Assembly: GCF_017877135.1 (NCBI RefSeq)
Contig: NZ_JAGIPH010000001.1
Span: 496,001-560,000 of the forward strand
Reading direction: 5' to 3'
DNA: 64,000 nt
Source: Neorhizobium galegae
GTDB taxonomy: Bacteria > Pseudomonadota > Alphaproteobacteria > Rhizobiales > Rhizobiaceae
The position numbers and the translations under genes were made by a program. The notes beneath the pieces are model-generated. The model was not told the DNA's origin, made no database searches, and saw only the letters and a program-made list of their open reading frames with translations. This document shows, piece by piece, positions 1 to 64,000 of this stretch (positions are counted from its first letter, which is position 1; each line of letters opens with the position of its first letter).

Positions 1-79
1 GGTGCCCGGCGGCAGCGTCATCGTCAATGCGCAGGACCCGCAGGGGGCCTATTTCTCGCTGGTGGCAAGCGCCGCGTGA
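1..79 (+). CDS. VOC (glyoxalase-like) family protein, 3' end only
   Basis: An open frame enters from the left edge and stops at 77-79. The 25 visible residues end with a segment containing DPQGAYFSLV. A D-P-x-G-A-x-F motif close to the C-terminus is typical of the last beta strand of vicinal-oxygen-chelate proteins related to lactoylglutathione lyase. Too little is present to say which VOC subgroup it belongs to or what the substrate is. Confidence 0.5.
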   Translation, partial: VPGGSVIVNAQDPQGAYFSLVASAA

Positions 80-211
80 ACCATTGGGACAGACCGGTGA
101 TGCCGCTTGCAGCAACCTTGCGCCTGCGGCCATCGCCGCCCCACCCGAAGCGCATGCCCCGACCGCCCGCCGTTTGCATGTTCTGACGGCCCGAGCAATT
201 CCCCGCCGGTC

Positions 212-239
212 TGCCCGCACCCCCTTGTCGGTGCGGGCA
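212..239. terminator. Perfect 10-bp inverted repeat in the gap after the VOC gene
   Basis: TGCCCGCACC and GGTGCGGGCA form a perfect 10-bp stem around an 8-base loop. There is no T-run, so it may be a weak terminator or an RNA-stabilising hairpin. The rest of the gap from 80 to 382 shows no convincing gene. Confidence 0.4.
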
Positions 240-382
240 TCGCGCTGCGTCCCGCTGCCCCAGATCTCTCCTGGGCCCTCCCCGGGCCATCCTTGCAAAA
301 GGCCCGCTTTGACTTCTGCCCTTCAGGCGCTTAAGCCCGCTTATCCGATTTTTCCGCACAAGCGATCAGGGAGCACGCGGCT

Positions 383-685
383 ATGGCTGGCGATGACGAC
401 GACTACATCTATGACGAAGCAACCGGCGAATGGCGCCCGGCCTCGGAACTGGCCGCAGCGGCAGCCAAGGCTGCCGAAGTGGTCGATTCCGCCGGCACCG
501 TGCTGCAGAACGGCGACAGCGTCACCCTCATCAAGGACCTGAAGGTCAAGGGCGCCGGCCAGACCCTGAAACAGGGCACCGTGATCAAGTCGATCCGGCT
601 TACCGACAACCCGGAAGAAATCGACTGCCGCCACGACGCCATCAAGGGCCTTGTTCTGCGCACGGAATTCGTGCGGAAGCGGTAA
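383..685 (+). CDS. PhnA/YjdM-like protein (alkylphosphonate utilization family)
   Basis: A 100-residue acidic protein. The C-terminal half has the family pattern of a G-D-x-V-x-L-I-K-D-L-K-V-K-G block, then K-x-G-T-V-I-K-S-I-R-L, then C-R-H-D-A-I-K-G-L-V-L, which is the PhnA C-terminal domain. The N-terminal zinc ribbon of E. coli YjdM is absent and is replaced by an Asp-rich stretch followed by an Ala-rich segment. A good AGGGAG ribosome-binding site lies 10 bases before the ATG. Despite the family name, a role in phosphonate metabolism is not established, and no phn genes are nearby. Confidence 0.85.
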   Translation: MAGDDDDYIYDEATGEWRPASELAAAAAKAAEVVDSAGTVLQNGDSVTLIKDLKVKGAGQTLKQGTVIKSIRLTDNPEEIDCRHDAIKGLVLRTEFVRKR

Positions 686-735
686 GGGGGATTTTGGCGG
701 TCGGGACTGAACGCGCACGGTTCGTCTTTGCCACC

Positions 736-2289
736 CTACCGCTTCAAGCTCCCCAAGATCCCGCGCACCAGTGCCCGGCCCACCTGGCTTGCAACGGAGC
801 GGGCGGCACTTTTCATGGCGGCCTCTATGATGGTTTCGCGTTGAGAGCCGCCGCGTCGGGCGGGTGGGGTGCGGCGGTCGGGCTGTTCGTCGCCGGTGTC
901 GAAGCCGGGCAGTTTCCAGCGGCTGGCGGCGCTCTCGTCTTTCGCCGGCGCCTCCTCGCCGGTGGCGCTGCCGGAGCGCGTGGCTTTTCCCGCTCGCGCC
1001 GCCAGGATCTCGAAGGCCGATTCCCGGTCGAGGTCTTCGTCGTAGAGGCCGGCGACCGGGCTTTTGCCAAGGACTGCGGCGCGCTCAGTGTCCGTCAGCG
1101 GTCCGATGCGGGCCGATGGCGGGCGGATCAGCGTGCGGGCAACGATCGAGGGAGCGCCCTTGTCCTCGAGCGTCGAGACCAGCGCCTCGCCGGTACCAAG
1201 CGTGGTGATCACCTCTGCGGTTGAAAAATCCGGATTGGCGCGAAACGTCTCGGCCGCCGTCTTCACCGCCTTCTGCTCGCGCGGCGTATAGGCGCGCAGC
1301 GCATGCTGCACGCGGTTACCGAGCTGCGCCAGCACGGTTTCGGGCACATCGAGCGGGTTTTGCGTGATGAAATAGACGCCGACGCCTTTGGAGCGGATGA
1401 GGCGCACCACCTGTTCCACCCGCTCCAGGAGCACCTTCGGCGCCTCGGAAAACAAAAGATGCGCCTCGTCGAAGAAGAAGACGAGCCGCGGTTTTTCCGG
1501 ATCGCCCACCTCCGGCAGTTCCTCGAAGAGTTCCGACAAAAGCCAGAGCAGGAAGGTGGCATAGAGCCTCGGGTTCATCATCAGCCTGTCGGCCGCAAGC
1601 ACGGAGACTACGCCGCGCCCATCGGGCGCCACGCGCATGATATCCTCGATCCTCAGGGCCGGTTCGCCAAAAAACTGCTGGGCGCCCTGCTGTTCCAGGA
1701 CGAGCAGCCCGCGCTGCAGCGAGCCGATCGAGGCTTTCGAGACGAAGCCGAAGCGCGCGGAAATCTCCGACGCCTGTTCGGCCATATAAGAGAGCAGCGC
1801 CTGCAGGTCCTTCAGGTCCATCAGCGGCAGGCCACCCTCGTCGGCAATCTTGAAGGCGATGTTGAGGACGCCCTCCTGCGCCTCGCTGGCATCCATCAGG
1901 CGCGCCAGCAGCAGCGGCCCCATTTCGGCGACGGTCGAGCGGACGCGGTGGCCCTTTTCGCCGTAGAGATCCCAGAAGATCACCGGAAATGCGGCATTGT
2001 CATAATCCGAAAAGGCAATCTCCTCGGCGCGCTTCAGCAGAAAGTCCTTCGGCTCGCCAAGAGCTGCAATGCCTGACAGATCGCCCTTGATATCGGAGCA
2101 GAAGACCGGCACGCCGGCCTCTGAAAAGCCTTCGGCCAGCACCTGCAGCGTCACGGTCTTGCCGGTACCGGTGGCGCCGGTCACCAGGCCATGGCGGTTG
2201 GCGAATTTCAGCGCCAGATACTGCGCCTTTGCCAGCGTATCATCGGGATTGCGGCTGGCGCCGATGAAGAGTTTTCCCTGATCGACCAT
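736..2289 (-). CDS. HerA-like helicase C-terminal (DUF853) ATPase
   Basis: A 517-residue FtsK/HerA-superfamily P-loop ATPase. The Walker A motif GATGTGKT is at about residues 38-45 and the Walker B run ending FFFDEAH is at about 270-276. The C-terminus (from about 430) is charged and low in complexity. DUF853 proteins are predicted to be DNA-translocating or pumping ATPases. They are widespread in rhizobia and largely uncharacterised. An AGGAGG ribosome-binding site precedes the ATG. The neighbours give no functional clue. Confidence 0.85.
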   Translation of the reverse strand: MVDQGKLFIGASRNPDDTLAKAQYLALKFANRHGLVTGATGTGKTVTLQVLAEGFSEAGVPVFCSDIKGDLSGIAALGEPKDFLLKRAEEIAFSDYDNAAFPVIFWDLYGEKGHRVRSTVAEMGPLLLARLMDASEAQEGVLNIAFKIADEGGLPLMDLKDLQALLSYMAEQASEISARFGFVSKASIGSLQRGLLVLEQQGAQQFFGEPALRIEDIMRVAPDGRGVVSVLAADRLMMNPRLYATFLLWLLSELFEELPEVGDPEKPRLVFFFDEAHLLFSEAPKVLLERVEQVVRLIRSKGVGVYFITQNPLDVPETVLAQLGNRVQHALRAYTPREQKAVKTAAETFRANPDFSTAEVITTLGTGEALVSTLEDKGAPSIVARTLIRPPSARIGPLTDTERAAVLGKSPVAGLYDEDLDRESAFEILAARAGKATRSGSATGEEAPAKDESAASRWKLPGFDTGDEQPDRRTPPARRGGSQRETIIEAAMKSAARSVASQVGRALVRGILGSLKR

Positions 2290-2435
2290 GCAACCGGCCT
2301 CCTGACGTAAGCGTTAGCGGGTATTCGGTTTTATAGGGGCGACAGGCATGTTCGGCAATGTGAGGTGTTTTGGAGACAGGCGTTTCGGCGCGGCAGTGCC
2401 AGCGGCGGCGTTTCGGATGTGAGGAGGACGCGCGC

Positions 2436-3404
2436 ATGAACCAGACAGGCGAGGCCGATCTTCGCGGACGAAGCGCCAAAACCCCCTCGGCGATCCCCTG
2501 GAAGGGGCTGCTCGATGTCGCCTACCGCGTCTATCTGTCGATCATCGAGGACCGGGTGATGCTGGTCGCGGGTGGCGTCACCTTCTATCTGCTGCTCGCC
2601 GTCTTTCCCGCCATGACGGCGCTCGTCTCGCTCTATGGTTTCGTGTCCGATCCGGCAGCGATCACCGAGCGTCTCGGCTTCCTGCGCGAGGTCATGCCGT
2701 CGGACGGGCTGGAGATCTTCTTCAAGCAGTTGCAGACGCTCGCCAGCGAGGAGCGCAGTTCCTTGAGCTACGGTTTGGTGATCGGTCTTGGCATTGCGCT
2801 GTGGAGTACCAACAATGGCGTCAAGGCCATGTTCGAGGCGATGAACATCGCCTATGGCGAGGATGAGAAGCGCAGCTTCATCCGCCTGAACCTCGTCTCG
2901 CTGTTCTTCACCTTCGTGGCGCTGATTGCCGCCATCGTGCTGCTTGTCGGGCTCGGCGTCATCCCCGCCATGATCGCCTTCCTGCCGCTCGGCGGCTTTG
3001 CCGAAACGCTTCTGTCGCTTGCGCGCTGGCCCGTGCTTCTCCTCATGGCCGCCATCGGCATCAGCCTGCTCTATCGCTATGGTCCGAGCCGCGAGCCAGC
3101 GAAGAAACGCTGGATCAGCTGGGGGGCATCGCTTGCCGCCCTCTTCTGGCTCGGCGGTTCGCTCGGCGTGTCCTTCTATCTCTCGCATATCGCCAATTTC
3201 AACGTCACCTACGGCACGCTCGGCGCGCTCATCGGCTTCCTGTTCTGGGTGTGGATCTCCTCGATCATCATCATCCTCGGCGCCGAGATCAATGCGGAGC
3301 TGGAGCACCAGACGAAGCGCGACAGCACCACCGGCCCCGAACAGCCGATGGGCCGGCGCGGCGCCTATATGGCCGATACGCTTGGCAAAAGCTGGGGCAG
3401 CTGA
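2436..3404 (+). CDS. YihY/virulence factor BrkB family membrane protein
   Basis: A 322-residue inner-membrane protein with about six hydrophobic helices. The cytoplasmic N-terminus leads into the characteristic first helix (D-R-V-M-L-V-A-G-G-V-T-F-Y-L-L-L-A). The typical end, L-I-G-F-L-F-W-V-W-I-S-S, then I-L-G-A-E-I-N-A-E-L-E, is present. I chose this ATG because GAGGAGG lies 8 bases upstream. A longer frame open from 2370 lacks a comparable site. The family's transport function is unknown. The old RNase BN label for this family is wrong. Confidence 0.9.
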   Translation: MNQTGEADLRGRSAKTPSAIPWKGLLDVAYRVYLSIIEDRVMLVAGGVTFYLLLAVFPAMTALVSLYGFVSDPAAITERLGFLREVMPSDGLEIFFKQLQTLASEERSSLSYGLVIGLGIALWSTNNGVKAMFEAMNIAYGEDEKRSFIRLNLVSLFFTFVALIAAIVLLVGLGVIPAMIAFLPLGGFAETLLSLARWPVLLLMAAIGISLLYRYGPSREPAKKRWISWGASLAALFWLGGSLGVSFYLSHIANFNVTYGTLGALIGFLFWVWISSIIIILGAEINAELEHQTKRDSTTGPEQPMGRRGAYMADTLGKSWGS

Positions 3405-3565
3405 CCCGGTGGCCGCCGTCCCGGCACTGTCTTCAAGATCGAGATGGGGATCGCCGCCGCTCGTCCCATGATCGCGGTGGCAGGTTAGGCCCGGCGGTGA
3501 TAGCACGCATTATTCGCAAGCCATAGGCAGCCTTCGGCTTGCATCCGGTCGCGCCATAATTTACG

Positions 3566-3581
3566 TTGACGTTAACGTCAA
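3566..3581. promoter_or_regulatory. Perfect 16-bp palindrome TTGACGTTAACGTCAA, candidate operator
   Basis: The sequence is its own reverse complement and lies 18 bases before the start of the DUF2267-like gene, overlapping its 5' leader. Its form resembles sites bound by MerR-family LiuR-type regulators (TTTACGTTNACGTAAA-like). No such regulator is in the window, so the assignment is by resemblance only. Confidence 0.5.
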
Positions 3582-3598
3582 ACATCGAGGAGAATGTG

Positions 3599-3988
3599 AT
3601 GAACGAGCTGGTCACCCGCGTGGCGGACAAGGTGGGCATTGCGCCCGAAATCGCCGAAAAGGCCGTCGGCATGATGCTGGGTTTTCTGCAGCGCGAAGCC
3701 GATGACGCGGCCGTGGCGCGCATGATCGAGGCGATCCCCGGCGCGCCCGCGCTGGTGGCGCAGTTCAACGGCGAAGGTTCTGGTGGCGGCGGCCTGCTTG
3801 GCGGTCTGATGTCCACCTTCGGCGGCGGCGTCATGGCGCTTGGCCAGCAGCTGATGTCGCTCGGCCTCGGCATGGGCGAAATCACCGCGCTCGCCCGCGA
3901 AACCATCGCCGTTGCCCGCCAGCATGCCGGCACCGACACCGTGGACGAGGTGGTCAATTCCGTTCCGGGCCTTTCCCAGTTCGTCTGA
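3599..3988 (+). CDS. DUF2267/DUF2780-like small protein
   Basis: A 129-residue protein without signal peptide. The first 55 residues look like a helical domain (M-N-E-L-V-T-R-V-A-D-K-V-G-I followed by A-V-G-M-M-L-G-F-L-Q). A Gly-rich linker G-S-G-G-G-G-L-L-G-G-L-M and a second helical part follow. The start is set by GAGGAGA 8 bases upstream; an upstream ATG would place the 16-bp palindrome inside the gene. I do not know its function. The palindrome just upstream suggests dedicated regulation. Confidence 0.65.
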   Translation: MNELVTRVADKVGIAPEIAEKAVGMMLGFLQREADDAAVARMIEAIPGAPALVAQFNGEGSGGGGLLGGLMSTFGGGVMALGQQLMSLGLGMGEITALARETIAVARQHAGTDTVDEVVNSVPGLSQFV

Positions 3989-4169
3989 CACGCCGACCAT
4001 TGCGCGCCTGCCCCGCATGAAGCTGGAGCAGGCGCTGCCCTTGCGACAGGGTGTCCAGGAGCGGCTTTCGCACGACGGGCGGTGATCGACCCCGCCAGCG
4101 GCTGGACGATGCGGCTTGGATGCGCCGAAAAGCATCAGAATGAAACAGCGTCCCGGCCTGGTTCATCCT

Positions 4170-4198
4170 TTGTTAAGCCCATCGATAATCTCTAAAAT
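4170..4198 (+). promoter_or_regulatory. Sigma-70-type promoter for the carboxypeptidase gene
   Basis: TTGTTA and TAAAAT are separated by exactly 17 bases, and transcription would begin near 4205. This fits in-frame starts at 4230, 4239 or 4263 and argues against starts further upstream. Confidence 0.5.
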
Positions 4199-4262
4199 TG
4201 TTTCTACTGTCCCGCCATATTGTGCCGTTATGCGTCGTATGGACGTCACAGCGGGGTATGGA

Positions 4263-5738
4263 ATGTCGATCACAGCGCGCGCCTACGCGATCATGCCATC
4301 GCTCGCCCTCGGGCTTGCCTTGATGTTGAGCGCGCTTGCCGCCTTTGCCGGTCCGGCACGGGCCGGTTACGCGCATTTCGTCGTGGATGCGGCAACCGGC
4401 AAGGTGCTGGCGGCGGAAAACGCCGATACGCTCAACCATCCGGCGTCGCTCACCAAGATGATGACGCTCTACATGGTGTTCGAGGCGCTGCGCGATGGCC
4501 GGCTGCGCTGGGACCAGCAGATCGTCATGTCCCGCAATGGCGCAGCCACCATCCCCACCAAGCTCGGCGTTCCGGCGGGCAAGACCTATACGGTGCGCGA
4601 GGCCGTCTATGGCATGGCGGTCAAATCCGCCAATGACGTTGCCGAAGGCATCGGCGATCATCTTTACGGATCGCAGGAAAAATTCGGTCAGGCCATGACG
4701 CGCAAGGCGCGCCAGCTCGGCATGAGCCGCACGGTGTTCCGCAACGGCTCGGGCCTGCCCGACGAGAGGCAGGTGACGACGGCGCGCGACATGGCCACGC
4801 TCGGTCTGGCGCTGATGCGGGATTACCCGAAGGAATACCAGGTCTTTGCGCTGCGCTCCTTCAGCTTTCGCGGCAAGACCATTCGCGGCCACAACAATCT
4901 CATGTACCGCTACAAGGGCATGGACGGCATCAAGACCGGCTTCATCAATGCAAGCGGCTTCAATCTGGTAAGCGCCGTCAACGACAGGGGCCGCCGCGTC
5001 GTCGGCGTCGTGTTGGGTGGGCGCACGGCAAGTGCCCGCGATGCCCGCATGGCCGCCCTTCTGGACGATGCCATGCCGCGCGCCACCGTGCGCGGCGGGG
5101 CTCTGGTTGCCGCGATCGGTGCGCCGAGCCTGCCCCGCTCGGGCGTGCCGAAACCCGTCGGCCGCACGGTCTCGGAACCGGACGCGACGCTCACCGACGC
5201 CATGGATCCGGTGGCCGCACAGATCGCCCATGCCGAAACGCTCGCCCGCACGCAAGCCGGGGAAAACCTCGGCATGACGGCCGGCGCAACCGATCATTTC
5301 CCCGCCGTGCCGGATCGCCCGGCCGCTGAGACGCGGATGCGCAAACGCGCGCCCGTCGCCCGCACCGTCGCCATCGAGCCGGCCGCGCCGCCGGCGGGAC
5401 AGGCCTTTGCCTATGCGAGCGGGCCGGTGCCGCAGGCTGCCATTCCAGCCCCGCCCGGCGGCCTGCCCTTTGCGATCGCCTCCCATGCCGGCTGGACCGT
5501 GCAGCTTACTGCAGCCCCAAGCCAGGCGGAGGCGATTGCACTTCTGTCGCGGGCGCTTCCAGCGCTCGATCACCGCTTTTCCGGCATCACGCCCTATACG
5601 GAAAGTGTTCAGGGCCCCTCCGGCCTGCTGCACCGGGCCCGGCTCTCCGGCTTTGAGGATCGCGCCGCCGCCCAATCCGCCTGCAAGGCGCTCACCGCCC
5701 GATCCTTCTCCTGCCTGGTGGTGGACGGCAACGGCTGA
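4263..5738 (+). CDS. D-alanyl-D-alanine carboxypeptidase with C-terminal SPOR domain
   Basis: A 491-residue low-molecular-weight penicillin-binding protein (peptidase S11). The signal peptide spans about residues 1-34, ending A-R-A. All three serine-peptidase motifs are present: S62-L-T-K65, S122-A-N124 and K224-T-G226. After about residue 270 comes a long Pro/Ala-rich linker, then a C-terminal SPOR domain from about 405, starting G-W-T-V-Q-L. The enzyme trims the terminal D-Ala from periplasmic peptidoglycan stem peptides. SPOR domains bind denuded glycan at division sites, so a septal role is likely. The exact start is uncertain (4230 or 4239 are also possible). Confidence 0.92.
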   Translation: MSITARAYAIMPSLALGLALMLSALAAFAGPARAGYAHFVVDAATGKVLAAENADTLNHPASLTKMMTLYMVFEALRDGRLRWDQQIVMSRNGAATIPTKLGVPAGKTYTVREAVYGMAVKSANDVAEGIGDHLYGSQEKFGQAMTRKARQLGMSRTVFRNGSGLPDERQVTTARDMATLGLALMRDYPKEYQVFALRSFSFRGKTIRGHNNLMYRYKGMDGIKTGFINASGFNLVSAVNDRGRRVVGVVLGGRTASARDARMAALLDDAMPRATVRGGALVAAIGAPSLPRSGVPKPVGRTVSEPDATLTDAMDPVAAQIAHAETLARTQAGENLGMTAGATDHFPAVPDRPAAETRMRKRAPVARTVAIEPAAPPAGQAFAYASGPVPQAAIPAPPGGLPFAIASHAGWTVQLTAAPSQAEAIALLSRALPALDHRFSGITPYTESVQGPSGLLHRARLSGFEDRAAAQSACKALTARSFSCLVVDGNG

Positions 5739-5747
5739 CAGTTCGGT

Positions 5748-6641
5748 TCAGGCTGCGCCGAATTCCTCAACGACGGCCTCGACAAAGCTGCGCACCTTGA
5801 CCGTCGGGCGGCGTCCGGCCGGATAGAGCACATGCATCGGGCGCACCGGCCCTTCATAATCGCCCAGCACCCGCACCAGCCGACCGGTGGCAATTTCACC
5901 GCTCAGCACGCTTTCCGGCCCAAGCGTCACGCCAAAACCCTCGATCGCCGCATGCAGCAGCGCCTTCCAGTCATTGCTGCGCATGCGCCCGCTGGCGCGC
6001 ACCTCTTCTTCCCGGCCATTGCGGGTAAACACCCAGCGGCAGGGAATGGACGGCGACCAGTAGGCATAGGCCAGACAATCATGGCGTTCGAGATCGGCAG
6101 GCGTTTCTGGCACGCCGCGCGCGGCCAGATAGGCGGGGGCGGCACAGGCGATCACCCGGTAGGGCGCCAGGGCATGGGCGATTAATCCGCTTTCCTCGAC
6201 AGGGCCGATACGCACCATTACATCGAACCCCTCCTCCAGCGGATCGACAAAACGGTCGTTCAGCGTCAGATCCACCTGCATGTCCGGATAGCGGGCAAGA
6301 TAGCGGGTGACGAAGGGCGCCAGGCTGAAGGCACCAAAGGTCATCGGCGCATTGACGCGCAGCATGCCCTGAGGGCGCGAGCGCATGTCGCTTGCCAGCG
6401 CATCGGCGGCATCGGCCTCGGCCAGCACCAGCTTGCAGCGATCGTAATAGGCGCGCCCGACATCGGTGAGGCTCTGGCGCCGCGTGGTGCGGTGAATGAG
6501 GGCGGCTCCGACACGGTCTTCCAGAAACACCACATGCTTGGCCACCATCTGCGGCGACATTCCCATGGTTTCGGCCACCGCCGCAAACGACCCCAGATCG
6601 GCCGCGCGCACGAACACCGCCATACTGGTCAGGCGATCCAT
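5748..6641 (-). CDS. LysR-family transcriptional regulator
   Basis: A 297-residue protein with the LysR winged-helix domain at residues 1-60 (M-D-R-L-T-S-M-A-V-F-V-R-A-A-D-L-G-S-F-A-A-V-A) and a periplasmic-binding-like effector domain after it. GAGGGG precedes the ATG. It is divergent from the small oxidoreductase gene at 6743, the usual arrangement for a LysR regulator and its target. The shared 101-bp spacer holds a TGAT-TT-ATCA dyad. Confidence 0.9.
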   Translation of the reverse strand: MDRLTSMAVFVRAADLGSFAAVAETMGMSPQMVAKHVVFLEDRVGAALIHRTTRRQSLTDVGRAYYDRCKLVLAEADAADALASDMRSRPQGMLRVNAPMTFGAFSLAPFVTRYLARYPDMQVDLTLNDRFVDPLEEGFDVMVRIGPVEESGLIAHALAPYRVIACAAPAYLAARGVPETPADLERHDCLAYAYWSPSIPCRWVFTRNGREEEVRASGRMRSNDWKALLHAAIEGFGVTLGPESVLSGEIATGRLVRVLGDYEGPVRPMHVLYPAGRRPTVKVRSFVEAVVEEFGAA

Positions 6642-6682
6642 GCCATTATCCCCTCTGAGTGTTGAATGTCGGTTGATCTTGA

Positions 6683-6692
6683 TGATTTATCA
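6683..6692. promoter_or_regulatory. TGAT-TT-ATCA dyad between divergent LysR and oxidoreductase genes
   Basis: A short dyad with 4-bp arms in the middle of the 101-bp intergenic region. LysR regulators often bind T-N11-A dyads in such positions. Short enough to occur by chance. Confidence 0.3.
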
Positions 6693-6742
6693 CCATCTGG
6701 AAGGCAATTAAAGCTCTCTCATCCAAGCAATGGAGAGACGAG

Positions 6743-7387
6743 ATGAACATCGGAATTATCGGCGCCGGCTTTGTCGGGCGCGCCATCGGCAAGCTTTCTG
6801 TCAAGGCCGGCCATCGGGTCATGCTCAGCAATTCGCGCGGGCCGCACACCCTGTTCAGCCTGCGCCACGGCGTGGGGGCGGAGGTCGGCACTGTGGAGGA
6901 GGCGATTGCGTTTGGCGACATTGTCGTCATCGCCATCCCGCTTGCGGCCTATCGCAGCGTGCCCGCAGATGCGCTTGCGGGGAAAATCGTCATCGACACC
7001 AACAATTACTATCCGGACCGCGATGGCCGGATAGCGGAACTCGACGCGTTTGAAACGACCACCAGCGAGCTGCTGGCAGCGCACCTGCCACAGTCGCGCA
7101 TCGTCAAAGCCTTCAATGCGATTACCATGAACGACCTGGAAAAGGACGGCCGCGCCCCAGGCTCCGCCGACCGGCGCGCCTTGCCGCTTGCCGGTGACGA
7201 CGCGGATGCAAAGGCCGTGGTGCTGCGCCTTTACGAGGAATTCGGATACGACGCGGTGGATGCCGGCCCGCTTTCGCAAGGTTTTCGCTTCGAGCGCGCC
7301 ACGCCCGCCTATTGCGTGCCGCTCACCAAAACGCAGCTTGCAGAGACGCTGGCGCAGACCACCCGCGAGGGCAAGCGCGCTGCATAA
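6743..7387 (+). CDS. NADPH-dependent F420-reductase-like NADP-binding oxidoreductase
   Basis: A 214-residue Rossmann protein starting M-N-I-G-I-I-G-A-G-F-V-G-R-A-I-G, the dinucleotide-binding loop. The N-S-R-G segment near residue 33 and the D-T-N-N-Y-Y-P motif near residue 92 are typical of the coenzyme-F420-dependent NADP oxidoreductase-like group (COG2085). Rhizobia lack F420, so the real substrate is unknown. GGAGAGA is a good ribosome-binding site. Likely regulated by the divergent LysR protein. Confidence 0.82.
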   Translation: MNIGIIGAGFVGRAIGKLSVKAGHRVMLSNSRGPHTLFSLRHGVGAEVGTVEEAIAFGDIVVIAIPLAAYRSVPADALAGKIVIDTNNYYPDRDGRIAELDAFETTTSELLAAHLPQSRIVKAFNAITMNDLEKDGRAPGSADRRALPLAGDDADAKAVVLRLYEEFGYDAVDAGPLSQGFRFERATPAYCVPLTKTQLAETLAQTTREGKRAA

Positions 7388-7399
7388 TCTTCCGCGCGG

Positions 7400-7681
7400 T
7401 AAAAAGGCTTCAACCGGCGCCTTCGGACTGCCGGCAAAGTCAACGACATCGCCGGGATCGGCATTGAAGACGTCTTTGCCCCCTCGCCCCGCGTGCGGGG
7501 AGAGGGCTGGGGTGAGGGGCTTTAAATTGTTGATTAGGCAGCGAATTAGCCCCTCATCCCGCTGCCGCGACCTTCTCCCCGTCAAGACGGGGCGAAGGGC
7601 CCTTGCAGCCGCCCGTCACTCCAAATCTTGAGGTTAAGAAGGTTTGTCAGCAAGCTGAAGGCGCCACGCGGCGCCTTTTTA
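7400..7681. repeat. Family A intergenic palindromic repeat, copy 1 (full length)
   Basis: A 282-bp element filling the gap between the oxidoreductase and the L,D-transpeptidase. The core has two hairpins: GCCCCGCGTGCGGGG with AGAGGG, and CTTCTCCCCGTCAAGACGGG. It ends with CAAATCTTGAG and GGTTTGTCAGCAAGCTGAA. The same arrangement recurs at 54348-54650. Each end carries a GGCGCC-containing terminator-like hairpin (7404-7423 and 7658-7677), matching at 16 of 20 positions in direct orientation. Confidence 0.85.
7658..7681 (+). terminator. Rho-independent terminator
   Basis: AAGGCGCC-ACGC-GGCGCC is followed by TTTTTA. It is positioned to end the transcript of the oxidoreductase gene after reading through the family A repeat, of which it forms the right end. 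Confidence 0.75.
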
Positions 7682-7703
7682 TCTATCTGGGGAAATCTCT
7701 AGC

Positions 7704-8432
7704 TTACTGCCAGACGACGATGCGGGCCTTGTTCGGCACGCGTTCGTAGAGGTCGATGATGTCCTGGTTCATCAGGCGCACGCAGCCGGACGAGACGGCC
7801 TTGCCGATGGAGTTCCATTCGGGATTGCCGTGCAGGCGGTAAAGCGTGTCCTGGCCGTTGCGGAAGATGTAGAGCGCGCGCGCGCCGAGTGGGTTCATCA
7901 GGCCGGGCGCCATGCCGCCATTGCCGGCGGAATATTTGACCAGTTCCGGCTGGCGGGCGACCATTTCCTGCGGCGGGGTCCATTTCGGCCATTTCTGACG
8001 CCACTGGATGACGCCCTCGCCTTCCCAGGCAAAACCTTCGCGACCGATGCCGACGCCGTAGCGCATGGCCGAACCGCCGGCTTCCACCACATAGAGGAAC
8101 CGCGAGGCCGTATCGACGACGATGGTGCCGGGACGCTCGCCGGTCGGGTCGACGACGCGCTGGCGATAGAAGCGCGGGTCGATGCGCCAGTAGGGAATGG
8201 CCGGAATAACGAAGCCGCCATCCACCATTTCGCCATACATGGCGTCGAGTTCGGGCGTGCGGCCGCGCATGGGCGGGCTTGCCGGTGCAAAGGCCTCACC
8301 GCCATCACGGTAGGTGATGCTGAGGCCGCCCGGACCGGGTCTGGACGAGGCGCAGCTCGCAAGTGTGGAAGCAGTGCCGACGGCCAGAAGACTGAGGAGG
8401 CGGCGGCGGCTGAAAAGATCGGATGTGGTCAT
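7704..8432 (-). CDS. L,D-transpeptidase (YkuD/ErfK family), Tat/lipoprotein-like N-terminus
   Basis: A 242-residue periplasmic peptidoglycan enzyme. The N-terminus has S-R-R-R-L-L-S-L-L (twin-Arg-like), with a Cys at about residue 27 that could be lipidated. The YkuD catalytic motif is complete: His201 in H-G-N, then S-S-G-C217-V-R-L. Such enzymes make 3-3 cross-links or attach proteins to peptidoglycan, and expanded sets are usual in rhizobia. It is paralogous to the next gene (8593-9411), sharing nearly the whole YkuD domain. Confidence 0.92.
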   Translation of the reverse strand: MTTSDLFSRRRLLSLLAVGTASTLASCASSRPGPGGLSITYRDGGEAFAPASPPMRGRTPELDAMYGEMVDGGFVIPAIPYWRIDPRFYRQRVVDPTGERPGTIVVDTASRFLYVVEAGGSAMRYGVGIGREGFAWEGEGVIQWRQKWPKWTPPQEMVARQPELVKYSAGNGGMAPGLMNPLGARALYIFRNGQDTLYRLHGNPEWNSIGKAVSSGCVRLMNQDIIDLYERVPNKARIVVWQ

Positions 8433-8592
8433 GAGGGCGGTTTTACTTCTTTACTGGAAAGGCAGGGCACTCGGAATGCGCATCAACGAACGTTCCCGAA
8501 ACTTGTTCCCGCATTATGTCTGAAAGAAGTATAGGCAGCCACAGTTTGGCGGCCAGTGTGGCCGCCAGCACCTTATCGTGACGCAGGTGTGA

Positions 8593-9411
8593 TCAGATAA
8601 CCACAATCGGCGTGCCGGCCGGCACCCGCTCGAACAGATCGATGACATCCTGGTTGAGCAGGCGCACGCAGCCGGACGAGGTTGCGCGCCCGACCGATTG
8701 CCAGTCCGGCGTGCCGTGGACGCGGTAGAGCGTGTCCTTGCCATCCTTGAAGATATAGAGCGCCCGGGCGCCGAGCGGATTGTTGAGGCCCGGCATGGCG
8801 CCACCTTCGGCGGCGGCAAACGGGCGAAGATCCGGCTGGCGCGCCACCATCTCGGCCGGCGGCGTCCAGCGCGGCCATTTTGCCTTCCACTGGATGACGC
8901 CGCGTCCCTTCCAGGCAAAGCCGTCGCGGCCAAGGCCGACGCCGTAGCGGATGGCGCGGCCATTCGGCTGCACGAGATAGAGGAAGCGATCCTTCGTATC
9001 GACAACCAGCGTGCCGGGCGCCTCCTGCGACGCATAATCCACCTCCTGGCGCAGATAACGGGCATCGATGCGCGAGAAGGGAATGGCCGGCAGCGTGTGA
9101 CCATCATCCCGGATGGCGGCGTAATAGATGCGGTGCACGGGGTTGGACACCGGCAATCCGTAACTCTGGTGGAACTGCGTCTGGTAAAGCTGGCGTTTCT
9201 GCGGAATGGCCTGCTGTTTCTGTGTCGGCTGCGGCTGCGCTTCCGGCGGCGCGGAGGGATTGTAGAACACCGGTGCGGTTTCCTGCACGAAGACATCCGG
9301 GTTCATGCGGCTGGTATCGGTCACCAGGATGCAGCCCGACAGGCTTGAAGCGCTAAGGAGAAGAAGCGCAAGCGGGGACAGTCGGGCGACACGGCGCAGG
9401 ATCTGGAACAT
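8593..9411 (-). CDS. L,D-transpeptidase (YkuD/ErfK family), lipoprotein
   Basis: A 272-residue enzyme with a clear type II signal: hydrophobic stretch then L-S-G-C27. A Gln/Pro-rich linker (about residues 55-75) precedes the YkuD domain. The catalytic residues His232 (H-G-T) and Cys248 (S-S-G-C-V-R) are present. The blocks G-F-A-W, V-I-Q-W, K-W-P-x-W-T-P-P and N-P-L-G-A-R-A-L-Y-I-F are shared with the paralogue at 7704-8432, which points to tandem duplication. The ATG at 9411 puts the hydrophobic segment right after the positive residues; a start at 9438 is also open. Confidence 0.9.
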   Translation of the reverse strand: MFQILRRVARLSPLALLLLSASSLSGCILVTDTSRMNPDVFVQETAPVFYNPSAPPEAQPQPTQKQQAIPQKRQLYQTQFHQSYGLPVSNPVHRIYYAAIRDDGHTLPAIPFSRIDARYLRQEVDYASQEAPGTLVVDTKDRFLYLVQPNGRAIRYGVGLGRDGFAWKGRGVIQWKAKWPRWTPPAEMVARQPDLRPFAAAEGGAMPGLNNPLGARALYIFKDGKDTLYRVHGTPDWQSVGRATSSGCVRLLNQDVIDLFERVPAGTPIVVI

Positions 9412-9593
9412 GAGAACGAAACTTCCGACAGATGACATCGGCTGCCACCCTGCACGCTGCGGCTGGCGCGAGGCTTTCCATCACTCCGCGGAAGACCTTT
9501 GGCCAAGTGTGGGCAGAAAGTTTCATGCCGCATTCAGGCTTGCCTGCCGGCGCCGGCGGTGAAACAGTCCGCTTCAAAACGGAGGACGACAGC

Positions 9594-10307
9594 ATGAGCG
9601 ATAAGACGGGCGACAAGGTTGCCATCATCACGGCGGGCGGAAGCGGCATGGGTGCGGGGGCGGCGAGAAAACTCGCAGCCGACGGATTCAAGGTTGCCAT
9701 CCTCTCCTCCTCCGGCAAGGGCGAGGCGCTCGCCGCCGAACTCGGCGGCATCGGGGTCACCGGCTCCAACCAGTCGAAGGACGACCTGAAGCGGCTGGTC
9801 GATCTCACCATGGAGCGCTACGGCCGCATCGATGCGCTGATCAACAGCGCAGGCCACGGTCCGCGGGCGCCTCTGCTGGATCTTTCCGACGAGGACTGGC
9901 ATCGCGGCATGGATGTCTATTTCCTGAATGTCGTGCGCCCCACCCGGCTGGTGACGCCGATCATGCAGGCGCAAAAATCCGGCGCCATCGTCAATATCTC
10001 CACGTTTGCCGCCTTCGAGCCGGATCCGGTCTTTCCGACCTCCGGGGTTTTCCGCGCCGGCCTTGCCGCCTATACGAAACTGTTTTCGGACCGCTATGCG
10101 CCCGACAATATCCGCATGAACAATGTGCTGCCGGGCTTTATCGACAGCCTGCCGGAAAAGGCGGACTTCAAGGCACGCATTCCCATGGGCCGCTACGGCA
10201 CGGTGGATGAGGTGAGCGAGCTGATCGCGCTGCTGGCGTCCGACCGCGCCGCCTATATCACCGGGCAGAATATCCGCATCGACGGCGGCATCACCCGCTC
10301 CGTCTGA
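9594..10307 (+). CDS. SDR-superfamily oxidoreductase with atypical active site
   Basis: A 237-residue Rossmann protein. The cofactor loop is T-A-G-G-S-G-M-G (residues 14-21). N-S-A-G near residue 84 and N-I-S near 133 are in the normal SDR positions, and the C-terminal I-T-G-Q-N-I-R-I-D-G-G is typical. The canonical Y-x-x-x-K is missing: the equivalent stretch reads T-S-G-V-F-R-A-G-L. Catalysis must differ, or the protein may not be a standard dehydrogenase. GGAGGA precedes the ATG. Confidence 0.85.
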   Translation: MSDKTGDKVAIITAGGSGMGAGAARKLAADGFKVAILSSSGKGEALAAELGGIGVTGSNQSKDDLKRLVDLTMERYGRIDALINSAGHGPRAPLLDLSDEDWHRGMDVYFLNVVRPTRLVTPIMQAQKSGAIVNISTFAAFEPDPVFPTSGVFRAGLAAYTKLFSDRYAPDNIRMNNVLPGFIDSLPEKADFKARIPMGRYGTVDEVSELIALLASDRAAYITGQNIRIDGGITRSV

Positions 10308-10317
10308 TGGCAGGACC

Positions 10318-10345
10318 GGGCGGGAAATCCCGCCCTCTCCTTTTC
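10318..10345 (+). terminator. Rho-independent terminator after the SDR gene
   Basis: GGGCGGG-AAAT-CCCGCCC is a perfect 7-bp GC stem, followed by TCTCCTTTTCC. It lies 10 bases after the SDR stop codon. Confidence 0.75.
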
Positions 10346-10376
10346 CGCAACGCCGACGCGGAGGCCGGGTGCGATC

Positions 10377-11324
10377 TCAGGCGCCGTGGCTCTTGAAGAA
10401 GCGGATGCTTTCGGCAACGGCCCCCGGCACGACGCCATTATGCGTGCCGGGCAGGATCTTCTTGTCGATGGAGATGCCGGCCGATTGCGCGCGCTCGATG
10501 AAAAGCAGGTGGTTCTGGTCGAACGGTCGCTCCTCGCTGCCGCGCAGAAGCAGCGTCGGGCATTTGAGGCTCGGGGCAAAACACACCGAGGAGCGCATGA
10601 CGAATTCGCGCGGATCATCCCAGTCGAAGCGGATTTCCTTCTCGTAGCGGCCGAAATAGCGCCAGGCATCGACGCCGGCCGACATCGGCGCTGCCGCCTT
10701 GAAGCCGCGCGTCATGGCCGCGAGAAGCGCCAGCGTCCCGCCATTGCTGTGCCCGGCAAGGAAGAAACGGTTCTTGTCGACACCGGGCAGATTTTCGAGG
10801 TAATCGGCGGCCGCCAGCGCATCGGCCGTTTCGTCATAGAAGCCGGAATAATTGCCGGCCTGGCCGTTTTCGCCGCGAAACGACGGCAGCATGGTGACGA
10901 AGCCCGCCTCCGCATAGGCCCGGATCTGCTCCCAGTGTCCATCGCCGGTGGCATTGCCGCCATGCAGGAAGAGCACCGCCGGCTTTAGATCGGCCGACGG
11001 CTCGTAATGCGACACCCAGCCGACCAGCTGCAGCGAGCGATCCGGCCCGCCGGGATAGGTGACGCGGGTGGCGCCGGGCGGTGTACCAAGCGGCGGCGCC
11101 GTTTCGGGCGACGGCCCCTTGCGCAAAAGATTGGTGCGAAAGGCGCGACGCGCCTCACCGTAATCCGTGGCCTCGAGCGGCGGCACCTGAGGGACCGGAA
11201 AGGGCGTATCTATGACCGGCGGCGATGAAGCCGTCTGCGCGCGCGCCCCATGGCTCACCAGGGAAGGCGCAAGGGCTGCGGTGGCACTCAATCCGAAAAT
11301 CATCTGTCGGCGGGAAAACGGCAT
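10377..11324 (-). CDS. Exported alpha/beta hydrolase (dienelactone hydrolase-like)
   Basis: A 315-residue protein. The N-terminus S-R-R-Q-M-I-F-G-L-S-A-T-A-A-L is a twin-arginine signal ending A-R-A near residue 29. The hydrolase fold shows the oxyanion loop L-F-L-H-G-G (about 118-123) and the nucleophile elbow G-H-S193-N-G. An H-N-G motif near the C-terminus probably supplies the catalytic His. A periplasmic esterase or hydrolase is likely; the substrate cannot be told. Confidence 0.85.
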   Translation of the reverse strand: MPFSRRQMIFGLSATAALAPSLVSHGARAQTASSPPVIDTPFPVPQVPPLEATDYGEARRAFRTNLLRKGPSPETAPPLGTPPGATRVTYPGGPDRSLQLVGWVSHYEPSADLKPAVLFLHGGNATGDGHWEQIRAYAEAGFVTMLPSFRGENGQAGNYSGFYDETADALAAADYLENLPGVDKNRFFLAGHSNGGTLALLAAMTRGFKAAAPMSAGVDAWRYFGRYEKEIRFDWDDPREFVMRSSVCFAPSLKCPTLLLRGSEERPFDQNHLLFIERAQSAGISIDKKILPGTHNGVVPGAVAESIRFFKSHGA

Positions 11325-11394
11325 GAAATCACCATGTTGAACACGCTAGGCCGGATCGTAGCATTCACATTTACGCTCGCAAGTCCTTGCCGGA

Positions 11395-13035
11395 TCACGC
11401 TTTCTCGATGGGCGGCGGCTGGGCATCCATCATCGCAATCAACGTCGACAACCGGTCGGCATCGCGGGGCTGTTTGTCGGCGCGAAGCCTTGCGATGCGG
11501 GGAAAGCGCATGGCGACGCCGGATTTGTGGCGCGTCGAGCGGTTGATGCCCTCGAAGGCGACTTCCAGCACGAAGCCGAAATCCGGTTCGGCGCGCACGG
11601 CCCGCACAGGTCCAAACCGTTCCGTCGTATTGTCGCGCACGAATTTGTCGAGCACGTCGAGTTCGGCATCGGTAAAGCCGAAATAGGCCTTGCCCACCGG
11701 CACCAACTGATCGCCCGCCTCGCCTTCAGCCCAGACGCCGAAGGTGAAATCGGAATAATAGCTCGACCGCTTGCCGTGGCCGCGCTGGGCATACATCATG
11801 ACGGCATCGACATTGAACGGATCGCGCTTCCACTTGAACCACGGACCTTTCAGGCGACCGGCCTGATAGACGCTGTCCTTGCGCTTGATCATCACGCCTT
11901 CAACGACCGGATCGGGCGGGGCAAGGCGCAGCCGGTCGAGCGTTTGCCAATCACTGAACGGCACGAGGGCGGACAGATCGAAGCGGTCATGCGGGGCCTT
12001 GTCGATGAGGGCGGACAGGCGTTCGCGCCGGGCAAGAAAGGTCTCGGCCCGGATATCCTCGCCGCCCGCGAACAACAGGTCATAGGCGCGCACGAAGGCC
12101 GGATAATCAGCCAGCATGCGCGCATTCACCGTCTTGCGGTTCAGCCGCTGCTGCAGGTCGGAAAAGCTGCGCGTGGCGCTGTTGGAGCGCGCGGTGCCGC
12201 CGACCAGCAGTTCGCCATCCACGACGCCTTCGAAATTGATCGCCGCGATGACATCGGGAAAGGCGCCAGAAATATCGTCGCCGGAGCGGGAATAGAGTTT
12301 TCGGGTGCCGCCATGGCTCGACATCTGCACGCGGATGCCATCCCATTTCCACTCGGCGGCATAATCGGCCGGATCGAGCTTTTCCAGATCGCCGTCCTCC
12401 ACCGGATTGGCGAGCATGACGGAGTGGAAGATGGCGGGGCTTGCCAGAACCGGCTTCTCCGCCTTGCCCTCCAGCCAGGAAAACAACGAGACGTAGGGCG
12501 GCTCCAGCCCGTGCCAGAGCGTTTCGATTTCGGTGACATCGCGCCCGCTCATCTGCGACAGCGCCTGCTTGGCAAGCCGGGCCGAGACACCGATGCGAAG
12601 CCCGCCGGTTGCAAGTTTCAGGAAGGCAAAGCGGCTGGAATGATCAAGGTGATCGAGCAGATCACGCACGGCGGCGCGCACTTCAGTGCGCCCGAGCGCA
12701 TTCATCCGCGCCACCACGTCGCCGAGCCGCGGCTGGCCGCCTTCCGCCACTTTTTCCTTGGCACCTCCATCCCAGACAAGCGCAATGGTTTCGGCAAGGT
12801 CGCCGACATAATCATAGGAATACTGGAAGAGAACCGGATCGAGCCGCTCCAGCGCCAGTTCCTTCAGGAGCGCCGGTTTGACGCCCTTGAGGTCCAGCGT
12901 TCCGGCAAGCGCAGCAAGACCATAGCCGCGATCCGGATCCGGGGTATCGCGAAAATAATCGGCCAGCAGCGTGAGCTTGCCGTTGCGCGATGGCGTGAGA
13001 ACGAGGCGGTCGAGGAGGGTTGCGAAGGGTTTCAT
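11395..13035 (-). CDS. ATP-dependent DNA ligase (cisplatin damage response type)
   Basis: A 546-residue ligase. An N-terminal helical DNA-binding domain (about 1-190) precedes the adenylation domain with motif I E-W-K230-W-D-G-I-R. E-G-V-M-I-K and W-F-K-W-K-R follow as motifs IV and V, and then an OB domain. It seals nicks using ATP, in addition to the essential NAD ligase elsewhere. It lies downstream of the MBL exonuclease gene on the same strand. That pairing is the conserved ligase-associated DNA-damage-response locus of alphaproteobacteria, although here a 247-bp gap with a family A repeat separates them. The usual helicase and PdeM partners are not adjacent. Confidence 0.93.
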   Translation of the reverse strand: MKPFATLLDRLVLTPSRNGKLTLLADYFRDTPDPDRGYGLAALAGTLDLKGVKPALLKELALERLDPVLFQYSYDYVGDLAETIALVWDGGAKEKVAEGGQPRLGDVVARMNALGRTEVRAAVRDLLDHLDHSSRFAFLKLATGGLRIGVSARLAKQALSQMSGRDVTEIETLWHGLEPPYVSLFSWLEGKAEKPVLASPAIFHSVMLANPVEDGDLEKLDPADYAAEWKWDGIRVQMSSHGGTRKLYSRSGDDISGAFPDVIAAINFEGVVDGELLVGGTARSNSATRSFSDLQQRLNRKTVNARMLADYPAFVRAYDLLFAGGEDIRAETFLARRERLSALIDKAPHDRFDLSALVPFSDWQTLDRLRLAPPDPVVEGVMIKRKDSVYQAGRLKGPWFKWKRDPFNVDAVMMYAQRGHGKRSSYYSDFTFGVWAEGEAGDQLVPVGKAYFGFTDAELDVLDKFVRDNTTERFGPVRAVRAEPDFGFVLEVAFEGINRSTRHKSGVAMRFPRIARLRADKQPRDADRLSTLIAMMDAQPPPIEKA

Positions 13036-13100
13036 GGGCGCCTCCGGGTGGCGATGGCCGGCGACGGGAGGCGTTGGGAGATGTGAGCGCGAGAAAGATT

Positions 13101-13261
13101 GCCCCTCACCCTAACCCTCTCCCCGCACGCGGGGAGAGGGGATGCGTTGTGCCTAAGGAAAAGTCTTCTCCTGCAAAGAGCGGTGCTGGAGAAACACGGT
13201 GCGGCATATCCCCTTCTCCCCGTCAAAACGGGGAGAAGGTGCCGGCAGGCGGATGAGGGGC
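13101..13261. repeat. Family A core repeat (no terminator flanks)
   Basis: About 161 bp between ligase and exonuclease. Outer arms CCCCTCACCC and GGATGAGGGG enclose the hairpins CTCTCCCCGCACGCGGGGAG and CTTCTCCCCGTCAAAACGGG. These are the two core hairpins of the family A elements at 7400 and 54348, but the outer CAAAGTC and GGTTTGTCAGCA parts and end hairpins are missing. Confidence 0.8.
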
Positions 13262-13282
13262 CAAGCCGAACCAGATGCATCC

Positions 13283-14293
13283 TCAATCCCCCTCATCCTC
13301 GTAGCCCACCAGATGCAGCGGCTTGGCGGCGATGCCCTGCATGTCGCACCAGCGCACCAGCGCTTCCTCGCGCCCATGCGTCACCCACACTTCGGAAGGG
13401 GCGATTTCGGTGATGGTATCGAGAAGTTCCGGCCAGTCGCAATGGTCGGAAATGACCAGCGGCAGTTCCACGCCGCCCTGCTTTGCCCTTTGCCGCACCA
13501 TCATCCAGCCGGAGGCAAACGAGATCAGCGGTTCGTTGAAGCGGCGCGCCCAGCGATCCTGGAAGGCCGATGGCGGGCCGACGACGATGGCGCCATGGAA
13601 GGCGGAAGGATTGCTCTTTTCGAGAGTTGCCGGGCGAAGCTCGCCAAGGTCGATCCCTTGGGCCCCATAATAATCGCAGAGCTTTTGCAGCGCGCCGTGG
13701 ATGAAGATCGGCCGGTCATAGCCACAGTCGCGGATGAGGCGGATCACGCGCTGCGCCTTGCCGAGCGCATAGGCGCCGACCATGTGCGTGCGCTCGGGAA
13801 ACTGCAGAAGCGAGGCGAGCAGCTTTTTCGTCTCGGCCTTCGGGTCCGGGTGGTGGAAGACCGGCAGTCCAAAGGTCGCTTCGGTGATGAAGACATCGCA
13901 GGCGACGGGCTCGAAGGGCGCACAGGTCGGGTCGATGCCGCGCTTGTAATCGCCAGACACGACGATGCGCAGGCCATCCTTTTCGAGCGCGATCTGTGCC
14001 GAGCCCAGCACGTGGCCGGCCGGATGAAAGGTGACCGCAACACCGTTGACGTCGATCGCCTCTCCGAAGGCTGCGGCCTGCTCGGCGCCTGTAAAATCGC
14101 TGCCGTAGCGCAGCGCCATGATATCGAGCGTCTGGCGGGTGGCAAGCACATGGCCGTGGCCTGAGCGGGCATGGTCGGAATGGCCGTGGGTGACGAGCGC
14201 CCGCTCGACCGGGCGCACCGGATCGACATAAAACTGGCCGGGCGGGCAAAAAAGCCCAGCCGGTGTGGGGTGAAGGAGCGCCTCGGGTTTCAT
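13283..14293 (-). CDS. Ligase-associated DNA damage response exonuclease (MBL fold)
   Basis: A 336-residue metallo-beta-lactamase/beta-CASP-type nuclease. The metal-binding motif H36-G-H-S-D-H41 is intact, and S-G-D-Y-K-R at about 153-158 gives a further metal ligand. These proteins resemble SNM1/Artemis-type nucleases and are consistently found with the LigC-like ligase, as here. It probably processes damaged or cross-linked DNA ends before ligation. Confidence 0.9.
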   Translation of the reverse strand: MKPEALLHPTPAGLFCPPGQFYVDPVRPVERALVTHGHSDHARSGHGHVLATRQTLDIMALRYGSDFTGAEQAAAFGEAIDVNGVAVTFHPAGHVLGSAQIALEKDGLRIVVSGDYKRGIDPTCAPFEPVACDVFITEATFGLPVFHHPDPKAETKKLLASLLQFPERTHMVGAYALGKAQRVIRLIRDCGYDRPIFIHGALQKLCDYYGAQGIDLGELRPATLEKSNPSAFHGAIVVGPPSAFQDRWARRFNEPLISFASGWMMVRQRAKQGGVELPLVISDHCDWPELLDTITEIAPSEVWVTHGREEALVRWCDMQGIAAKPLHLVGYEDEGD

Positions 14294-14341
14294 GCCTTCA
14301 AAGATAGGCGCAAATTGCCCGAGGAAAAGAAGCGGCGCGGC

Positions 14342-15850
14342 TTATCCAGCGCGTTTCGCATCCGCCGTCGGCAGGCGCACCGGCTTCAGCATCAGGGCGG
14401 CGATGAGGCCGACGGCTGCAAAGCCGGCCGCGGTCAGGAACATCGGCTCGAAGGCCTGGCCATAGGCGGTGGCAATCGCAGCGCGTGCCGCCTGCGGCAG
14501 CGCCGATAGCTGGTCGGGCGTCATGGCGCTGGGATTGCTAACGCCCTCCACCTGAACGCCTTCCATATGCGCCGCAATGACCGCGCCATAGACCGAGATC
14601 GCAATGGCGGCACCGCCCATGCGCGTCAGCGTCACCGCGCCGGTGGCCGAGCCCATGTCAGCCCGCGGCACGGAATTCTGCACGCCGATGATCGGGGCCT
14701 GCTGGCCAAGGCCGACGGCAAGCCCCTGGAACAGCAGCACCAGCGCCACCAGCCAGAGCGGGGTTGCTGCGGAAAACTGTGAGAACACGACAAGCATCGC
14801 AACATTGAGGATGAGGCCCGCCACGCAGAAGGGCTTGTAACGCCCATGGCGGGAAATGATGCGCCCGGCCGACAGCGAGCCGACGACCATGCCGCCGGTG
14901 ACGGCAATGAAGAACAGGCCGGCATGGGTGGGCGACAGGCCGCCCGTCGTCTGCAGGAAGAGCGCGAAATAGTTGACCATGCCGATCGCCACCCCGCCGG
15001 TCATCAGCGACACGATGAGAAACAGCGAAAACGTGCTGTCCCTGAACAGGCGAAGCGGAATGATCGGTTCCGGCGCGCGCCGTTCAACCACGATCCAGGA
15101 CAGGATTGCAGCGACCCCGATCGCAAGCACCGTCAGGCTCTGCCAGGAGACGAGCGAGCCGAACAGCGACAGGCCGTCGGTCAGGAGCACCACGGCGGTG
15201 CTGGCCATCGCCAGAAGCACGGCGCCGAGATAATCGATCTTCGGCTGGCGGGCAGGCCGGCGGTTGGGCAACAGGAAGATGAGACCGGCCAGCACGAACA
15301 GTCCGATCGGCAGGTTGATCAGAAAGATCGAACGCCAACCGAAGAGATCGCTCATCGTGCCGCCGATGAGCGGCCCGACACTGCCCGACGCCATGATGAC
15401 GAGGCTGGAATAGCTCTGGTAGCGGGCGCGCTCGCGCGGCTCGAAGAGATCCGCATTGACGGCAAAGATCGACACCATGATGCCGCCGCCCCCGAGCCCC
15501 TGGAAGACGCGCGCGGCAATCAGCGAATTCATCGACCAGGCAAAGCCGCACAGCGCCGATCCGATGGTGAAGATGGTGACGGCCGCGATCATCACGTATT
15601 TGCGGCCGAACAGATCGCCGAGCTTGCCATAGACCGGCATGACGGCCGAGGTGGCAAGCAGGAAGGCCGAGCCGACCCAGCCAAACCGCTCGAAGGCGCC
15701 GAACTCGCCGACAATGGTCGGCAGCGCGGTGGAGACGATCTGGTTGTCCAGCGTTGCCATGAACATGGCCGTCATCAGAAAAAGAAAGAGGGTCAACCGC
15801 AGGCGCTTGTCTGTGACGAGCGGTTGCGGGGCTTGCAGCGGCATATCCAT
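14342..15850 (-). CDS. MFS multidrug efflux transporter (DHA2, 14 TM)
   Basis: A 502-residue transporter of the drug:H+ antiporter-2 family. Signature motif A, G-K-L-G-D-L-F-G-R-K, is near residue 80 and about 14 hydrophobic helices follow. The start at 15850 has AGGAA upstream; the frame is open further to 15901. A divergent MarR gene suggests substrate-induced derepression. A TTGACA for this gene overlaps the TATAAT of the MarR gene. Confidence 0.9.
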   Translation of the reverse strand: MDMPLQAPQPLVTDKRLRLTLFLFLMTAMFMATLDNQIVSTALPTIVGEFGAFERFGWVGSAFLLATSAVMPVYGKLGDLFGRKYVMIAAVTIFTIGSALCGFAWSMNSLIAARVFQGLGGGGIMVSIFAVNADLFEPRERARYQSYSSLVIMASGSVGPLIGGTMSDLFGWRSIFLINLPIGLFVLAGLIFLLPNRRPARQPKIDYLGAVLLAMASTAVVLLTDGLSLFGSLVSWQSLTVLAIGVAAILSWIVVERRAPEPIIPLRLFRDSTFSLFLIVSLMTGGVAIGMVNYFALFLQTTGGLSPTHAGLFFIAVTGGMVVGSLSAGRIISRHGRYKPFCVAGLILNVAMLVVFSQFSAATPLWLVALVLLFQGLAVGLGQQAPIIGVQNSVPRADMGSATGAVTLTRMGGAAIAISVYGAVIAAHMEGVQVEGVSNPSAMTPDQLSALPQAARAAIATAYGQAFEPMFLTAAGFAAVGLIAALMLKPVRLPTADAKRAG

Positions 15851-15968
15851 GGGGCGTTCCTGGGCGGCAGTCGTAAGGCAGGGGCGACGGGATGTCGTCA
15901 TGGCACGCAGCCAGCCATGGGGCTGGCCACTGTGGTCCTGCGCTGCGCAAATTCATGTGCTTTTAGCA

Positions 15969-15980
15969 TATAATTGTCAA
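15969..15980. promoter_or_regulatory. Overlapping divergent promoter elements, MFS and MarR genes
   Basis: On the + strand TATAAT (15969-15974) lies 33 bases before an ATG of the MarR gene. Directly adjoining it, on the - strand, is a perfect TTGACA (15975-15980) facing the MFS gene. One bound MarR dimer could block both. The matching -35 of marR and -10 of the MFS gene are not convincing. Confidence 0.4.
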
Positions 15981-16043
15981 CCGCAGATTTTTGATGAGGG
16001 CATGTGCTTGAATGCGGGCAGACATCTGATATACGACAAACCC

Positions 16044-16583
16044 ATGACGCAGGATCACGCCACACTCGAGCCACTGGAGCTCTCAGAAGACATCGCCCGC
16101 ATCGGGCACAGCATGTCGATGATGCGCGTGATGATGGGCCGCCGGGTGATCGGCCGCATGGCAATTGCCCGTGCCGCTCCCGGCATAGACCTGTCGCAGC
16201 TCGATATCCTCGACGCCGTCAATCGCATCACGTCAGACGGCGGTGAGCCGACCGTCGGCGCCATTGCAGAGGCCATGCGCATAGACCCCTCGCGCGGCAG
16301 CCGGCTGGTGGCGGAACTGGTGACGCGCGGTCTTCTGAAACGCGACGCCTCGCAGGAGGATGGCCGCCGTTCGCTGATCCTGCTCACACCGTCGGGTGCG
16401 GCCGTGCTCGCCGAAATCCGCGCTGTAAAACATTCCATTATCGAATCGGCGACCGCTGACTGGTCGGCGGAGGAACGCACCATCTTCGGCGAGCTGTTCG
16501 AACGCTTCATCGCCGGCTTCTACCAGGCCGCGCAGGGCACGGACCGCAGCGAGTGCGAGGAGACGGTGCAGGCCGCCTCCTGA
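16044..16583 (+). CDS. MarR-family transcriptional regulator
   Basis: A 179-residue protein with a MarR winged-helix core. The recognition helix region reads P-S-R-G-S-R-L-V-A-E-L-V and is followed by the wing D-G-R-R-S-L-I-L-L-T, the family hallmark. It is divergent from the MFS efflux gene, so it probably represses the pump until a ligand binds. An alternative ATG at 16002 has GAGGG very close upstream; the start is uncertain by 14 codons. Confidence 0.9.
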   Translation: MTQDHATLEPLELSEDIARIGHSMSMMRVMMGRRVIGRMAIARAAPGIDLSQLDILDAVNRITSDGGEPTVGAIAEAMRIDPSRGSRLVAELVTRGLLKRDASQEDGRRSLILLTPSGAAVLAEIRAVKHSIIESATADWSAEERTIFGELFERFIAGFYQAAQGTDRSECEETVQAAS

Positions 16584-16635
16584 CCCGACGGGGATTGCCG
16601 TCGTGCAATAGGCCAGCGGGAGCCGGCCCACGCCC

Positions 16636-18162
16636 TTAGCCGAAGGCTGGATCCGGGGTGCGGCTCACCTGCAGCGCATCGCGGCCCATGGCCTTTGCTG
16701 TATACATGGCGCGGTCGGCGGTCGCCAGAAGCTCTTCCGGTGTGTCGCCGTCGCGCGGATAGAAGGCGACCCCCATGCTGCAGGTGATGGGGATCTCGAT
16801 CCCGTCGACATCGACCGGCTGCGACAGGGTGGAGCGGATTTCGCGCAGGCGCTTCAGCACGCTCGCCTCGTTCTGGTAGATATGGCTGAAGACGATGGCG
16901 AATTCGTCGCCACCGAGCCGCACCACCAGATCGGCCGCCCGCACCAGATGGGTGAGGCGCCCGGCAAGCTGCTTCAGCACTTCGTCGCCCAGCGCATGGC
17001 CAAAGCTGTCGTTGATCCCCTTGAAATTGTCGAGATCGACATAGGCGACCGTCACCTTGCGGCTTTCGCGCGCGGCCTCGCTCAGCGCGCGGCTGAACTG
17101 CGCCCAGAACAGCGTGCGGTTGGGCAGGCCCGTCAGCGGGTCGTGATAGGCCATGTGCTGGATACGCGCTTCGTTCTGCGCCCGCTCGATGGCAATGCCG
17201 CCGAGATCGACCGCCACGGCGGTAAGATCCATTTCGCGCTGCGTCGGCTGGCGGATCGTTTCGGAATAGAGCGCAAACGTGCCGAGCAGCCGCCCGTCGG
17301 CGCTCATGATCGGCGTGGACCAGCAGGAGCGCAGGCGAAACACGGCCGCAAGATCTCTGAAATCCGACCAGAGCGGATCGGTCTCGATATCCTCGACCAC
17401 GACGGCGGCGCGCCGCCAGGCGCAGGTGCCGCAGGAGCCGACGCGCGGGCCGATCGCCACCCCGTCGACCAGCTTGGTATAGGCCATCGGCAGGCTTGGT
17501 GCTGCACCATGGCGCAAATGCTCGCCGGCGTCATCGAGCAGCAGAACGGAGGCGGAAATGCCCTCGAGCTGGCCTTCGATCACCTGGCAGAGGGCATCCA
17601 GCACCAGAGGCAGCGGCTTGCCGCGCGCCACCATTTCGAGCACGCCCGCATGGCCGCGCTGCAGGTCCGCATGGCGCCGCGCCTCGGTGATGTCACGTGA
17701 CAAAACCATCAGGCCGGCGATGGCGCCATCACTGTCGCGCAGGCAGGTGCGGGTCGTTGCAAGCCAGAGTTCGCGGCCGTCCGCCAGCCGCAGCAATTCC
17801 TCGCGCTCGCTGTTTTCGCCGCTCGACATCAGCTGCTGTTCCAGCGTGAAGCGTTCGCGTGCAACCTCATCATCCAGAAAATCGAATTCGGTGCGCCCGA
17901 TCACGCCGGACAGACGATAGCTGCCGGCAAAGGCCAGCACCGCGGCATTGGCGAAGATGAAGCGGCCACGGCGATCCTTCAGGCAGAAGAATTCCGGAAA
18001 ACTATCCAAGAGCGTCGTAGTCTCGAGCGAACGCAGCAGCGAGGCACTGTCGATCCCGTCGATATCATGGGAGGTGGCGACCTGAACCAGATACCGGCAA
18101 AGCGGATCGAGCAGATCGGCAGACGCATCCTGCCCCGCCCGCTGCCCCATGGGTTCGTTCAT
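16636..18162 (-). CDS. Diguanylate cyclase: PAS-GAF-GGDEF
   Basis: A 508-residue soluble signalling protein. A PAS domain at about 50-160 ends V-L-S-R-D-I-T-E, a GAF domain spans about 175-325 and a GGDEF domain spans about 335-500. The active motif G417-G-D-E-F421 is intact. The product-inhibition I-site R408-x-x-D411 lies exactly five residues upstream. It should therefore make c-di-GMP with feedback control. The Cys pair in G-S-C-G-T-C of the GAF domain could bind a cofactor or sense redox, which is inference. Confidence 0.93.
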   Translation of the reverse strand: MNEPMGQRAGQDASADLLDPLCRYLVQVATSHDIDGIDSASLLRSLETTTLLDSFPEFFCLKDRRGRFIFANAAVLAFAGSYRLSGVIGRTEFDFLDDEVARERFTLEQQLMSSGENSEREELLRLADGRELWLATTRTCLRDSDGAIAGLMVLSRDITEARRHADLQRGHAGVLEMVARGKPLPLVLDALCQVIEGQLEGISASVLLLDDAGEHLRHGAAPSLPMAYTKLVDGVAIGPRVGSCGTCAWRRAAVVVEDIETDPLWSDFRDLAAVFRLRSCWSTPIMSADGRLLGTFALYSETIRQPTQREMDLTAVAVDLGGIAIERAQNEARIQHMAYHDPLTGLPNRTLFWAQFSRALSEAARESRKVTVAYVDLDNFKGINDSFGHALGDEVLKQLAGRLTHLVRAADLVVRLGGDEFAIVFSHIYQNEASVLKRLREIRSTLSQPVDVDGIEIPITCSMGVAFYPRDGDTPEELLATADRAMYTAKAMGRDALQVSRTPDPAFG

Positions 18163-18645
18163 CCCTCAGTCTCCCTCATTCGCCTGCCTTGTCCCCGCGC
18201 ACCAGCCTTGTGGTCGGTGCAGGGTTACATGAGAAGTCCGAAATAAGTCTTAGGCTCCATGGTTTGCCGAAGATTGGGATGGAATGGCTTATGCTTTCTT
18301 AACATCCGACCACCCCGGACCGGCCGCTGCGGCGCGACCGGGGGAAGGACTAAGCGGTGCCGTACCGGATCGGCACAGCGGCGCGGGCGCCAGTGCCTGC
18401 CCGTGCCCGACCGCCCGCCGGAACCCGACGCATCATTCGAAACATTGAAGATGATGCGCGCCCCGCAGCGACGATCCGGCATGAAAAAATCCTGCCGCAT
18501 GGCAGAGCGAGGCGGGGTTTCCCGGCTTGCGATCCGGCGCCAAACATTCTCTAACACTGTTTCGCGCCGGCACGCTGCGACAGCCCGCTCCGGCTCTTGC
18601 GCGAGACCGTAACGACCGGCGACAACTGACATGAGGGTTTGATCC
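18163..18645. other. 483-bp gap without a convincing gene
   Basis: Between the divergent cyclase and GST genes. Open frames here overlap one another, lack ribosome-binding sites and show no recognisable domain. The right end contains GAGGGTTTG as the ribosome-binding site of the GST gene. I saw no clear promoter or repeat. Confidence 0.5.
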
Positions 18646-19311
18646 ATGCTGAAAATCTATGGTGCCTATCGTTCGCGGGCTACCCGCACGCTGTGGCTTG
18701 CCGAGGAACTGGGCCTTGCCTTCGAGCATGTGCCGGTGCTGCAGGCCAAGCGGCTCCCCGACCCGACAGGCGCCGATGCGCCGATCAACACGGCCTCTGC
18801 CGCCTTTCTTTCCATCAACCCGATGGGAACCATCCCCTCGATCGATGATGACGGCGTGATCGTGCATGAATCGCTCGCCATCAACCTTTACCTTGCCCGC
18901 AAATATGGCGGCGCGCTTGGGCCGAAGGATCTCGTCGAAGAGGCCGCCATGCTGCAATGGTCGCTGTTTGCCGCAACCGAAATCGAGGCGGTGGCGCTGA
19001 AGATCTCGTCCGCATCGACGCTTGCGCCCTCCGACGAGACGCAGGCAGTGATCGAGACGGCAGCAAAAAGCCTCGCCAAGCCCTTCGATGTTCTGGAAAA
19101 GCATCTTGCCGACAAGAGCTTCACCGTCGGCGACCGCTTTACCGTCGCCGACGTGAACCTTGCCGAAATCGTCCGCTATGCCCAGCCGCATGCGCCGCTG
19201 TTTGAGGAACGGCCGGCCCTGAAAGGCTGGCTGGAGCGGGTGCAGGCCCGCCCCGCCTTCAAGGCGATGTGGGCAAAGCGGCTGGCCGAGCCGGCGGCCG
19301 GGCCTGTCTGA
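18646..19311 (+). CDS. Glutathione S-transferase family protein
   Basis: A 221-residue protein with the thioredoxin-fold N-terminus (M-L-K-I-Y-G-A-Y-R-S-R-A-T-R) and the glutathione-binding loop N-P-M-G-T-I-P-S-I and E-S-L-A-I-N-L-Y-L at about 58-80. A helical C-terminal domain follows, with F-T-V-A-D-V-N near residue 165. Its physiological substrate is unknown. The 3' end overlaps the convergent DUF2087 gene by 53 bp. Confidence 0.9.
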   Translation: MLKIYGAYRSRATRTLWLAEELGLAFEHVPVLQAKRLPDPTGADAPINTASAAFLSINPMGTIPSIDDDGVIVHESLAINLYLARKYGGALGPKDLVEEAAMLQWSLFAATEIEAVALKISSASTLAPSDETQAVIETAAKSLAKPFDVLEKHLADKSFTVGDRFTVADVNLAEIVRYAQPHAPLFEERPALKGWLERVQARPAFKAMWAKRLAEPAAGPV

Positions 19312-19915
19312 ACTCCGCTCTCAGATCCGGCCGGTTGGAGACCCTCGGCACTGCCCTTGCCCTTATGCGCGCTTGCAGATGCTGGATCAGCACAAGGGCG
19401 TCGGCCGGCGGCCGGACTTCCGTTCGCCGGTAGAGCCTGCAATCGGTCGAGCGGGTCATCATGCCCCAATCGACCATTTCGCGGCGCATCAGCACATGAT
19501 CGCCAAAGCCGTTCAGCCGCTTGAGGAGGTCGTTGACCTGCGGTTCCGGCAGTTCGGTGCGCCCCGGCACCAGCGACCAGCACCACCAGAGCGCCAGTTT
19601 CTGCTGCTGCGTCTTCTTCGGCCAGCGGACAAGCACGCCGTTCTCGTCAAAGCAGCGCAGCACCTGCTCGATGCGCCGGTGATCGACCGCCTCCGGTTCC
19701 GGCTGCGGAGGCGGTTCGGGCGCGGCAAGGCGCATCTCGGCGCTGTGCGAGGCCTTCAGGTGCTGGAAATTGCGAAAGCCCGCACCGCGCGCCAGAATGT
19801 TGAGCAGCTCGACATGGCCGGGCTTTCGGCTCTCGTCGGCCTCCAGCGCATGGCGGATGGCTTTCGCCAGTGCCGACACATCCGGCACGGTGATGGACAG
19901 GGGAATTCTCGACAT
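19259..19915 (-). CDS. DUF2087 domain protein
   Basis: A 218-residue protein. The N-terminal part (about 1-50) contains H-V-E-L-L-N-I-L-A-R-G-A-G-F-R-N-F-Q-H-L, a small helical domain seen in several rhizobial proteins. The C-terminal part fits DUF2087, with R-W-P-K-K, then E-P-Q-V-N-D-L-L, then R-R-E-M-V-D-W-G-M-M-T-R-S. DUF2087 domains are thought to be winged-helix-like and occur with regulators. The end is Arg/Pro-rich and overlaps the GST gene. Function unknown. Confidence 0.75.
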   Translation of the reverse strand: MSRIPLSITVPDVSALAKAIRHALEADESRKPGHVELLNILARGAGFRNFQHLKASHSAEMRLAAPEPPPQPEPEAVDHRRIEQVLRCFDENGVLVRWPKKTQQQKLALWWCWSLVPGRTELPEPQVNDLLKRLNGFGDHVLMRREMVDWGMMTRSTDCRLYRRTEVRPPADALVLIQHLQARIRARAVPRVSNRPDLRAEFRQARPPARPAALPTSP

Positions 19916-20090
19916 CGTTTCATCCTCGATATCGTGCCGGACATTCTGTCGGTGGTCACCGTCTTTCCGACCCGGCACGCGGGGACAAACCTCATGCGTT
20001 TTCGGGAAAAGATCCTGGCAGGTTTAGCACTTGACTCTGCGACAAGCGGTGACGCCTGGGTGAACTGCCGACCCCTGGACGAGGATGTTT

Positions 20091-21014
20091 CTACAAGGTG
20101 GCGGCCTTTGCGTCAATCTGGGCCCAGTCGGCCATGGCGTCTGCGAGTTCCTGACGCAGCCAGGCGTCGAAAACGCGCACCTTCTGCGGCCGCCGCGCAC
20201 CGGCGCGGGTCACCAGATAATGGCCCATTCCCGTCGGCGCGCGTTGAGGGAACGGCACGACAAGGCAGTTCTGCCGCACCGCCGCCAGCGCCAGCAGATG
20301 CCAGGCGAGCATCACGCCCTGCCCGGCAATCGCCGCTTCCAGGCAGAGCGATGCCTCGCTGAACACATGGCGCGGCGTCACCCGGCAATCGCCAAGGCCG
20401 GCCGCGTGAAGCCAGAGATCCCAGGAAAACATGGCCTGCCCATCCATCAGGATCGGCAATGTCAACAGATCAGCCGGCTGCGTCAAACCTTTGGCGAGCG
20501 CCGGCGCGCAGACCGGAAACACCACCTGCGGCAGCAGCAGATCCGCCGTGACGCCGGGCCATTCCCCGCGCCCGATCCGCACCCCGACATCGACATCGTC
20601 ACGGGTGAAATCGGCAAGCTTCGACGTCGCGTCGAGCCTGAGGCGGATATCCGGGTAAAGCGCTGCGAACCGGTCGAGCCGCGGCAAGATGAAACGGGAG
20701 GCAAAGACCGGCGCGACCGTGACGGTGAGCAGCGTATCATCCGTTTCCCGCCCGATGGCGACCGCCTGCGACAAGGCTTCGAAGCCGTCCCGCAGCCGCG
20801 CCACGAGCGGTTCGGCACCGGGCGCCAGCACCAGCCCGCGCGAGGTGCGGCCAAAGACCGGCCGGCCCAGCTGCGCCTCGGCCTTGATCACCTGCTGGCT
20901 CACGGCGCCGACGGAGACCCCAAGCTCGGCGGCGGCCGCCTGCATCGAGCCGAGACGGGCAACGCTTTCCAGCGCCCGCAGACCGTTGAGATGGACGAGG
21001 TTGAGGTTCTGCAT
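20091..21014 (-). CDS. LysR-family regulator (GcvA-like)
   Basis: A 307-residue regulator starting M-Q-N-L-N-L-V-H-L-N-G-L-R-A-L-E-S-V-A-R-L-G-S-M-Q-A-A-A. The HTH has V-S-V-G-A-V-S-Q-Q-V, the GcvA/AmpR-like variant. The effector domain carries V-R-I-G-R-G-E-W-P-G. It is divergent from a small 73-residue gene at 21116. GcvA-like proteins next to small DUF1127-type genes are common in rhizobia, so that gene is the likely target. Confidence 0.9.
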   Translation of the reverse strand: MQNLNLVHLNGLRALESVARLGSMQAAAAELGVSVGAVSQQVIKAEAQLGRPVFGRTSRGLVLAPGAEPLVARLRDGFEALSQAVAIGRETDDTLLTVTVAPVFASRFILPRLDRFAALYPDIRLRLDATSKLADFTRDDVDVGVRIGRGEWPGVTADLLLPQVVFPVCAPALAKGLTQPADLLTLPILMDGQAMFSWDLWLHAAGLGDCRVTPRHVFSEASLCLEAAIAGQGVMLAWHLLALAAVRQNCLVVPFPQRAPTGMGHYLVTRAGARRPQKVRVFDAWLRQELADAMADWAQIDAKAATL

Positions 21015-21042
21015 ATAGTTTTTCTACAGCAGGCGCCTGCTT

Positions 21043-21056
21043 TCTTCAATTGAAGA
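21043..21056. promoter_or_regulatory. Perfect 14-bp palindrome TCTTCAATTGAAGA, candidate LysR operator
   Basis: It lies in the 101-bp spacer between the divergent LysR gene and the small gene at 21116, 28 bases from the LysR start. It contains a T-C-A-A-T-T-G-A core. The position fits an autoregulatory LysR site. Confidence 0.5.
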
Positions 21057-21115
21057 CGATGCCCGGTTCGCGGATAACGAGCCTGCAAATAACTCTAATT
21101 TGCGAGGTAGCCGCG

Positions 21116-21337
21116 ATGGCAATTTCAACCCTTTTCCGCAACATCCTGACCTTGGCAACGTGGGCGACCCGCATCGACGGCGCGAACGGCGAGGACATCC
21201 TGCAACATCCGCAGATCCACCGCATGAGCCTGCGCGATCTCGCCGATCTTCCGCTCGGCCAGGTCGCTTTTCAAGTCACGTCTCAGGCCGCGCCGCCGGC
21301 CGCGCAAAACTCTCTGCCGCTGTCACACTGCGCTTGA
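21116..21337 (+). CDS. Small hypothetical protein divergent from LysR
   Basis: A 73-residue protein. The segment H-P-Q-I-H-R-M-S-L-R-D-L-A-D-L-P-L-G near residues 31-48 resembles the pattern of DUF1127-type small proteins associated with GcvA-like regulators. That resemblance is weak because the Arg-rich C-terminus is missing. GCGAGG is 8 bases before the ATG. Function unknown. Confidence 0.55.
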   Translation: MAISTLFRNILTLATWATRIDGANGEDILQHPQIHRMSLRDLADLPLGQVAFQVTSQAAPPAAQNSLPLSHCA

Positions 21338-21372
21338 AGAAAATCTGAACCGCCCGACGGACATCTGTCCGC

Positions 21373-21996
21373 TCAGGCAGCCGCCTCGTCGGCGAGCGCC
21401 TTCTGCACCGACGGACGCTCCTGCATGCGCCGATAGTGATCCTCGACGCGCGGAAACTCGGCGATATCGACGCCATCGCCCTTCAGCCAGCCGGACATCA
21501 CGAAGAGATAGGGGTCAGCGACGGAATAGGCTTCGCCCAGCACCCAGGGGCCCGCCAGCATGCCCTCCTCGATCAGGCGGAAGCAATCGCGCATGGTGGC
21601 GGGCACCTTGCGCTTCATGTCCTCGATCGAGGTCGGCTCATCGGCCCAGCGGGTTGCGCGGCGGCCATGCGCGTGGTTCACATGCACGGTGGAGGCGATG
21701 AAGCTGTTGAAGCCCTGCAGCCGCGCCAGCGCGAAAGGATCGTCGAGCGGGGCCAGCCCCTTGTCCGGCGCCGTCTGGGCGATGAACAACAGGATCGCCA
21801 GCGTTTCCGTCAGCGTGCCCTTCTCCGTCACCAGCGCCGGCACGCGGCCCTTCGGGTTGACCTTCAGATAATGTGCCGAACGCTGCTCGTTTTCCGCAAA
21901 TTTCAGCCGATGCAACGTGAAGGGCAGACCGGAATCGATCAGCGCGATATGGGCGGCAAGCGAACAGGCGCCGGGCGAAAAGAAGAGCGTCAACAT
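21373..21996 (-). CDS. Glutathione S-transferase, beta-class-like
   Basis: A 207-residue GST. The start M-L-T-L-F-F-S-P-G-A-C11-S-L-A places a Cys at the position of the beta-class active-site Cys10. N-P-K-G-R-V-P-A-L and L-T-E-T-L-A-I-L complete the glutathione site. The C-terminal domain contains Y-S-V-A-D-P-Y-L. Probably detoxification or redox chemistry with glutathione; it shares no operon with its neighbours. Confidence 0.9.
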   Translation of the reverse strand: MLTLFFSPGACSLAAHIALIDSGLPFTLHRLKFAENEQRSAHYLKVNPKGRVPALVTEKGTLTETLAILLFIAQTAPDKGLAPLDDPFALARLQGFNSFIASTVHVNHAHGRRATRWADEPTSIEDMKRKVPATMRDCFRLIEEGMLAGPWVLGEAYSVADPYLFVMSGWLKGDGVDIAEFPRVEDHYRRMQERPSVQKALADEAAA

Positions 21997-22057
21997 CAGC
22001 AGTCCTCCAGAATATCGAGGGCAAGGAGTAGCCCATCACCCGGCGCCGGGAAAGTGC

Positions 22058-22420
22058 CTATTCCGTGACGACGCCCGGCACATCCTCCAGCCGGTACCAG
22101 ACGGGCAGGCCCCGCTCCCGGGCAATGCGCACGTCATTGTCGGCCCCCTTGGATTCGCCCGGAAGGCGCAGCACGCCCTCGCAAAGCGCCAGAAGCCGGT
22201 GCGCCACGGGATAGAAGATGTCCTCGTAGAGCGCATCGCCCACCCTCTGTCCGCCGGCGGAGCGCCAGATCGGCAGCGCCACCCATTCGCCGATCATCGG
22301 CACATGGCCTGCCTTGAACAGGGCATGCGAGGGCGCCTCAAGGCGGTGCAGGTTCTCCGCCATCTTCCGGGGATCATCCCCGGTTCCGGAACGATAGGGG
22401 CCGGCAATCAGGATCAGCAT
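22058..22420 (-). CDS. DUF4406-like small protein
   Basis: A 120-residue protein beginning M-L-I-L-I-A-G-P-Y-R-S-G. The A-G-P-Y-R start is characteristic of DUF4406 and nucleoside 2-deoxyribosyltransferase-like folds. The following N-x-x-x-L-x-x-A and L-C-E-G-V-L-R-L-P segments agree. Activity is not established. It is divergent from the DeoR regulator at 22519, which may control it. Confidence 0.7.
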   Translation of the reverse strand: MLILIAGPYRSGTGDDPRKMAENLHRLEAPSHALFKAGHVPMIGEWVALPIWRSAGGQRVGDALYEDIFYPVAHRLLALCEGVLRLPGESKGADNDVRIARERGLPVWYRLEDVPGVVTE

Positions 22421-22518
22421 GATGTGTATCTCCGCACGAAAAATCTTGTTTTCTTGCCTTCAGGACTCAATTCAGGCAATATCACTAGGTTTCGTGCAAT
22501 TTCGTGAAGAGTCAAGCC

Positions 22519-23274
22519 ATGCTGACCAGCCAACGCAAAGCCGTGATCCTCGACCTGCTGCGCCGCGACGGCCAGGTGATTGCCCGCGATCTGGCGCAAT
22601 CGCTCTCTCTGTCGGAGGATACGATCCGCCGCGACCTGCGCGAGATGGCGGCGGAGGGACTGTTGACCCGCGTGCATGGCGGGGCGCTGCCGCTAGCGCC
22701 GGGGCTGCCGGACCTGACGGCCCGGCGTGGCCTTGCAAGCGACGTGAAGGATCGGCTCGGCCGCGCCGCCGTGACGCTGGTCCGGCCGGGCATGACGATC
22801 TTTGTCGATGGTGGTAGCACGCATGCCGCGCTGCTGCGGCACCTGCCGCGCGACATGGCCGTCACCATCCTCACCCACAGCCCGACGATTGCGGCGGATC
22901 TGGAGCATCATGCGGCCAGCGTGGTCCTGATCGGCGGCACGCTCTACAGGCATTCCATGGTGGCGGTCGGCGCGCAGGCCGCCGCGCAGATCGCGTTTCT
23001 CAGCCCAGACATCTTCTTTCTCGGCGTGACCGCGATCCATGCGACACGCGGCCTCTCGACCGGCGATTTCGAGGAAGCCGCGATCAAGCGGCAGATCGCC
23101 GGCCGCGCCGGGGAAACAATTACGCTTGTTACACTGGAAAAGCTGGATGCCACCTCACCGCACGTGATCATGCCCACCGCTCAGCTTTCGACCCTGGTGG
23201 TGCCGGCGGAGACCCGCGAGGATCGCCTTCTCCCCTATCGGCAGGCCGGCATCAAAATCATCGCCGCCGACTGA
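22519..23274 (+). CDS. DeoR-family transcriptional regulator
   Basis: A 251-residue regulator. The N-terminal HTH reads L-T-S-Q-R-K-A-V-I-L-D-L-L and L-S-L-S-E-D-T-I-R-R-D-L-R-E-M, then R-V-H-G-G-A. The C-terminal DeoR sensor domain contains F-V-D-G-G-S-T and F-L-G-V-T-A-I. It typically responds to a phosphorylated sugar. The ATG at 22519 has GAAGAG upstream and gives the usual family N-terminus; a GTG at 22504 is open but less typical. Confidence 0.9.
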   Translation: MLTSQRKAVILDLLRRDGQVIARDLAQSLSLSEDTIRRDLREMAAEGLLTRVHGGALPLAPGLPDLTARRGLASDVKDRLGRAAVTLVRPGMTIFVDGGSTHAALLRHLPRDMAVTILTHSPTIAADLEHHAASVVLIGGTLYRHSMVAVGAQAAAQIAFLSPDIFFLGVTAIHATRGLSTGDFEEAAIKRQIAGRAGETITLVTLEKLDATSPHVIMPTAQLSTLVVPAETREDRLLPYRQAGIKIIAAD

Positions 23275-23432
23275 TCCGGCACCGCAACGTCTGCGTTAGT
23301 GAGCGCATCCGGATGGTTTGCGACGCCTGGCCCCAGGTCGGCGGTGGCATGGCGTCCGGACGATCCGCGGCGCATCGGGACGTCTGCCCCGGACCGCGGC
23401 GCATGATGCGCCCCTGCCACAGGAGATTGCCG

Positions 23433-23849
23433 ATGTTGACCCGCCTGCCGCCCCTTCTTCGCACCCTGCCGCTGGTGCTTGCCATTCTCACCGCTCTTGC
23501 GCTGCCGGCGCGGCCCGAGGGGGACCGATTTTCCAACAGCGACATAGAGCGACTGATCGTCGGCAAGCGCATCTATCTGGCCGCACCGCTGGGCGGCGAG
23601 TTTCCGCTCAACTATCGCCGCTCCGGCACGGTGGATGGCTCCGGCGAAGCGGTCGGCCTCGGGCGCTTCGCCAAGCCGAACGACACCGGCAAATGGTGGA
23701 TTCGCGAAAACCGCCTCTGCCAGCAGTTTTCCACCTGGTACAAGGGCGCGCCGATGTGCTTTGAACTCTACCGGACCGGCGAGCGGACGCTGAAATGGAT
23801 CCGCGACAACGGCCAGACCGGAACCGCCCGGATCGGCGAGACGATCTGA
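23433..23849 (+). CDS. Small secreted hypothetical protein (DUF995-like)
   Basis: A 138-residue protein with a signal peptide (hydrophobic residues about 8-27, ending A-R-P-E). The mature part has T-G-K-W-W-I-R-E-N-R-L-C-Q-Q-F and G-A-P-M-C-F-E-L. Two Cys behind a G-K-W-W motif recall DUF995 proteins; a disulfide is likely. AGGAG lies 7 bases before the ATG. Function unknown. Confidence 0.65.
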   Translation: MLTRLPPLLRTLPLVLAILTALALPARPEGDRFSNSDIERLIVGKRIYLAAPLGGEFPLNYRRSGTVDGSGEAVGLGRFAKPNDTGKWWIRENRLCQQFSTWYKGAPMCFELYRTGERTLKWIRDNGQTGTARIGETI

Positions 23850-23898
23850 ATTTTTACGGTATCCATCCTTGGCGACCGCGCCAGCCCCCCACATCGCG

Positions 23899-23938
23899 TC
23901 TCCCGCGGTGAGAAGATGCCGGCAGGCAGATGAGGGGC
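23899..23938. repeat. Remnant half of a family A repeat
   Basis: GTCTCCCGCGGTGAGAAGAT followed by GCCGGCAGGCAGATGAGGGG matches the right half of the family A core at 13218-13261, with several changes. The left half is absent. It sits between the secreted protein and the asparaginase genes. Confidence 0.55.
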
Positions 23939-23966
23939 GGCACGACGCCTGAAGCCCCCAATAGCA

Positions 23967-24974
23967 TCACGCAAACAGCGCATCCGTCACGCGGATATCG
24001 CCCACGGGAATACCGTTCCAGTTCTTCATGGTGCGGTTGGCCATGCCCAGCAATGTCTCACGGGTCTCGCTGCCCGGCTCGAACTGACGGGCGATCAGCG
24101 CAAAGATCATGGCCTCGGCGGCGCGTGTCGTGCCGTCCTCGCATTTGACGGCAATGGCCACGCCCTGGTCCGGCAGCGCTGCGACGAAGACGCCTTCGGC
24201 GCCGGTCTTGGCAAAGATCTTTCCGGGCGCCACCTGCATCAGGCGCGTGCAGGCGCGCCCGGTGCCGGCCACGTAAAAGGGTTCGGCCATGCAGGCCTCC
24301 ATCAGCCGGCGCGACGCCTTTGCCCGCGAGGCTGAAATCCCTTCGCCGGTCAGCATCCTAGCAAAGCCATGCGCAAGGCCCTTCAGCGGCACGGCATAGG
24401 TTGGGATCGAGCAGCCGTCGGTGCCGCAATTATCTGTGCCGAGGGATGCACCGGTCAGATCCGCCATCACGGCGCGGATTTCCGCCTGCAGCGGATGATC
24501 GTAACCGACATAGCCCTTCTGATCGAAACCGGATTGAACGCAAGTGCAAATGAAGCCGGAATGTTTTCCCGAACAGTTGTTGTGCAGCGCCGTCGGCGCA
24601 TCGAGCGTGCGGGCCTGGTGGATCAGCGTCTGCTGGTCGGATGACCAATGGGCGCCGCATTCCAGCACGGTGAGATCATGGCCGGCCTTTTTCAGCATGC
24701 CGGCCGCCGTTGCCACATGCGCCTCCTCGCCCGAATGCGAGGCGCAGGACAGCGCAAGTTCCGAGGCCGTCAGCCCAAAGGCGTCGGCAGCTCCGCTTTC
24801 GATGAGCGGCAGCGCCTGCATGGCCTTGCAGGCCGAGCGGGGAAACACAGGCTGATCGACATCGCCGAGCGAAAAGACGCTTCTGCCCGCCCCATCCACC
24901 ACCACGGCAATGCCGCGATGGCGGCTTTCGACGCGATTGCCGCGGGTGACTTCGACGGTAACGGGATTTTGCAT
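23967..24974 (-). CDS. Class 3 L-asparaginase (Rhizobium etli ReAV type)
   Basis: A 335-residue enzyme unrelated to the E. coli asparaginases. All residues reported as essential for R. etli ReAV are found one position earlier here: S47-x-x-K50 (beta-lactamase-like dyad), S79, and the zinc set C134, K137 and C188. It hydrolyses L-asparagine to aspartate and ammonia in the cytoplasm. Rhizobia use it to grow on asparagine. No transporter or aspartase gene is adjacent. The closest described homologue is the inducible type II asparaginase family of rhizobia. Confidence 0.92.
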   Translation of the reverse strand: MQNPVTVEVTRGNRVESRHRGIAVVVDGAGRSVFSLGDVDQPVFPRSACKAMQALPLIESGAADAFGLTASELALSCASHSGEEAHVATAAGMLKKAGHDLTVLECGAHWSSDQQTLIHQARTLDAPTALHNNCSGKHSGFICTCVQSGFDQKGYVGYDHPLQAEIRAVMADLTGASLGTDNCGTDGCSIPTYAVPLKGLAHGFARMLTGEGISASRAKASRRLMEACMAEPFYVAGTGRACTRLMQVAPGKIFAKTGAEGVFVAALPDQGVAIAVKCEDGTTRAAEAMIFALIARQFEPGSETRETLLGMANRTMKNWNGIPVGDIRVTDALFA

Positions 24975-25124
24975 GGGAATGCCCTGATGTTGCTGCTTTC
25001 ATCAGGTCATAGCGCGATTGCGTAAGCGGCGCAAAACGATATGGCGGGTGCGCTGGACCTCCCACCCCCGAAGGCACATGCCGGACGGTTGCCCGGACCG
25101 CGCGGCTGTCAGCGACGAACGGAC

Positions 25125-25877
25125 ATGGAAACGCTCAAGATGAAGGCTGTGAAGCGGTTGTTGCTGGCCATTCTGGTGATCTATCTTCTGCCGACCTTCG
25201 CGGCTGCCGGCTGGTGGGCGCTGCAGGACCGGCCGGCGCGCTGGAGCGAGGCGAACTGGGGTTCGGCCGGCATTCTGCCGAGGCCGGATGCCGACGAGGA
25301 CGCCGCCATCTATGTGTTTTCGGCCGCAACCGGCGGGCTGAAAGGCTCCGTGGCCAGCCATGCCTGGATCGTCACGAAGGAAAAGGGCGCGAACGCCTAT
25401 ATGCGCTACGACAAGGTGGGCTGGGGCAATCCGATCCGCCGCAACCATCGCCCCGCCGATGCCTTCTGGTATTCCAACCGGCCGCAACAGGTGGTGGCCA
25501 TCACCGGCCGGCAGGCCGAACTGCTGATCCCGAAGGTCGAAAGCGCCATTTCCGCCTATCCGTATGCGGAACCGGGCGGCTATACGATCTGGCCGGGGCC
25601 CAATTCCAACACCTTCGTCGCCTTCGTGCTGCGCAGCGTGCCCGAGCTTGGCGCGGTGCTGCCGCCGCATGCGGTGGGACGCGACTATCTGCCCGACGGC
25701 GAATTTTTCCACATTGATGACGACTGGCGCGACGTGCATGTGACGCTGCGTGGCCTCATCGGCCTGTCGGCCGGCCTGCGAAGCGGTTTCGAGGTGCATT
25801 TTCTGGGGCTGGTCGCGGGTCTCGATCTTGCCCGTCCCGGCATCAAGATCCCGGCCTTCGGCCGGATCGGCGTGTAA
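25125..25877 (+). CDS. DUF3750 family membrane-anchored protein
   Basis: A 250-residue protein. An N-terminal hydrophobic helix (about 9-28) is followed by a periplasmic domain. Motifs are S-H-A-W-I-V near residue 77, G-W-G-N-P-I-R-R-N-H near 97 and Y-T-I-W-P-G-P-N-S-N-T-F near 150. These match DUF3750, whose His/Asn pattern hints at an NlpC/P60-like peptidase fold, but activity is unproven. The start has no strong ribosome-binding site; 25140 is an alternative. Confidence 0.8.
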   Translation: METLKMKAVKRLLLAILVIYLLPTFAAAGWWALQDRPARWSEANWGSAGILPRPDADEDAAIYVFSAATGGLKGSVASHAWIVTKEKGANAYMRYDKVGWGNPIRRNHRPADAFWYSNRPQQVVAITGRQAELLIPKVESAISAYPYAEPGGYTIWPGPNSNTFVAFVLRSVPELGAVLPPHAVGRDYLPDGEFFHIDDDWRDVHVTLRGLIGLSAGLRSGFEVHFLGLVAGLDLARPGIKIPAFGRIGV

Positions 25878-25896
25878 CGCTGCCAAACGGGAAGCC

Positions 25897-25929
25897 TGAA
25901 AAAGGAAAAGGGCCGCTTTCGCGACCCTT
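25897..25929 (-). terminator. Rho-independent terminator, - strand
   Basis: Read on the - strand: AAGGGTCGC-GAAA-GCGGCCCTT then TTCCTTTTTCA. One stem position is a G-U pair in the - strand RNA but an A-C mismatch in the + strand RNA, so the structure is built for - strand transcription. It lies 69 bases downstream of the 24-codon ORF at 25998-26072. Confidence 0.7.
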
Positions 25930-25939
25930 CCATGAGTTT

Positions 25940-25957
25940 GGTCTGTATCACCAGACC
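25940..25957 (-). ncRNA. Hairpin in the 3' part of the small-ORF transcript
   Basis: GGTCTG-GTGATA-CAGACC on the - strand is a perfect 6-bp stem with a 6-base loop, between the 24-codon ORF and its terminator. With a GCAG/CTGC hairpin at 25964-25976 it gives a structured 3' region, suggesting a small regulatory or dual-function RNA. Confidence 0.35.
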
Positions 25958-25997
25958 GGGACGGCAGCCAGGCTGCGGGCCCCGAGGAAAGTGTGGA

Positions 25998-26072
25998 TCA
26001 GGCCGAGGGCTGCCCCGTCAAAACCGTAACCTTTCCATTGTCCGACTTGCAGACCGAAATCTCACTCGACAT
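25998..26072 (-). CDS. Candidate 24-residue small protein
   Basis: ATG at 26072 to TGA at 25998. It starts M-S-S-E-I-S-V-C-K-S-D-N-G-K and ends L-T-G-Q-P-S-A, with no hydrophobic segment. A very strong Shine-Dalgarno, AGGAAGGTGATC, lies 4-15 bases before the ATG. Downstream come a hairpin (25940-25957) and a - strand terminator, so a transcript of about 200 nt is plausible. Function unknown; it could also be a leader peptide on a small RNA. Confidence 0.5.
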   Translation of the reverse strand: MSSEISVCKSDNGKVTVLTGQPSA

Positions 26073-26186
26073 TGGATCACCTTCCTTTCGTTACGTTGCT
26101 GTTGAGAAGAAGGTAGGATCGATCGGGCTTCCATGCAAGGCACGTTATATGACAAAGTTCGGAAAGGCGTTACCGACCGATCCGGC

Positions 26187-26206
26187 GCGCCCCTCTGCGG
26201 GGGCGC
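26187..26206 (-). terminator. GC hairpin just after the quinone oxidoreductase gene
   Basis: GCGCCCC-N6-GGGGCGC forms a 7-bp perfect stem four bases past the stop codon of the - strand gene. No T-run follows, so it is either a weak terminator or a 3' end stabiliser. Confidence 0.4.
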
Positions 26207-26210
26207 CTCA

Positions 26211-27209
26211 TCAAAGTTTCAGCACGATCTTGCCGATATGGTTGCTCGTCTCCATCAGCTCATGGGCTTCAACGACGGCGTCGAACGGCAGCACCGTATG
26301 GATGACCGGGGCAACGGTTCCGGCTTCCAGAAGCGGCCAGACATGGGTGGCGAGATCATCGCGGATCGCGCGCTTTTCTTCTGCCGTGCGCGGGCGCATG
26401 GTGGAGCCGGTCACCGTCAGGCGCTTGACCATGATCGGCGACAGATTGACCTTGTCGGCCACCGCCCCGCCGAGGAAGGCGATGATCGAGAGGCAGCCGT
26501 CCTTGGCCAGCACGGAGAGGTTCTTTTCGAAATAGGCGGCCCCGATCATGTCGAGCACCACATCGACGCCGGCATCGCCGGTCACATCCTTCACCACCGA
26601 GACGAAATCCTCCGTCTTGTAGTTGATCGCCTTCGTCGCGCCGAGGGTTTCGCAGGCAGCACATTTTTCCGCGGAACCCGCGGTGGTGAAAACGGTCGCG
26701 CCAAACGCCCGCGCGAGCTGGATCGCGGTGGTGCCGATGCCGGAGGTGCCGCCATGGATGAGCACGCTTTCGCCCTCCGTCAGCCCGGCCATCTGGAAGA
26801 GGTTTGCCCAGACGGTGAAGAAGGTTTCCGGAACGGCAGCGGCCCTCACCGCATCATAGCCATTGGGGAAGGCCAGCGCCTGGCCAGCCGGAATGACCGC
26901 ATATTCGGCATAGCCGCCACCATTCGCCAGACCGCAGACCGGATCGCCGAGGGAAAAGTCGCTGACGCCCTCGCCAAGCGCTGCCACCGTGCCGGCAACT
27001 TCGAGCCCGAGAATCGGGCTTGCATCCTTCGGCGGCGGATAGGTTCCCTGCCGCTGGGCGACATCCGGGCGGTTCACGCCCGCCGCCTCGACCTTCACCA
27101 GAATTTCGCCGGCGCGCGGACGCGGCACCGGCCCCGTGGCAAAGGTCATCACCTGAGGCGCGCCGAAGGACGGCAGGTCGACATGGCGCATGGTGTCGGG
27201 AAGGGTCAT
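26211..27209 (-). CDS. NAD(P)H-quinone oxidoreductase, PIG3 family
   Basis: A 332-residue zinc-less medium-chain dehydrogenase. The segment A-A-G-V-N-R-P-D near residue 42 is the quinone-oxidoreductase hallmark. [10 protein letters not shown] at about 153-162 is the NADP-binding loop. It resembles the PIG3/QorB group, which reduces quinones or other carbonyl/alkene substrates in the cytoplasm. No operon partners are on either side. Confidence 0.9.
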
Positions 27210-27303
27210 CAGCTTGTCCTCTCGTTCGGCTTCCTGATGTAGGACAGGGACGACTGGTTGGAAAGGCGGCGCGCTGACGCGGGGGGCGGCCGGCGGTGTC
27301 GCC

Positions 27304-29109
27304 TCAGCCTGCCCCGTGCAGGAGCGAAAACACCAGCCCGCTCTCGCAATCCTTGGCCTGCGCCTTCACCGCGGCAATGGCCGCGCTGATGGGCCCGACA
27401 TCATCGAGCAGCAGGCCGGCCGGCAGTTCCACCACGCCGATGGAACAGCGCAGAAGGGGAAAATCCCGCTCGGTGCCGCTGCGGTCATGGGCGCGAATGC
27501 TGCCGGCAGCGCGATCCTCGGCCGAATACAGCTCCACGACATCCGCATGGAAATCCGACAGCAGGCGCCCGAGGATTTCCGACAGTTCCTCGCGCGTCCA
27601 GTCGGAAAGGCCGATGAAGAAATCGTCGCCGCCGACATGGCCGAGAAAATCGCCTTCGGAGAAGAAATAGCGCTTCATCAGCGCAGCAAACAGCGAGAGC
27701 GCATGATCGCCCCTCTGGAAGCCGTAATGATCGTTGAACGGCTTGAAGTGGTCGAAGTCGCAGTAGCAGAAGAAGCGCGTCTGGTCGTCGTCGCGGCCCA
27801 CTTCCTGCATGAAATCGCGGATGGCGCGATTGCCGGGAAGGCCGGTCAGCGGGTTCTGGTCCTGCGCCACCTTCAGCTGCTTCTCGTTGATGACCTTGAT
27901 CAGCGAGGCGGCCGACACGATGCCGGCATAGCGCATGTTTTCGGTGAGGATGACGCAATCGCTGCCATCCATATTGGCAAATATATGCATCAACCGCTCG
28001 GCATTGGCATCGAGCCCGACAATCGGCGCACCCTCGACGAAATGGGCAATGGAGCGCTCGTAGATCTTGTTCTTCAACAGGTCGCGGCCGAAGGGACGGT
28101 AGATATATTCCTTCAGGTGATATTCGCTGATGATGCCGCGCGGCTCGCCATTGGCGTTGAGCACCGGAAAGAAGGCCTGGCGCGGATTGGCGCGAAACAG
28201 CTCGAACACCGTATCGACGCTGTCGTTTTCGAACACCGTCGGCAGCATCTCGATCTGCTTGCGGATAAGAATCTCGTCCAGCGACTGGCTGGAACGGCGC
28301 CCGCGCCCGAGATGGACGAGATGGGGAAAGGCCGGCTGCAATTCGCTGAGAAAGGCGGTGGGCCGAGCAATGAACCAGCCCTGCACCAGATCCACCCCGA
28401 ATTCGCGACAGGCCAGGCACTCCGCCTCGCTTTCCACCCCTTCGGCAATCACCCGCACGCCGAGCACATGCGCAATGTTGACGATGTTGCGCACCAGGTG
28501 GCGCTTGCGCGGGCTGGTCTCCAGTCCGTTGATGAAATGCCGGTCAATCTTCAGGTAATCGACGGGAAATTCGCACAGGAGCTTCATTTCGGCGTGGCCA
28601 ACGCCAAAATCGTCGATGGCAAGCTTGAAGCCCGATTTGCGCATGGTGGCGATCAGGGCGGCAAATTCCGGCGCGCTGGTGTTGTCGAACCGCTCCGACA
28701 GTTCAAAGCAGATGGAGGATGGCGGAATATCGGCCTTCGAGAGGTGGTGCACCAGCTTTTCCACCACGAGCTGACCCTCGCGGATGAGGCGCGCATCCAG
28801 ATTGATGAACAGCGTGTGGCTGGCAAAATCGGGCAGCGTGGCAAACTTGGCAAGCGCCCGCCCGGCCATCATCTGCTCCAGCCCGAGCAGCTGGTTGGCT
28901 TCGGCTGCCGTATCCAGAAGCTCCAGCGGCGAGCGGAAGCCCAGCCGCTCCTGTCCGCGCATCAGCGTTTCGTAACCGAAGACCCGGCCGGTCGCCAGTT
29001 CCACGATCGGCTGGAAGGCGTTTTCCAGCGCAAGCTTGGCAAGCGGCAACAGCTGGTCGTTCGCATAGCGTCTCAAGACAGGGTCTTCCGGCGTGACAAC
29101 GCGCGACAT
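27304..29109 (-). CDS. EAL-CBS-GGDEF c-di-GMP signalling protein
   Basis: A 601-residue cytoplasmic protein. The EAL phosphodiesterase domain comes first (about 25-255), with E47-T-L, N103, E136, D166-D167, K187, E223 and Q243 all in place, so it is probably active although EAL reads ETL. A CBS-pair region spans about 275-410. The C-terminal GGDEF domain (about 415-590) has G493-G-D-D-F497 instead of GGDEF and no RxxD I-site at the usual place. CBS pairs usually bind adenosine nucleotides, so this may couple energy state to c-di-GMP breakdown. Confidence 0.9.
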
Positions 29110-29298
29110 AACGATCTTCCAGGCTCGGACGCAAACGATAAAAATACGACAGACAATCGCCTGTCATTCGTCAAAGAAGTCTTGCCGCCAGATGAAGGTT
29201 TGATGACAGTCCCCAGTTTCGTTCGAGCATGCCGGCCCTCCGGCGGAGGCGGGAAGCTTGCGGCCGCCTGGCAGGCCGAAATCCTGCGCGATTTTTTA

Positions 29299-29318
29299 TT
29301 GATTGATCAGTCAATCAA
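29299..29318. promoter_or_regulatory. betI operator: BetI operator-like inverted repeat
   Basis: TTGATTGA-TCAG-TCAATCAA has perfect 8-bp arms around a 4-base centre, 29 bases upstream of betI. The position and T-T-G-A-x-T-G-A type arms fit the TetR-family BetI operator, so betI-betB should be autorepressed and induced by choline. Confidence 0.75.
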
Positions 29319-29347
29319 AAATATACTGCCGGCATCAGGAGACACAG

Positions 29348-29959
29348 ATGCCCAAGCTTGGAATGGAACCGGTGCGCCGCAAGGCGCTGGTGGAAGCGGC
29401 CCTGCGCACCATCGGCAGCCAAGGTTCGCTGGATGTCACGATGTCGCAGATCGCCCGCGAGGCCGGCGTTTCGGCAGCGCTTGCGCATCATTATTTCGGC
29501 AGCAAGCAGCAGCTGCTGATCGCCACCATCCGGACGCTGCTGAGCCAGTTGCGCGCCGATGCGGTTTCGGCGCTCGCTCAGGCATCGACTCCCCGGGAGC
29601 GTATCTCGGCCGTCATTCGCGTCTCCTTCGACGCCGACCAGTTCGCCCCTGACGTGGTGGCCGCCTGGCTCGCTTTCTATTCCGAGGCGCAGCGTTTTGA
29701 AGAGGTGCGCCGCCTGCTGATGCTTTACGCGCGCCGGCTTCATTCCAACCTGATGTCGGGCCTTAACCCGCTCTGCGGCCGCGCCGAAGCCGGACGCATT
29801 GCCGAAGGGGCCGCAGCCCTCATCGACGGGCTCTACATTCGCCGCAGCCTGCGCACCGCCACGCTCTCCATCGAAACCTCCGTCACACTGGTGGAGGATT
29901 ATGTAAGCGGGCAGCTCGCCCAAAAGACCGCCCCTTCCCCGTCTGGAGACCGGATATGA
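29348..29959 (+). CDS. betI: Transcriptional repressor BetI
   Basis: A 203-residue TetR-family regulator. The HTH region contains [24 protein letters not shown], and the C-terminal ligand domain keeps the BetI motif [10 protein letters not shown]. It represses the choline-to-betaine genes and responds to choline. It overlaps betB by 4 bases (ATGA) and has a BetI-type operator upstream. Confidence 0.93.
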
Positions 29960-31419
29960 AAGCCCAACCGCCCGCCTCCCATTTCATCGATGGCGCCTAT
30001 GTCGAGGATACCGCCGGCACGGTGATCGAGAGCATCTACCCGGCAACCGGCGAAGTGATTGCCCGCCTGCATGCGGCAACGCCTGCGATTGTCGATGCGG
30101 CCGTCGCGTCCGCAAAACGGGCGCAAAAGGAATGGGCCGGTTTCAGCCCTGCCCAGCGCGGCCGCGTGCTGAAAAAGGCGGCCGACCTCATCCGCGAGCG
30201 CAACCGCGCACTGTCGGAACTCGAAACGCTCGACACCGGCAAGCCGATCCAGGAAACCATCGTCGCCGACCCCTCCTCCGGCGCCGACAGCCTGGAATTC
30301 TTCGGCGGCATCATCGCCACGGCGCTGAACGGCAGCCAGATCCCGCTCGGCGGCGATTGGGCTTATACGAAACGCGTGCCGCTTGGCGTGGTCGTCGGCA
30401 TCGGCGCCTGGAACTATCCCCAGCAGATCGCCTGCTGGAAGGCAGCACCAGCGCTTGCCGCCGGCAATGCCATGGTGTTCAAGCCCTCCGAAGTGACGCC
30501 GCTCGGCGCCCTGAAGATTGCCGAGATCCTGATCGAGGCCGGCCTGCCGAAGGGCGTCTTCAACGTCATCCAGGGCGACCGCGACACGGGACCTCTGCTT
30601 GTCAATCACGCAGACGTCGCAAAAGTGTCGCTGACCGGTTCCGTACCGACGGGCCGCAAGGTGGCGGGGGCCGCCGCGGCCCAACTGAAACACGTGACGA
30701 TGGAGCTTGGCGGCAAGTCGCCGATCCTCGTCTTTGACGATGCCGATCTGGAAAGCGCCATCTCCGGCGCCATGCTCGGCAATTTCTATTCGTCGGGCCA
30801 GGTCTGCTCCAACGGCACCCGGGTCTTCGTGCAGAAAAACCTGCGCGACACATTCCTCGCGCGCCTGAAGGAGCGCACCGAGGCGATCGTCATCGGCGAT
30901 CCGGAAGATCAGGCCACCCAGATGGGGCCGCTCGTTTCGTTCACGCAGCGCGAAAAGGTGCTGGCCTATATCGAAAAGGGCAAGGCGGAAGGCGCAACGC
31001 TCATCTGCGGCGGCGGCATTCCCAACACCGTTTCCGGCGAAGGTTTTTACATCCAGCCGACGGTGTTTGCCGATGTGACCGACGAGATGACCATCGCGCG
31101 TGAGGAAATTTTTGGGCCGGTGATGTGCGTCTTGGATTTCGAGACCGAAGAAGAGGCGATCGCGCGCGCCAATGCCACCGAGTTCGGCCTTTCCGCCGGC
31201 GTCTTTACCCGCGACATCACCCGCGCCCACCGCGTGGTGGACCAGCTGGAAGCGGGCACGCTGTGGATCAACACCTACAATCTCTGCCCGGTGGAAATTC
31301 CCTTCGGCGGATCAAAGCAATCTGGCTTCGGCCGGGAGAATTCGGCCGCAGCGCTGGAACATTATTCGGAACTGAAGACGGTCTATGTCGGCATGGGACC
31401 GTGCGAGGCGCCGTATTGA
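29956..31419 (+). CDS. betB: Betaine-aldehyde dehydrogenase
   Basis: A 487-residue NAD-dependent aldehyde dehydrogenase that oxidises betaine aldehyde to glycine betaine, an osmoprotectant and carbon/nitrogen source. Catalytic C284 lies in G-Q-V-C-S-N-G-T, the general base E250 in E-L-G-G-K-S-P, and E-E-I-F-G-P-V near residue 386. It is translationally coupled to betI. betC (choline sulfatase), which often sits here in rhizobia, is absent. Confidence 0.95.
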
Positions 31420-31446
31420 GATGCAGCTGGCCGTCGCGACCGTTTG

Positions 31447-31600
31447 CCCCCCTCTGCCCTGCCGGGCATCTCCCCCACAAGGGGGGAGATCGGATGGGGT
31501 CGACCTTTCGCCGGTCTTCAATGGGGTCGGGCCTGCTGGGAGAACGCGGCTTGCCGATCTCCCCCCGTGTGGGGGAGATGTCCGGCAGGACAGAGGGGGG
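31447..31600. repeat. Family B intergenic inverted-repeat element, copy 1
   Basis: A 154-bp element whose ends are a 47-bp inverted repeat (31447-31493 and 31554-31600) with only about four mismatches. The arm begins CCCCCCTCTGCCCTGCCGGG, then CATCTCCCCCACAAGGGGGG. The 60-bp centre is unrelated to that of the second copy at 44053-44254. It lies between betB and the toxin-antitoxin pair, 27 bases after the betB stop. Confidence 0.85.
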
Positions 31601-31621
31601 TATGGCCAGCGCACCCGCCCC

Positions 31622-31972
31622 TCACATCACGATATCGTCGAGATCCACTTTCAGGGCCGCCGCAATGCGCTTCAACACATCGATGGAACCGGTCTTCTTG
31701 CCGCTTTCGATCTCGGACAGGTAGGGCTGCGAGATGCCGGCGGCTTCTGCAAGCTCGGAGACGGTGAGTTTGCGGTAGGTGCGGTAGGTGCGGATGCGGC
31801 TGTCGGTTTGGCTGAGTTCGTAAACGAGTTCCGCCGGCCAGGTCTCCTCTCCGGCTTCGATCCGAGCCATGATTTCCTTGGCCATAATGATATCCATCAT
31901 GTCCTCGAACTCTTCCTCCGGGACGAGGACAAATGGCTGACCGTCGATGACCGTTCTGTTGAAAACACCCAT
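31622..31972 (-). CDS. XRE-family antitoxin (HigA/RelB-position partner)
   Basis: A 116-residue protein. The N-terminal half is a linker/dimer region with E-E-E-F-E-D-M-M. The C-terminal half is an HTH_3 domain, K-L-T-V-S-E-L-A-E-A-A-G-I-S-Q-P-Y-L-S-E-I-E-S-G-K-K. It follows the RelE-like toxin gene with 3 bases between them, the toxin-first order of HigBA-type modules. It should neutralise the toxin and repress the pair. Confidence 0.88.
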   Translation of the reverse strand: MGVFNRTVIDGQPFVLVPEEEFEDMMDIIMAKEIMARIEAGEETWPAELVYELSQTDSRIRTYRTYRKLTVSELAEAAGISQPYLSEIESGKKTGSIDVLKRIAAALKVDLDDIVM

Positions 31973-31975
31973 GGC

Positions 31976-32221
31976 CTAATCCTTATAGATCCCACCTCTT
32001 GGGCCGATATTGACCACGAGGACGAGGTTCGTACGTTCGTCGATGATGACCCGGTCGTCGCCGACCCGGATCCGCGCCAGCGAGCTTCCGGCCAATCGCT
32101 TCAGATCGACACGCTCCCCACGGGCGAACGCATCGACCTTCGCCTTGATGGCAGCCTCTCGCTTCGGCTGCATCCGGCTCAGGCTCTTCTTCGCGGCGTT
32201 AGAATACTCAACCGGCTTCAT
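31976..32221 (-). CDS. RelE/ParE-superfamily toxin
   Basis: An 81-residue basic protein. The C-terminal half, L-A-R-I-R-V-G-D-D-R-V-I-I-D followed by V-N-I-G-P-R-G-G-I-Y, is the RelE-fold pattern of ribosome-dependent mRNA interferases. It is co-directional with and upstream of the XRE antitoxin. The start at 32221 gives the usual M-K-P-V-E-Y-S-N beginning. A longer frame starts at 32260, but its first codons overlap the predicted promoter. Confidence 0.85.
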   Translation of the reverse strand: MKPVEYSNAAKKSLSRMQPKREAAIKAKVDAFARGERVDLKRLAGSSLARIRVGDDRVIIDERTNLVLVVNIGPRGGIYKD

Positions 32222-32227
32222 CGCATC

Positions 32228-32256
32228 AACATAGCCCACAGCTATAATTAACGCAA
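32228..32256 (-). promoter_or_regulatory. Promoter of the RelE/XRE toxin-antitoxin pair
   Basis: On the - strand, TTGCGT and TATGTT are spaced by exactly 17 bases. The -10 ends 6 bases before the toxin ATG, so the transcript would begin at or next to the start codon (leaderless). Confidence 0.45.
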
Positions 32257-32271
32257 CCATGGATTGCTGAC

Positions 32272-33921
32272 ATGCAGGCAGATTTCGTCATCATCGGTTC
32301 CGGCTCCGCAGGGGCGGCCATGGCCTACCGCCTGTCGGAAGATGGCAGGCACAGCGTCATCGTGCTGGAATTCGGCGGTTCCGATGTCGGACCCTTCGTA
32401 CAGATGCCGGCAGCGCTTGCCTACCCGATGAACATGGAGCGCTACAACTGGGGATACCTCTCCGAACCCGAACCGCATCTCAACAACCGGCGCATGATCG
32501 CGCCGCGCGGAAAAGTGGTCGGCGGGTCCTCCTCGATCAACGGCATGGTTTACGTGCGCGGCCATGCGGAGGATTTCAACCGCTGGGAGGAGATGGGCGC
32601 GCAGGGCTGGGCGTATGCGGATGTGCTGCCCTATTTCAAGCGGATGGAGCATGCGCATGGTGGGGAAGACGGCTGGCGCGGCACCGATGGGCCGATGCAT
32701 GTGCGCCGGGGTGCCGCCAAAAACCCGCTCTACAGCGCCTTCATAGAGGCCGGGCGCCAGGCCGGTTTTCCGGTGACGGAGGATTATAACGGCCGCAGCC
32801 AGGAAGGTTTTGGCCTGATGGAGCAGACGAGCTGGCAGGGCCGCCGCTGGTCCACCGCCAATGCCTATCTGAAGCCGGCGCTGAAACGCGACAATTGCCA
32901 CCTGATCCGCTGCTTTGCCCGCAAGGTGGTGATGGAAGGGCGGCGAGCCATCGGCGTGGAAGTCGAGATGGGCGGCAAGATCGCGGTGATCCGCGCGAAC
33001 CGCGAGGTCATCGTCGCAGCCTCCGCCTTCAACTCGCCCAAGATCCTGATGCTGTCGGGCATCGGGCCCGCCGCCCATTTGAAGGACATGGGAATTTCCG
33101 TCGTGGCGGACCGGCCGGGCGTCGGGCAGAATCTGCAGGACCACCTGGAATATTACCACCAGTTCAAGTCAAAGCTGCCGATCACGCTGCATTCGAAGAA
33201 CAACTGGTTCTGGAAGGGCGTGGTCGGGGCCGAATGGCTGTTCTTCAAGACCGGGCTTGGCACGTCAAACCAGTTCGAGGCCGCCGCCTTCATCCGCTCG
33301 GGCGCCGGCATCAAATGGCCTGACATCCAGTATCATTTCCTGCCGATAGCGGTGTCCTACGACGGAAAATCCTCGGCCGAGGGCCATGGTTTCCAGGCCC
33401 ATGTCGGCTACAACATGTCGAAATCGCGCGGCGCAGTCACGCTTCGCTCGCCGGATGCGAAGGACGCGCCGGTGCTGCGCTTCAACTATATGAGCGACCC
33501 GGACGACTGGGTGAAATTCCGCCATGCGGTGCGGGTGACCCGCGAGATCTTTGGCCAGAAGGCGTTCGACCCCTACCGCGAGGCGGAATTGGCGCCGGGC
33601 GACCGTGTGCAGAGCGACGAGGAGATCGACGCCTATCTCGCCGAACATCTGGAAGGCGCCTACCACCCCTGCGGCACGGTCAAAATGGGCCGCTCAGATG
33701 ATCCGATGGCGGTGGTCGATCCGCAGTGCCGGGTGATCGGCGTGGAAAACCTGCGCGTCGCCGACAGCTCCATCTTCCCGCACGTCACTTACGGCAACCT
33801 CAACGGCCCCTCGATCATGACCGGCGAAAAGGCCGCCGACCATATTCTCGGGAAAGATCCCCTGCCGCGCTCCAATCAGGAGCCGTGGATCAACCCGCGC
33901 TGGCAGGTGAGCGACCGGTAG
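32272..33921 (+). CDS. betA: Choline dehydrogenase
   Basis: A 549-residue GMC-family FAD enzyme that oxidises choline to betaine aldehyde, feeding BetB. The FAD-binding loop is [24 protein letters not shown] near residue 84 is the GMC signature, and [10 protein letters not shown] near residue 464 holds the catalytic His. It is cut off from betB by a repeat and an opposing toxin-antitoxin pair, so it probably has its own promoter. A TATAAT lies at 32243-32248, but without a convincing -35. Confidence 0.95.
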
Positions 33922-33922
33922 A

Positions 33923-34288
33923 TCAGAGCTGATAGGGAATTCGGATACCCGGGTGCCCGGTCGGCATATCCTTGCTATCCCGGCTTACCAGGATGCGATC
34001 CTGCACCTGGGCGCTTGCCCATACAATGGCATCCGGCAGTTTCAAGCGATGCTGCCGGCGCAAGGCAACTGTCTTTTCTGCAACAGGACGGTCGATCTCA
34101 ACCAGAACGAAGCGGGCAAGGAATGCCTCAGTTGCCTCGCGGTGCGGCTCGCGCGCACCCACCATCACCTCCATCCAGGTGACCATGCTGATGGCGATGT
34201 CGTCGTAGAGGCTCATTTCCTGCCGCGCCGCCTCTATTCCGTTCAGGTAATCGATCAGGATATTGGTGTCGACAAGGGCCTTCACCAC
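33923..34288 (-). CDS. vapC: VapC-like PIN-domain toxin
   Basis: A 121-residue PIN nuclease. Acidic catalytic residues are visible in L-V-D-T-N-I-L-I-D-Y-L (N-terminus), W-M-E-V-M-V-G (about 38-44), L-P-D-A-I-V-W (about 94-100) and S-R-D-S. Its start overlaps the end of the vapB-like antitoxin gene by 7 bases, the usual VapBC arrangement. The stop codons of betA and vapC are one base apart (convergent). Confidence 0.9.
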   Translation of the reverse strand: MVKALVDTNILIDYLNGIEAARQEMSLYDDIAISMVTWMEVMVGAREPHREATEAFLARFVLVEIDRPVAEKTVALRRQHRLKLPDAIVWASAQVQDRILVSRDSKDMPTGHPGIRIPYQL

Positions 34289-34503
34289 TGCGCTCGCAAC
34301 TCGCGCTGATAGCGAAGGCCATCCTCGCTCGCTTCTTCCGATGCCCAGAGGCCGAAGGCTTCGTCAAAATCGGGCTTCACGCGTCTTTCGATCATGGCGG
34401 CGACGGCCTCGCGCACCAGTGCGCTGCGCGACACCTTTTCCTGCCGGGCAATGCGATCAAGAGCCGCAATTGCGGCATCGTCAAAATCGATGAGGGTGCG
34501 CAC
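34282..34503 (-). CDS. vapB: Ribbon-helix-helix antitoxin (VapB partner)
   Basis: A 73-residue antitoxin beginning with the RHH strand (V/M)-R-T-L-I-D-F-D-D, then a helix with R-S-A-L-V-R-E-A-V-A-A-M. The C-terminus wraps the toxin. I place the start at the GTG at 34503, because GGAGG lies 6 bases upstream and the 25-bp operator is then fully outside the gene. An ATG at 34527 would put part of the operator in the coding sequence. Confidence 0.85.
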   Translation of the reverse strand: MRTLIDFDDAAIAALDRIARQEKVSRSALVREAVAAMIERRVKPDFDEAFGLWASEEASEDGLRYQRELRAQW

Positions 34504-34516
34504 GGTAGCCTCCATG

Positions 34517-34541
34517 GCGTATATCATCGTATGATATACGC
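34517..34541. promoter_or_regulatory. vapBC operator: 11-bp perfect inverted repeat
   Basis: GCGTATATCAT-CGT-ATGATATACGC. RHH antitoxins bind such dyads to autorepress. It overlaps a - strand promoter, TTGAGG (34556-34561) and TATATC (34533-34538), spaced by 17 bases. Confidence 0.8.
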
Positions 34542-34607
34542 GTTTTGGCTTTCTTCCTCAAGCGAACTGCTGCCGAGCAAATTTATTTGCCCGAAGCCCG
34601 AAGGCCG

Positions 34608-34637
34608 CCGACGGATTTTTGTAATTGCGGCGTTCAA
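34608..34637 (+). promoter_or_regulatory. Candidate ECF-type promoter upstream of the sigma-factor gene
   Basis: CCGACGGATTTTT, then 10 bases, then CGTTCAA. The same 13-bp block with CGTTGAA 11 bases later occurs at 36302-36332 before the DUF1800 gene. It lies about 160 bases before the chosen sigma-factor start. Confidence 0.55.
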
Positions 34638-34794
34638 CAGGCATGATGCTGACCGAAGGGTCACGATGCGGCAGGAGAATGGAGATCGCCATTCAATCGA
34701 GACGGGTGCAAGGGAACCGCGACCGGCGGGGTATCCGCATGCGCGCCGGGCCATGCTGCCCGATCGAGCGGTCTATGGACAGGTGTCTTTCCCT

Positions 34795-35346
34795 ATGAAC
34801 CCCGATCCCGATGCAGATCTCGTCAAGGCCGTGGCGTCAGGCGATGCGGCCGCCATGCGGGCGATGGTTCAGAAAAAGCTGCCGCGGCTGCTGGCGCTGG
34901 CCAGCCGCATGCTGGGCGATGCGGCGGAAGCGGAAGATGTGGCGCAGGAGACTTTTTTGCGCATCTGGAAACAGGCGGGCAGCTGGCGGCAGGGGCGTGC
35001 GCGGTTCGATACCTGGGCGCACCGGGTGGCGCTCAACCTGTGTTACGATGCGCTGCGCAAGCGGCGCGACGTGCTGGTGGCAGAGCCGCCCGAGCAGATC
35101 GATGACGCCCCCTTGCCGGATGACGGCGTTGTGGGCCGGGAAGCGGAAAGCCGGCGGGTGGAGCGCGCGCTGCAGGCCATTGCGCCGCGCCAGCGCGAGG
35201 CGATCATCCTGGTCTATTACCAGGAGATGTCGAATATCGAGGCGGCCGAGGTGATGCAGGTGAGCGTCGATGCGCTGGAAAGCCTGCTGTCGCGTGGCCG
35301 GCGCGCGTTGCAGGCCATCCTGAAGGGAGAAGACGATGACGAATGA
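34795..35346 (+). CDS. ECF-type RNA polymerase sigma factor
   Basis: A 183-residue sigma-70-family factor with only regions 2 and 4. Region 2 contains A-E-D-V-A-Q-E-T-F-L-R-I-W-K and F-D-T-W-A-H-R-V-A-L-N-L-C. Region 4 contains R-Q-R-E-A-I-I-L-V-Y-Y-Q-E-M-S-N-I-E-A-A-E-V. It overlaps the next gene by 11 bp, suggesting co-translation with its likely anti-sigma. In-frame ATGs at 34666 and 34753 are alternative starts. Regulation probably includes its own product. Confidence 0.9.
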   Translation: MNPDPDADLVKAVASGDAAAMRAMVQKKLPRLLALASRMLGDAAEAEDVAQETFLRIWKQAGSWRQGRARFDTWAHRVALNLCYDALRKRRDVLVAEPPEQIDDAPLPDDGVVGREAESRRVERALQAIAPRQREAIILVYYQEMSNIEAAEVMQVSVDALESLLSRGRRALQAILKGEDDDE

Positions 35347-35842
35347 GACGCCCCCAATGACCCCGCAGGAATTTTACGCGCTTGTCGATGCCTATGGTGC
35401 AGAGGAGCGCCGCTGGCCGAAGGAGAGGCGCGCCGCCGCCGGGAGGTTTGCCGAAACCCCGGAGGGGGCGGCCTATCTGCAAAAGGCCGCAGGGCTGGAT
35501 GCCATCCTGTCGCGTTATCAGGCACCCTCGCCTTCGCCCTCCCTTGTCGCCCGCGTGCTGCCGCCGGAAGCGCTTGCCGCAGCCTCCCGGCGTGCGACCT
35601 GGCAGAGGCGGCTGCGCGCCTCATGGATGGGGGCGGGCCTTGTCGGCCTTGGCCTTGCCGGCGGGCTGACGGGGGCTGTTGCGGTCTCCGTCATCATGCC
35701 CGGCCAGCCGTTGCCCTTTTCCGATGGCGTGGTGCCGGCCGCACTGACGCTTGGAACGGCGGGCACGGCCGAAACCGCCTTCGGCACGATTGACGGCGAA
35801 CCGGCCGGCGAGACGAATGGGATGATCGGAACGATGCAATGA
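35336..35842 (+). CDS. Single-helix membrane protein, candidate anti-sigma factor
   Basis: A 168-residue protein. A charged cytoplasmic part (about 1-95, with M-T-P-Q-E-F-Y-A-L-V-D-A-Y and E-R-R-W-P-K-E) is followed by one transmembrane helix (about 98-121, G-L-V-G-L-G-L-A-G-G-L-T-G-A-V-A-V) and a short periplasmic tail. It is not a recognisable zinc anti-sigma protein. Position and topology, like CnrY in the Cnr metal-response locus, suggest that it holds the sigma factor at the membrane. This is inference from gene order. Confidence 0.6.
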   Translation: MTNETPPMTPQEFYALVDAYGAEERRWPKERRAAAGRFAETPEGAAYLQKAAGLDAILSRYQAPSPSPSLVARVLPPEALAAASRRATWQRRLRASWMGAGLVGLGLAGGLTGAVAVSVIMPGQPLPFSDGVVPAALTLGTAGTAETAFGTIDGEPAGETNGMIGTMQ

Positions 35843-36288
35843 ACGAGACGCGTTTTCGCCGCCTGACTGTCGGCCTTCTTCTGGCCAATACCTTTCTTCT
35901 CTGCGCGCTTGCCGGTGCAGGCGCCGTCTACCTCAACGCCCGCGGTGCAGCCCCCCTCACCCGTATGCCGCTCGCCGGCGAGCAGTTGCCGAGCGATGTG
36001 CGGGGCGACTTCCAGAAGGCGCTGTCGGATGCACGCCGCGAGGTGCGTTCCACCGTGCAGGAGGCGCGCCAGGCCCGCGTCGAGGCTGCTGCCCTCATGG
36101 GCAAGCCGGTTCTGGATGCTCAGGCGCTGTCGGATGCGCTGGAGCGGGCGCGTGATGCGGAAATGGCCGTGCGGGCGGCCACGGAAAAGCGCGCCGTGGA
36201 CTTTGCCGCAGGCCTCACCCTCGATGAGCGCCGGCGCCTCGCCGACGGGTTGGTCCAGCGCGAGGCACCGCGCCCCGCCACGAAATGA
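35839..36288 (+). CDS. Periplasmic heavy-metal-sensor-like protein (CnrX/Metal_resist family)
   Basis: A 149-residue protein with one N-terminal membrane anchor (about 11-33) and an Ala/Arg/Glu-rich all-helical periplasmic domain, as in CnrX, ZraP and Spy. The expected metal-binding His or Cys residues are absent, so it may sense something else or chaperone proteins. It overlaps the preceding gene by 4 bases (ATGA), completing a sigma/anti-sigma/sensor operon. Confidence 0.78.
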   Translation: MNETRFRRLTVGLLLANTFLLCALAGAGAVYLNARGAAPLTRMPLAGEQLPSDVRGDFQKALSDARREVRSTVQEARQARVEAAALMGKPVLDAQALSDALERARDAEMAVRAATEKRAVDFAAGLTLDERRRLADGLVQREAPRPATK

Positions 36289-36301
36289 TCACATTTCAGA
36301 A

Positions 36302-36332
36302 CCGACGGATTTTTAGCGCGCTGCCCGTTGAA
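36302..36332 (+). promoter_or_regulatory. Candidate ECF-type promoter for the DUF1800-DUF1501 genes
   Basis: CCGACGGATTTTT, 11 bases, CGTTGAA, ending 32 bases before the DUF1800 ATG. It matches the motif upstream of the sigma gene, including all 13 bases of the first block. Confidence 0.6.
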
Positions 36333-36364
36333 GGAGCAGTCACGCAACGGAGTTCGGTTATCTC

Positions 36365-37993
36365 ATGGCCAATCCTCAGGATATCGATGCCGCCCTTGCG
36401 CTCTGGCGTTTCGGGCTCGGCGCACAGGAAGGCAGCATCGCTGCGATCAAGGCGGATCCGCGCGATCTGCTGAGACAGGAAATCGTCGAACAGGCGGTAC
36501 CGACGCCTGTCGGCGCGGAGCTGCGCTCTCATGCGGACCTTCTGGTCTCGCTTTACGACTACAACGAACAGGTCAAGGCCGAGCGCGAGCGCCCGCAGCC
36601 GACCCAGGTTTCCGCAAAACCCGGCGAGGCGGCAATGGCGGCTGCCGGATCTCCTCCGCCCCCATCTGCCGCAAAACCCGCAAACGCCGGCCCCGGAATG
36701 GGTGGTGCGGACATGGCCGCGGGCGCCATGGGGGCTGGGGGAATGGGCGCTGGCGGAATGGCCGGGGGTGGAATGGGTGGAGGCGCAGCGGCTCCCGGCA
36801 ACAGCGCGGGGCAGACCATGCCCGGCGCAGGGACTGCGAAACCCGCCGGGCAACAGGCCGATTCCGTCTCAAAACGCCCCTATTATCCCCAGCAGATCCT
36901 GCTTGCCGAAACAGAAGCGCGCTTCAACGGCACCATTCACCAGCCGCTGATCGGCTTTGGCGAGCGGCTGGCGCAGTTCTGGGCGAACCACTTTTCCATC
37001 GCTGTCTCCAAGGGCGGCGAGGTGCACATCCTTGCCGGCTGTTTCGAGCGGGAAGCCATCCGCCCGCATGTGTTCGGCCGTTTCGAGGATATGCTGGTGG
37101 CGGTGGAAACCCATCCGGCCATGCTGGTCTTTCTCGACAACCGCCAGTCCATCGGCCCCAATTCGCCCGCCAACAAGAACGGCAAGCGTGGCCTCAACGA
37201 AAACCTCGCCCGCGAGATCATGGAACTGCACACGCTCGGCGTCGGCAGCGGTTACTCCCAGGCCGATGTCACCTCGCTTGCCCGCATCATCACCGGCTGG
37301 ACGGTGTTTCGCGATGAGAAGAAGCCGGGCCCGCAAGGCACCTTCGTCTTCAATGCCTATGCGCATGAACCGGGCGACCATGCGGTGATGGGCATCACCT
37401 ATGCCGAAGGCGGCGAGGAACAGGGGCGCTCGGCGCTGCGCGATCTTGCCCGCCACCCGGCAACCGCCCGCCATCTCGCCACAAAACTGGTGCGCCATTT
37501 CGTGGCAGACCAGCCGCCGCCGGCACTCGTGGCAAAACTGGCCGCTGCCTATACCAAGACCGGCGGCGATCTCTCGGCGGTCTACATGGCGCTAGTCGAT
37601 GCCGAGGAAGCGTGGAACCCGCAGCTCACAAAGATCCGCACGCCACAGCAATATGTCACGGCCGTGCTGCGCACCACCGGCATCAAGCCGAAACCGCAGC
37701 AGGTCATTTCGGTGCTGAATGCGCTCGGCCAACCCTTGTGGAACCCCTCCGGGCCGAACGGTTTTTCCGACGCAAGCGACGCCTGGGCCTCCTCTGAAGG
37801 GCTTGCCACCCGCATTGATGCGGCAAGCCTGTTTGCCGGCCAGGTGCCGGCAGCCATTGATCCACGCGCCTTTGCCGGTGACCGGTTCGGGCCGCTTCTC
37901 TCCGATGACACGCTGCAAGCAATCTCCCGGGCGGAAACGCGGCCGCAAGGCCTTTCCATCGCCTTCCTTTCCCCCGAATTCCAGAGGGCCTGA
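36365..37993 (+). CDS. DUF1800 domain protein with Met/Gly-rich insert
   Basis: A 542-residue protein. The family start A-L-W-R-F-G-L-G-A is followed, from about residue 80, by a low-complexity insert rich in Pro, Gly, Ala and Met. In it, Met occurs at residues 112, 117, 122, 127, 132 and 137, exactly every fifth residue. The conserved core resumes near residue 172, with W-A-N-H-F-S and E-N-L-A-R-E-I-M-E-L-H-T-L-G. DUF1800 function is unknown; it nearly always neighbours DUF1501, as here. No signal peptide is seen. Confidence 0.88.
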   Translation: MANPQDIDAALALWRFGLGAQEGSIAAIKADPRDLLRQEIVEQAVPTPVGAELRSHADLLVSLYDYNEQVKAERERPQPTQVSAKPGEAAMAAAGSPPPPSAAKPANAGPGMGGADMAAGAMGAGGMGAGGMAGGGMGGGAAAPGNSAGQTMPGAGTAKPAGQQADSVSKRPYYPQQILLAETEARFNGTIHQPLIGFGERLAQFWANHFSIAVSKGGEVHILAGCFEREAIRPHVFGRFEDMLVAVETHPAMLVFLDNRQSIGPNSPANKNGKRGLNENLAREIMELHTLGVGSGYSQADVTSLARIITGWTVFRDEKKPGPQGTFVFNAYAHEPGDHAVMGITYAEGGEEQGRSALRDLARHPATARHLATKLVRHFVADQPPPALVAKLAAAYTKTGGDLSAVYMALVDAEEAWNPQLTKIRTPQQYVTAVLRTTGIKPKPQQVISVLNALGQPLWNPSGPNGFSDASDAWASSEGLATRIDAASLFAGQVPAAIDPRAFAGDRFGPLLSDDTLQAISRAETRPQGLSIAFLSPEFQRA

Positions 37994-37995
37994 TC

Positions 37996-39219
37996 ATGCT
38001 GTGCGAAAACATTTCTCCCACCCGCCGTGCCGTGCTCGGTGCTTCCGGCGCTCTCTTTGCCTGGGCCTTCATGCCGCGTTTTGCCCATGCGGCGGGCGGG
38101 CGTGATCCGCGCTTCGTCACCATCATCCTGCGCGGTGCGCTGGATGGGCTGACCGCGGTGCCGCCGATCGGCGATCCGAACTACGAGGGCCTGCGCCAGC
38201 AGATCGCGCTGCGGTTCGATGGCGACAAGCCGGCGCTGCCGCTCGACGGCTTTTTCGGGCTCCACCCGTCCATGCCGAAATTCCAGAAAATGTTTCAGGC
38301 AAAAGAGGCAGCCGTCGTCCATGCCAGTGCCACCGCCTATCGCGAGCGCTCGCATTTCGACGGGCAGGACGTGCTGGAATCGGGCTATTCAACGCCCGGC
38401 CATGTGGAAACCGGCTGGCTGAACCGCCTGCTGGAAGGCCTGCCGGCCGGCGAAAAGATCGCCCCCGGCGCCTCTGAGCGGGTGCGCGGGCTGTCGGTCG
38501 GCGCCAATGCGCCGCTCGTCATCCGCGGCAAGGCGCCGGTGCTCGGCTGGGCGCCCTCTGTGCTGAAGGCCGCCGATGGCGATCTTGCCCCGCGCCTTGC
38601 CCAGCTTTACGGCAAGACCGATCCGCTCCTGTCGGAGCTTTTGAAGGAAGGCATCGAAACCGGCAAGATCGCCTCCGGCCTCGACGTGAAGGCACGCGGC
38701 GGACCGGGCGATCCGAACGGCATGGAGCAGATGGCACGCGGGGCGGCACGGCTTCTCGCACAACCGGAGGGACCGCGCGTCGCAGCCCTTGCCTTTGAAG
38801 GCTGGGACACGCATGCGCAGGAAACAGAGCGTCTGGCAAAACTCCTGTCAGGCCTCGATAATTCGCTCGCCGCCTTCCGCGAGGAACTGGGGCCGGTGTG
38901 GAAGGATACCGCCATTGTGGTCGCCACCGAATTTGGCCGCACCGCCCGCATCAACGGTACCGAAGGCACAGACCACGGCACCGGCACCACGGCCTTCCTG
39001 GCCGGCGGGGCGGTCGCCGGTGGCCGCGTCATCACCGACTGGCCGGGCCTCAAGGACAGCCAGCTGTTTGAAGCCCGCGACCTTGCCGCCACCACCGATA
39101 TCCGCGCGGTGGTGAAGGGCATGGCGGTCGATCTCTTAGGCGCCAGTGCCGGCCATCTGGCCGATGTCGTCTTCCCCGGCTCGCAAGCCGTTCAGCCGAT
39201 GAAGGGGCTGATCGTCTGA
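37996..39219 (+). CDS. DUF1501 domain protein, Tat-exported
   Basis: A 407-residue protein. A twin-arginine signal T-R-R-A-V-L-G-A-S-G-A-L-F-A-W-A ends A-H-A near residue 32. The mature part resembles the sulfatase/phosphatase-like DUF1501 fold, with S-H-F-D-G-Q-D near residue 118, E-F-G-R-T near 314 and D-H-G-T-G-T-T near 327. It starts two bases after the DUF1800 stop, so the two are co-transcribed. The function of the pair is unknown. Confidence 0.9.
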   Translation: MLCENISPTRRAVLGASGALFAWAFMPRFAHAAGGRDPRFVTIILRGALDGLTAVPPIGDPNYEGLRQQIALRFDGDKPALPLDGFFGLHPSMPKFQKMFQAKEAAVVHASATAYRERSHFDGQDVLESGYSTPGHVETGWLNRLLEGLPAGEKIAPGASERVRGLSVGANAPLVIRGKAPVLGWAPSVLKAADGDLAPRLAQLYGKTDPLLSELLKEGIETGKIASGLDVKARGGPGDPNGMEQMARGAARLLAQPEGPRVAALAFEGWDTHAQETERLAKLLSGLDNSLAAFREELGPVWKDTAIVVATEFGRTARINGTEGTDHGTGTTAFLAGGAVAGGRVITDWPGLKDSQLFEARDLAATTDIRAVVKGMAVDLLGASAGHLADVVFPGSQAVQPMKGLIV

Positions 39220-39440
39220 CGGGAGGCCGCTGCCGGTCTCATCCCCTGCCCCGAGACCGGCAGCCGCTCATCTGGAACCGTCAACAGGGCGCCATTCGGA
39301 GGCTATTTCCCTTTGAAAAGGGCAAATCTGCCTTTAAGATCCGTCATATAAGCCGCATCGCTGCGGGATAAGGCTTGCATCCCCCTGCATCGGAGGCGTT
39401 AAAGGGGCCTGCCTTTCCGAAAATAAGCCCCGAGCCTGCC

Positions 39441-40784
39441 ATGCCCCTTTCCTATCGCAAGTCCAGAATGTTTCGCCGGTCGCGCGTCATGCGCGGGTCA
39501 TGGCGGGTGTGGAAGCCGCGCATCGTATTCTGGATCGGGGCGGTGGCGATCGGGGTGGTAAGTGTCGGCTTTGCCATGGCCGCCGATCAGGCGCAGCATC
39601 TGTTCAAGGCGCTGACCTCGGCCGGGCCTTACGCCTTCCTCCTGCCGCTTCTTCTGACGCCGGCGGGGTTTGCGCTCAGTGCCTTCATGGCGCTCTCCTG
39701 GTTTCCCAATGCGCAGGGCAGCGGCATTCCGCAGGCGATTGCGGCGCGGCACCTGAGCCATGATACGGCCCGCGGTGCCCTGTTGTCGCTGAAGCTTGCC
39801 GTCGGCAAGGTCATCCTCACGATTGTCGGACTGTTCTGCGGTGCTTCCATCGGGCGCGAGGGGCCGACCGTGCAGGTAGGCGCGGCAATCATGCTGGCAA
39901 GCGGTCGCATCGGCGGCATGGCGCAGGCGAAGGGGCTCATCCTTGCCGGTTCGGCGGCCGGTATCGCTGCGGCCTTCAACACGCCGCTTGCCGGCATCGT
40001 CTTTGCCATCGAGGAAATGAGCCGCAGTTTCGAATCCCGCGCCAACGGGCTGGTGCTGGCCGCCGTTATCCTGTCCGGCCTTGCAGCGCTCGGCCTTGTC
40101 GGCAGCTACACCTATTTTGGCGAAACCTCCGTTGCCGCCTCGGGCACGCGCGACTGGCTGCTGGTGCTCGTCTGCGGGCTGGCGGGCGGCGGGCTGGGCG
40201 CCTGCTTCAGCGCCGGCGCACTTTCCGTTGCGCGCCGCGTGCGCCGTTTCGTGCAGCCGAACCCGCTGAAGAAGACGGTGATGCTGGCGTCCGTCTGCGG
40301 GCTGGTCGTCGCCGTCATCGGCATTTTTTCGCACGGCCAGACCTTTGGAACCGGCTATGAACAATCGCGCGCCATCCTGAACGGCGAGGCGCCCGATCCC
40401 TTGCTCTTCCTCGAAAAATTCGCCTCCACCTTCCTCTCCATGGCCTCCGGCATTCCCGGCGGCATCTTTGCCCCGTCGCTGACGGTCGGCGTCAGCCTCG
40501 GGGGAACGCTGGCCGGCCTCATCGGCGGCAATATCGCGCTCGGCGCCATTCTCGGCATGGCGGGCTATTTTGCCGGCGTCGTGCAGGCACCGATGACCGC
40601 CTTCGTCATCATCATCGAAATGACCGGCAACCATCAGGCCGTCATCCCGATCATGGCTGCCTCGATGCTTGGTTACGTGACGTCCCGCATCATCAGCCCG
40701 GAACCGCTCTATCACGGCCTGTCGCGGGCGTTTCTGGCTCAGGCCCTGCGCGCCCAGCGCAACGAGCAGCGCGCCCTTCCGTGA
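39441..40784 (+). CDS. ClC-family chloride channel/antiporter
   Basis: A 447-residue ClC protein. The selectivity motifs are present: G-S-G-I-P-Q (GSGIP), G-R-E-G-P-T-V-Q with the gating Glu, and S-G-I-P-G-G-I-F-A-P-S-L. I-E-E-M after F-A keeps the internal proton Glu typical of Cl-/H+ exchangers. About ten or more membrane helices, and no CBS domains. Likely functions in anion homeostasis or acid resistance. No strong ribosome-binding site is seen at this ATG. Confidence 0.9.
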   Translation: MPLSYRKSRMFRRSRVMRGSWRVWKPRIVFWIGAVAIGVVSVGFAMAADQAQHLFKALTSAGPYAFLLPLLLTPAGFALSAFMALSWFPNAQGSGIPQAIAARHLSHDTARGALLSLKLAVGKVILTIVGLFCGASIGREGPTVQVGAAIMLASGRIGGMAQAKGLILAGSAAGIAAAFNTPLAGIVFAIEEMSRSFESRANGLVLAAVILSGLAALGLVGSYTYFGETSVAASGTRDWLLVLVCGLAGGGLGACFSAGALSVARRVRRFVQPNPLKKTVMLASVCGLVVAVIGIFSHGQTFGTGYEQSRAILNGEAPDPLLFLEKFASTFLSMASGIPGGIFAPSLTVGVSLGGTLAGLIGGNIALGAILGMAGYFAGVVQAPMTAFVIIIEMTGNHQAVIPIMAASMLGYVTSRIISPEPLYHGLSRAFLAQALRAQRNEQRALP

Positions 40785-40818
40785 CGACAGTGGCCGGCCA
40801 TCGCCCGGTTCGACCGGT

Positions 40819-40844
40819 AATACATATCCATATCGTTATGTATT
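40819..40844. promoter_or_regulatory. Inverted repeat AATACATA-N10-TATGTATT upstream of the TRAP operon
   Basis: Perfect 8-bp arms, centre-to-centre distance 18 bp, in an AT-rich stretch about 190 bases before dctP. The size suits a dimeric regulator such as GntR or IclR type. No regulator gene is nearby. Confidence 0.5.
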
Positions 40845-41032
40845 GCGTGATTGTTTTTATTTGCGCGGCCGGTTTGCTTCTGTAAGCATAACCAGCATGG
40901 GGGAAGGATGCGACCGTGGAGGGGTCCGTCCGGTTCGGGACATGGCACGGGGCCCATCGAGGCACCGGAAGCCGCCGGCAGGATGGAACAGCAGCAGATC
41001 TCCCCTGACATTCAGCGCGATTGGAGGAGATC

Positions 41033-42067
41033 ATGTTGCGCAAGTTTCTGTTGGCCGGGCTAGCCGGTGCCGCCGTTTCCCTGACATCCTACGCGGCCTT
41101 TGCCGCTGACGTGGTGCTGAAACTGCACCATTTCCTGCCGCCGCAGGCGACCATTCCCTCCAAGGTGCTGACACCGTGGGCGGAAAAGATCAAGGCCGAC
41201 AGCGGCGGCCGCCTGCAGGTGGAAATCTATCCGGCCATGCAGCTGGGCGGCAAGCCCGGTGAAATCGTCGACCAGGTCAAGGACGGCGTGGTGGATCTCG
41301 GCTGGACGCTGATCGGTTATACGCCGGGCCGCTTCCCCAAATCTGAAGCCTTTGAGCTGCCCTTCATGGTGACGACCGGCGAGGCCACCTCGCTTGCCTT
41401 CAACGATTACTACGAAAAGCACCTGAAGGACGAGTTCAAGGACTTTCACGTTCTGGCCGTCCACACCCATGGGCCGGGCCTTCTGCACACGATTGCCGCC
41501 AAGCCGATCAAGTCCCTGTCCGACATGAACGGGCTGAAACTGCGCGGCACTTCCAAGGTGGTCAACCAGATGCTGGAAGCCATGGGCGCCTCTGCCGTCG
41601 GCATGCCGGTGACGACGGTTCCGGAATCGCTGTCGAAGAGCGTCATCGACGGCACGGTCGTTCCCTGGGAAGTGACGCCGTCGATCAAGATTGCCGAACT
41701 TGCGCCCAACCATACGGGCTTTTCCGGCAAGACCGGGCTTTACACGGCCGCCTTCGTCTTTGCCATGAACAAGGACAGCTATGACGCGCTGCCGGCGGAT
41801 CTGAAAAAGGTGCTGGACGACAATTCCGGTGCAGCGCTCGCCGCCAAGTTCGGCGCCGCCATGGATGCCGGCGACGTGCGCGGCAAGGAACTGGCCGACA
41901 AGGCCGGCAACAAGACCTATGTGCTGGACGAGGCCGAAACCGCCCGCTGGAAGGCCATCGGCGACAAGGTGACCCAGAAATGGGTGGCGGAAATGGATGG
42001 CAAGGGCCTCAATGGCACCGCGCTTTACAAGGACGCAATCTCGATGATTGCCGCCCACTCGAAGTAA
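41033..42067 (+). CDS. TRAP transporter solute-binding protein (DctP family)
   Basis: A 344-residue periplasmic binding protein. The signal peptide ends A-F-A-A near residue 22. The mature protein has the DctP features L-K-L-H-H-F-L-P-P, L-G-G-K-P-G-E-I-V-D-Q-V and K-L-R-G-T-S-K-V. It delivers a substrate, usually a carboxylate, to the DctQM membrane units encoded just downstream. The ligand cannot be read from sequence. GGAGGAG precedes the ATG. Confidence 0.92.
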   Translation: MLRKFLLAGLAGAAVSLTSYAAFAADVVLKLHHFLPPQATIPSKVLTPWAEKIKADSGGRLQVEIYPAMQLGGKPGEIVDQVKDGVVDLGWTLIGYTPGRFPKSEAFELPFMVTTGEATSLAFNDYYEKHLKDEFKDFHVLAVHTHGPGLLHTIAAKPIKSLSDMNGLKLRGTSKVVNQMLEAMGASAVGMPVTTVPESLSKSVIDGTVVPWEVTPSIKIAELAPNHTGFSGKTGLYTAAFVFAMNKDSYDALPADLKKVLDDNSGAALAAKFGAAMDAGDVRGKELADKAGNKTYVLDEAETARWKAIGDKVTQKWVAEMDGKGLNGTALYKDAISMIAAHSK

Positions 42068-42184
42068 ATCCGCCCTCTGCCCTGTCCAGGCGCCACCCCG
42101 CGCCTGGACAGCCGTGTGCGGACCGATCTTTTTCGACACTCACGTTTCGACACACTCAAGTTTCGACAATCAAGGATGTCTCCC

Positions 42185-42724
42185 ATGGCAACCGAAACTT
42201 CCTCTTCCTTCGCCGCCCTGGAGCGCGCGGCCCACCGCCTGGCGGGCGTGCTCGTCGGTTTCGGCGGGGTCTGCCTCGTCATCGCCTGTGCGCTCACCGG
42301 CTTTTCCATTCTGGGTTCGCTCACCATCCGGCCCATTCCCGGCGAGATCGAGCTGGTGGAAGCCTTTTGCGGCCTCGCCGTCTTTGCTTTCCTGCCCTAT
42401 TGCCAGCTGAAGCGCGGCCATGTCGGCGTCGACCTGATGATCGCTCCCTTCGGCACCCGGGCGATGAACTTCACGCAGCTTGCCGGTGACATCATCATCG
42501 CCATTCTGTTTGCGCTTCTCACCTGGCGCCACGGCATCGGCCTCATGGACAAGTTCGGCAATGGCGAAACCACGCCGCTGCTGCTGCTGCCGGTCTGGTG
42601 GGGGCTTGCCATCGCCATGGTTCTGCTCGTCGCCAATGTCCTCATTTGTCTTTTCGTTCTTGTGGCCGACCTGCGCGACATCCGCCAGGGCCGAGCCATC
42701 ACCGTCTCCATGGGAGCCCATTGA
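42185..42724 (+). CDS. TRAP transporter small permease (DctQ family)
   Basis: A 179-residue protein with four hydrophobic helices and the DctQ pattern I-P-G-E-I-E-L-V-E and Y-C-Q-L-K-R-G-H-V-G-V-D. Its stop codon overlaps the ATG of the large permease by one base, so the two are translationally coupled. Confidence 0.92.
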   Translation: MATETSSSFAALERAAHRLAGVLVGFGGVCLVIACALTGFSILGSLTIRPIPGEIELVEAFCGLAVFAFLPYCQLKRGHVGVDLMIAPFGTRAMNFTQLAGDIIIAILFALLTWRHGIGLMDKFGNGETTPLLLLPVWWGLAIAMVLLVANVLICLFVLVADLRDIRQGRAITVSMGAH

Positions 42725-44034
42725 TGAGCAGTATCGAAATCGGGCTCTGGTCGTTTCCGGTTCTTATTCTCCTGATTTTCCTGCGCGTTCCGATCGGGGC
42801 CGCCATGCTCGGCACCGGCATTGTCGGCACCTATATCGTGCTCGGCAAATGGGTGCCGATCCTGTCGCAGCTGAAATCGATCAGCTGGGCGACGAATGCC
42901 AATTACTCGCTGTCGATCATTCCGCTGTTTTTGCTGATGGGCCAGTTTGCCGCGCGCGGCGGCATGAGCCAGGCCTTGTTCAATGCCGCTGCGGCCTTTG
43001 TCGGCCACCGCAAGGGCGGCGTTGCCATGGCGGCCGTCGGTGCAAGCGCCGGCTTCGGCTCGATCTGCGGCTCGTCGCTGGCAACGGCCGCCACGATGGC
43101 GCAGGTCGCCCTGCCGGAACTGCGCCGCCATGGCTATGCTGGCGGCCTTGCCACGGCAACGCTTGCCGCCGGCGGCACGCTCGGCATCCTCATTCCGCCC
43201 TCGGTCGTGCTCGTCATCTATGCGATCCTGGCCGAGCAGAACATCGCAAAACTGTTTCTGGCCGCCTTCGTGCCCGGCATCATTGCTGCGATCTCCTATC
43301 TCGTCGTGATCGCCATCTATGTGCGCCTGAAGCCGGAAAGCGCCGGCCAGGCGCCGCGCGTGCCATGGTCTGAACGGCTGCCGGCCGTGATCGCCGTCTG
43401 GCCGGTCGCCGCCATCTTCTTCCTCGTCGTCGGCGGCATCTATCTCGGCTGGTTCACGCCGACGCAGGCCGCAGCGGTCGGCGCCGCCAGCGCCGGGCTC
43501 GTTGCCTGGAAAAACGGCGGGCTCGACCGCGCCTCGCTTCTTGCCTGCTTCAAGGAAACCGCCGTCTCCACCGGCATGATCTTCTTCATCGTGCTCGGCG
43601 CCTCGGTGTTCAACTCGTTCCTCGCCTTCTCGCGCCTGCCGCAGGTGGGCGCCGAATGGGTGACCGCGCAGGGCTTTGCGCCGATGACGGTGCTGATCCT
43701 CATCCTCGTTCTCTACATCATCTTCGGCTGCATCATGGATTCGCTGTCGATGATCGTTCTCACCATCCCGATCTTCTTCCCGATCGTGACCGCGATGGAT
43801 TTTGGCCTCTCGCCGGAACATTTCGCCATCTGGTTCGGGATCCTCGTGCTGATGGTGGCCGAGATCGGCATGATCACACCGCCTGTCGGGCTCAATCTCT
43901 TCATCATCTCGGCAATGTCGCGGGAGGTGCCGGTGCGTGACACCTATCGGGGTATCGTCCCCTTCGTCACCGCCGACCTGTTGCGCATCATCCTGCTCAC
44001 GGCCTTTCCGATCATCTCGATCTTTTTGGTGTGA
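42724..44034 (+). CDS. TRAP transporter large permease (DctM family)
   Basis: A 436-residue, 12-helix membrane subunit. The DctM marks are S-A-G-F-G-S-I-C-G-S-S-L-A-T-A near residue 100 and G-G-T-L-G-I-L-I-P-P-S near 148. D-S-L-S-M-I-V-L-T-I-P-I-F-F-P lies near residue 339. It drives Na+-coupled uptake with DctP and DctQ. The gene ends just before a run of ten G residues and a family B repeat. Confidence 0.93.
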   Translation: MSSIEIGLWSFPVLILLIFLRVPIGAAMLGTGIVGTYIVLGKWVPILSQLKSISWATNANYSLSIIPLFLLMGQFAARGGMSQALFNAAAAFVGHRKGGVAMAAVGASAGFGSICGSSLATAATMAQVALPELRRHGYAGGLATATLAAGGTLGILIPPSVVLVIYAILAEQNIAKLFLAAFVPGIIAAISYLVVIAIYVRLKPESAGQAPRVPWSERLPAVIAVWPVAAIFFLVVGGIYLGWFTPTQAAAVGAASAGLVAWKNGGLDRASLLACFKETAVSTGMIFFIVLGASVFNSFLAFSRLPQVGAEWVTAQGFAPMTVLILILVLYIIFGCIMDSLSMIVLTIPIFFPIVTAMDFGLSPEHFAIWFGILVLMVAEIGMITPPVGLNLFIISAMSREVPVRDTYRGIVPFVTADLLRIILLTAFPIISIFLV

Positions 44035-44052
44035 CGGGGGGGGGGTAGCGTA

Positions 44053-44254
44053 GCGGCTGGGGTTTCACCCCCTCTGCCCTGCCGGGCATCTCCCTCATAC
44101 CGGGGGAGATCTGCCTGAAGCCGGCGCAGAATTCCAAAGCCGCCTCATCAATTGCCGCAAACGCTCATAAGGGACGCAGACATCGGCCGCACGATAATCT
44201 CCCCCCGTGTGGGGGAGATGGCCGGCAGGCCAGAGGGGGGTAACCCCAGCCGCA
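44053..44254. repeat. Family B intergenic inverted-repeat element, copy 2
   Basis: About 200 bp after the TRAP operon. The arms (44068-44110 and 44197-44240) contain CCCCCTCTGCCCTGCCGGGC and ATCTCCCCCCGTGTGGGGGA, as in copy 1 at 31447. The inverted repeat extends outward with GCGGCTGGGGTT on the left and its complement on the right, a stretch not shared with copy 1. The centre has no similarity to copy 1. Confidence 0.85.
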
Positions 44255-44294
44255 ACGGCAACGGCAGCAGCAACCGTCCCACCCTAAAATTACC

Positions 44295-45686
44295 TCACCG
44301 CCGAAGCATGTTTTTCAACCCGCCGCCGATCAGCATGGTGACGTCGTAGAGCGAGGCGATCGGCACGTCGCCGCCCACGGCGAGATAGCGCGGCTGCCAG
44401 GCGGGATCGAATTTCGACTTGAACGACAGCACGCCCTGGAAATTGTAGAAGCGCTCGCCGTGGCGAAAGATGCGGCGGCCGATATGGTTCCACAAGGGGG
44501 CGGCCTGGTGGTCGCTGAGGCCGGCAAGCGGCGCCATGCCGAGGTTCATCGTCGAAAAGCCATTGGCCTTCAGGCGCTCCATGGTGCGCACGAAGAGAAG
44601 GTCCATCATGCCGCGATGGGTGCCGGGCACATGGCGCATCAGGTCGATGAAGGCTTCGCGGCCGTTATTGGCGGTGAGGATATTGGCGAAGGCGACGATC
44701 CGGCCTTCGATGCGCACCACAGCCACCGGACTTGCCGCCACATAGGCCGGCTGGAAGGTGCCGAGCGAAAAGCCCTTTTCGCCGGCCTTGTGGGCCGCCA
44801 GCCACTGGCGCGAGACCGACAGAAGCTCGTCCAGCACCGCCGGCACCTCGCACGGCTGCAGAAAGGCGAATTCCAGGCCGTCGCGTTCGGCGCGGTTGAT
44901 CGAGCGGCGCAGCTTCAGCCAGGCGCCACCCTTGAGGTCGAAGCGCGTGAGATCCACCACCGCCTGTTCGCCGAGCTTGTAGGGCTTGAGCCTTGCATCG
45001 ACGGCCGAGGGCAAAAATTCCGGCGAGACCTGGTAGAAGACCGGCCGGCAGCCATCGGCACGGGCGGCGTCCATGAATTTCATCACAAGCGCCGGCCATT
45101 CGGACCGTGGCCCGACCGGATCAAACAGCGCGACCCATGAGCGGCCATGGCAGGCATACATGATGAAGGTCTCGCGGCTATCGGAAAACAGCACATGTTT
45201 GTCACCGAGCCGCACGAGGCCGGCGCTGGCGTTGGGTTGGCCGGCGACGATTTCGGCGGCGCGCGCCAGATCCTCGGGCGCGGGGCCGCGTTTTGGCTCC
45301 GGCGCCGGGCGCAGGAGGCGCCGTCCCGCCCAGGCGCCGGCAAGAAGCGTCAGCGACAGCGTCGGACCGGTGCCATCCGGCAGCGTCTCGGAAAGATTGA
45401 GCGGCAGGGCAAGCACGCCCTCATCCAGAAAGAGGTCGCCCAAGACGCTTGCGGTAAAGGCCAGAAGACAGGCAAAGCCGAAGGTGGGGCGGCCGGGCCG
45501 CACACGCAGCAGCAGGGCGGCGAAAGCCAGCAGACCCGCGACCATGCGCAACACTTGGCTCGGCGGTCCGGATGGCGCGCGAAACGGACGGCCACGCGCA
45601 AAGCCCGGTTGCCGCCCAGGCGCCTGCGGGTCGTGCATGTCATCCAGCAGCATTATCTCGTCAGGATCTGTCGAAAGCATATCCAT
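44295..45686 (-). CDS. MprF-like DUF2156 (phosphatidylglycerol lysyltransferase-type) protein, short form
   Basis: A 463-residue protein. Two or three hydrophobic helices (about 46-122) precede a DUF2156 double-GNAT catalytic domain, with W-V-A-L-F-D-P-V-G, then K-L-R-R-S-I-N-R-A, and F-Y-N-F-Q-G-V-L-S-F-K-S-K-F-D-P-x-W at the end. Full-length LpiA/MprF has about 14 helices and 860 residues, so the flippase part is missing. It may add an amino acid to phosphatidylglycerol at the inner membrane. No acvB/virJ partner is adjacent. Confidence 0.82.
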   Translation of the reverse strand: MDMLSTDPDEIMLLDDMHDPQAPGRQPGFARGRPFRAPSGPPSQVLRMVAGLLAFAALLLRVRPGRPTFGFACLLAFTASVLGDLFLDEGVLALPLNLSETLPDGTGPTLSLTLLAGAWAGRRLLRPAPEPKRGPAPEDLARAAEIVAGQPNASAGLVRLGDKHVLFSDSRETFIMYACHGRSWVALFDPVGPRSEWPALVMKFMDAARADGCRPVFYQVSPEFLPSAVDARLKPYKLGEQAVVDLTRFDLKGGAWLKLRRSINRAERDGLEFAFLQPCEVPAVLDELLSVSRQWLAAHKAGEKGFSLGTFQPAYVAASPVAVVRIEGRIVAFANILTANNGREAFIDLMRHVPGTHRGMMDLLFVRTMERLKANGFSTMNLGMAPLAGLSDHQAAPLWNHIGRRIFRHGERFYNFQGVLSFKSKFDPAWQPRYLAVGGDVPIASLYDVTMLIGGGLKNMLRR

Positions 45687-46062
45687 GTCTGGCCCGTCAA
45701 AGCGTCAAGTCCGGCAGTGGCCATAAAGGTCCTGCATGGTCTCAAGCTTATCGCACGCAGACGTAAACCAAGGCGTAAGCGCCAAGGTTTCAAATGCGTG
45801 AAAGCCGGCCGCCAGCATGGTCCCCATACGCCGCGTCACTGGTACTGCGCCATTCCCCCAAGTCTTGGCCCGCGACAATGCTGTGGCAGAACACGCGCAG
45901 ACAGACCGTCACCAGGCGCTATAGGCATAAGACATCGTTAAAGACAGTCAATATCTGACCACCGTCGATCTTGAACATCTTATACTGCGCTGCACGCTTG
46001 GACGCCGTGCGGCACCCCGCCAAACCGGGCGCGAGACACGCACAAGACCGGCGGCCCGCAGA
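45687..46062. other. 376-bp gap without a convincing gene
   Basis: It separates the MprF-like gene start from the end of cysA. Short frames are present without ribosome-binding sites or recognisable domains. No repeat or strong promoter motif was seen. Confidence 0.5.
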
Positions 46063-47112
46063 TCAGCTTTCGAGAAACAGGCGCCAGCGGGTCGGGCGGA
46101 AGGACAGATCGCCGCCCAGCGTCACCGGTGCATCGAGCGGCACCTCGATTTCGACGTGATGGGCCTTGTCCGAACTTCCCGCACCATGGGCGATGTCGAT
46201 CTCGGCAATGCGCGTGCCGGCAAGGCGGCGGCAGGCGGTGACCTTGCCCGACAGCGCCTCCGCGCCATCGGTCAGCACCACATCCTGCGGGCGGAAGAAC
46301 AGGCGCGCGCGCCCCTCTCCCTGATCCGCGATGCCGATCGGACGATCGTTGAAATGAACGGCACCCTGCTTCAGCGTCACCGGCAGTTCCGACGAGGATC
46401 CGATGAAGGAGAAGACGAAGGGTGAGCCCGGCCGGTCATAGACATCGTCGGCAGTTCCCACCTGTTCGATCTTGCCCTGGCTCATGACGACGACGCGGTC
46501 GGCAAGCTCCAGCGCCTCTTCCTGGTCATGGGTCACGAAGACGGTGGTGTGGCCGGTGCGGTCATGAAACTCGCGCAGCCAGCGGCGCAGTTCCTTGCGC
46601 ACCTTGGCATCCAGCGCGCCAAAGGGTTCATCCAGCAAAAGCACGCTCGGCTCGATCGCCATGGCACGCGCGAGGGCCACGCGCTGCCTCTGGCCGCCGG
46701 AGAGCTGGTTCGGATAGCGCTTTTCCAGCCCGGACAACTGCACCATGTCGAGAAGATCGGCGACGCGTTTGCGGATCTCGGCCTTTGGCGGACGGGTGGC
46801 GGATGGGCGCACCTTGAGACCGAAGGCGATGTTTTCAGCGACCGTCATATGGCGGAAGAGCGCATAGTGCTGGAAGACGAAACCGATATTGCGCATCTGC
46901 ACGCTTTTCAGCGACGCGTCCTCGTTGCCGAAGAAGATCTGGCCTTCGGTGGGCTGTTCCAGGCCGGCGATGAGCCGCAGCAACGTGGTCTTGCCCGAAC
47001 CGGAGGGCCCCAGCAGCGCGATCAGTTCACCGGAGGCGATGTCGAGCGACAGGTCATGCAGGGCCGGAAAGCGCGCGAATTCCTTGCGGATATTCTTGAT
47101 TTTAACGTCCAT
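46063..47112 (-). CDS. cysA: Sulfate/thiosulfate ABC transporter ATP-binding protein
   Basis: A 349-residue ABC ATPase with Walker A G35-P-S-G-S-G-K-T, signature L137-S-G-G-Q and Walker B L-L-L-D161-E-P. A C-terminal TOBE-like domain of about 110 residues is present, as in CysA. It powers import by CysTW with Sbp. The ATG at 47112 is preferred; a TTG three codons upstream is possible. It is last in the sbp-cysT-cysW-cysA operon. Confidence 0.93.
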
Positions 47113-47127
47113 CGTCTTCAAAAATCC

Positions 47128-47988
47128 TCAGTGTTTCCGGCCAGCCGCGATCTCGTCGCCATAGCGCAGTTCCAGAACGGTCTTCAGCGCAAGCGTCACG
47201 AGGGCGAGCAGTGCAAGCAGGGTCGCAATCGCAAACGCGGCCGCGAAGTTGTACTCGTTGTAAAGGATCTCGATGTGCAACGGCATGGTCTCGGTCAGGC
47301 CGCGCACATGGCCGGAGACCACGGACACGGCGCCGAACTCGCCCATGGCGCGCGCATTGCAAAGCAGCACGCCGTAGAGCAGGCCCCATTTCACGTTCGG
47401 CAGCGTCACGTACCAGAAAGTCTGCCAGCCGCTGGCGCCCAGCGACAGCGCCGCCTCCTCATCGCCGGTGCCCTGCTCCTGCATCAGCGGGATCAATTCG
47501 CGCGCGATGAAGGGAAAGGTGACGAAGATGGTGGCGAGCACCATGCCCGGCAGCGCGAAAATGATCTGGATGCCCTGCGATTTCAGGATCGGCCCGAGAT
47601 AGCTTTGCGCGCCGAACAGCAGCACATAGACCAGACCGGAGATGACCGGCGAGATGGAAAACGGCAGGTCGATTAGCGTGACCAGAAAAGTCTTGCCGCG
47701 AAATTCGAACTTGGCGATTGCCCAGGCGGCGGCCACGCCGAAGACGAGGTTGAGCGGCACGGCAATCGCCGCAACCGTCAGCGTCAGCCGGATGGCCGCA
47801 ATGGCATCCGGCTCGTCAAAGGCCGCGATGAAGGCGCCCGTTCCCTTGCGGAAGGCCTCGTAGAACACGGTCACCAGCGGCAGGACAACGACAATGCCGA
47901 GAAAGGCGACCGCAAGCAGGATGAGGATCAGGCGCCAGGACAGCGTTTCGCTGGCCGGATCGCGATAGCGGGAGGCGACCTTAGACAT
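47128..47988 (-). CDS. cysW: Sulfate ABC transporter permease CysW
   Basis: A 286-residue inner-membrane permease with six helices and the cytoplasmic EAA loop ([15 protein letters not shown]). The start G-T-G-A-F and [13 protein letters not shown] are CysW-like. It overlaps cysT by 8 bases and pairs with it to form the channel. Confidence 0.93.
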
Positions 47989-48814
47989 TCGAGTACCTCC
48001 TGCGGCTCCACATTTGCAGCATGTTGATGATCAGCAGCATGACAAATGAAATGATCAGCATGATGCAGGCAATCGAGGTGGCGCCCGCATAATTGAATTC
48101 TTCCAGCCGGATGACGATCAGGAGCGGCGCGATTTCCGACACGTAAGGCACATTGCCGGCAATGAAGATGACGGAGCCGTATTCCCCCACGGCCCGCGCG
48201 AAGGCGAGCGCGAAGCCGGTCAGAATGGCCGGCACCAGCGTCGGCAGCACAATTCTCGTCAGGGTCTGCAGGCGGCTGGCACCCAGCGTGGCCGCGGCCT
48301 CTTCCATCTCGCGGTCCAGTTCCGCCATGACCGGCTGCACCGTGCGCACCACGAAGGGCAGACCGACGAAGATCAGCGCGATCACGATGCCGAGCGGCGT
48401 GAAAGCGATCCTGATGCCGAGCGGCGCGAAGATTTGCCCGATCCAGCCCTTGGGCGCATAGAGCGCCGCAAGAGAAATGCCGGCGACGGCGGTTGGAAGC
48501 GCAAACGGCAGATCGATGATGGCATCAAGGAGACGACGGCCCGGAAACTGGTAACGCACCAGAACCCAGGCGACAACGACACCGAAGATGACATTGATGG
48601 CAGCGGCAATGAGGGCCGCCCCGAAACTGACGCGCAGCGCCAGAAGCGTGCGCTGATCGAAGGCAAGCGCCCAGAAAGCATCCCATCCGATCCCGGTGGA
48701 ACGCCAGACCAGGGCTGCCAGGGGAACCAGGATGATCAGCGTCAGATATAATATGGTGTATCCCAGCGTCAGACCAAAGCCTGGAAGGATGCTCGGCTGG
48801 CGCCAGCTTTTCAT
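47981..48814 (-). CDS. cysT: Sulfate ABC transporter permease CysT
   Basis: A 277-residue permease with [15 protein letters not shown] and the EAA loop [14 protein letters not shown]. The start at 48814 (M-K-S-W-R-Q) has AGG 7 bases upstream and begins just before the first helix; 48832 is another option. The final codons overlap cysW. Confidence 0.92.
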
Positions 48815-48937
48815 CAATCTACCTGTCGTCATGGATCGGGGGCCGCAGCCCCCATATTGCCCGTCTTTACACATGCGACAAGACCCGGCTTGACACCGGG
48901 GCTTCTCGCGTTCTGCCATGGGAGGCGTTTGGAAGGA

Positions 48938-49960
48938 TTACTTGCCCGGCTTGTACAGCTGGTCGAAGACGCCGCCATCGTCGAAATGCTTGGCCTGCGC
49001 CGTCTTCCAGCCGCCGAACAGCGGATCGTCGATCGACACAAGATCAACCTTGGGCAGGGCGGCCGCACCAGCCTTCACCAGCTCCGGCTTGGAGGGGCGA
49101 TAGAACCACTTGGCAGCCAAGGTCTGGCCTTCGGCAGAGTAGAGGTAGTTCAGATAGGCTTCCGCGACCTTGCGCGTGCCCTTGGCGTCGGCATTGCCAT
49201 CGACCAGCGAGACCGGCGGCTCGGCCAGGATCGAAAGCTTCGGTACGACGATCTCGAAATCGCCATCGCCGAATTCCTGTTTGGCGAGATAGGCCTCGTT
49301 TTCCCAGGCAAGCAGAACGTCACCCAACTGGCGCTGCGCGAAGGTGACCGTGGAGCCCCGCGCACCGGTATCGAGAACCGGGGAGTGCTTGTAGATGTCG
49401 CCGATATAGGTCTTAATCCTGGCATCGTCATTATTGTACTGCTTGGCAGCCCAGAGCCATGCGGCCAGATAGTTCCAGCGGCCACCGGCAGAGGTCTTCG
49501 GGTTCGGCGTGATGATCTGCACGCCATCCTTGACCAGGTCCGACCAGTCCTTGATGCCCTTGGGGTTGCCCTTGCGCACGAGGAAGACGATCGTGGATGT
49601 GTAGGGAGCCGAAGCATTCGGCAGGCGCTTGCGCCAATCGGCCGGAATCTTCTTGGTCTTCGAGGCGATGGCGTCGATGTCGCTTTCCACGCCAAGTGTT
49701 ACGACATCGGCATCAAGACCATCGATGACAGAGCGCGCCTGCGCGCCGGAACCGCCATGCGACTGCTGGATGGTGACGGTCTCGCCCGTCTTCGTCTTCC
49801 AGTCGGCGGCAAAGGCAGCGTTGAATTCCTTGTAGAACTCGCGGGTCGGGTCGTAGGACACGTTGAGCAGCGTGGTGGCGGCAAAGGCCGGTGCGGCAGC
49901 ACCTGCGATCAGCGAAACGCCAAGGGCCAAGACGCCCAGTCCTTGGATGAAATTGCGCAT
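48938..49960 (-). CDS. sbp: Sulfate-binding periplasmic protein
   Basis: A 340-residue solute-binding protein. The signal peptide ends A-F-A near residue 27. The mature protein begins [15 protein letters not shown] and contains [13 protein letters not shown], both sulfate-binding-protein motifs. GGAGG sits 6 bases before the ATG. It is first in the uptake operon, followed by 123 bases before cysT. Confidence 0.94.
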
Positions 49961-50196
49961 GTGGAACCTCCGGTTGACGTGACGGTAATGTCTACCGGAG
50001 TGGTCGACTTGGTCAATCGGGGGCCGGAAGAAGGCAAAACTGTTTCCCCCCGTCCGTGAACGCGGCAAAGAATGCCGTGGGTGATCTGCCGATCACGGAA
50101 GATATATTCGCGAAACGAAGCGGGAGTGCAAAGTCTATCCGGCCAGCCGGCGGGTTTTGCCCGTTTTCGCAGAAGATTTTTCCGCAAAATGTCCGT

Positions 50197-50646
50197 TCAG
50201 GCGCTCATCAGCTCCGTCGCCCTGGCCTCTTCGACGCCGCCCAGCGCATCGGCGATGGTGGTGGAAAACAGCACGTCACGGCTGGCCGTCGCGACCCGGG
50301 CAAAGACGTGGCGGATTTCGCAGAGATGTTCGCCATCGCAATCCTCGCAGCGGCGATAGGCCGTCTGAGACAGGCAGGGCAAGGGCGCGATCGGCCCGTC
50401 GATCAGCCGCAGGATTTCGCCGAACGTGATGTCGCCGGCCGGCTTCAGCAGCAGATAGCCGCCCTGCTTGCCGCGCCGGCTGTCGACGATGCCGTTGCGC
50501 TTCAACTCCAGCAGGATCTGCTCGAGGAATTTTTTCGGAATGGCCTGCTGCGTGGCGATCTCTGAAATCATCAACGGCCGTTCGGTATCGGCTTGCGCCA
50601 GGGCCGTCAGCGCCCGTAGGGCATATTTGGCTTTCTGCGAAATCAT
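50197..50646 (-). CDS. Rrf2-family transcriptional regulator
   Basis: A 149-residue regulator beginning M-I-S-Q-K-A-K-Y-A-L-R-A-L. The winged helix has P-K-K-F-L-E-Q-I-L-L-E-L and R-G-K-Q-G-G-Y-L-L. Four cysteines (C91, C100, C103, C109) lie where IscR and RirA bind Fe-S clusters, but the spacing is different from either. Located between the divergent sulfate uptake and sulfate reduction operons, it probably controls them, like CymR-type Rrf2 proteins. Target assignment is inference. Confidence 0.88.
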   Translation of the reverse strand: MISQKAKYALRALTALAQADTERPLMISEIATQQAIPKKFLEQILLELKRNGIVDSRRGKQGGYLLLKPAGDITFGEILRLIDGPIAPLPCLSQTAYRRCEDCDGEHLCEIRHVFARVATASRDVLFSTTIADALGGVEEARATELMSA

Positions 50647-51011
50647 CAAAATTCCATCAGCGAGATCGACATGCACCTAACCTCAAGAAAACTCCGGCGA
50701 CGGCATCGGCGGAGGGACTGTCGGCAGGGTGTGGAGAGGCATGCGGACGGCCCGTCCTGCACCGCCGGGCTGCTGCCGGACACGCATTTGAACCGCGACT
50801 TCGCACTAACCCAAATCCGCCGGAAATACAAACGGATCAAGCCCCTCAAATCTAAGGGATGCGGGCTTTTGGGTGCCGCGCCCGAAGTTTTCTCGCCAAG
50901 CGGCGTTTTCTAGAGATATTTGCTCTCGCGCACGTATGCATGAAATCCCTGTTTCTGTCCGCGCCGGCCGCCCCATGGCATAAGGTCAGGCAACACAGCG
51001 GATTTGACCTC
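50647..51011. promoter_or_regulatory. 365-bp divergent regulatory gap between rrf2-type gene and cysH
   Basis: No gene with a ribosome-binding site was found. It must hold the promoters of both genes. Frames that extend into cysH from 50859 or 50940 lack a ribosome-binding site. No clear dyad operator was recognised. Confidence 0.4.
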
Positions 51012-51755
51012 ATGACCTTGCATCAGACATTGCCGGATATCGCCTCACTCGATGCACAACTCGCAGCCCTTTCCCTGGCCGGCCGGCTGTCGCTCGCCGC
51101 AAGCCTGGGGCGGGCGGTGTTTACCACCTCTCTCGGCATCGAGGACCAGGTGATTACGGCAGAGATCGGCACGCACCAGCTGCCGATCGCGGTCTCGACG
51201 CTGGAAACGGGCCGTCTGTTTTCCGAGACGGTGGCGCTGATCGGCGAGACCGAGGAGCGCTACGGCCTTGCGATAAAACGCTTTCATCCCGATGAGGCCG
51301 ATGTCGACGGCTTTGCCGCGCAATACGGCCTCAACGGCTTTTACGACAGCGTCGAGGCCCGTCATGCCTGCTGTCACGTGCGCAAGCTGAAGCCGCTTGC
51401 CAAGGCTCTGGCTGGCGCCGAGATCTGGATCACCGGCCTTCGTCGCGGCCAGTCCGGCAACCGGGCGACCACGCCCTTTGCCGAGTATGACGCCGAGCGC
51501 GGCCTCATCAAGATCAACCCGCTGGCCGACTGGTCGCTCGAGGCCATCAAGGCGCATGTGGCAGCACTCGACATTCCGGTCAACCCTCTGCACGCCCGCG
51601 GCTATCCCTCCATCGGTTGCGAGCCCTGTACGCGCGCCATCAAGCCCGGCGAAAGCGAACGCGCCGGCCGATGGTGGTGGGAAAACGACGAAAAGCGCGA
51701 ATGCGGCCTGCATGTAGCTGAGCCCGCCGCCTCAAAAATCCCGACACCCGCCTGA
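51012..51755 (+). CDS. cysH: Assimilatory APS reductase
   Basis: A 247-residue enzyme that reduces adenosine 5'-phosphosulfate to sulfite in the cytoplasm. The [4Fe-4S] cysteines C120-C121 and C203-x-x-C206 and the catalytic E230-C231-G-L-H are all present. The Cys pairs distinguish APS reductase from PAPS reductase. It precedes cysD and cysN, which make APS. The ribosome-binding site is weak. Confidence 0.94.
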   Translation: MTLHQTLPDIASLDAQLAALSLAGRLSLAASLGRAVFTTSLGIEDQVITAEIGTHQLPIAVSTLETGRLFSETVALIGETEERYGLAIKRFHPDEADVDGFAAQYGLNGFYDSVEARHACCHVRKLKPLAKALAGAEIWITGLRRGQSGNRATTPFAEYDAERGLIKINPLADWSLEAIKAHVAALDIPVNPLHARGYPSIGCEPCTRAIKPGESERAGRWWWENDEKRECGLHVAEPAASKIPTPA

Positions 51756-51884
51756 CGAGGCCAGATTTTACTGTCCTTCCCTCCCCCTCCCGCCGGGATC
51801 TTGTCCCGGGCGACACGAGGCCGGCGCAGCGGAGGGGCTTCACTGAACACGACATGGGGGCGAAAGCTCTTAAGGAAAGCAAAG

Positions 51885-52841
51885 ATGCATATCCATACAT
51901 CCGAATACGATCCGCATTCCAAGGACCAGATTGCCAAGCCGCCGCTCGATCCGCACCTCAAGGCACTTGAAAACGAAGCGATCCACATCTTTCGCGAAGT
52001 GGCTGCGGAATTCGACAAGCCGGTCATGCTCTATTCCATCGGCAAGGATTCCTCCGTCCTCCTGCACCTGGCGCGAAAAGCCTTCTTTCCCGGTCGCGTG
52101 CCCTTCCCGCTCCTGCACATCGATACCGGCTGGAAATTTGCCGAGATGATCGCCTTCCGCGATCTGATGGCGGAAAAATACGATCTCGACCTCGTCACCC
52201 ACACCAATCCGCGCGGCAAAAGCGAGGGTGTGACCCCGTTTACCCACGGCTCGGCGCTCTATACCGACATCATGAAGACCGAGGCGCTGCGCCAGGCGCT
52301 CGATGCCGGCGGTTATGACGCAGCCTTCGGCGGCGCGCGCCGCGACGAGGAGGCAAGCCGCGCCAAGGAGCGCATCTATTCCTTCCGCACGCCCGAGCAT
52401 CGCTGGGACCCGCGCAACCAGCGCCCGGAACTGTGGAACATCTATAACGGCATGATCCGCAAGGGCGAAAGCGTGCGCGCCTTCCCGCTGTCCAACTGGA
52501 CGGAAGTGGATATCTGGCGCTACATCCAGGCGGAAAACATTCCGCTGGTGCCGCTCTATTACGCCGCCGAACGCCCTTACGTGGAACGCGACGGCATGAT
52601 GATCCTGGCCGAAGACCCGCGCCTAGAACTTCTGCCCGGCGAGACCGTGCAGCACGGCATGATCCGCTTCCGCACGCTCGGCTGCTTCCCGCTCACCGGC
52701 GCTATCCGTTCGACGGCAACGACGCTCGACGCCGTCATCGCGGAACTCGAAATCGCAACCGTCTCCGAACGGCAGGGCCGCGCCATCGACCGTGACCAGT
52801 CCGGCTCGATGGAAAAGAAGAAGCGCGAAGGATATTTCTGA
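51885..52841 (+). CDS. cysD: Sulfate adenylyltransferase subunit 2
   Basis: A 318-residue ATP-sulfurylase small subunit. The PP-loop S-I-G-K-D-S-S-V lies near residue 51; [12 protein letters not shown] and [10 protein letters not shown] follow. With CysN it makes APS from sulfate and ATP. Its stop overlaps the cysN ATG by one base. AAGGAAAG precedes the start. Confidence 0.95.
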
Positions 52842-54331
52842 TGACAGCCCCGAAATCCGCAACCGCGCCGCTTTCCGCCAGCAATGTCGTACCCTTCGTC
52901 GAACCTCTGAAGGCCGTGCGCGACAGCCGCCCGCTGCGCCTCATCACCTGCGGCTCCGTCGACGACGGCAAGTCGACGCTGATCGGCCGCCTGCTGTGGG
53001 ACACCAAGGCGGTGAAGGAAGACCAGGCGGCCACGCTGAAGCGCGACAGCGGCAGCCAGAACGATCTCGGCCTGCCCGATTTCGCCCTCCTGCTCGACGG
53101 CCTTCAGGCCGAGCGCGAACAGGGCATCACCATCGATGTCGCCTATCGCTATTTTGCGACCGACCGCCGTTCCTTCATCGTGGCGGATACGCCCGGCCAC
53201 GAACAGTATACCCGCAACATGGCAACCGGCGCCTCGACGGCGGATCTGGCCATTCTGCTGGTCGATGCACGCGCCGGCCTTCTCGAACAGACCCGCCGCC
53301 ATGCCACCATCGCCTCGCTGATGGGCATCAAGCAGTTCGTGCTTGCCGTCAACAAGATCGACCTCGTCTCCTACGACAAGGCGATCTTCGAGAAGATCAG
53401 CCATGATTTCAAGGAGCTGGCGCTGTCGCTCGGCGTGCGCCACGTGACCGCCATTCCGATGTCGGCCCTGAAGGGCGAAAACGTCGTCTATGACGGACGC
53501 GCCGCCATGCCCTGGTACGACGGCCCGACGCTCGTCGAAACGCTGGAGCTTGCCACCACGCGCTCGGCGCAGGCCGGAGCGTTCCGCCTGCCCGTGCAGC
53601 GCGTCTCGCGCCCGGGTGAAAGTTTTCGCGGGTACCAGGGCACGGTTGCCGGCGGCTCGGTGAAGCCCGGCGACAGCGTCACCATCCTGCCATCGGGCAT
53701 GGTGGCGAACGTCAGCCGCATCGTCACCTTCGACCTCGTGCGCAATGCAGCCGTGGCGGGCGATGCTATCACGCTGGTGCTCGACCGCCAGGTGGACGTG
53801 TCGCGCGGCGACATGATCGTTTCCATGGACGGCCAGCCGATGACCGGCCTCAATTTCGATGCGCATCTGGTGGCGCTGCAGCCGGGCGGCATCGAGCCTG
53901 CCAAGCGCTACTGGCTGAAGAGCGGCGCGCGGCGCCAGCGCGTCACCATCACGCCGGTCTCGCAGCTGGAGCTTTCCTCGGGCAAGTGGAAGCCGCATCA
54001 CGAAACGCTCGCGATGAACGCCATCGGCAAGGTGCATCTGAGTTTTGACGAAGTGGCCGTCTTCGACCCCTACGAGCAGAACCGGGCGACCGGCGCCTTC
54101 ATCATCATCGATCCGGACACCAACAACACGGTGGCCGGCGGCATGGTGACGGCCAAGCGCGCCGATCTCGGCGGCATTCACCGCGAAGGCGAGCGCGTGC
54201 TGCTGTCGCTTCCGGCCGATCTCGCCGACGAACTGATGGCAAGCGAGGCCTTTTCGGCCCGCCGCGACGACGTCGACATCCGCCGCGTAAGCGCCGCCCG
54301 CGCCGCCGACATTCTGGACGAGATCGAATAG
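52841..54331 (+). CDS. cysN: Sulfate adenylyltransferase subunit 1 (GTPase)
   Basis: A 496-residue GTPase with motifs G38-S-V-D-D-G-K-S45, D116-T-P-G-H and N171-K-I-D. GTP hydrolysis drives APS formation by CysD. It ends without the APS-kinase domain that is fused in NodQ/CysNC proteins. Translation is coupled to cysD. A family A repeat and terminator follow. Confidence 0.95.
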   Translation: MTAPKSATAPLSASNVVPFVEPLKAVRDSRPLRLITCGSVDDGKSTLIGRLLWDTKAVKEDQAATLKRDSGSQNDLGLPDFALLLDGLQAEREQGITIDVAYRYFATDRRSFIVADTPGHEQYTRNMATGASTADLAILLVDARAGLLEQTRRHATIASLMGIKQFVLAVNKIDLVSYDKAIFEKISHDFKELALSLGVRHVTAIPMSALKGENVVYDGRAAMPWYDGPTLVETLELATTRSAQAGAFRLPVQRVSRPGESFRGYQGTVAGGSVKPGDSVTILPSGMVANVSRIVTFDLVRNAAVAGDAITLVLDRQVDVSRGDMIVSMDGQPMTGLNFDAHLVALQPGGIEPAKRYWLKSGARRQRVTITPVSQLELSSGKWKPHHETLAMNAIGKVHLSFDEVAVFDPYEQNRATGAFIIIDPDTNNTVAGGMVTAKRADLGGIHREGERVLLSLPADLADELMASEAFSARRDDVDIRRVSAARAADILDEIE

Positions 54332-54347
54332 GGTCTGCCACCGAATG

Positions 54348-54650
54348 ATCAAGCCGGCCGAGACAGTGCTTCGGCCTGCTCAGACCGGTGACAAAGTCAG
54401 AGACCTGGCCCGGAGCGGCATCATCGACGCTTCTTCCCCCTCTCCCCGCATGCGGGGAGAGGGCTGGGGTGAGGGGCTCCAAGCCGTTGACCAAGAACGA
54501 GAATGTGCCCCTCATCCCGCTGCCGCGACCTTCTCCCCGTCAAGACGGGGCGAAGGGCCTTCGCGGCCACCCCTCACACCAAATCTTGAAGTGAGGAAGG
54601 TTTGCCAGCAGTCTGAAACCGGCCGCAGCAGTGCTTCGGCCGGTTTTTTG
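54348..54650. repeat. Family A intergenic palindromic repeat, copy 2 (full length)
   Basis: A 303-bp element directly after cysN. It has the same order of segments as copy 1 at 7400-7681: CAAAGTCA, CTCTCCCCGCATGCGGGGAG, GCCCCTCATCCCGCTGCCGC, CTTCTCCCCGTCAAGACGGG, then AAATCTTGAAG and GGTTTGCCAGCA. Its ends carry near-identical direct copies of a 23-bp hairpin (54354-54376 and 54619-54641, 20 of 23 identical) unlike those of copy 1. Confidence 0.85.
54617..54649 (+). terminator. Rho-independent terminator of the cysHDN operon
   Basis: AACCGGCCG-loop-CGGCCGGTT then TTTT. It forms the right end of the family A element. Confidence 0.75.
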
Positions 54651-54688
54651 CTTCCAACAGAAAAATTCAAGCGGCCGGTCGCGTGCCT

Positions 54689-55714
54689 TTACCCGGCAGG
54701 GCGGCGGGTGGTGCGACGCTTGATCAGTTCGAAGCCGAGCCTGATTGTCTGGCGTTCCATGGTGCGGCCGTCGGCGCTGCGGATCAGAAGGTCGCCGGCG
54801 CGGTATCCCATTTCGAAGAGCGGAAGCCGCACGGTGGTGAGCGGCGGGTTCATCACGGTGGCAAAGTCGAGATCGTTGTAGCCGCAGATGCCAAAATCGT
54901 CCGGCACGCGCCTGCCCAGACGCTGCGCCTCAAACAGCACGCCGAGCGCCAGGTCGTCGTTCTGGCAGAAGACGGCATCGATATCCGGGCGCGCCTTCAG
55001 GGCCCGGCGCAGCAGGCGGCAGCCCATTTGCGTGGATGTCGCGGCATTTTCCGTGTGAATGAGGTCGGGGTCATAGAGGCCGGCCTGCTGCAGGACGCGG
55101 GCATAGCCTTGCGTGCGACGGCCTCCGCGCACATCCGGCGCGACCCCGAGAAGCGCGATGGCGCGGTAGCCGCAGGCCAGCAGATGCCGGGTCGCCGCTT
55201 CGGCAGCGGCGGCGTGATCGACGGCAATCGCCGTGGCTGCCGTCTCGATGCCGACATCCACCACCTGGATGACCGGGCAGTTGGCACGGCGGATCAAGTC
55301 GCTGACTTCCTCGAGGCCCTCAAGACCGCCGAGCACGATGCCGGCGGTGTTCTGCGACATCAGGAGACGCACCTGCCGCTTTTCCTCCTCCACGGAATTG
55401 TGGGTATTGGCATACTGGATGCGGAACGTGCTATCGCGCACCCGCTCCTCGACGCCTTGCATGAAATTGAGGAAGGCACGGCTGGTCAGCGAGGGGACGA
55501 GGACGCCAAAGGTGGAATTGTGGCGGCTGGCCAGCGCCCGCGCCGCCTGATCGGGCACATAGCCCATGTCCTCGATGAGATCCAGAATCCGCTGGCGAAG
55601 GCTGGGGGAGACCTTTTGCGGTTCCCGCAGAACCCGCGAGACGGTGATGGCGCTCACCCCGGCCCGAACCGCCACATCCATCAATGTCGTGCGCTCGCTG
55701 CGTCCCCGCCTCAC
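54689..55714 (-). CDS. LacI-family transcriptional regulator
   Basis: A 341-residue regulator. The HTH and hinge read T-L-M-D-V-A-V-R-A-G-V-S-A-I-T-V-S-R-V-L-R-E-P and Y-V-P-D-Q-A-A-R-A-L-A. A sugar-binding-like domain follows, with A-V-F-C-Q-N-D-D-L-A near residue 250. It resembles the GntR-type gluconate repressors. I set the start at the GTG at 55714 because GGGAG lies 6 bases upstream. No sugar-use gene is adjacent. Confidence 0.88.
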   Translation of the reverse strand: MRRGRSERTTLMDVAVRAGVSAITVSRVLREPQKVSPSLRQRILDLIEDMGYVPDQAARALASRHNSTFGVLVPSLTSRAFLNFMQGVEERVRDSTFRIQYANTHNSVEEEKRQVRLLMSQNTAGIVLGGLEGLEEVSDLIRRANCPVIQVVDVGIETAATAIAVDHAAAAEAATRHLLACGYRAIALLGVAPDVRGGRRTQGYARVLQQAGLYDPDLIHTENAATSTQMGCRLLRRALKARPDIDAVFCQNDDLALGVLFEAQRLGRRVPDDFGICGYNDLDFATVMNPPLTTVRLPLFEMGYRAGDLLIRSADGRTMERQTIRLGFELIKRRTTRRPAG

Positions 55715-55956
55715 CGCACACTCCCGTTGCTGCAGGAGCGACCGATTCGCGGGAAGCGAGCGATCCCACCCGCATGGCAACGCGCACTCACGGCGGAAGA
55801 TGAAGGCCGCTCGGGCGCCAGTGAACAAAGTCTATCGAACATGCGTTGCCTACCGGGCCATCATCGCAACCATAGGTGATTGCAACCAGTATCTCCGGAA
55901 GCCGGCAATACGCAACGCTAAGCTGGAAGAAAAAAACAGGACCCTCAGTAATCCTG

Positions 55957-55997
55957 TTGACAACAACGTGAATATTAATATGTAATTTTACAATTAC
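55957..55997 (+). promoter_or_regulatory. Promoter with overlapping palindrome, no + strand gene for 600 bp
   Basis: TTGACA (55957-55962), 18 bases, TGTAAT (55981-55986). An inverted repeat, ATATGTAATT-TTAC-AATTACGTAT (one arm mismatch), overlaps the -10. The surrounding AT content is unusually high. The next + strand gene starts at 56606, so a small RNA is possible; otherwise this is an operator for the LacI gene. Confidence 0.45.
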
Positions 55998-56102
55998 GTA
56001 TCCGTGATGCACTTGTATCGGTCAAGAATGTTCGCCATTCACGAGTATTGACACAGTCTGCATCACGGAAACTTGGCATTCACTGTCAGGCATGCACCGC
56101 GG

Positions 56103-56204
56103 TCAAAAGACCAAACGGTACAGGGACCATATGATCACCGCCCACATCAGAATCGAGATGTTGAGCGAGAGAACATAGGGGGAGTGGTAAAGTTTCAGCA
56201 TCAT
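56103..56204 (-). CDS. Candidate 33-residue single-helix membrane protein
   Basis: ATG at 56204 to TGA at 56103. It begins M-M-L-K-L-Y-H-S-P-Y and continues with a hydrophobic helix of about 20 residues containing I-L-M-W-A-V-I-I-W-S-L, ending Y-R-L-V-F. GGAGGAGG lies 7 bases before the first ATG, the strongest ribosome-binding site in the region. A - strand promoter is at 56259-56287. Function unknown; it resembles small stress or complex-associated membrane proteins in size only. Confidence 0.65.
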   Translation of the reverse strand: MMLKLYHSPYVLSLNISILMWAVIIWSLYRLVF

Positions 56205-56258
56205 GATTTATCCTCCTCCGCAACGGCACGCCTCCACACGACGCCGTCACAGAAATGA

Positions 56259-56287
56259 AATATAGCCGCAAAGGTTCCACGACGCAA
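56259..56287 (-). promoter_or_regulatory. Promoter for the 33-residue membrane protein
   Basis: On the - strand TTGCGT and TATATT are separated by exactly 17 bases, with the start codon 54 bases past the -10. Confidence 0.5.
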
Positions 56288-56605
56288 CAATAAGAGCCTT
56301 ACATAGCAGTCATTTCGACACAGCCACAGCCGGCGATTGCCTCAGTGTGATACGGCCATCCGCCGGGCGGAAATGTCAACCAGCGCGACAAAAATGCGCC
56401 AGCGCCCAATAAAAATGCAGAACCTGCAGTTTATTTTCCGCGAGCGCCCGTCGCCCCCTCGGCAAGCCCGCCTCAAATCTGCTAGTGCGCCTGATCCGGC
56501 GCGACGGCCGGGCGCCGGCATCCCTTGCGCCCTGCCCTGCCGCGTCGATGCGCTGCCGACGGCATTATGAGCGCCGTCTTACGAGATGAGAAGGGTTTCC
56601 AGGAC
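56288..56605. other. 318-bp gap without a convincing gene
   Basis: Upstream of the small lipoprotein gene. No ORF with a ribosome-binding site, repeat or clear promoter was recognised. Confidence 0.4.
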
Positions 56606-56959
56606 ATGAACTACCGCTTGATCGCGCTTGCAACGCTTGCCGGCGTGCTGACCGGCTGCGCCACCACGCCGACGCCACCCTCGCCGATCGAGACGCGCTG
56701 GAAAGGCCAGTCGGCCGGCGCCTTCTTTGCCCGATTCGCGCCGCCCTACAGCGACACGACGGAAGGTGGCGAGACGACCTATAGCTGGCGCGGCGGTTTC
56801 CAGCGCATCAAGACGAAGGAAGGCCAGTCGATCAGCGTCAGCTGCAGCGCCCAGATCGTCACCGACAAGGACTACCGCATCCGCGCGATCCGGGTGCTGG
56901 CCGACCGCCCCGGCGCCAACGGCCCGAGCTACTGCACCGAACTTCTGACCGCACAGTAA
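56606..56959 (+). CDS. Small lipoprotein, hypothetical
   Basis: A 117-residue protein with a lipoprotein signal, hydrophobic then L-T-G-C-A near residue 17. The mature part has F-F-A-R-F-A-P-P-Y and a Y-S-W-R-G-G segment, plus two further Cys (in S-V-S-C-S and S-Y-C-T-E) that could form a disulfide. Similar small lipoproteins occur across rhizobia. Function unknown. Confidence 0.75.
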   Translation: MNYRLIALATLAGVLTGCATTPTPPSPIETRWKGQSAGAFFARFAPPYSDTTEGGETTYSWRGGFQRIKTKEGQSISVSCSAQIVTDKDYRIRAIRVLADRPGANGPSYCTELLTAQ

Positions 56960-57116
56960 GTCTTGGACGGCTTCCGGCGGCGCGAGACCTTGCGCCGCCG
57001 GAGGCCGGTTCAAAAACCGGCCGGCCGGCGGCCACGAAAAAGCCCGGAAGCCGCCGATGCTGGCTCCAGGCGAAACGGCCGCAATCGCGCCCAAAAAACG
57101 CCCTGCAGAGGTGGAG

Positions 57117-57896
57117 ATGGTGTGTAGTCCTCTATGCATCCGGCAAGACTGCGCGGCAGGTGCTGCGGCAGAAGAGGACCAAGGCTTGACGCCGGAGCCT
57201 GTCGCCGCCGGGCGCTCCGCCTCACGCCCGACCCTCGGACAGGCAGCCCAGAAGGGCCGCCGCCTCGGCCTTGCTCTGGCCACTCTCGCCCTGACCGCTC
57301 TGGTCCCCCTCCCCGGCCTCACATCTACGGCATGGTCCGCCGAGGTGTCGGCGCAGGAGATTGCCCCGAACTTTGCCCTGATCAGCCTTCGCGGCGCAAT
57401 CGAATCCGGCGACGACAAACGCTTTGCCGCCGTTGCCGGCCGCTACCGGGCAGCAACGGTGAGGCTCGAGAGCCCGGGCGGCGAGCTGGAACCGGCACTT
57501 GCGATCGGCAGGCTGATTGCGGGCAAGCGGTTTGCCACCAGCGTTGCCCCCTCTCGCCTATGTGCCTCGGCCTGCGCGCTTGTGTGGCTCGCCGGCGCAC
57601 CGCGCATCCTGTCCACCACATCGCTGATCGTCTTTCACCGATCCTACCGCCTGCAAGCCGACGGTCAGGTCGTGCGCAGCGAACGCGGCATCGCCCGCAC
57701 CCGTCAGTATCTTTCCCGCCTTGGCCTGCCACCGGACGCCATCGCCTTTGCGACGCAGGAGGATGCCCGGCGCGCGCCCGACGAAAGCCTTGCCGCACTT
57801 GACCCGCGCACGGCAAAAACCCTTGGCCTTGCCGTCACCCTGCAGGACGCTCCGATGGCCGGTGCGCCCTTTCCCGAGCGGCCGGCGCGGCGCTGA
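57117..57896 (+). CDS. ClpP/crotonase-like secreted protein (COG3904-like)
   Basis: A 259-residue protein. A hydrophobic segment (about 50-75) serves as anchor or signal. The following domain has L-E-S-P-G-G-E-L and L-C-A-S-A-C-A-L-V-W-L-A-G-A-P-R, the ClpP-like fold with the nucleophile Ser inside C-A-S-A-C, then F-H-R with a candidate His. Probably periplasmic. GAGGTGG precedes this ATG; a start at 57057 is also open. Substrate unknown. Confidence 0.75.
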   Translation: MVCSPLCIRQDCAAGAAAEEDQGLTPEPVAAGRSASRPTLGQAAQKGRRLGLALATLALTALVPLPGLTSTAWSAEVSAQEIAPNFALISLRGAIESGDDKRFAAVAGRYRAATVRLESPGGELEPALAIGRLIAGKRFATSVAPSRLCASACALVWLAGAPRILSTTSLIVFHRSYRLQADGQVVRSERGIARTRQYLSRLGLPPDAIAFATQEDARRAPDESLAALDPRTAKTLGLAVTLQDAPMAGAPFPERPARR

Positions 57897-57987
57897 CCGG
57901 GGCGTGACCGGCTGCGGCTTGCCCGCCTTCAGGCGATGGACCGACGGCCGCCTCATCCGGCATTTTCGAAAATAGCAAAATAAAAAT

Positions 57988-58016
57988 TTGACATCGGCAC
58001 CTCAAGCCCTTAGTTA
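57988..58016 (+). promoter_or_regulatory. Promoter of the cold-shock gene
   Basis: TTGACA, 17 bases, TAGTTA. The start codon is about 150 bases downstream, giving the long untranslated leader usual for csp mRNAs, which is thought to act as a thermosensor. Confidence 0.65.
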
Positions 58017-58166
58017 TGGGTCATCGATATTTTGCTTGCTGAGCTTTGGTTACTGCGCGATTGGCACCGCGCCCTGAACGAACCTTTCCTTTCAAAACAA
58101 TCGCTATCACCGTCCGCGGGGCTTTCTGTCCTGTGGTTCCTCACGCATGCTTTGAAAGGGTTCATC

Positions 58167-58376
58167 ATGACCACGGGCACAGTTAAATGGTTCAATTCCA
58201 CCAAGGGCTTCGGCTTCATTCAGCCTGACAACGGCGGCGCTGACGCCTTCGTTCACATCTCGGCTGTCGAACGCGCCGGAATGCGCGAAATCGTCGAAGG
58301 CCAGAAGGTGTCTTACGAACTGGAGCGCGACAACAAGTCGGGCAAGATGTCGGCCTGCAATCTCCAGGCTGCCTAA
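58167..58376 (+). CDS. cspA: Cold-shock protein, CspA family
   Basis: A 69-residue OB-fold RNA chaperone with RNP1 K-G-F-G-F-I and RNP2 D-A-F-V-H-I intact. It starts [16 protein letters not shown] precedes the ATG. A long leader lies upstream and a strong terminator downstream, so it is monocistronic. Confidence 0.96.
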
Positions 58377-58441
58377 TTCGGTATCTGCTTTCCCTTGACC
58401 ACGGATGTACTGGCACTGTTGAAAGCACGGGTACCAAGCGA

Positions 58442-58471
58442 GGTCAGGCAAATCATTGCCTGGCCTTTTTT
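58442..58471 (+). terminator. Strong rho-independent terminator of the csp gene
   Basis: GGTCAGGCAA-ATCA-TTGCCTGGCC, a 10-bp stem with one G-U pair, then TTTTTT. Confidence 0.9.
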
Positions 58472-58552
58472 ATTGCCGCGGCCGCAAAGGCCCGGCCCTC
58501 CTCCTGGATACTTCGGCCGCGCGCCTTCGCCGGCCCTTCCCGGGAAAGGACC

Positions 58553-58777
58553 ATGATGACACAAACATACAGCAAATCCCGCCAGCGGGCCGAAATCGCC
58601 TTTGGCGCCACGCAAACGCAGATCCTTGCCAAGGCTGATGCCGTGGACGAACAGACCTCGCTTGCGAAGTCCCGCGAGGACAAGACGGCGCGGTTGCGCC
58701 AGGCGCGCCTCGAGCGGGATCGCATCGACAGCCAGAAGCCGGCGGCAACGCCATCGAAACGTGTCAGGACCCCCTGA
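58553..58777 (+). CDS. Small charged hypothetical protein downstream of csp
   Basis: A 74-residue soluble protein rich in Lys, Arg, Ala, Gln and Glu (S-K-S-R-Q-R-A-E-I-A-F and R-L-R-Q-A-R-L-E-R-D-R), predicted mostly helical. GGAAAGGA precedes two adjacent ATGs (58553 or 58556). It is followed by a DUF6481 gene 33 bases later. I do not recognise its function. Confidence 0.65.
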   Translation: MMTQTYSKSRQRAEIAFGATQTQILAKADAVDEQTSLAKSREDKTARLRQARLERDRIDSQKPAATPSKRVRTP

Positions 58778-58810
58778 TTTTTGGTCAAGACACACAACCG
58801 GGATAGAGAT

Positions 58811-59191
58811 TTGAAAAACATTCGAAACAAAGAGATATCCGAGCGTCGCGGCACGGCCGCCGAGGCAAAGGCGGCCCAGCTTGCCGCTTACCGGGCCGCA
58901 AAGGAAGCCGCAGAACCGAACCGCGAAGCGCGCATGGCTGAACAGCGTGCCATTGCCGAAGCCCGCGACGCGCGCCGCGCCGAACGCGAGCAGGCAAAGC
59001 GTGACGAAAAGAACCGTCTGGAAGCGGAAGCCGCCGAACGCGCCGCAGCCCTCGCCGCTGCCGAAACGGCAGAAGCCGATGCCCGCGAAGCCGCCAACAA
59101 GACCCGCGTCAGCCGCGTACTCGACGACGAAGCCGCCCGCAAGGCAGAACGCGACCGCCGCTATGCCAACCGCAAGGCGCGCCAGCGCTGA
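58811..59191 (+). CDS. DUF6481 family protein
   Basis: A 126-residue highly charged, Ala/Glu/Arg-rich helical protein ending R-D-R-R-Y-A-N-R-K-A-R-Q-R. The start M-K-N-I-R-N-K-E-I-S-E-R-R-G-T-A fits DUF6481 proteins found near csp genes in rhizobia. I place the start at the TTG at 58811, with GGATAGAG upstream; another TTG at 58781 is open. A coiled coil is likely. Function unknown. Confidence 0.75.
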   Translation: MKNIRNKEISERRGTAAEAKAAQLAAYRAAKEAAEPNREARMAEQRAIAEARDARRAEREQAKRDEKNRLEAEAAERAAALAAAETAEADAREAANKTRVSRVLDDEAARKAERDRRYANRKARQR

Positions 59192-59230
59192 CGCGTCAGG
59201 GCCTGAAAACGTCAGCCCCTTCGCCAAAGG

Positions 59231-60424
59231 TCAGCCCCTTCCCCCCAAAGCCGCCGCAAGCGGCTGGCGCGTGGCGGCAAGGGCTGGCAAGGCGCCGCCG
59301 ACGAGGCCGATCACAAGGCCGATGAGGCCGGCCGACAGCATCACGTCGGGCGTGACGGCGAGATCAAACGCCATGCGCGCATTGTTGGCGCCGATCGTGC
59401 TCGCCTGCCAGCCGTTGAAGGCGATCAGCGAGAGACCAATCCCTAGCACCGTACCAACAAGCGCCAGCACCATGGCCTCCACCCCGGTGGCGATGAAGGC
59501 GGCAAGCCGGCTGAAGCCGAGCGCCCGCACGGTTGCGATCTCCACGGCCCGCTCAGAGACAGAACTCATCATCGTGTTGAGCGCCCCCGCACTGGCGCCA
59601 AAGGCCATCAGCCCGGCAAGCGGCCAGCCGAAGAGGCGGATGAGGCTTGCCGTTCGCGCCGATTGCCCCGCATAGAGATCCGCTTCGCTGACAGCGACAA
59701 GCGGCGTTTCGGCAACGCCCGCAAGGTACTGTTGCAGACGCTCGAGCGCCATCGGATCGTTCAGCCGCAGCTTGACGCTCTGCACCTCGCCCTGCCGGTC
59801 GAAGGCGGCGCGCACAGCCTCCAGATCCGCCCAGATTTCACTTTCAAACGCACTGCCGCCGGCCGAGAATTCGCCCGACACCGTCCAGTCGACCGGGCCG
59901 AGCCGCAGCACATCCCCGACATACAGGCCAAGGGCGCGCGCGATCTTAGCGCCGATGACGATATCGCGCCGACCGCCTGAAAACATCAGGCCCTGGGTCA
60001 GCGTGACGGTATCGCGGATGGCGGCACCGGTCGCATCCATGCCGCGCAGTGCAAGCGTGCGGGAAGCGCCGCTCTTGACGTCTGCCACATCGACGGGAAC
60101 GACGATTTCCCGCGACAGGAGGAGATCACCGGCGGTATTGCGTGCAAGGCCCGGATCACCGCTCAGCGCCGACAGCGCGTGAAGGGCGCCCGGCGGAATG
60201 GCCGAGCCGCTTTCCTGGTTGGTGCCGCCGCCCAGAATGACGGCCACGCGTGGCGAGCCTGCGCCGGCAAGCGCCACCTCAAAACCCTTGGCCATGGCGA
60301 GAAAGCCGGCAAGGGTCATCACCACCAGCGCCACCGATAGCGCCATCGACGCCGAGAGGGCAAAGCGCCGGGGAAGGCTTGCAAGGCTTGCGTGGATCAT
60401 CACGCGGGTTTGCTGGAAGAGCAT
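59231..60424 (-). CDS. ABC transporter permease (MacB/FtsX-like), second subunit
   Basis: A 397-residue membrane protein. One N-terminal helix, a large periplasmic domain (about 60-270) and three C-terminal helices form the FtsX/MacB permease. GAGGTGAC precedes the ATG at 60424. It is 4 bases after the stop of the first permease and last in the operon, so the transporter is probably a heterodimer. Confidence 0.88.
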   Translation of the reverse strand: MLFQQTRVMIHASLASLPRRFALSASMALSVALVVMTLAGFLAMAKGFEVALAGAGSPRVAVILGGGTNQESGSAIPPGALHALSALSGDPGLARNTAGDLLLSREIVVPVDVADVKSGASRTLALRGMDATGAAIRDTVTLTQGLMFSGGRRDIVIGAKIARALGLYVGDVLRLGPVDWTVSGEFSAGGSAFESEIWADLEAVRAAFDRQGEVQSVKLRLNDPMALERLQQYLAGVAETPLVAVSEADLYAGQSARTASLIRLFGWPLAGLMAFGASAGALNTMMSSVSERAVEIATVRALGFSRLAAFIATGVEAMVLALVGTVLGIGLSLIAFNGWQASTIGANNARMAFDLAVTPDVMLSAGLIGLVIGLVGGALPALAATRQPLAAALGGRG

Positions 60425-60428
60425 GCGG

Positions 60429-61571
60429 TCACCTCGTTCTGAAAGCGGAAACAATGGGCATGCGCCAGGCGCCAAGCGCCGGAAGGGCGCCCGCCGCAAG
60501 GCCAAGCCCGATGATGAGGCCAAGCGCCCGGGCGAGGATGGCGGGCGTCAGCACAAGGCCAAGTGCCGGCCCGGCGGCAAGCGTGCCGAGCTTTGCAAGC
60601 ACAAGGCCGATTGCGCCGCCAAGCGCCAGCAGGAACAGCGTTTCGAAGAGGATAAGCGTCAGGATCGTCCTTTGTGGAAAGCCGAGCGTCTTCAGGACGC
60701 CGATCTCGAAGCGGCGTTCGCGCACGGCAAACACCATGGTGTTGACGACGATCATCATCAGCGTAACGAAGGCCGCCCCCACGACAAGATTCACGATCAG
60801 GCCGACATCGGCATACTGGCGCAGGAACGCCTCGAGAAACTGCTTTTCCGACTGCGTGCGCGTCGGCGAGGCGGAATTTCGAAACAGCGCATCGATGCGC
60901 GCGGCAAGGCGCCCCACATCGGCGCCGGCCTTCGGGCGCACCACGAAGGCATCCACCGTATCGCTGCCCCTGGCGCGTGCCGCATTGACGTAATCCAGGC
61001 GGGCAATGGCGAAATAGGTGTCGGTGGAGGCGTTTTCGCCGTCGAAAATGCCGGCAATGGTGAAGCGCCAGTCGCGTCCGCCCTCCTTTTTCAGCATGTC
61101 GAAGGCGCTCACCGTCACCGACTGGCCGACCTTGAACCCTTGCGCCTCGGCAAGCGCCCGCCCGACCAGCAGCGTGTCGCGCGCCGCGCCCAAGGCTTCG
61201 ATCTGAGGCGTGCCGAGGCCGAGGCCCTTGCCGTTCACCGCCATCATCCGCACCGGATCGGCAGCGCTGACGGCCACAACATTCCTTTCCGTGCCGACAA
61301 AACCGCGCATCCGCACGAGAGGGGCAATATCTGCGACATCGGGATCACCCTTCAGCCGCTCGCCAAGAGCCATCGGCAGCGCCTGGCCGCGTCCGCCCGC
61401 ACTCATGACGCCGAGAATATCCTCGTTTGCGGCCGAGGCACCTTGCGAGCCGGCGAGAAAACTCGACGTCAGCCCGTAGATCAGGAAGGCAATGGCAATG
61501 CAGACGAGGAGCAGCACGGTGCGCATCGGCTTTCGCCAGGCATTGCGGCGGGCAAGATCAAACAGCGTCAT
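60429..61571 (-). CDS. ABC transporter permease (MacB/FtsX-like), first subunit
   Basis: A 380-residue permease with the same topology (N-terminal helix about 17-40, periplasmic domain, three C-terminal helices near 245-365) as the next gene. Its ATG overlaps the ATPase stop by one base. Together they resemble the MacB-type export system without a separate outer-membrane gene here. Confidence 0.9.
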   Translation of the reverse strand: MTLFDLARRNAWRKPMRTVLLLVCIAIAFLIYGLTSSFLAGSQGASAANEDILGVMSAGGRGQALPMALGERLKGDPDVADIAPLVRMRGFVGTERNVVAVSAADPVRMMAVNGKGLGLGTPQIEALGAARDTLLVGRALAEAQGFKVGQSVTVSAFDMLKKEGGRDWRFTIAGIFDGENASTDTYFAIARLDYVNAARARGSDTVDAFVVRPKAGADVGRLAARIDALFRNSASPTRTQSEKQFLEAFLRQYADVGLIVNLVVGAAFVTLMMIVVNTMVFAVRERRFEIGVLKTLGFPQRTILTLILFETLFLLALGGAIGLVLAKLGTLAAGPALGLVLTPAILARALGLIIGLGLAAGALPALGAWRMPIVSAFRTR

Positions 61572-62335
61572 CAGGCGGCCCTCGCCTCTTCGATGAAACG
61601 GCCCTTGTCGAGGATGAGCGTGCGGCGGGCATAGAGGGCGGCCTGCGGATCATGCGTCACCATCACGATGGTCTTCTTCATCTCGCTGTTGAGGAAGCGC
61701 AGCATGTCGAGCACCGCATCGGCCGAGGCGCGGTCAAGATCGCCGGTCGGCTCGTCGCAGAGCAGAAGCGGCGGATCAGACACGATGGCGCGCGCAATGC
61801 CGACGCGTTGCTGCTGGCCACCGGACATCATGCCCGGTCGATGGTTTTCCCGCCCGGCAAGGCCGACGAGATCAAGCACCCTCTCAACCCGTGCCCGCCG
61901 CTCCCGGCGCGACAGCGGCTTCAGGAGGAGCGGCAGCTCGACGTTTTCCGCCGCGCTCAGCATCGGCAGAAGATTGTAGAACTGGAAGACGATGCCCATG
62001 TGGTGCGCCCGCCAGGCCGCCCGCGCGCCCTCCCCCATCTGGTCCAGACGGCTGTTGCCGATGCGCAAGACACCGCCATCCGGCCGGTCGATGCCGGCGA
62101 GCAGATTGAGAAGGGTCGACTTGCCGGACCCGGACGGCCCCATGATGGCGACGAAATCACCTTCCGCTATGGCAAGGTCGAGGCCGGCAAAGATCGGGAT
62201 CGCCTGCTGGCCGATCCGATAGGCCTTCCGCAGGTTTTCCAGCGCAATGTAGGGCGCGTCCGGCAGCGGTTCCGGCAGCGATTCCGGTACTGGCGACGCG
62301 GGTAAGAGGGTATCGATGGTGTCCGGTTGGCTCAT
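61571..62335 (-). CDS. ABC transporter ATP-binding protein (LolD/MacB type)
   Basis: A 254-residue ATPase with Walker A G66-P-S-G-S-G-K-S, signature M170-S-G-G-Q-Q-Q-R and Walker B L-L-C-D194-E-P-T-G-D-L-D, the LolD/MacB group ending. It has an extra Pro-rich N-terminal tail (about 1-28). It overlaps the adaptor gene by 4 bases. Confidence 0.92.
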   Translation of the reverse strand: MSQPDTIDTLLPASPVPESLPEPLPDAPYIALENLRKAYRIGQQAIPIFAGLDLAIAEGDFVAIMGPSGSGKSTLLNLLAGIDRPDGGVLRIGNSRLDQMGEGARAAWRAHHMGIVFQFYNLLPMLSAAENVELPLLLKPLSRRERRARVERVLDLVGLAGRENHRPGMMSGGQQQRVGIARAIVSDPPLLLCDEPTGDLDRASADAVLDMLRFLNSEMKKTIVMVTHDPQAALYARRTLILDKGRFIEEARAA

Positions 62336-63411
62336 GGCAGTCGGTCTCCGGTGTCGTTGAGGAAAAGGCGGATGCGCGCGGCCATGTTCGGCCGGATGCC
62401 CGCGGGCGGATTGGAGAGGGAGAGGCGCAGCGACAGCGTGCCCTTCTCCGCCGAGGCGACGGGGGAAAGCCGGCGGACGGTGACGGCAAACGGCCGGTCT
62501 GGAAATCCATCCAGCACCGCCTGCCCGGCAAGGCCCGGCACAAGGCCGGCAATCTGGCGTTCGGCCACATCGGCATCGATCACCAGATCCGTCATGTCGG
62601 TGAGTGCAAGAAGGCTCTGGCTTTCGCGCACGCTGTCGGAGCGAGAGAGAACGCTATCGCCGACATGGGCATCGAGCCGGGTGACGGTGCCGGCAAAGGG
62701 CGCGCGCACGGTAAGTGCATCGACCCGTTCCTGCGCGACCCGAATGGCGAGATCCGCGCTGTCGATCGACTGGCGCGCCTGCGCCAGGGCGTTTTCGGCC
62801 TTCAGCATCGCCGTCTGCGCCTCTTCCAGCGCCTGGCGCGTGGCCGCATCGCGCAAGGCAAGATTTTTTGTGCGCGAGAGGGAGGTCGTTGTCTGGGAGA
62901 GATCAAGAGCGGCGGCCTTTGCCTGCAGCTCTGCCTTTTGCCGGTCGAGAAGCGCCTGATCGAGCGTCGAGCGGGCAGTGGCATCGTCCAGCACGACGAG
63001 CACGTCACCGGCCGAGACGAGATCGCCTGTCGCCACCGCGACCCGGACGAGCTGCCCCTCGTATTTGGAAAACACCAGGGTTTTCTGCGGCGCGGTAACG
63101 AAACCGGACCCGGTGATTTCACGCGCGGCAGGCGGCATGGGCGCCACGGCTGCGGGTTTGTCCACCACCGGTGCCGGCGCCGGGACGGGATTGCGCAGGG
63201 GCAGGATAGGCGGCTGGAGGATCAGCACCAGGCCAGCCGCAGCACCGGCAAGCGCCATGGCCAGAGCAGCGAGAGAGAGGCGCCGGCCTGTGCGTGCCGG
63301 CGGCTCGGGTTTTGGTGAAACGGGCTCTTCAAAGAGAGACCGGAGTGCCGCATCGCGCGACACGTCGCGCGGCGGGACAAAGGGGTGCGGACTGCGATTT
63401 GGCGTGTTCAT
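62332..63411 (-). CDS. Periplasmic adaptor protein (HlyD/RND family)
   Basis: A 359-residue membrane-fusion protein. A cytoplasmic N-terminus, a single helix (about 43-66), a biotinyl-lipoyl half-motif (G-Q-L-V-R-V-A-V-A-T-G-D-L-V), a helical hairpin of about 80 residues and a beta-barrel part. It joins the ABC pump to an outer-membrane partner for export. First gene of the four-gene efflux operon. Confidence 0.9.
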   Translation of the reverse strand: MNTPNRSPHPFVPPRDVSRDAALRSLFEEPVSPKPEPPARTGRRLSLAALAMALAGAAAGLVLILQPPILPLRNPVPAPAPVVDKPAAVAPMPPAAREITGSGFVTAPQKTLVFSKYEGQLVRVAVATGDLVSAGDVLVVLDDATARSTLDQALLDRQKAELQAKAAALDLSQTTTSLSRTKNLALRDAATRQALEEAQTAMLKAENALAQARQSIDSADLAIRVAQERVDALTVRAPFAGTVTRLDAHVGDSVLSRSDSVRESQSLLALTDMTDLVIDADVAERQIAGLVPGLAGQAVLDGFPDRPFAVTVRRLSPVASAEKGTLSLRLSLSNPPAGIRPNMAARIRLFLNDTGDRLP

Positions 63412-63469
63412 GCCGCAAGACTGACGGCATGGCAGCCACTGCGCGACCTGAAACGCGATGTGCTGCGTG

Positions 63470-64000
63470 CTAGATCGCGTTCAAGGACGCTCTCTTCGCC
63501 CGCCATTCGAGCGGCGTCGTGTCGGTCACGCGGCGGAATTCGCGGTTAAAATTGGATTTCGTCTGGAAGCCGACGGCAAACATGATCTCGGTCACCGGCC
63601 GGTCGCTCTCCTCCAGAAGCGCACAGGCTTCCGCAATCCGCTGCTCGTTGACATATTGCGAGACATTCTTGCCCGTCGCCCGGTTGATGGCCGCAGAAAT
63701 CTGCCGGGACGGAATGCCGGCCTTGCGTGCCAGCCGGTCGAGACTGAGATCGGCATCGCGATAGACGCGCTTGACGCGCATCAGGCTCTCGATTGCGGCA
63801 AGCGTCTGGCCATCCTCCGGCAGGGCGGCATCCGCCACAGGCTCTGCCTTTTCCACCGGTACGACGGGGGCGCCAGCGCTGGCTGCTGCGACAGAGAGGA
63901 TGGCAAGCAGCGCCAGATTGCCGACGGCCACCACCGGTCGCACATAGGCGCCCTGGGCCATGGCAAAATCGAGAAAGACCAGCGTATCGATGGTGGCGGA
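63470..64000 (-). CDS. AraC-family regulator with membrane-spanning N-terminus, partial
   Basis: The frame runs off the right edge. The visible C-terminus holds the AraC DNA-binding domain: L-S-L-D-R-L-A-R-K-A-G-I-P-S-R-Q-I-S and V-T-E-I-M-F-A-V-G-F-Q-T-K-S-N-F-N-R-E-F. The part before it has a hydrophobic helix (A-V-G-N-L-A-L-L-A-I-L-S-V), so a membrane-sensing AraC type is likely. It precedes the efflux operon on the same strand by 58 bases and probably controls it. Confidence 0.85.
   Translation of the reverse strand, partial: SATIDTLVFLDFAMAQGAYVRPVVAVGNLALLAILSVAAASAGAPVVPVEKAEPVADAALPEDGQTLAAIESLMRVKRVYRDADLSLDRLARKAGIPSRQISAAINRATGKNVSQYVNEQRIAEACALLEESDRPVTEIMFAVGFQTKSNFNREFRRVTDTTPLEWRAKRASLNAI

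What the first reader, a model, noticed from the sequence alone, without database searches (positions are those of the whole stretch)
34608..39219. ECF sigma / candidate anti-sigma / periplasmic sensor operon linked to DUF1800-DUF1501 by a shared promoter motif
The sequence shows CCGACGGATTTTT at 34608-34620 and again at 36302-36314, each followed 10 or 11 bases later by CGTTCAA or CGTTGAA. One lies before the sigma gene, the other 32 bases before the DUF1800 gene. The intervening genes encode a one-helix membrane protein and a Metal_resist-type periplasmic protein, an order like CnrH-CnrY-CnrX. ECF factors usually autoregulate, so the simplest reading is a sensory module whose output is the DUF1800-DUF1501 pair, proteins of unknown function. 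The inferred metal signal is uncertain because the sensor lacks obvious His/Cys ligands.
Basis: partly seen in the sequence, partly recalled or inferred. Interest (0 to 1): 0.75.

Follow-up and report, generated by a model that had tools for sequence, protein, structure and literature searches.

The report
Sigma switch for DUF1800-DUF1501 pair
A small sensing unit in the bacterial envelope appears to switch on itself and a neighbouring pair of proteins of unknown function through one shared promoter, which gives a way to find out what that pair does.

Summary
CCGACGGATTTTT occurs exactly twice in the window's 5.2-Mb genome, before the ECF sigma operon and before DUF1800-DUF1501; the two-block site also matches only there. 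Relatives sharpen it to CGACGGA-N15/16-CGTT(C/G)AA; the T run is not conserved. It lies upstream of DUF1800 (0-2 mismatches) in all 12 examined loci whose source carries a close sigma orthologue, and not upstream of DUF1800 in the 17 genomes checked that lack one. In two of the 12 the sigma-anti-sigma-sensor triad lies on another contig, so the link holds in trans. The -35 block is invariant while flanks are at background. In five genomes of three other families the pair sits directly behind the sensor. The sensor resembles CnrX/ZraP but lacks conserved His/Cys, so metal sensing is not supported. Many relatives add a secreted EF-hand gene, as beside Caulobacter SigV. Best reading: an autoregulated envelope-stress ECF module whose main output here is Tat-exported DUF1501 with DUF1800. 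The evidence is comparative; autoregulation is less uniform than the DUF1800 link, and I have no expression data for this organism.

The parts
34608..34637 (+). Conserved blocks: -35 CGACGGA 34609-34615, -10 CGTTCAA 34631-34637; predicted to drive the sigma operon
   Evidence: site before sigma, or before an EF-hand gene that leads into sigma, in most relatives
34795..35346 (+). ECF sigma factor, 183 aa from the ATG at 34795 (start inferred)
   Evidence: Pfam Sigma70_r2 1.1e-21 and Sigma70_r4_2 3.1e-12; NCBIfam NF004113 285 bits, cut-off 208
35336..35842 (+). Predicted anti-sigma factor: 168 aa, N-terminal part with AYGAEERRWP, one membrane helix read by eye; overlaps sigma by 11 bases
   Evidence: no Pfam/NCBIfam hit; same position in 12 of 12 loci; alignment; anti-sigma role inferred from position
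35839..36288 (+). Periplasmic sensor, Metal_resist/CnrX-like, N-terminal membrane anchor, no His, only Cys in the anchor
   Evidence: Pfam PF13801 2.3e-21; predicted helix pattern, low confidence; weak structural matches to NccX, CnrX, ZraP
36302..36332 (+). Conserved blocks: -35 CGACGGA 36303-36309, -10 CGTTGAA 36326-36332; predicted to drive DUF1800-DUF1501
   Evidence: 12 of 12 sigma-positive loci; -35 invariant, flanks at background
36365..37993 (+). DUF1800 protein, 542 aa, no signal peptide evident by eye
   Evidence: Pfam PF08811 7.4e-120
37996..39219 (+). DUF1501 protein, 407 aa, twin-arginine signal, conserved D50, H120, D271, H273, E312, H327
   Evidence: Pfam PF07394 3.5e-36; conservation over 33 loci, R10 and R11 included

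Best explanation
A three-gene ECF module (sigma, one-helix anti-sigma, CnrX-like periplasmic sensor) activates its own operon and the adjacent DUF1800-DUF1501 operon through one promoter type, CGACGGA-N15/16-CGTT(C/G)AA. Shown by comparison: the promoter, its conservation, its co-occurrence with this sigma in cis and in trans, and direct operon fusion of the pair to the module in other families. Inferred: the anti-sigma holds sigma at the membrane; the sensor detects an envelope change (not a metal held by His/Cys), releases sigma, and the response raises the module itself plus a Tat-exported, possibly metal-dependent hydrolase-like protein (DUF1501) with its partner DUF1800. In this genome the exact site marks only these two operons; weaker variants cannot be told from background.
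For: Only two exact sites in the genome, both here. DUF1800 promoter present in 12 of 12 loci with a close sigma orthologue (55-100% identical), with 0-2 mismatches and below all 200 shuffles each time. Upstream of DUF1800 the best match has 3 or more mismatches in all 17 checked genomes whose best sigma hit is at most 37% identical. G113 and G009 have the site before DUF1800 and the intact triad on another contig, at 70-71% sigma identity. -35 pairwise identity 1.00, -10 0.84, flanks 0.29-0.35 over 45 pairs. Class scan: 33 of 46 genomes with the site carry a sigma hit, against 82 of 339 without it, odds ratio 8; reversed control 13 of 28, odds ratio 2. Five of 20 fetched class loci have DUF1800-DUF1501 directly behind the sensor. 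Independent: 5' RACE of the Caulobacter EF-hand gene cabp beside sigV gives GGAAA-13 nt-CGTTCA (PMC13171946), the same geometry as GGAAA-N13-CGTT in L046. The Azospirillum rpoE8 operon (sigma, hypothetical, periplasmic heavy metal sensor) is activated by RpoE8, and also by RpoE6, in E. coli (PMC12826043).
Against: No expression data for this organism. Promoters before sigma are less regular: G113 and G009 keep the -35 but have a weak -10 (3 mismatches), L045 likewise (4 mismatches counted by eye), L058 has no clear site right before sigma, and L009 is cut off there. The five fused loci (L244-L248) and L262 show no site with 2 or fewer mismatches, so distant members either use another sequence or none was recognised. 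Sites with 2 mismatches also arise by chance: 5 on the sense strand in the 21 loci without adjacent sigma. For Caulobacter, the sigV promoter itself is given in PMC13171946 as GGAAGCTTCG-16-GCTTCA, not this geometry, and both genes are called SigT-dependent there. Genomes are related, so the Fisher figures overstate independence. Sensor mechanism and anti-sigma role are inferred from order and fold only.
Confidence: 0.82

Rival explanations
1. The shared motif is read by another ECF sigma, most plausibly the alphaproteobacterial general stress factor EcfG, and its nearness to this sigma gene is incidental.
For: The -10 CGTT is shared with EcfG promoters (recalled consensus GGAAC-N16/17-CGTT); the window genome holds 10 matches to the sigma profile, so other ECFs exist; in Caulobacter the sigV and cabp promoters are reported as dependent on SigT (PMC13171946).
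Against: The distance from GGA to CGT is 18-19 bases in the 12 family sites, against 21-22 in the recalled EcfG consensus. The motif before DUF1800 tracks this sigma, not ECFs in general: 17 genomes with other ECF-like hits but no close orthologue lack it there. None of the S. meliloti ECF promoters seen in passages of PMC6180224 looks like it.
Confidence: 0.07
2. A metal-resistance system of the CnrYXH kind that senses nickel, cobalt or a like metal and drives export.
For: Same gene kinds; the sensor model weakly resembles NccX, CnrX and ZraP.
Against: No His in the window's sensor and no conserved His or Cys in 12 sensors. Neither of the two exact sites in the genome precedes an efflux operon. 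DUF1800 and DUF1501 match no transporter family.
Confidence: 0.06
3. Coincidence or a small duplicated segment; no regulatory link.
For: Two sites only; the looser pattern is not specific.
Against: Flanks of the two copies are unrelated. The site is conserved before diverged orthologues with all seven -35 bases kept and appears before DUF1800 where the triad lies elsewhere.
Confidence: 0.02
4. The sigma mainly serves secreted calcium-binding (EF-hand) and other envelope genes; DUF1800-DUF1501 is one accessory target.
For: EF-hand genes lead into sigma in 4 of 12 family loci and 13 of 20 class loci. An unlinked EF-hand gene carries the site in G028 and G127. EF-hand matches in 7 of 50 frames downstream of class sites, 0 of 22 in the control.
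Against: The EF-hand difference is not significant alone (p 0.09), the 50 were picked from 62 by my judgement, and the 20 class loci were not drawn at random. The window genome has no third exact site. No EF-hand gene lies next to the sigma in the window.
Confidence: 0.3

Closest known systems
Caulobacter vibrioides SigV-CaBP (CCNA_02837/CCNA_02838), PMC13171946
   Same: ECF sigma beside a secreted EF-hand gene, as in 13 of 20 class loci fetched here; RACE-mapped cabp promoter GGAAA-N13-CGTTCA has the same spacing as the motif here; mutual positive regulation reported.
   Different: No EF-hand gene beside the sigma in the window. The published sigV promoter has a different sequence and spacing, and both promoters are assigned to a SigT/SigU-like consensus. 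The sections I read do not describe an anti-sigma, sensor or DUF1800-DUF1501. Sequence orthology was not tested here.
Azospirillum brasilense RpoE8 operon (AMK58_24940-24950), PMC12826043
   Same: Sigma, hypothetical protein, periplasmic heavy metal sensor in one operon activated by its own sigma.
   Different: Also activated by RpoE6; its function is stated as unknown; no DUF1800-DUF1501 link in the passages read; sequences not compared here.
CnrYXH / NccYXH of Cupriavidus metallidurans (partly recalled)
   Same: ECF sigma, one-helix anti-sigma, membrane-anchored periplasmic sensor of the same fold class.
   Different: No His in the sensor; target is DUF1800-DUF1501, not an RND efflux pump.
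DUF1800-DUF1501 pairs linked to bacterial chitin synthase genes (PMC5122149)
   Same: Same adjacent pair, DUF1501 with a twin-arginine signal.
   Different: That pair is tied to chs genes; no sigma link in the passages read.

Membership tests
NF004113 (PRK05602) RNA polymerase sigma factor | score above curated cut-off of 208 bits | tested here: met
   285 bits; only match over the cut-off in the genome
CnrYXH-type metal-responsive ECF system | sigma, one-helix anti-sigma and anchored periplasmic sensor in one operon | tested here: met
   membrane helices read by eye from sequence
CnrYXH-type metal-responsive ECF system | sensor with CnrX/NccX fold | tested here: inconclusive
   Metal_resist 2.3e-21; Foldseek first hit NccX, further CnrX and ZraP, but all E above 0.5 and model pLDDT 58
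CnrYXH-type metal-responsive ECF system | metal ligands (His/Met, recalled) in the sensor | tested here: not met
   no His in the window sensor, no conserved His or Cys in 12 sensors
CnrYXH-type metal-responsive ECF system | control of an RND efflux operon | tested here: not met
   only two exact sites in the genome, before sigma and before DUF1800
Caulobacter SigV-CaBP type | EF-hand gene adjacent to the sigma gene | tested here: not met
   not found next to the window's sigma; present in 4 of 12 family loci and 13 of 20 class loci
Caulobacter SigV-CaBP type | promoter geometry as mapped for cabp (GGAAA-N13-CGTTCA) | tested here: met
   GGATT-N13/14-CGTT in the window, GGAAA-N13-CGTT in L046; TSS data from PMC13171946; the sigV promoter in that paper does not fit
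Caulobacter SigV-CaBP type | sequence orthology to CCNA_02837 | not tested
   Caulobacter sequence not fetched; one search says only that 1 of 14 control genomes passes NF004113's cut-off and that Caulobacter is among the 10 with any match
EcfG general stress sigma | promoter GGAAC-N16/17-CGTT (recalled) | tested here: not met
   GGA to CGT is 18-19 bases in all 12 family sites
Zinc-binding (ZAS) anti-sigma | HxxxCxxC motif (recalled) | tested here: not met
   no such motif seen in the alignment of 12
Alkaline-phosphatase-like superfamily (DUF1501; placement recalled) | conserved Asp/His metal-binding set | tested here: inconclusive
   D50, H120, D271, H273, E312, H327 conserved in at least 97% of 33, but the model failed (pLDDT 30) and no solved relative was found by sequence

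The most novel reading that the evidence does not exclude
An alphaproteobacterial envelope-stress ECF family (SigV-like, often with a secreted EF-hand protein, hence possibly calcium or acid responsive) has DUF1800-DUF1501 as a dedicated effector: DUF1501 is a Tat-exported metallo-hydrolase that carries signal-less DUF1800 across the membrane, and the pair repairs or remodels an envelope polymer. This would give a first physiological setting for the pair.
Probability: 0.3. Interest if true: 0.75.

Novelty: new variant of a known kind. Interest (0 to 1): 0.6.

Why it matters
DUF1800 relatives occur in 76 of 385 sampled class genomes, and my literature searches found no role for the DUF1800-DUF1501 pair. 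Tying the pair to one sigma, one promoter sequence and one sensor makes its induction condition and function directly testable. It also gives an ECF module that resembles the little-studied SigV of Caulobacter and RpoE8 of Azospirillum a predicted promoter and target set.

Tried and rejected
This looked like a refutation until the invariant block CGACGGA was found. The short pattern CGACGGA-N-CGTT is not specific in the window genome. Sequence searches of solved structures for DUF1501, DUF1800 and the sensor gave no meaningful match. The DUF1501 model from two near-identical sequences was useless. A viral-contig scan with DUF1800 returned no relative. One literature passage lists DUF1800 and DUF1501 in a table of Xanthomonas type VI secretion genes (PMC6653060), and passages of a review on unusual ECFs (PMC8999054) added nothing. 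EcfG control, segment duplication and metal sensing were considered and set aside as above.
Full report
Observation. The exact 13-mer is found twice in the 5.2-Mb genome, both here. The flanks of the two copies are unrelated (10% and 22% identity).

Genes. Pfam confirms the ECF sigma (34795-35346), Metal_resist (35839-36288), DUF1800 (36365-37993) and DUF1501 (37996-39219). The sigma is NF004113 at 285 bits. The middle protein (35336-35842) has no family match. Gene overlaps (11 and 4 bases) and the 2-base gap between DUF1800 and DUF1501 suggest two tight operons.

First look at conservation. One contig found by protein search, a Rhizobiaceae MAG (L009), holds the same operon with CGACGGATTGTT...CGTTGAA before DUF1800, which showed that the T run is dispensable.

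Family test. DUF1800 was found in 35 of 198 family genomes. I fetched loci from 30 of the 34 others plus a second copy in the window's genome (G120, G054, G157 and G163 were not fetched). Eight of these 31 loci have sigma, anti-sigma and sensor in the same order upstream, as do L009 and the window. In all ten, CGACGGA-N15/16-CGTTNAA lies upstream of the DUF1800 unit with 0 or 1 mismatch to the consensus; in L046 and L047 it precedes a small secreted-protein gene between the sensor and DUF1800. Two further loci, G113 and G009, have the site before DUF1800 (1 and 2 mismatches) but no sigma nearby. A sigma search then found a 70-71% identical orthologue with its anti-sigma and sensor on another contig in both. 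Sigma identity to the window over the 12 runs from 55 to 100%. Seventeen of the 20 other genomes behind the remaining 21 loci were searched for the sigma; their best hits are at most 37% identical, and upstream of DUF1800 none has a site with fewer than 3 mismatches. G029, G017 and G145 were not searched for the sigma; the best match before their DUF1800 has 5 mismatches. The one exception among the 21 is the second DUF1800 copy in the window's own genome (L072, 2 mismatches, shuffle p 0.04); that genome does have the sigma, so this may be real or chance.

Footprint. Over ten promoters (L009 and L054 dropped as near copies) pairwise identity is 1.00 in the -35 block, 0.84 in the -10, 0.33 in the spacer, 0.35 upstream and 0.29 downstream. 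This is what selection on a promoter looks like.

Autoregulation. The site is directly before sigma in the window, L051 and L054 (0 mismatches). G113 and G009 keep the -35 but have a weak -10 (3 mismatches), and so does L045 (4 mismatches, by eye). In L046, L047 and L059 (1 mismatch) and L057 (2 mismatches) it is before an EF-hand gene that leads into sigma. L058 has no clear site right before sigma, and L009 is cut off. Chance yardstick: sites with 2 or fewer mismatches occur 5 times on the sense strand of the 21 loci without adjacent sigma.

Genome-wide specificity. In 28 family genomes the pattern CGACGGA-N15/16-CGTTNAA gives 21 sites in the 11 sigma-positive genomes (reversed control 6), 16 of them in the module region; the 17 sigma-negative genomes give 8 (reversed control 6). 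Of the 5 extra sites in sigma-positive genomes, the conserved pair in G028 and G127 precedes an unlinked EF-hand gene; for the other three (two in G155, one in G073) I recognised no target of the module's kind. In G088 the site pointing away from the module, counted among the 16, precedes a small GCG/WWDG secreted protein.

Class scan. The pattern with CGTTSAA is present in 46 of 385 genomes, 67 sites, two of them the window's; the reversed control in 28 of 372 genomes, 29 sites. Sigma hits (E at most 1e-30) occur in 115 of 385 genomes: 33 of 46 site-bearing genomes against 82 of 339 others (odds ratio 8, p 4e-10), versus 13 of 28 for the control (odds ratio 2.1, p 0.09). DUF1800 (E at most 1e-40) is in 76 of 385 and overlaps with the sigma in 40 (odds ratio 3.5). 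Relatedness makes these p values optimistic. Sites found without any protein query precede sigma, an EF-hand gene or DUF1800 in L105, L107, L121, L124, L131, L134, L135 and L145; in L112 the site lies at the end of the sigma frame and is not counted. G202 has the site before both sigma and a DUF1800-DUF1501 pair about 30 kb away. The 65 non-window sites gave 62 distinct downstream frames (two of them one gene; three sites had none). I gave 50 to Pfam and left out 12 by my own judgement: 7 EF-hand, 4 17-kDa antigen type, 3 YHYH, 3 HlyD. The 29 control sites gave 22 frames, all scanned, with none of these families; EF-hand 7 of 50 against 0 of 22 has p 0.09.

Operon fusion elsewhere. I fetched 20 class loci from the 114 non-window genomes with a sigma hit: the five with DUF1800 nearby, G202, and 14 others from high in the hit list, not a random draw. 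The five (L244-L248; families f89, f130, f40) have DUF1800-DUF1501 straight behind the sensor; in L248 my anti-sigma profile found no match. Thirteen of 20 have an EF-hand gene before sigma. In 10 of these 13 a site with 2 or fewer mismatches precedes the EF-hand frame, and in an 11th (L250) it overlaps the frame's start; L249 has an exact site before sigma; L253 and L263 have one within the start of the long sigma frame. No such site was found in L244-L248 or L262, so promoter recognition probably drifts in distant members.

Sensor and anti-sigma. The sensor's predicted shape, at low confidence, is an anchor helix plus a helical hairpin. Among weak Foldseek matches the first is NccX, with ZraP and CnrX following among unrelated helical proteins (all E above 0.5). 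The 12 sensors share no His or Cys. The 12 anti-sigmas share F..L...YG.....WP and a membrane helix but no zinc motif. Signal release by partner binding is inference from the Cnr system.

DUF1501 has two arginines conserved at positions 10-11, and a loose twin-arginine pattern matched 33 of 33 loci; conserved Asp/His/Glu residues would suit a metal site. Membership in the alkaline-phosphatase-like superfamily is recalled, not shown. DUF1800 in the window begins without an evident signal, so export with DUF1501 is a guess.

Literature. PMC13171946 (abstract and sections 3, 18, 19, 32 read) describes Caulobacter sigV beside the EF-hand gene cabp, with a RACE-mapped cabp promoter GGAAA-13-CGTTCA; its sigV promoter has another sequence and spacing, and both are called SigT-dependent. 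PMC12826043 (passages) reports the rpoE8 operon with a periplasmic heavy metal sensor, activated by RpoE8 and RpoE6, function unknown. PMC6180224 (passages) lists S. meliloti ECF promoters, none like this in what I saw. PMC5122149 (passages) links DUF1800-DUF1501 to chitin synthase. PMC6653060 (one passage) lists both domains in a table of Xanthomonas type VI secretion genes. Full-text searches combining DUF1800/DUF1501 with ECF or extracytoplasmic terms listed no other paper that appeared to tie the pair to an ECF sigma; only open-licence PMC papers are covered, two listed papers (PMC4982196, PMC7563939) were seen as listings only, and the ECF reclassification paper is not held.

Verdict. Shown: promoter, conservation, co-occurrence. 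Inferred: direct activation, sensor mechanism, signal, effector chemistry.

Noticed in passing
window 33923-34288 (-) and 34282-34527 (-): A PIN-domain protein and a ribbon-helix-helix protein (VapC/VapB-like toxin-antitoxin pair), divergent from the sigma operon; the pair's 5' end is 80 bases from the sigma promoter.
   Followed up: no
window 31976-32260 (-): A 94-aa frame that reads like a RelE/ParE-type toxin by eye; no Pfam match at E 0.01.
   Followed up: no
window 39375-40784 (+): A CLC chloride channel follows DUF1501 in both the window and L009 (93% identical); no such match in the other 31 fetched family stretches.
   Followed up: partly
L072 (G000 contig 3, about 172-176 kb): A second DUF1800-DUF1501 pair in the same genome, with only a 2-mismatch site 368 bases upstream of the open frame.
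   Followed up: partly
L111, L127 (G440 contig 14, the same place): Two identical 29-base promoter-like sites CGACGGAAACACATCCCCTCCCCGTTCAA 155 bases apart in one class genome; downstream gene not identified.
   Followed up: no
L090, L091, L116 (three genomes of one genus): Similar proteins directly downstream of the site in each; L091 is a YHYH-domain protein and 3 of 50 scanned frames match YHYH, a further candidate target.
   Followed up: partly
L046 4527-4814, L058 2590-2901, L287 1582-1857: Small secreted-looking proteins with a GCG..H...G.C.P region and W-rich or His/Trp-rich tails, no Pfam match, downstream of the site (2 mismatches in L058) in family genomes.
   Followed up: partly
window 41021-42067 (+): DctP-type TRAP solute-binding protein, E 1.6e-43.
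   Followed up: no
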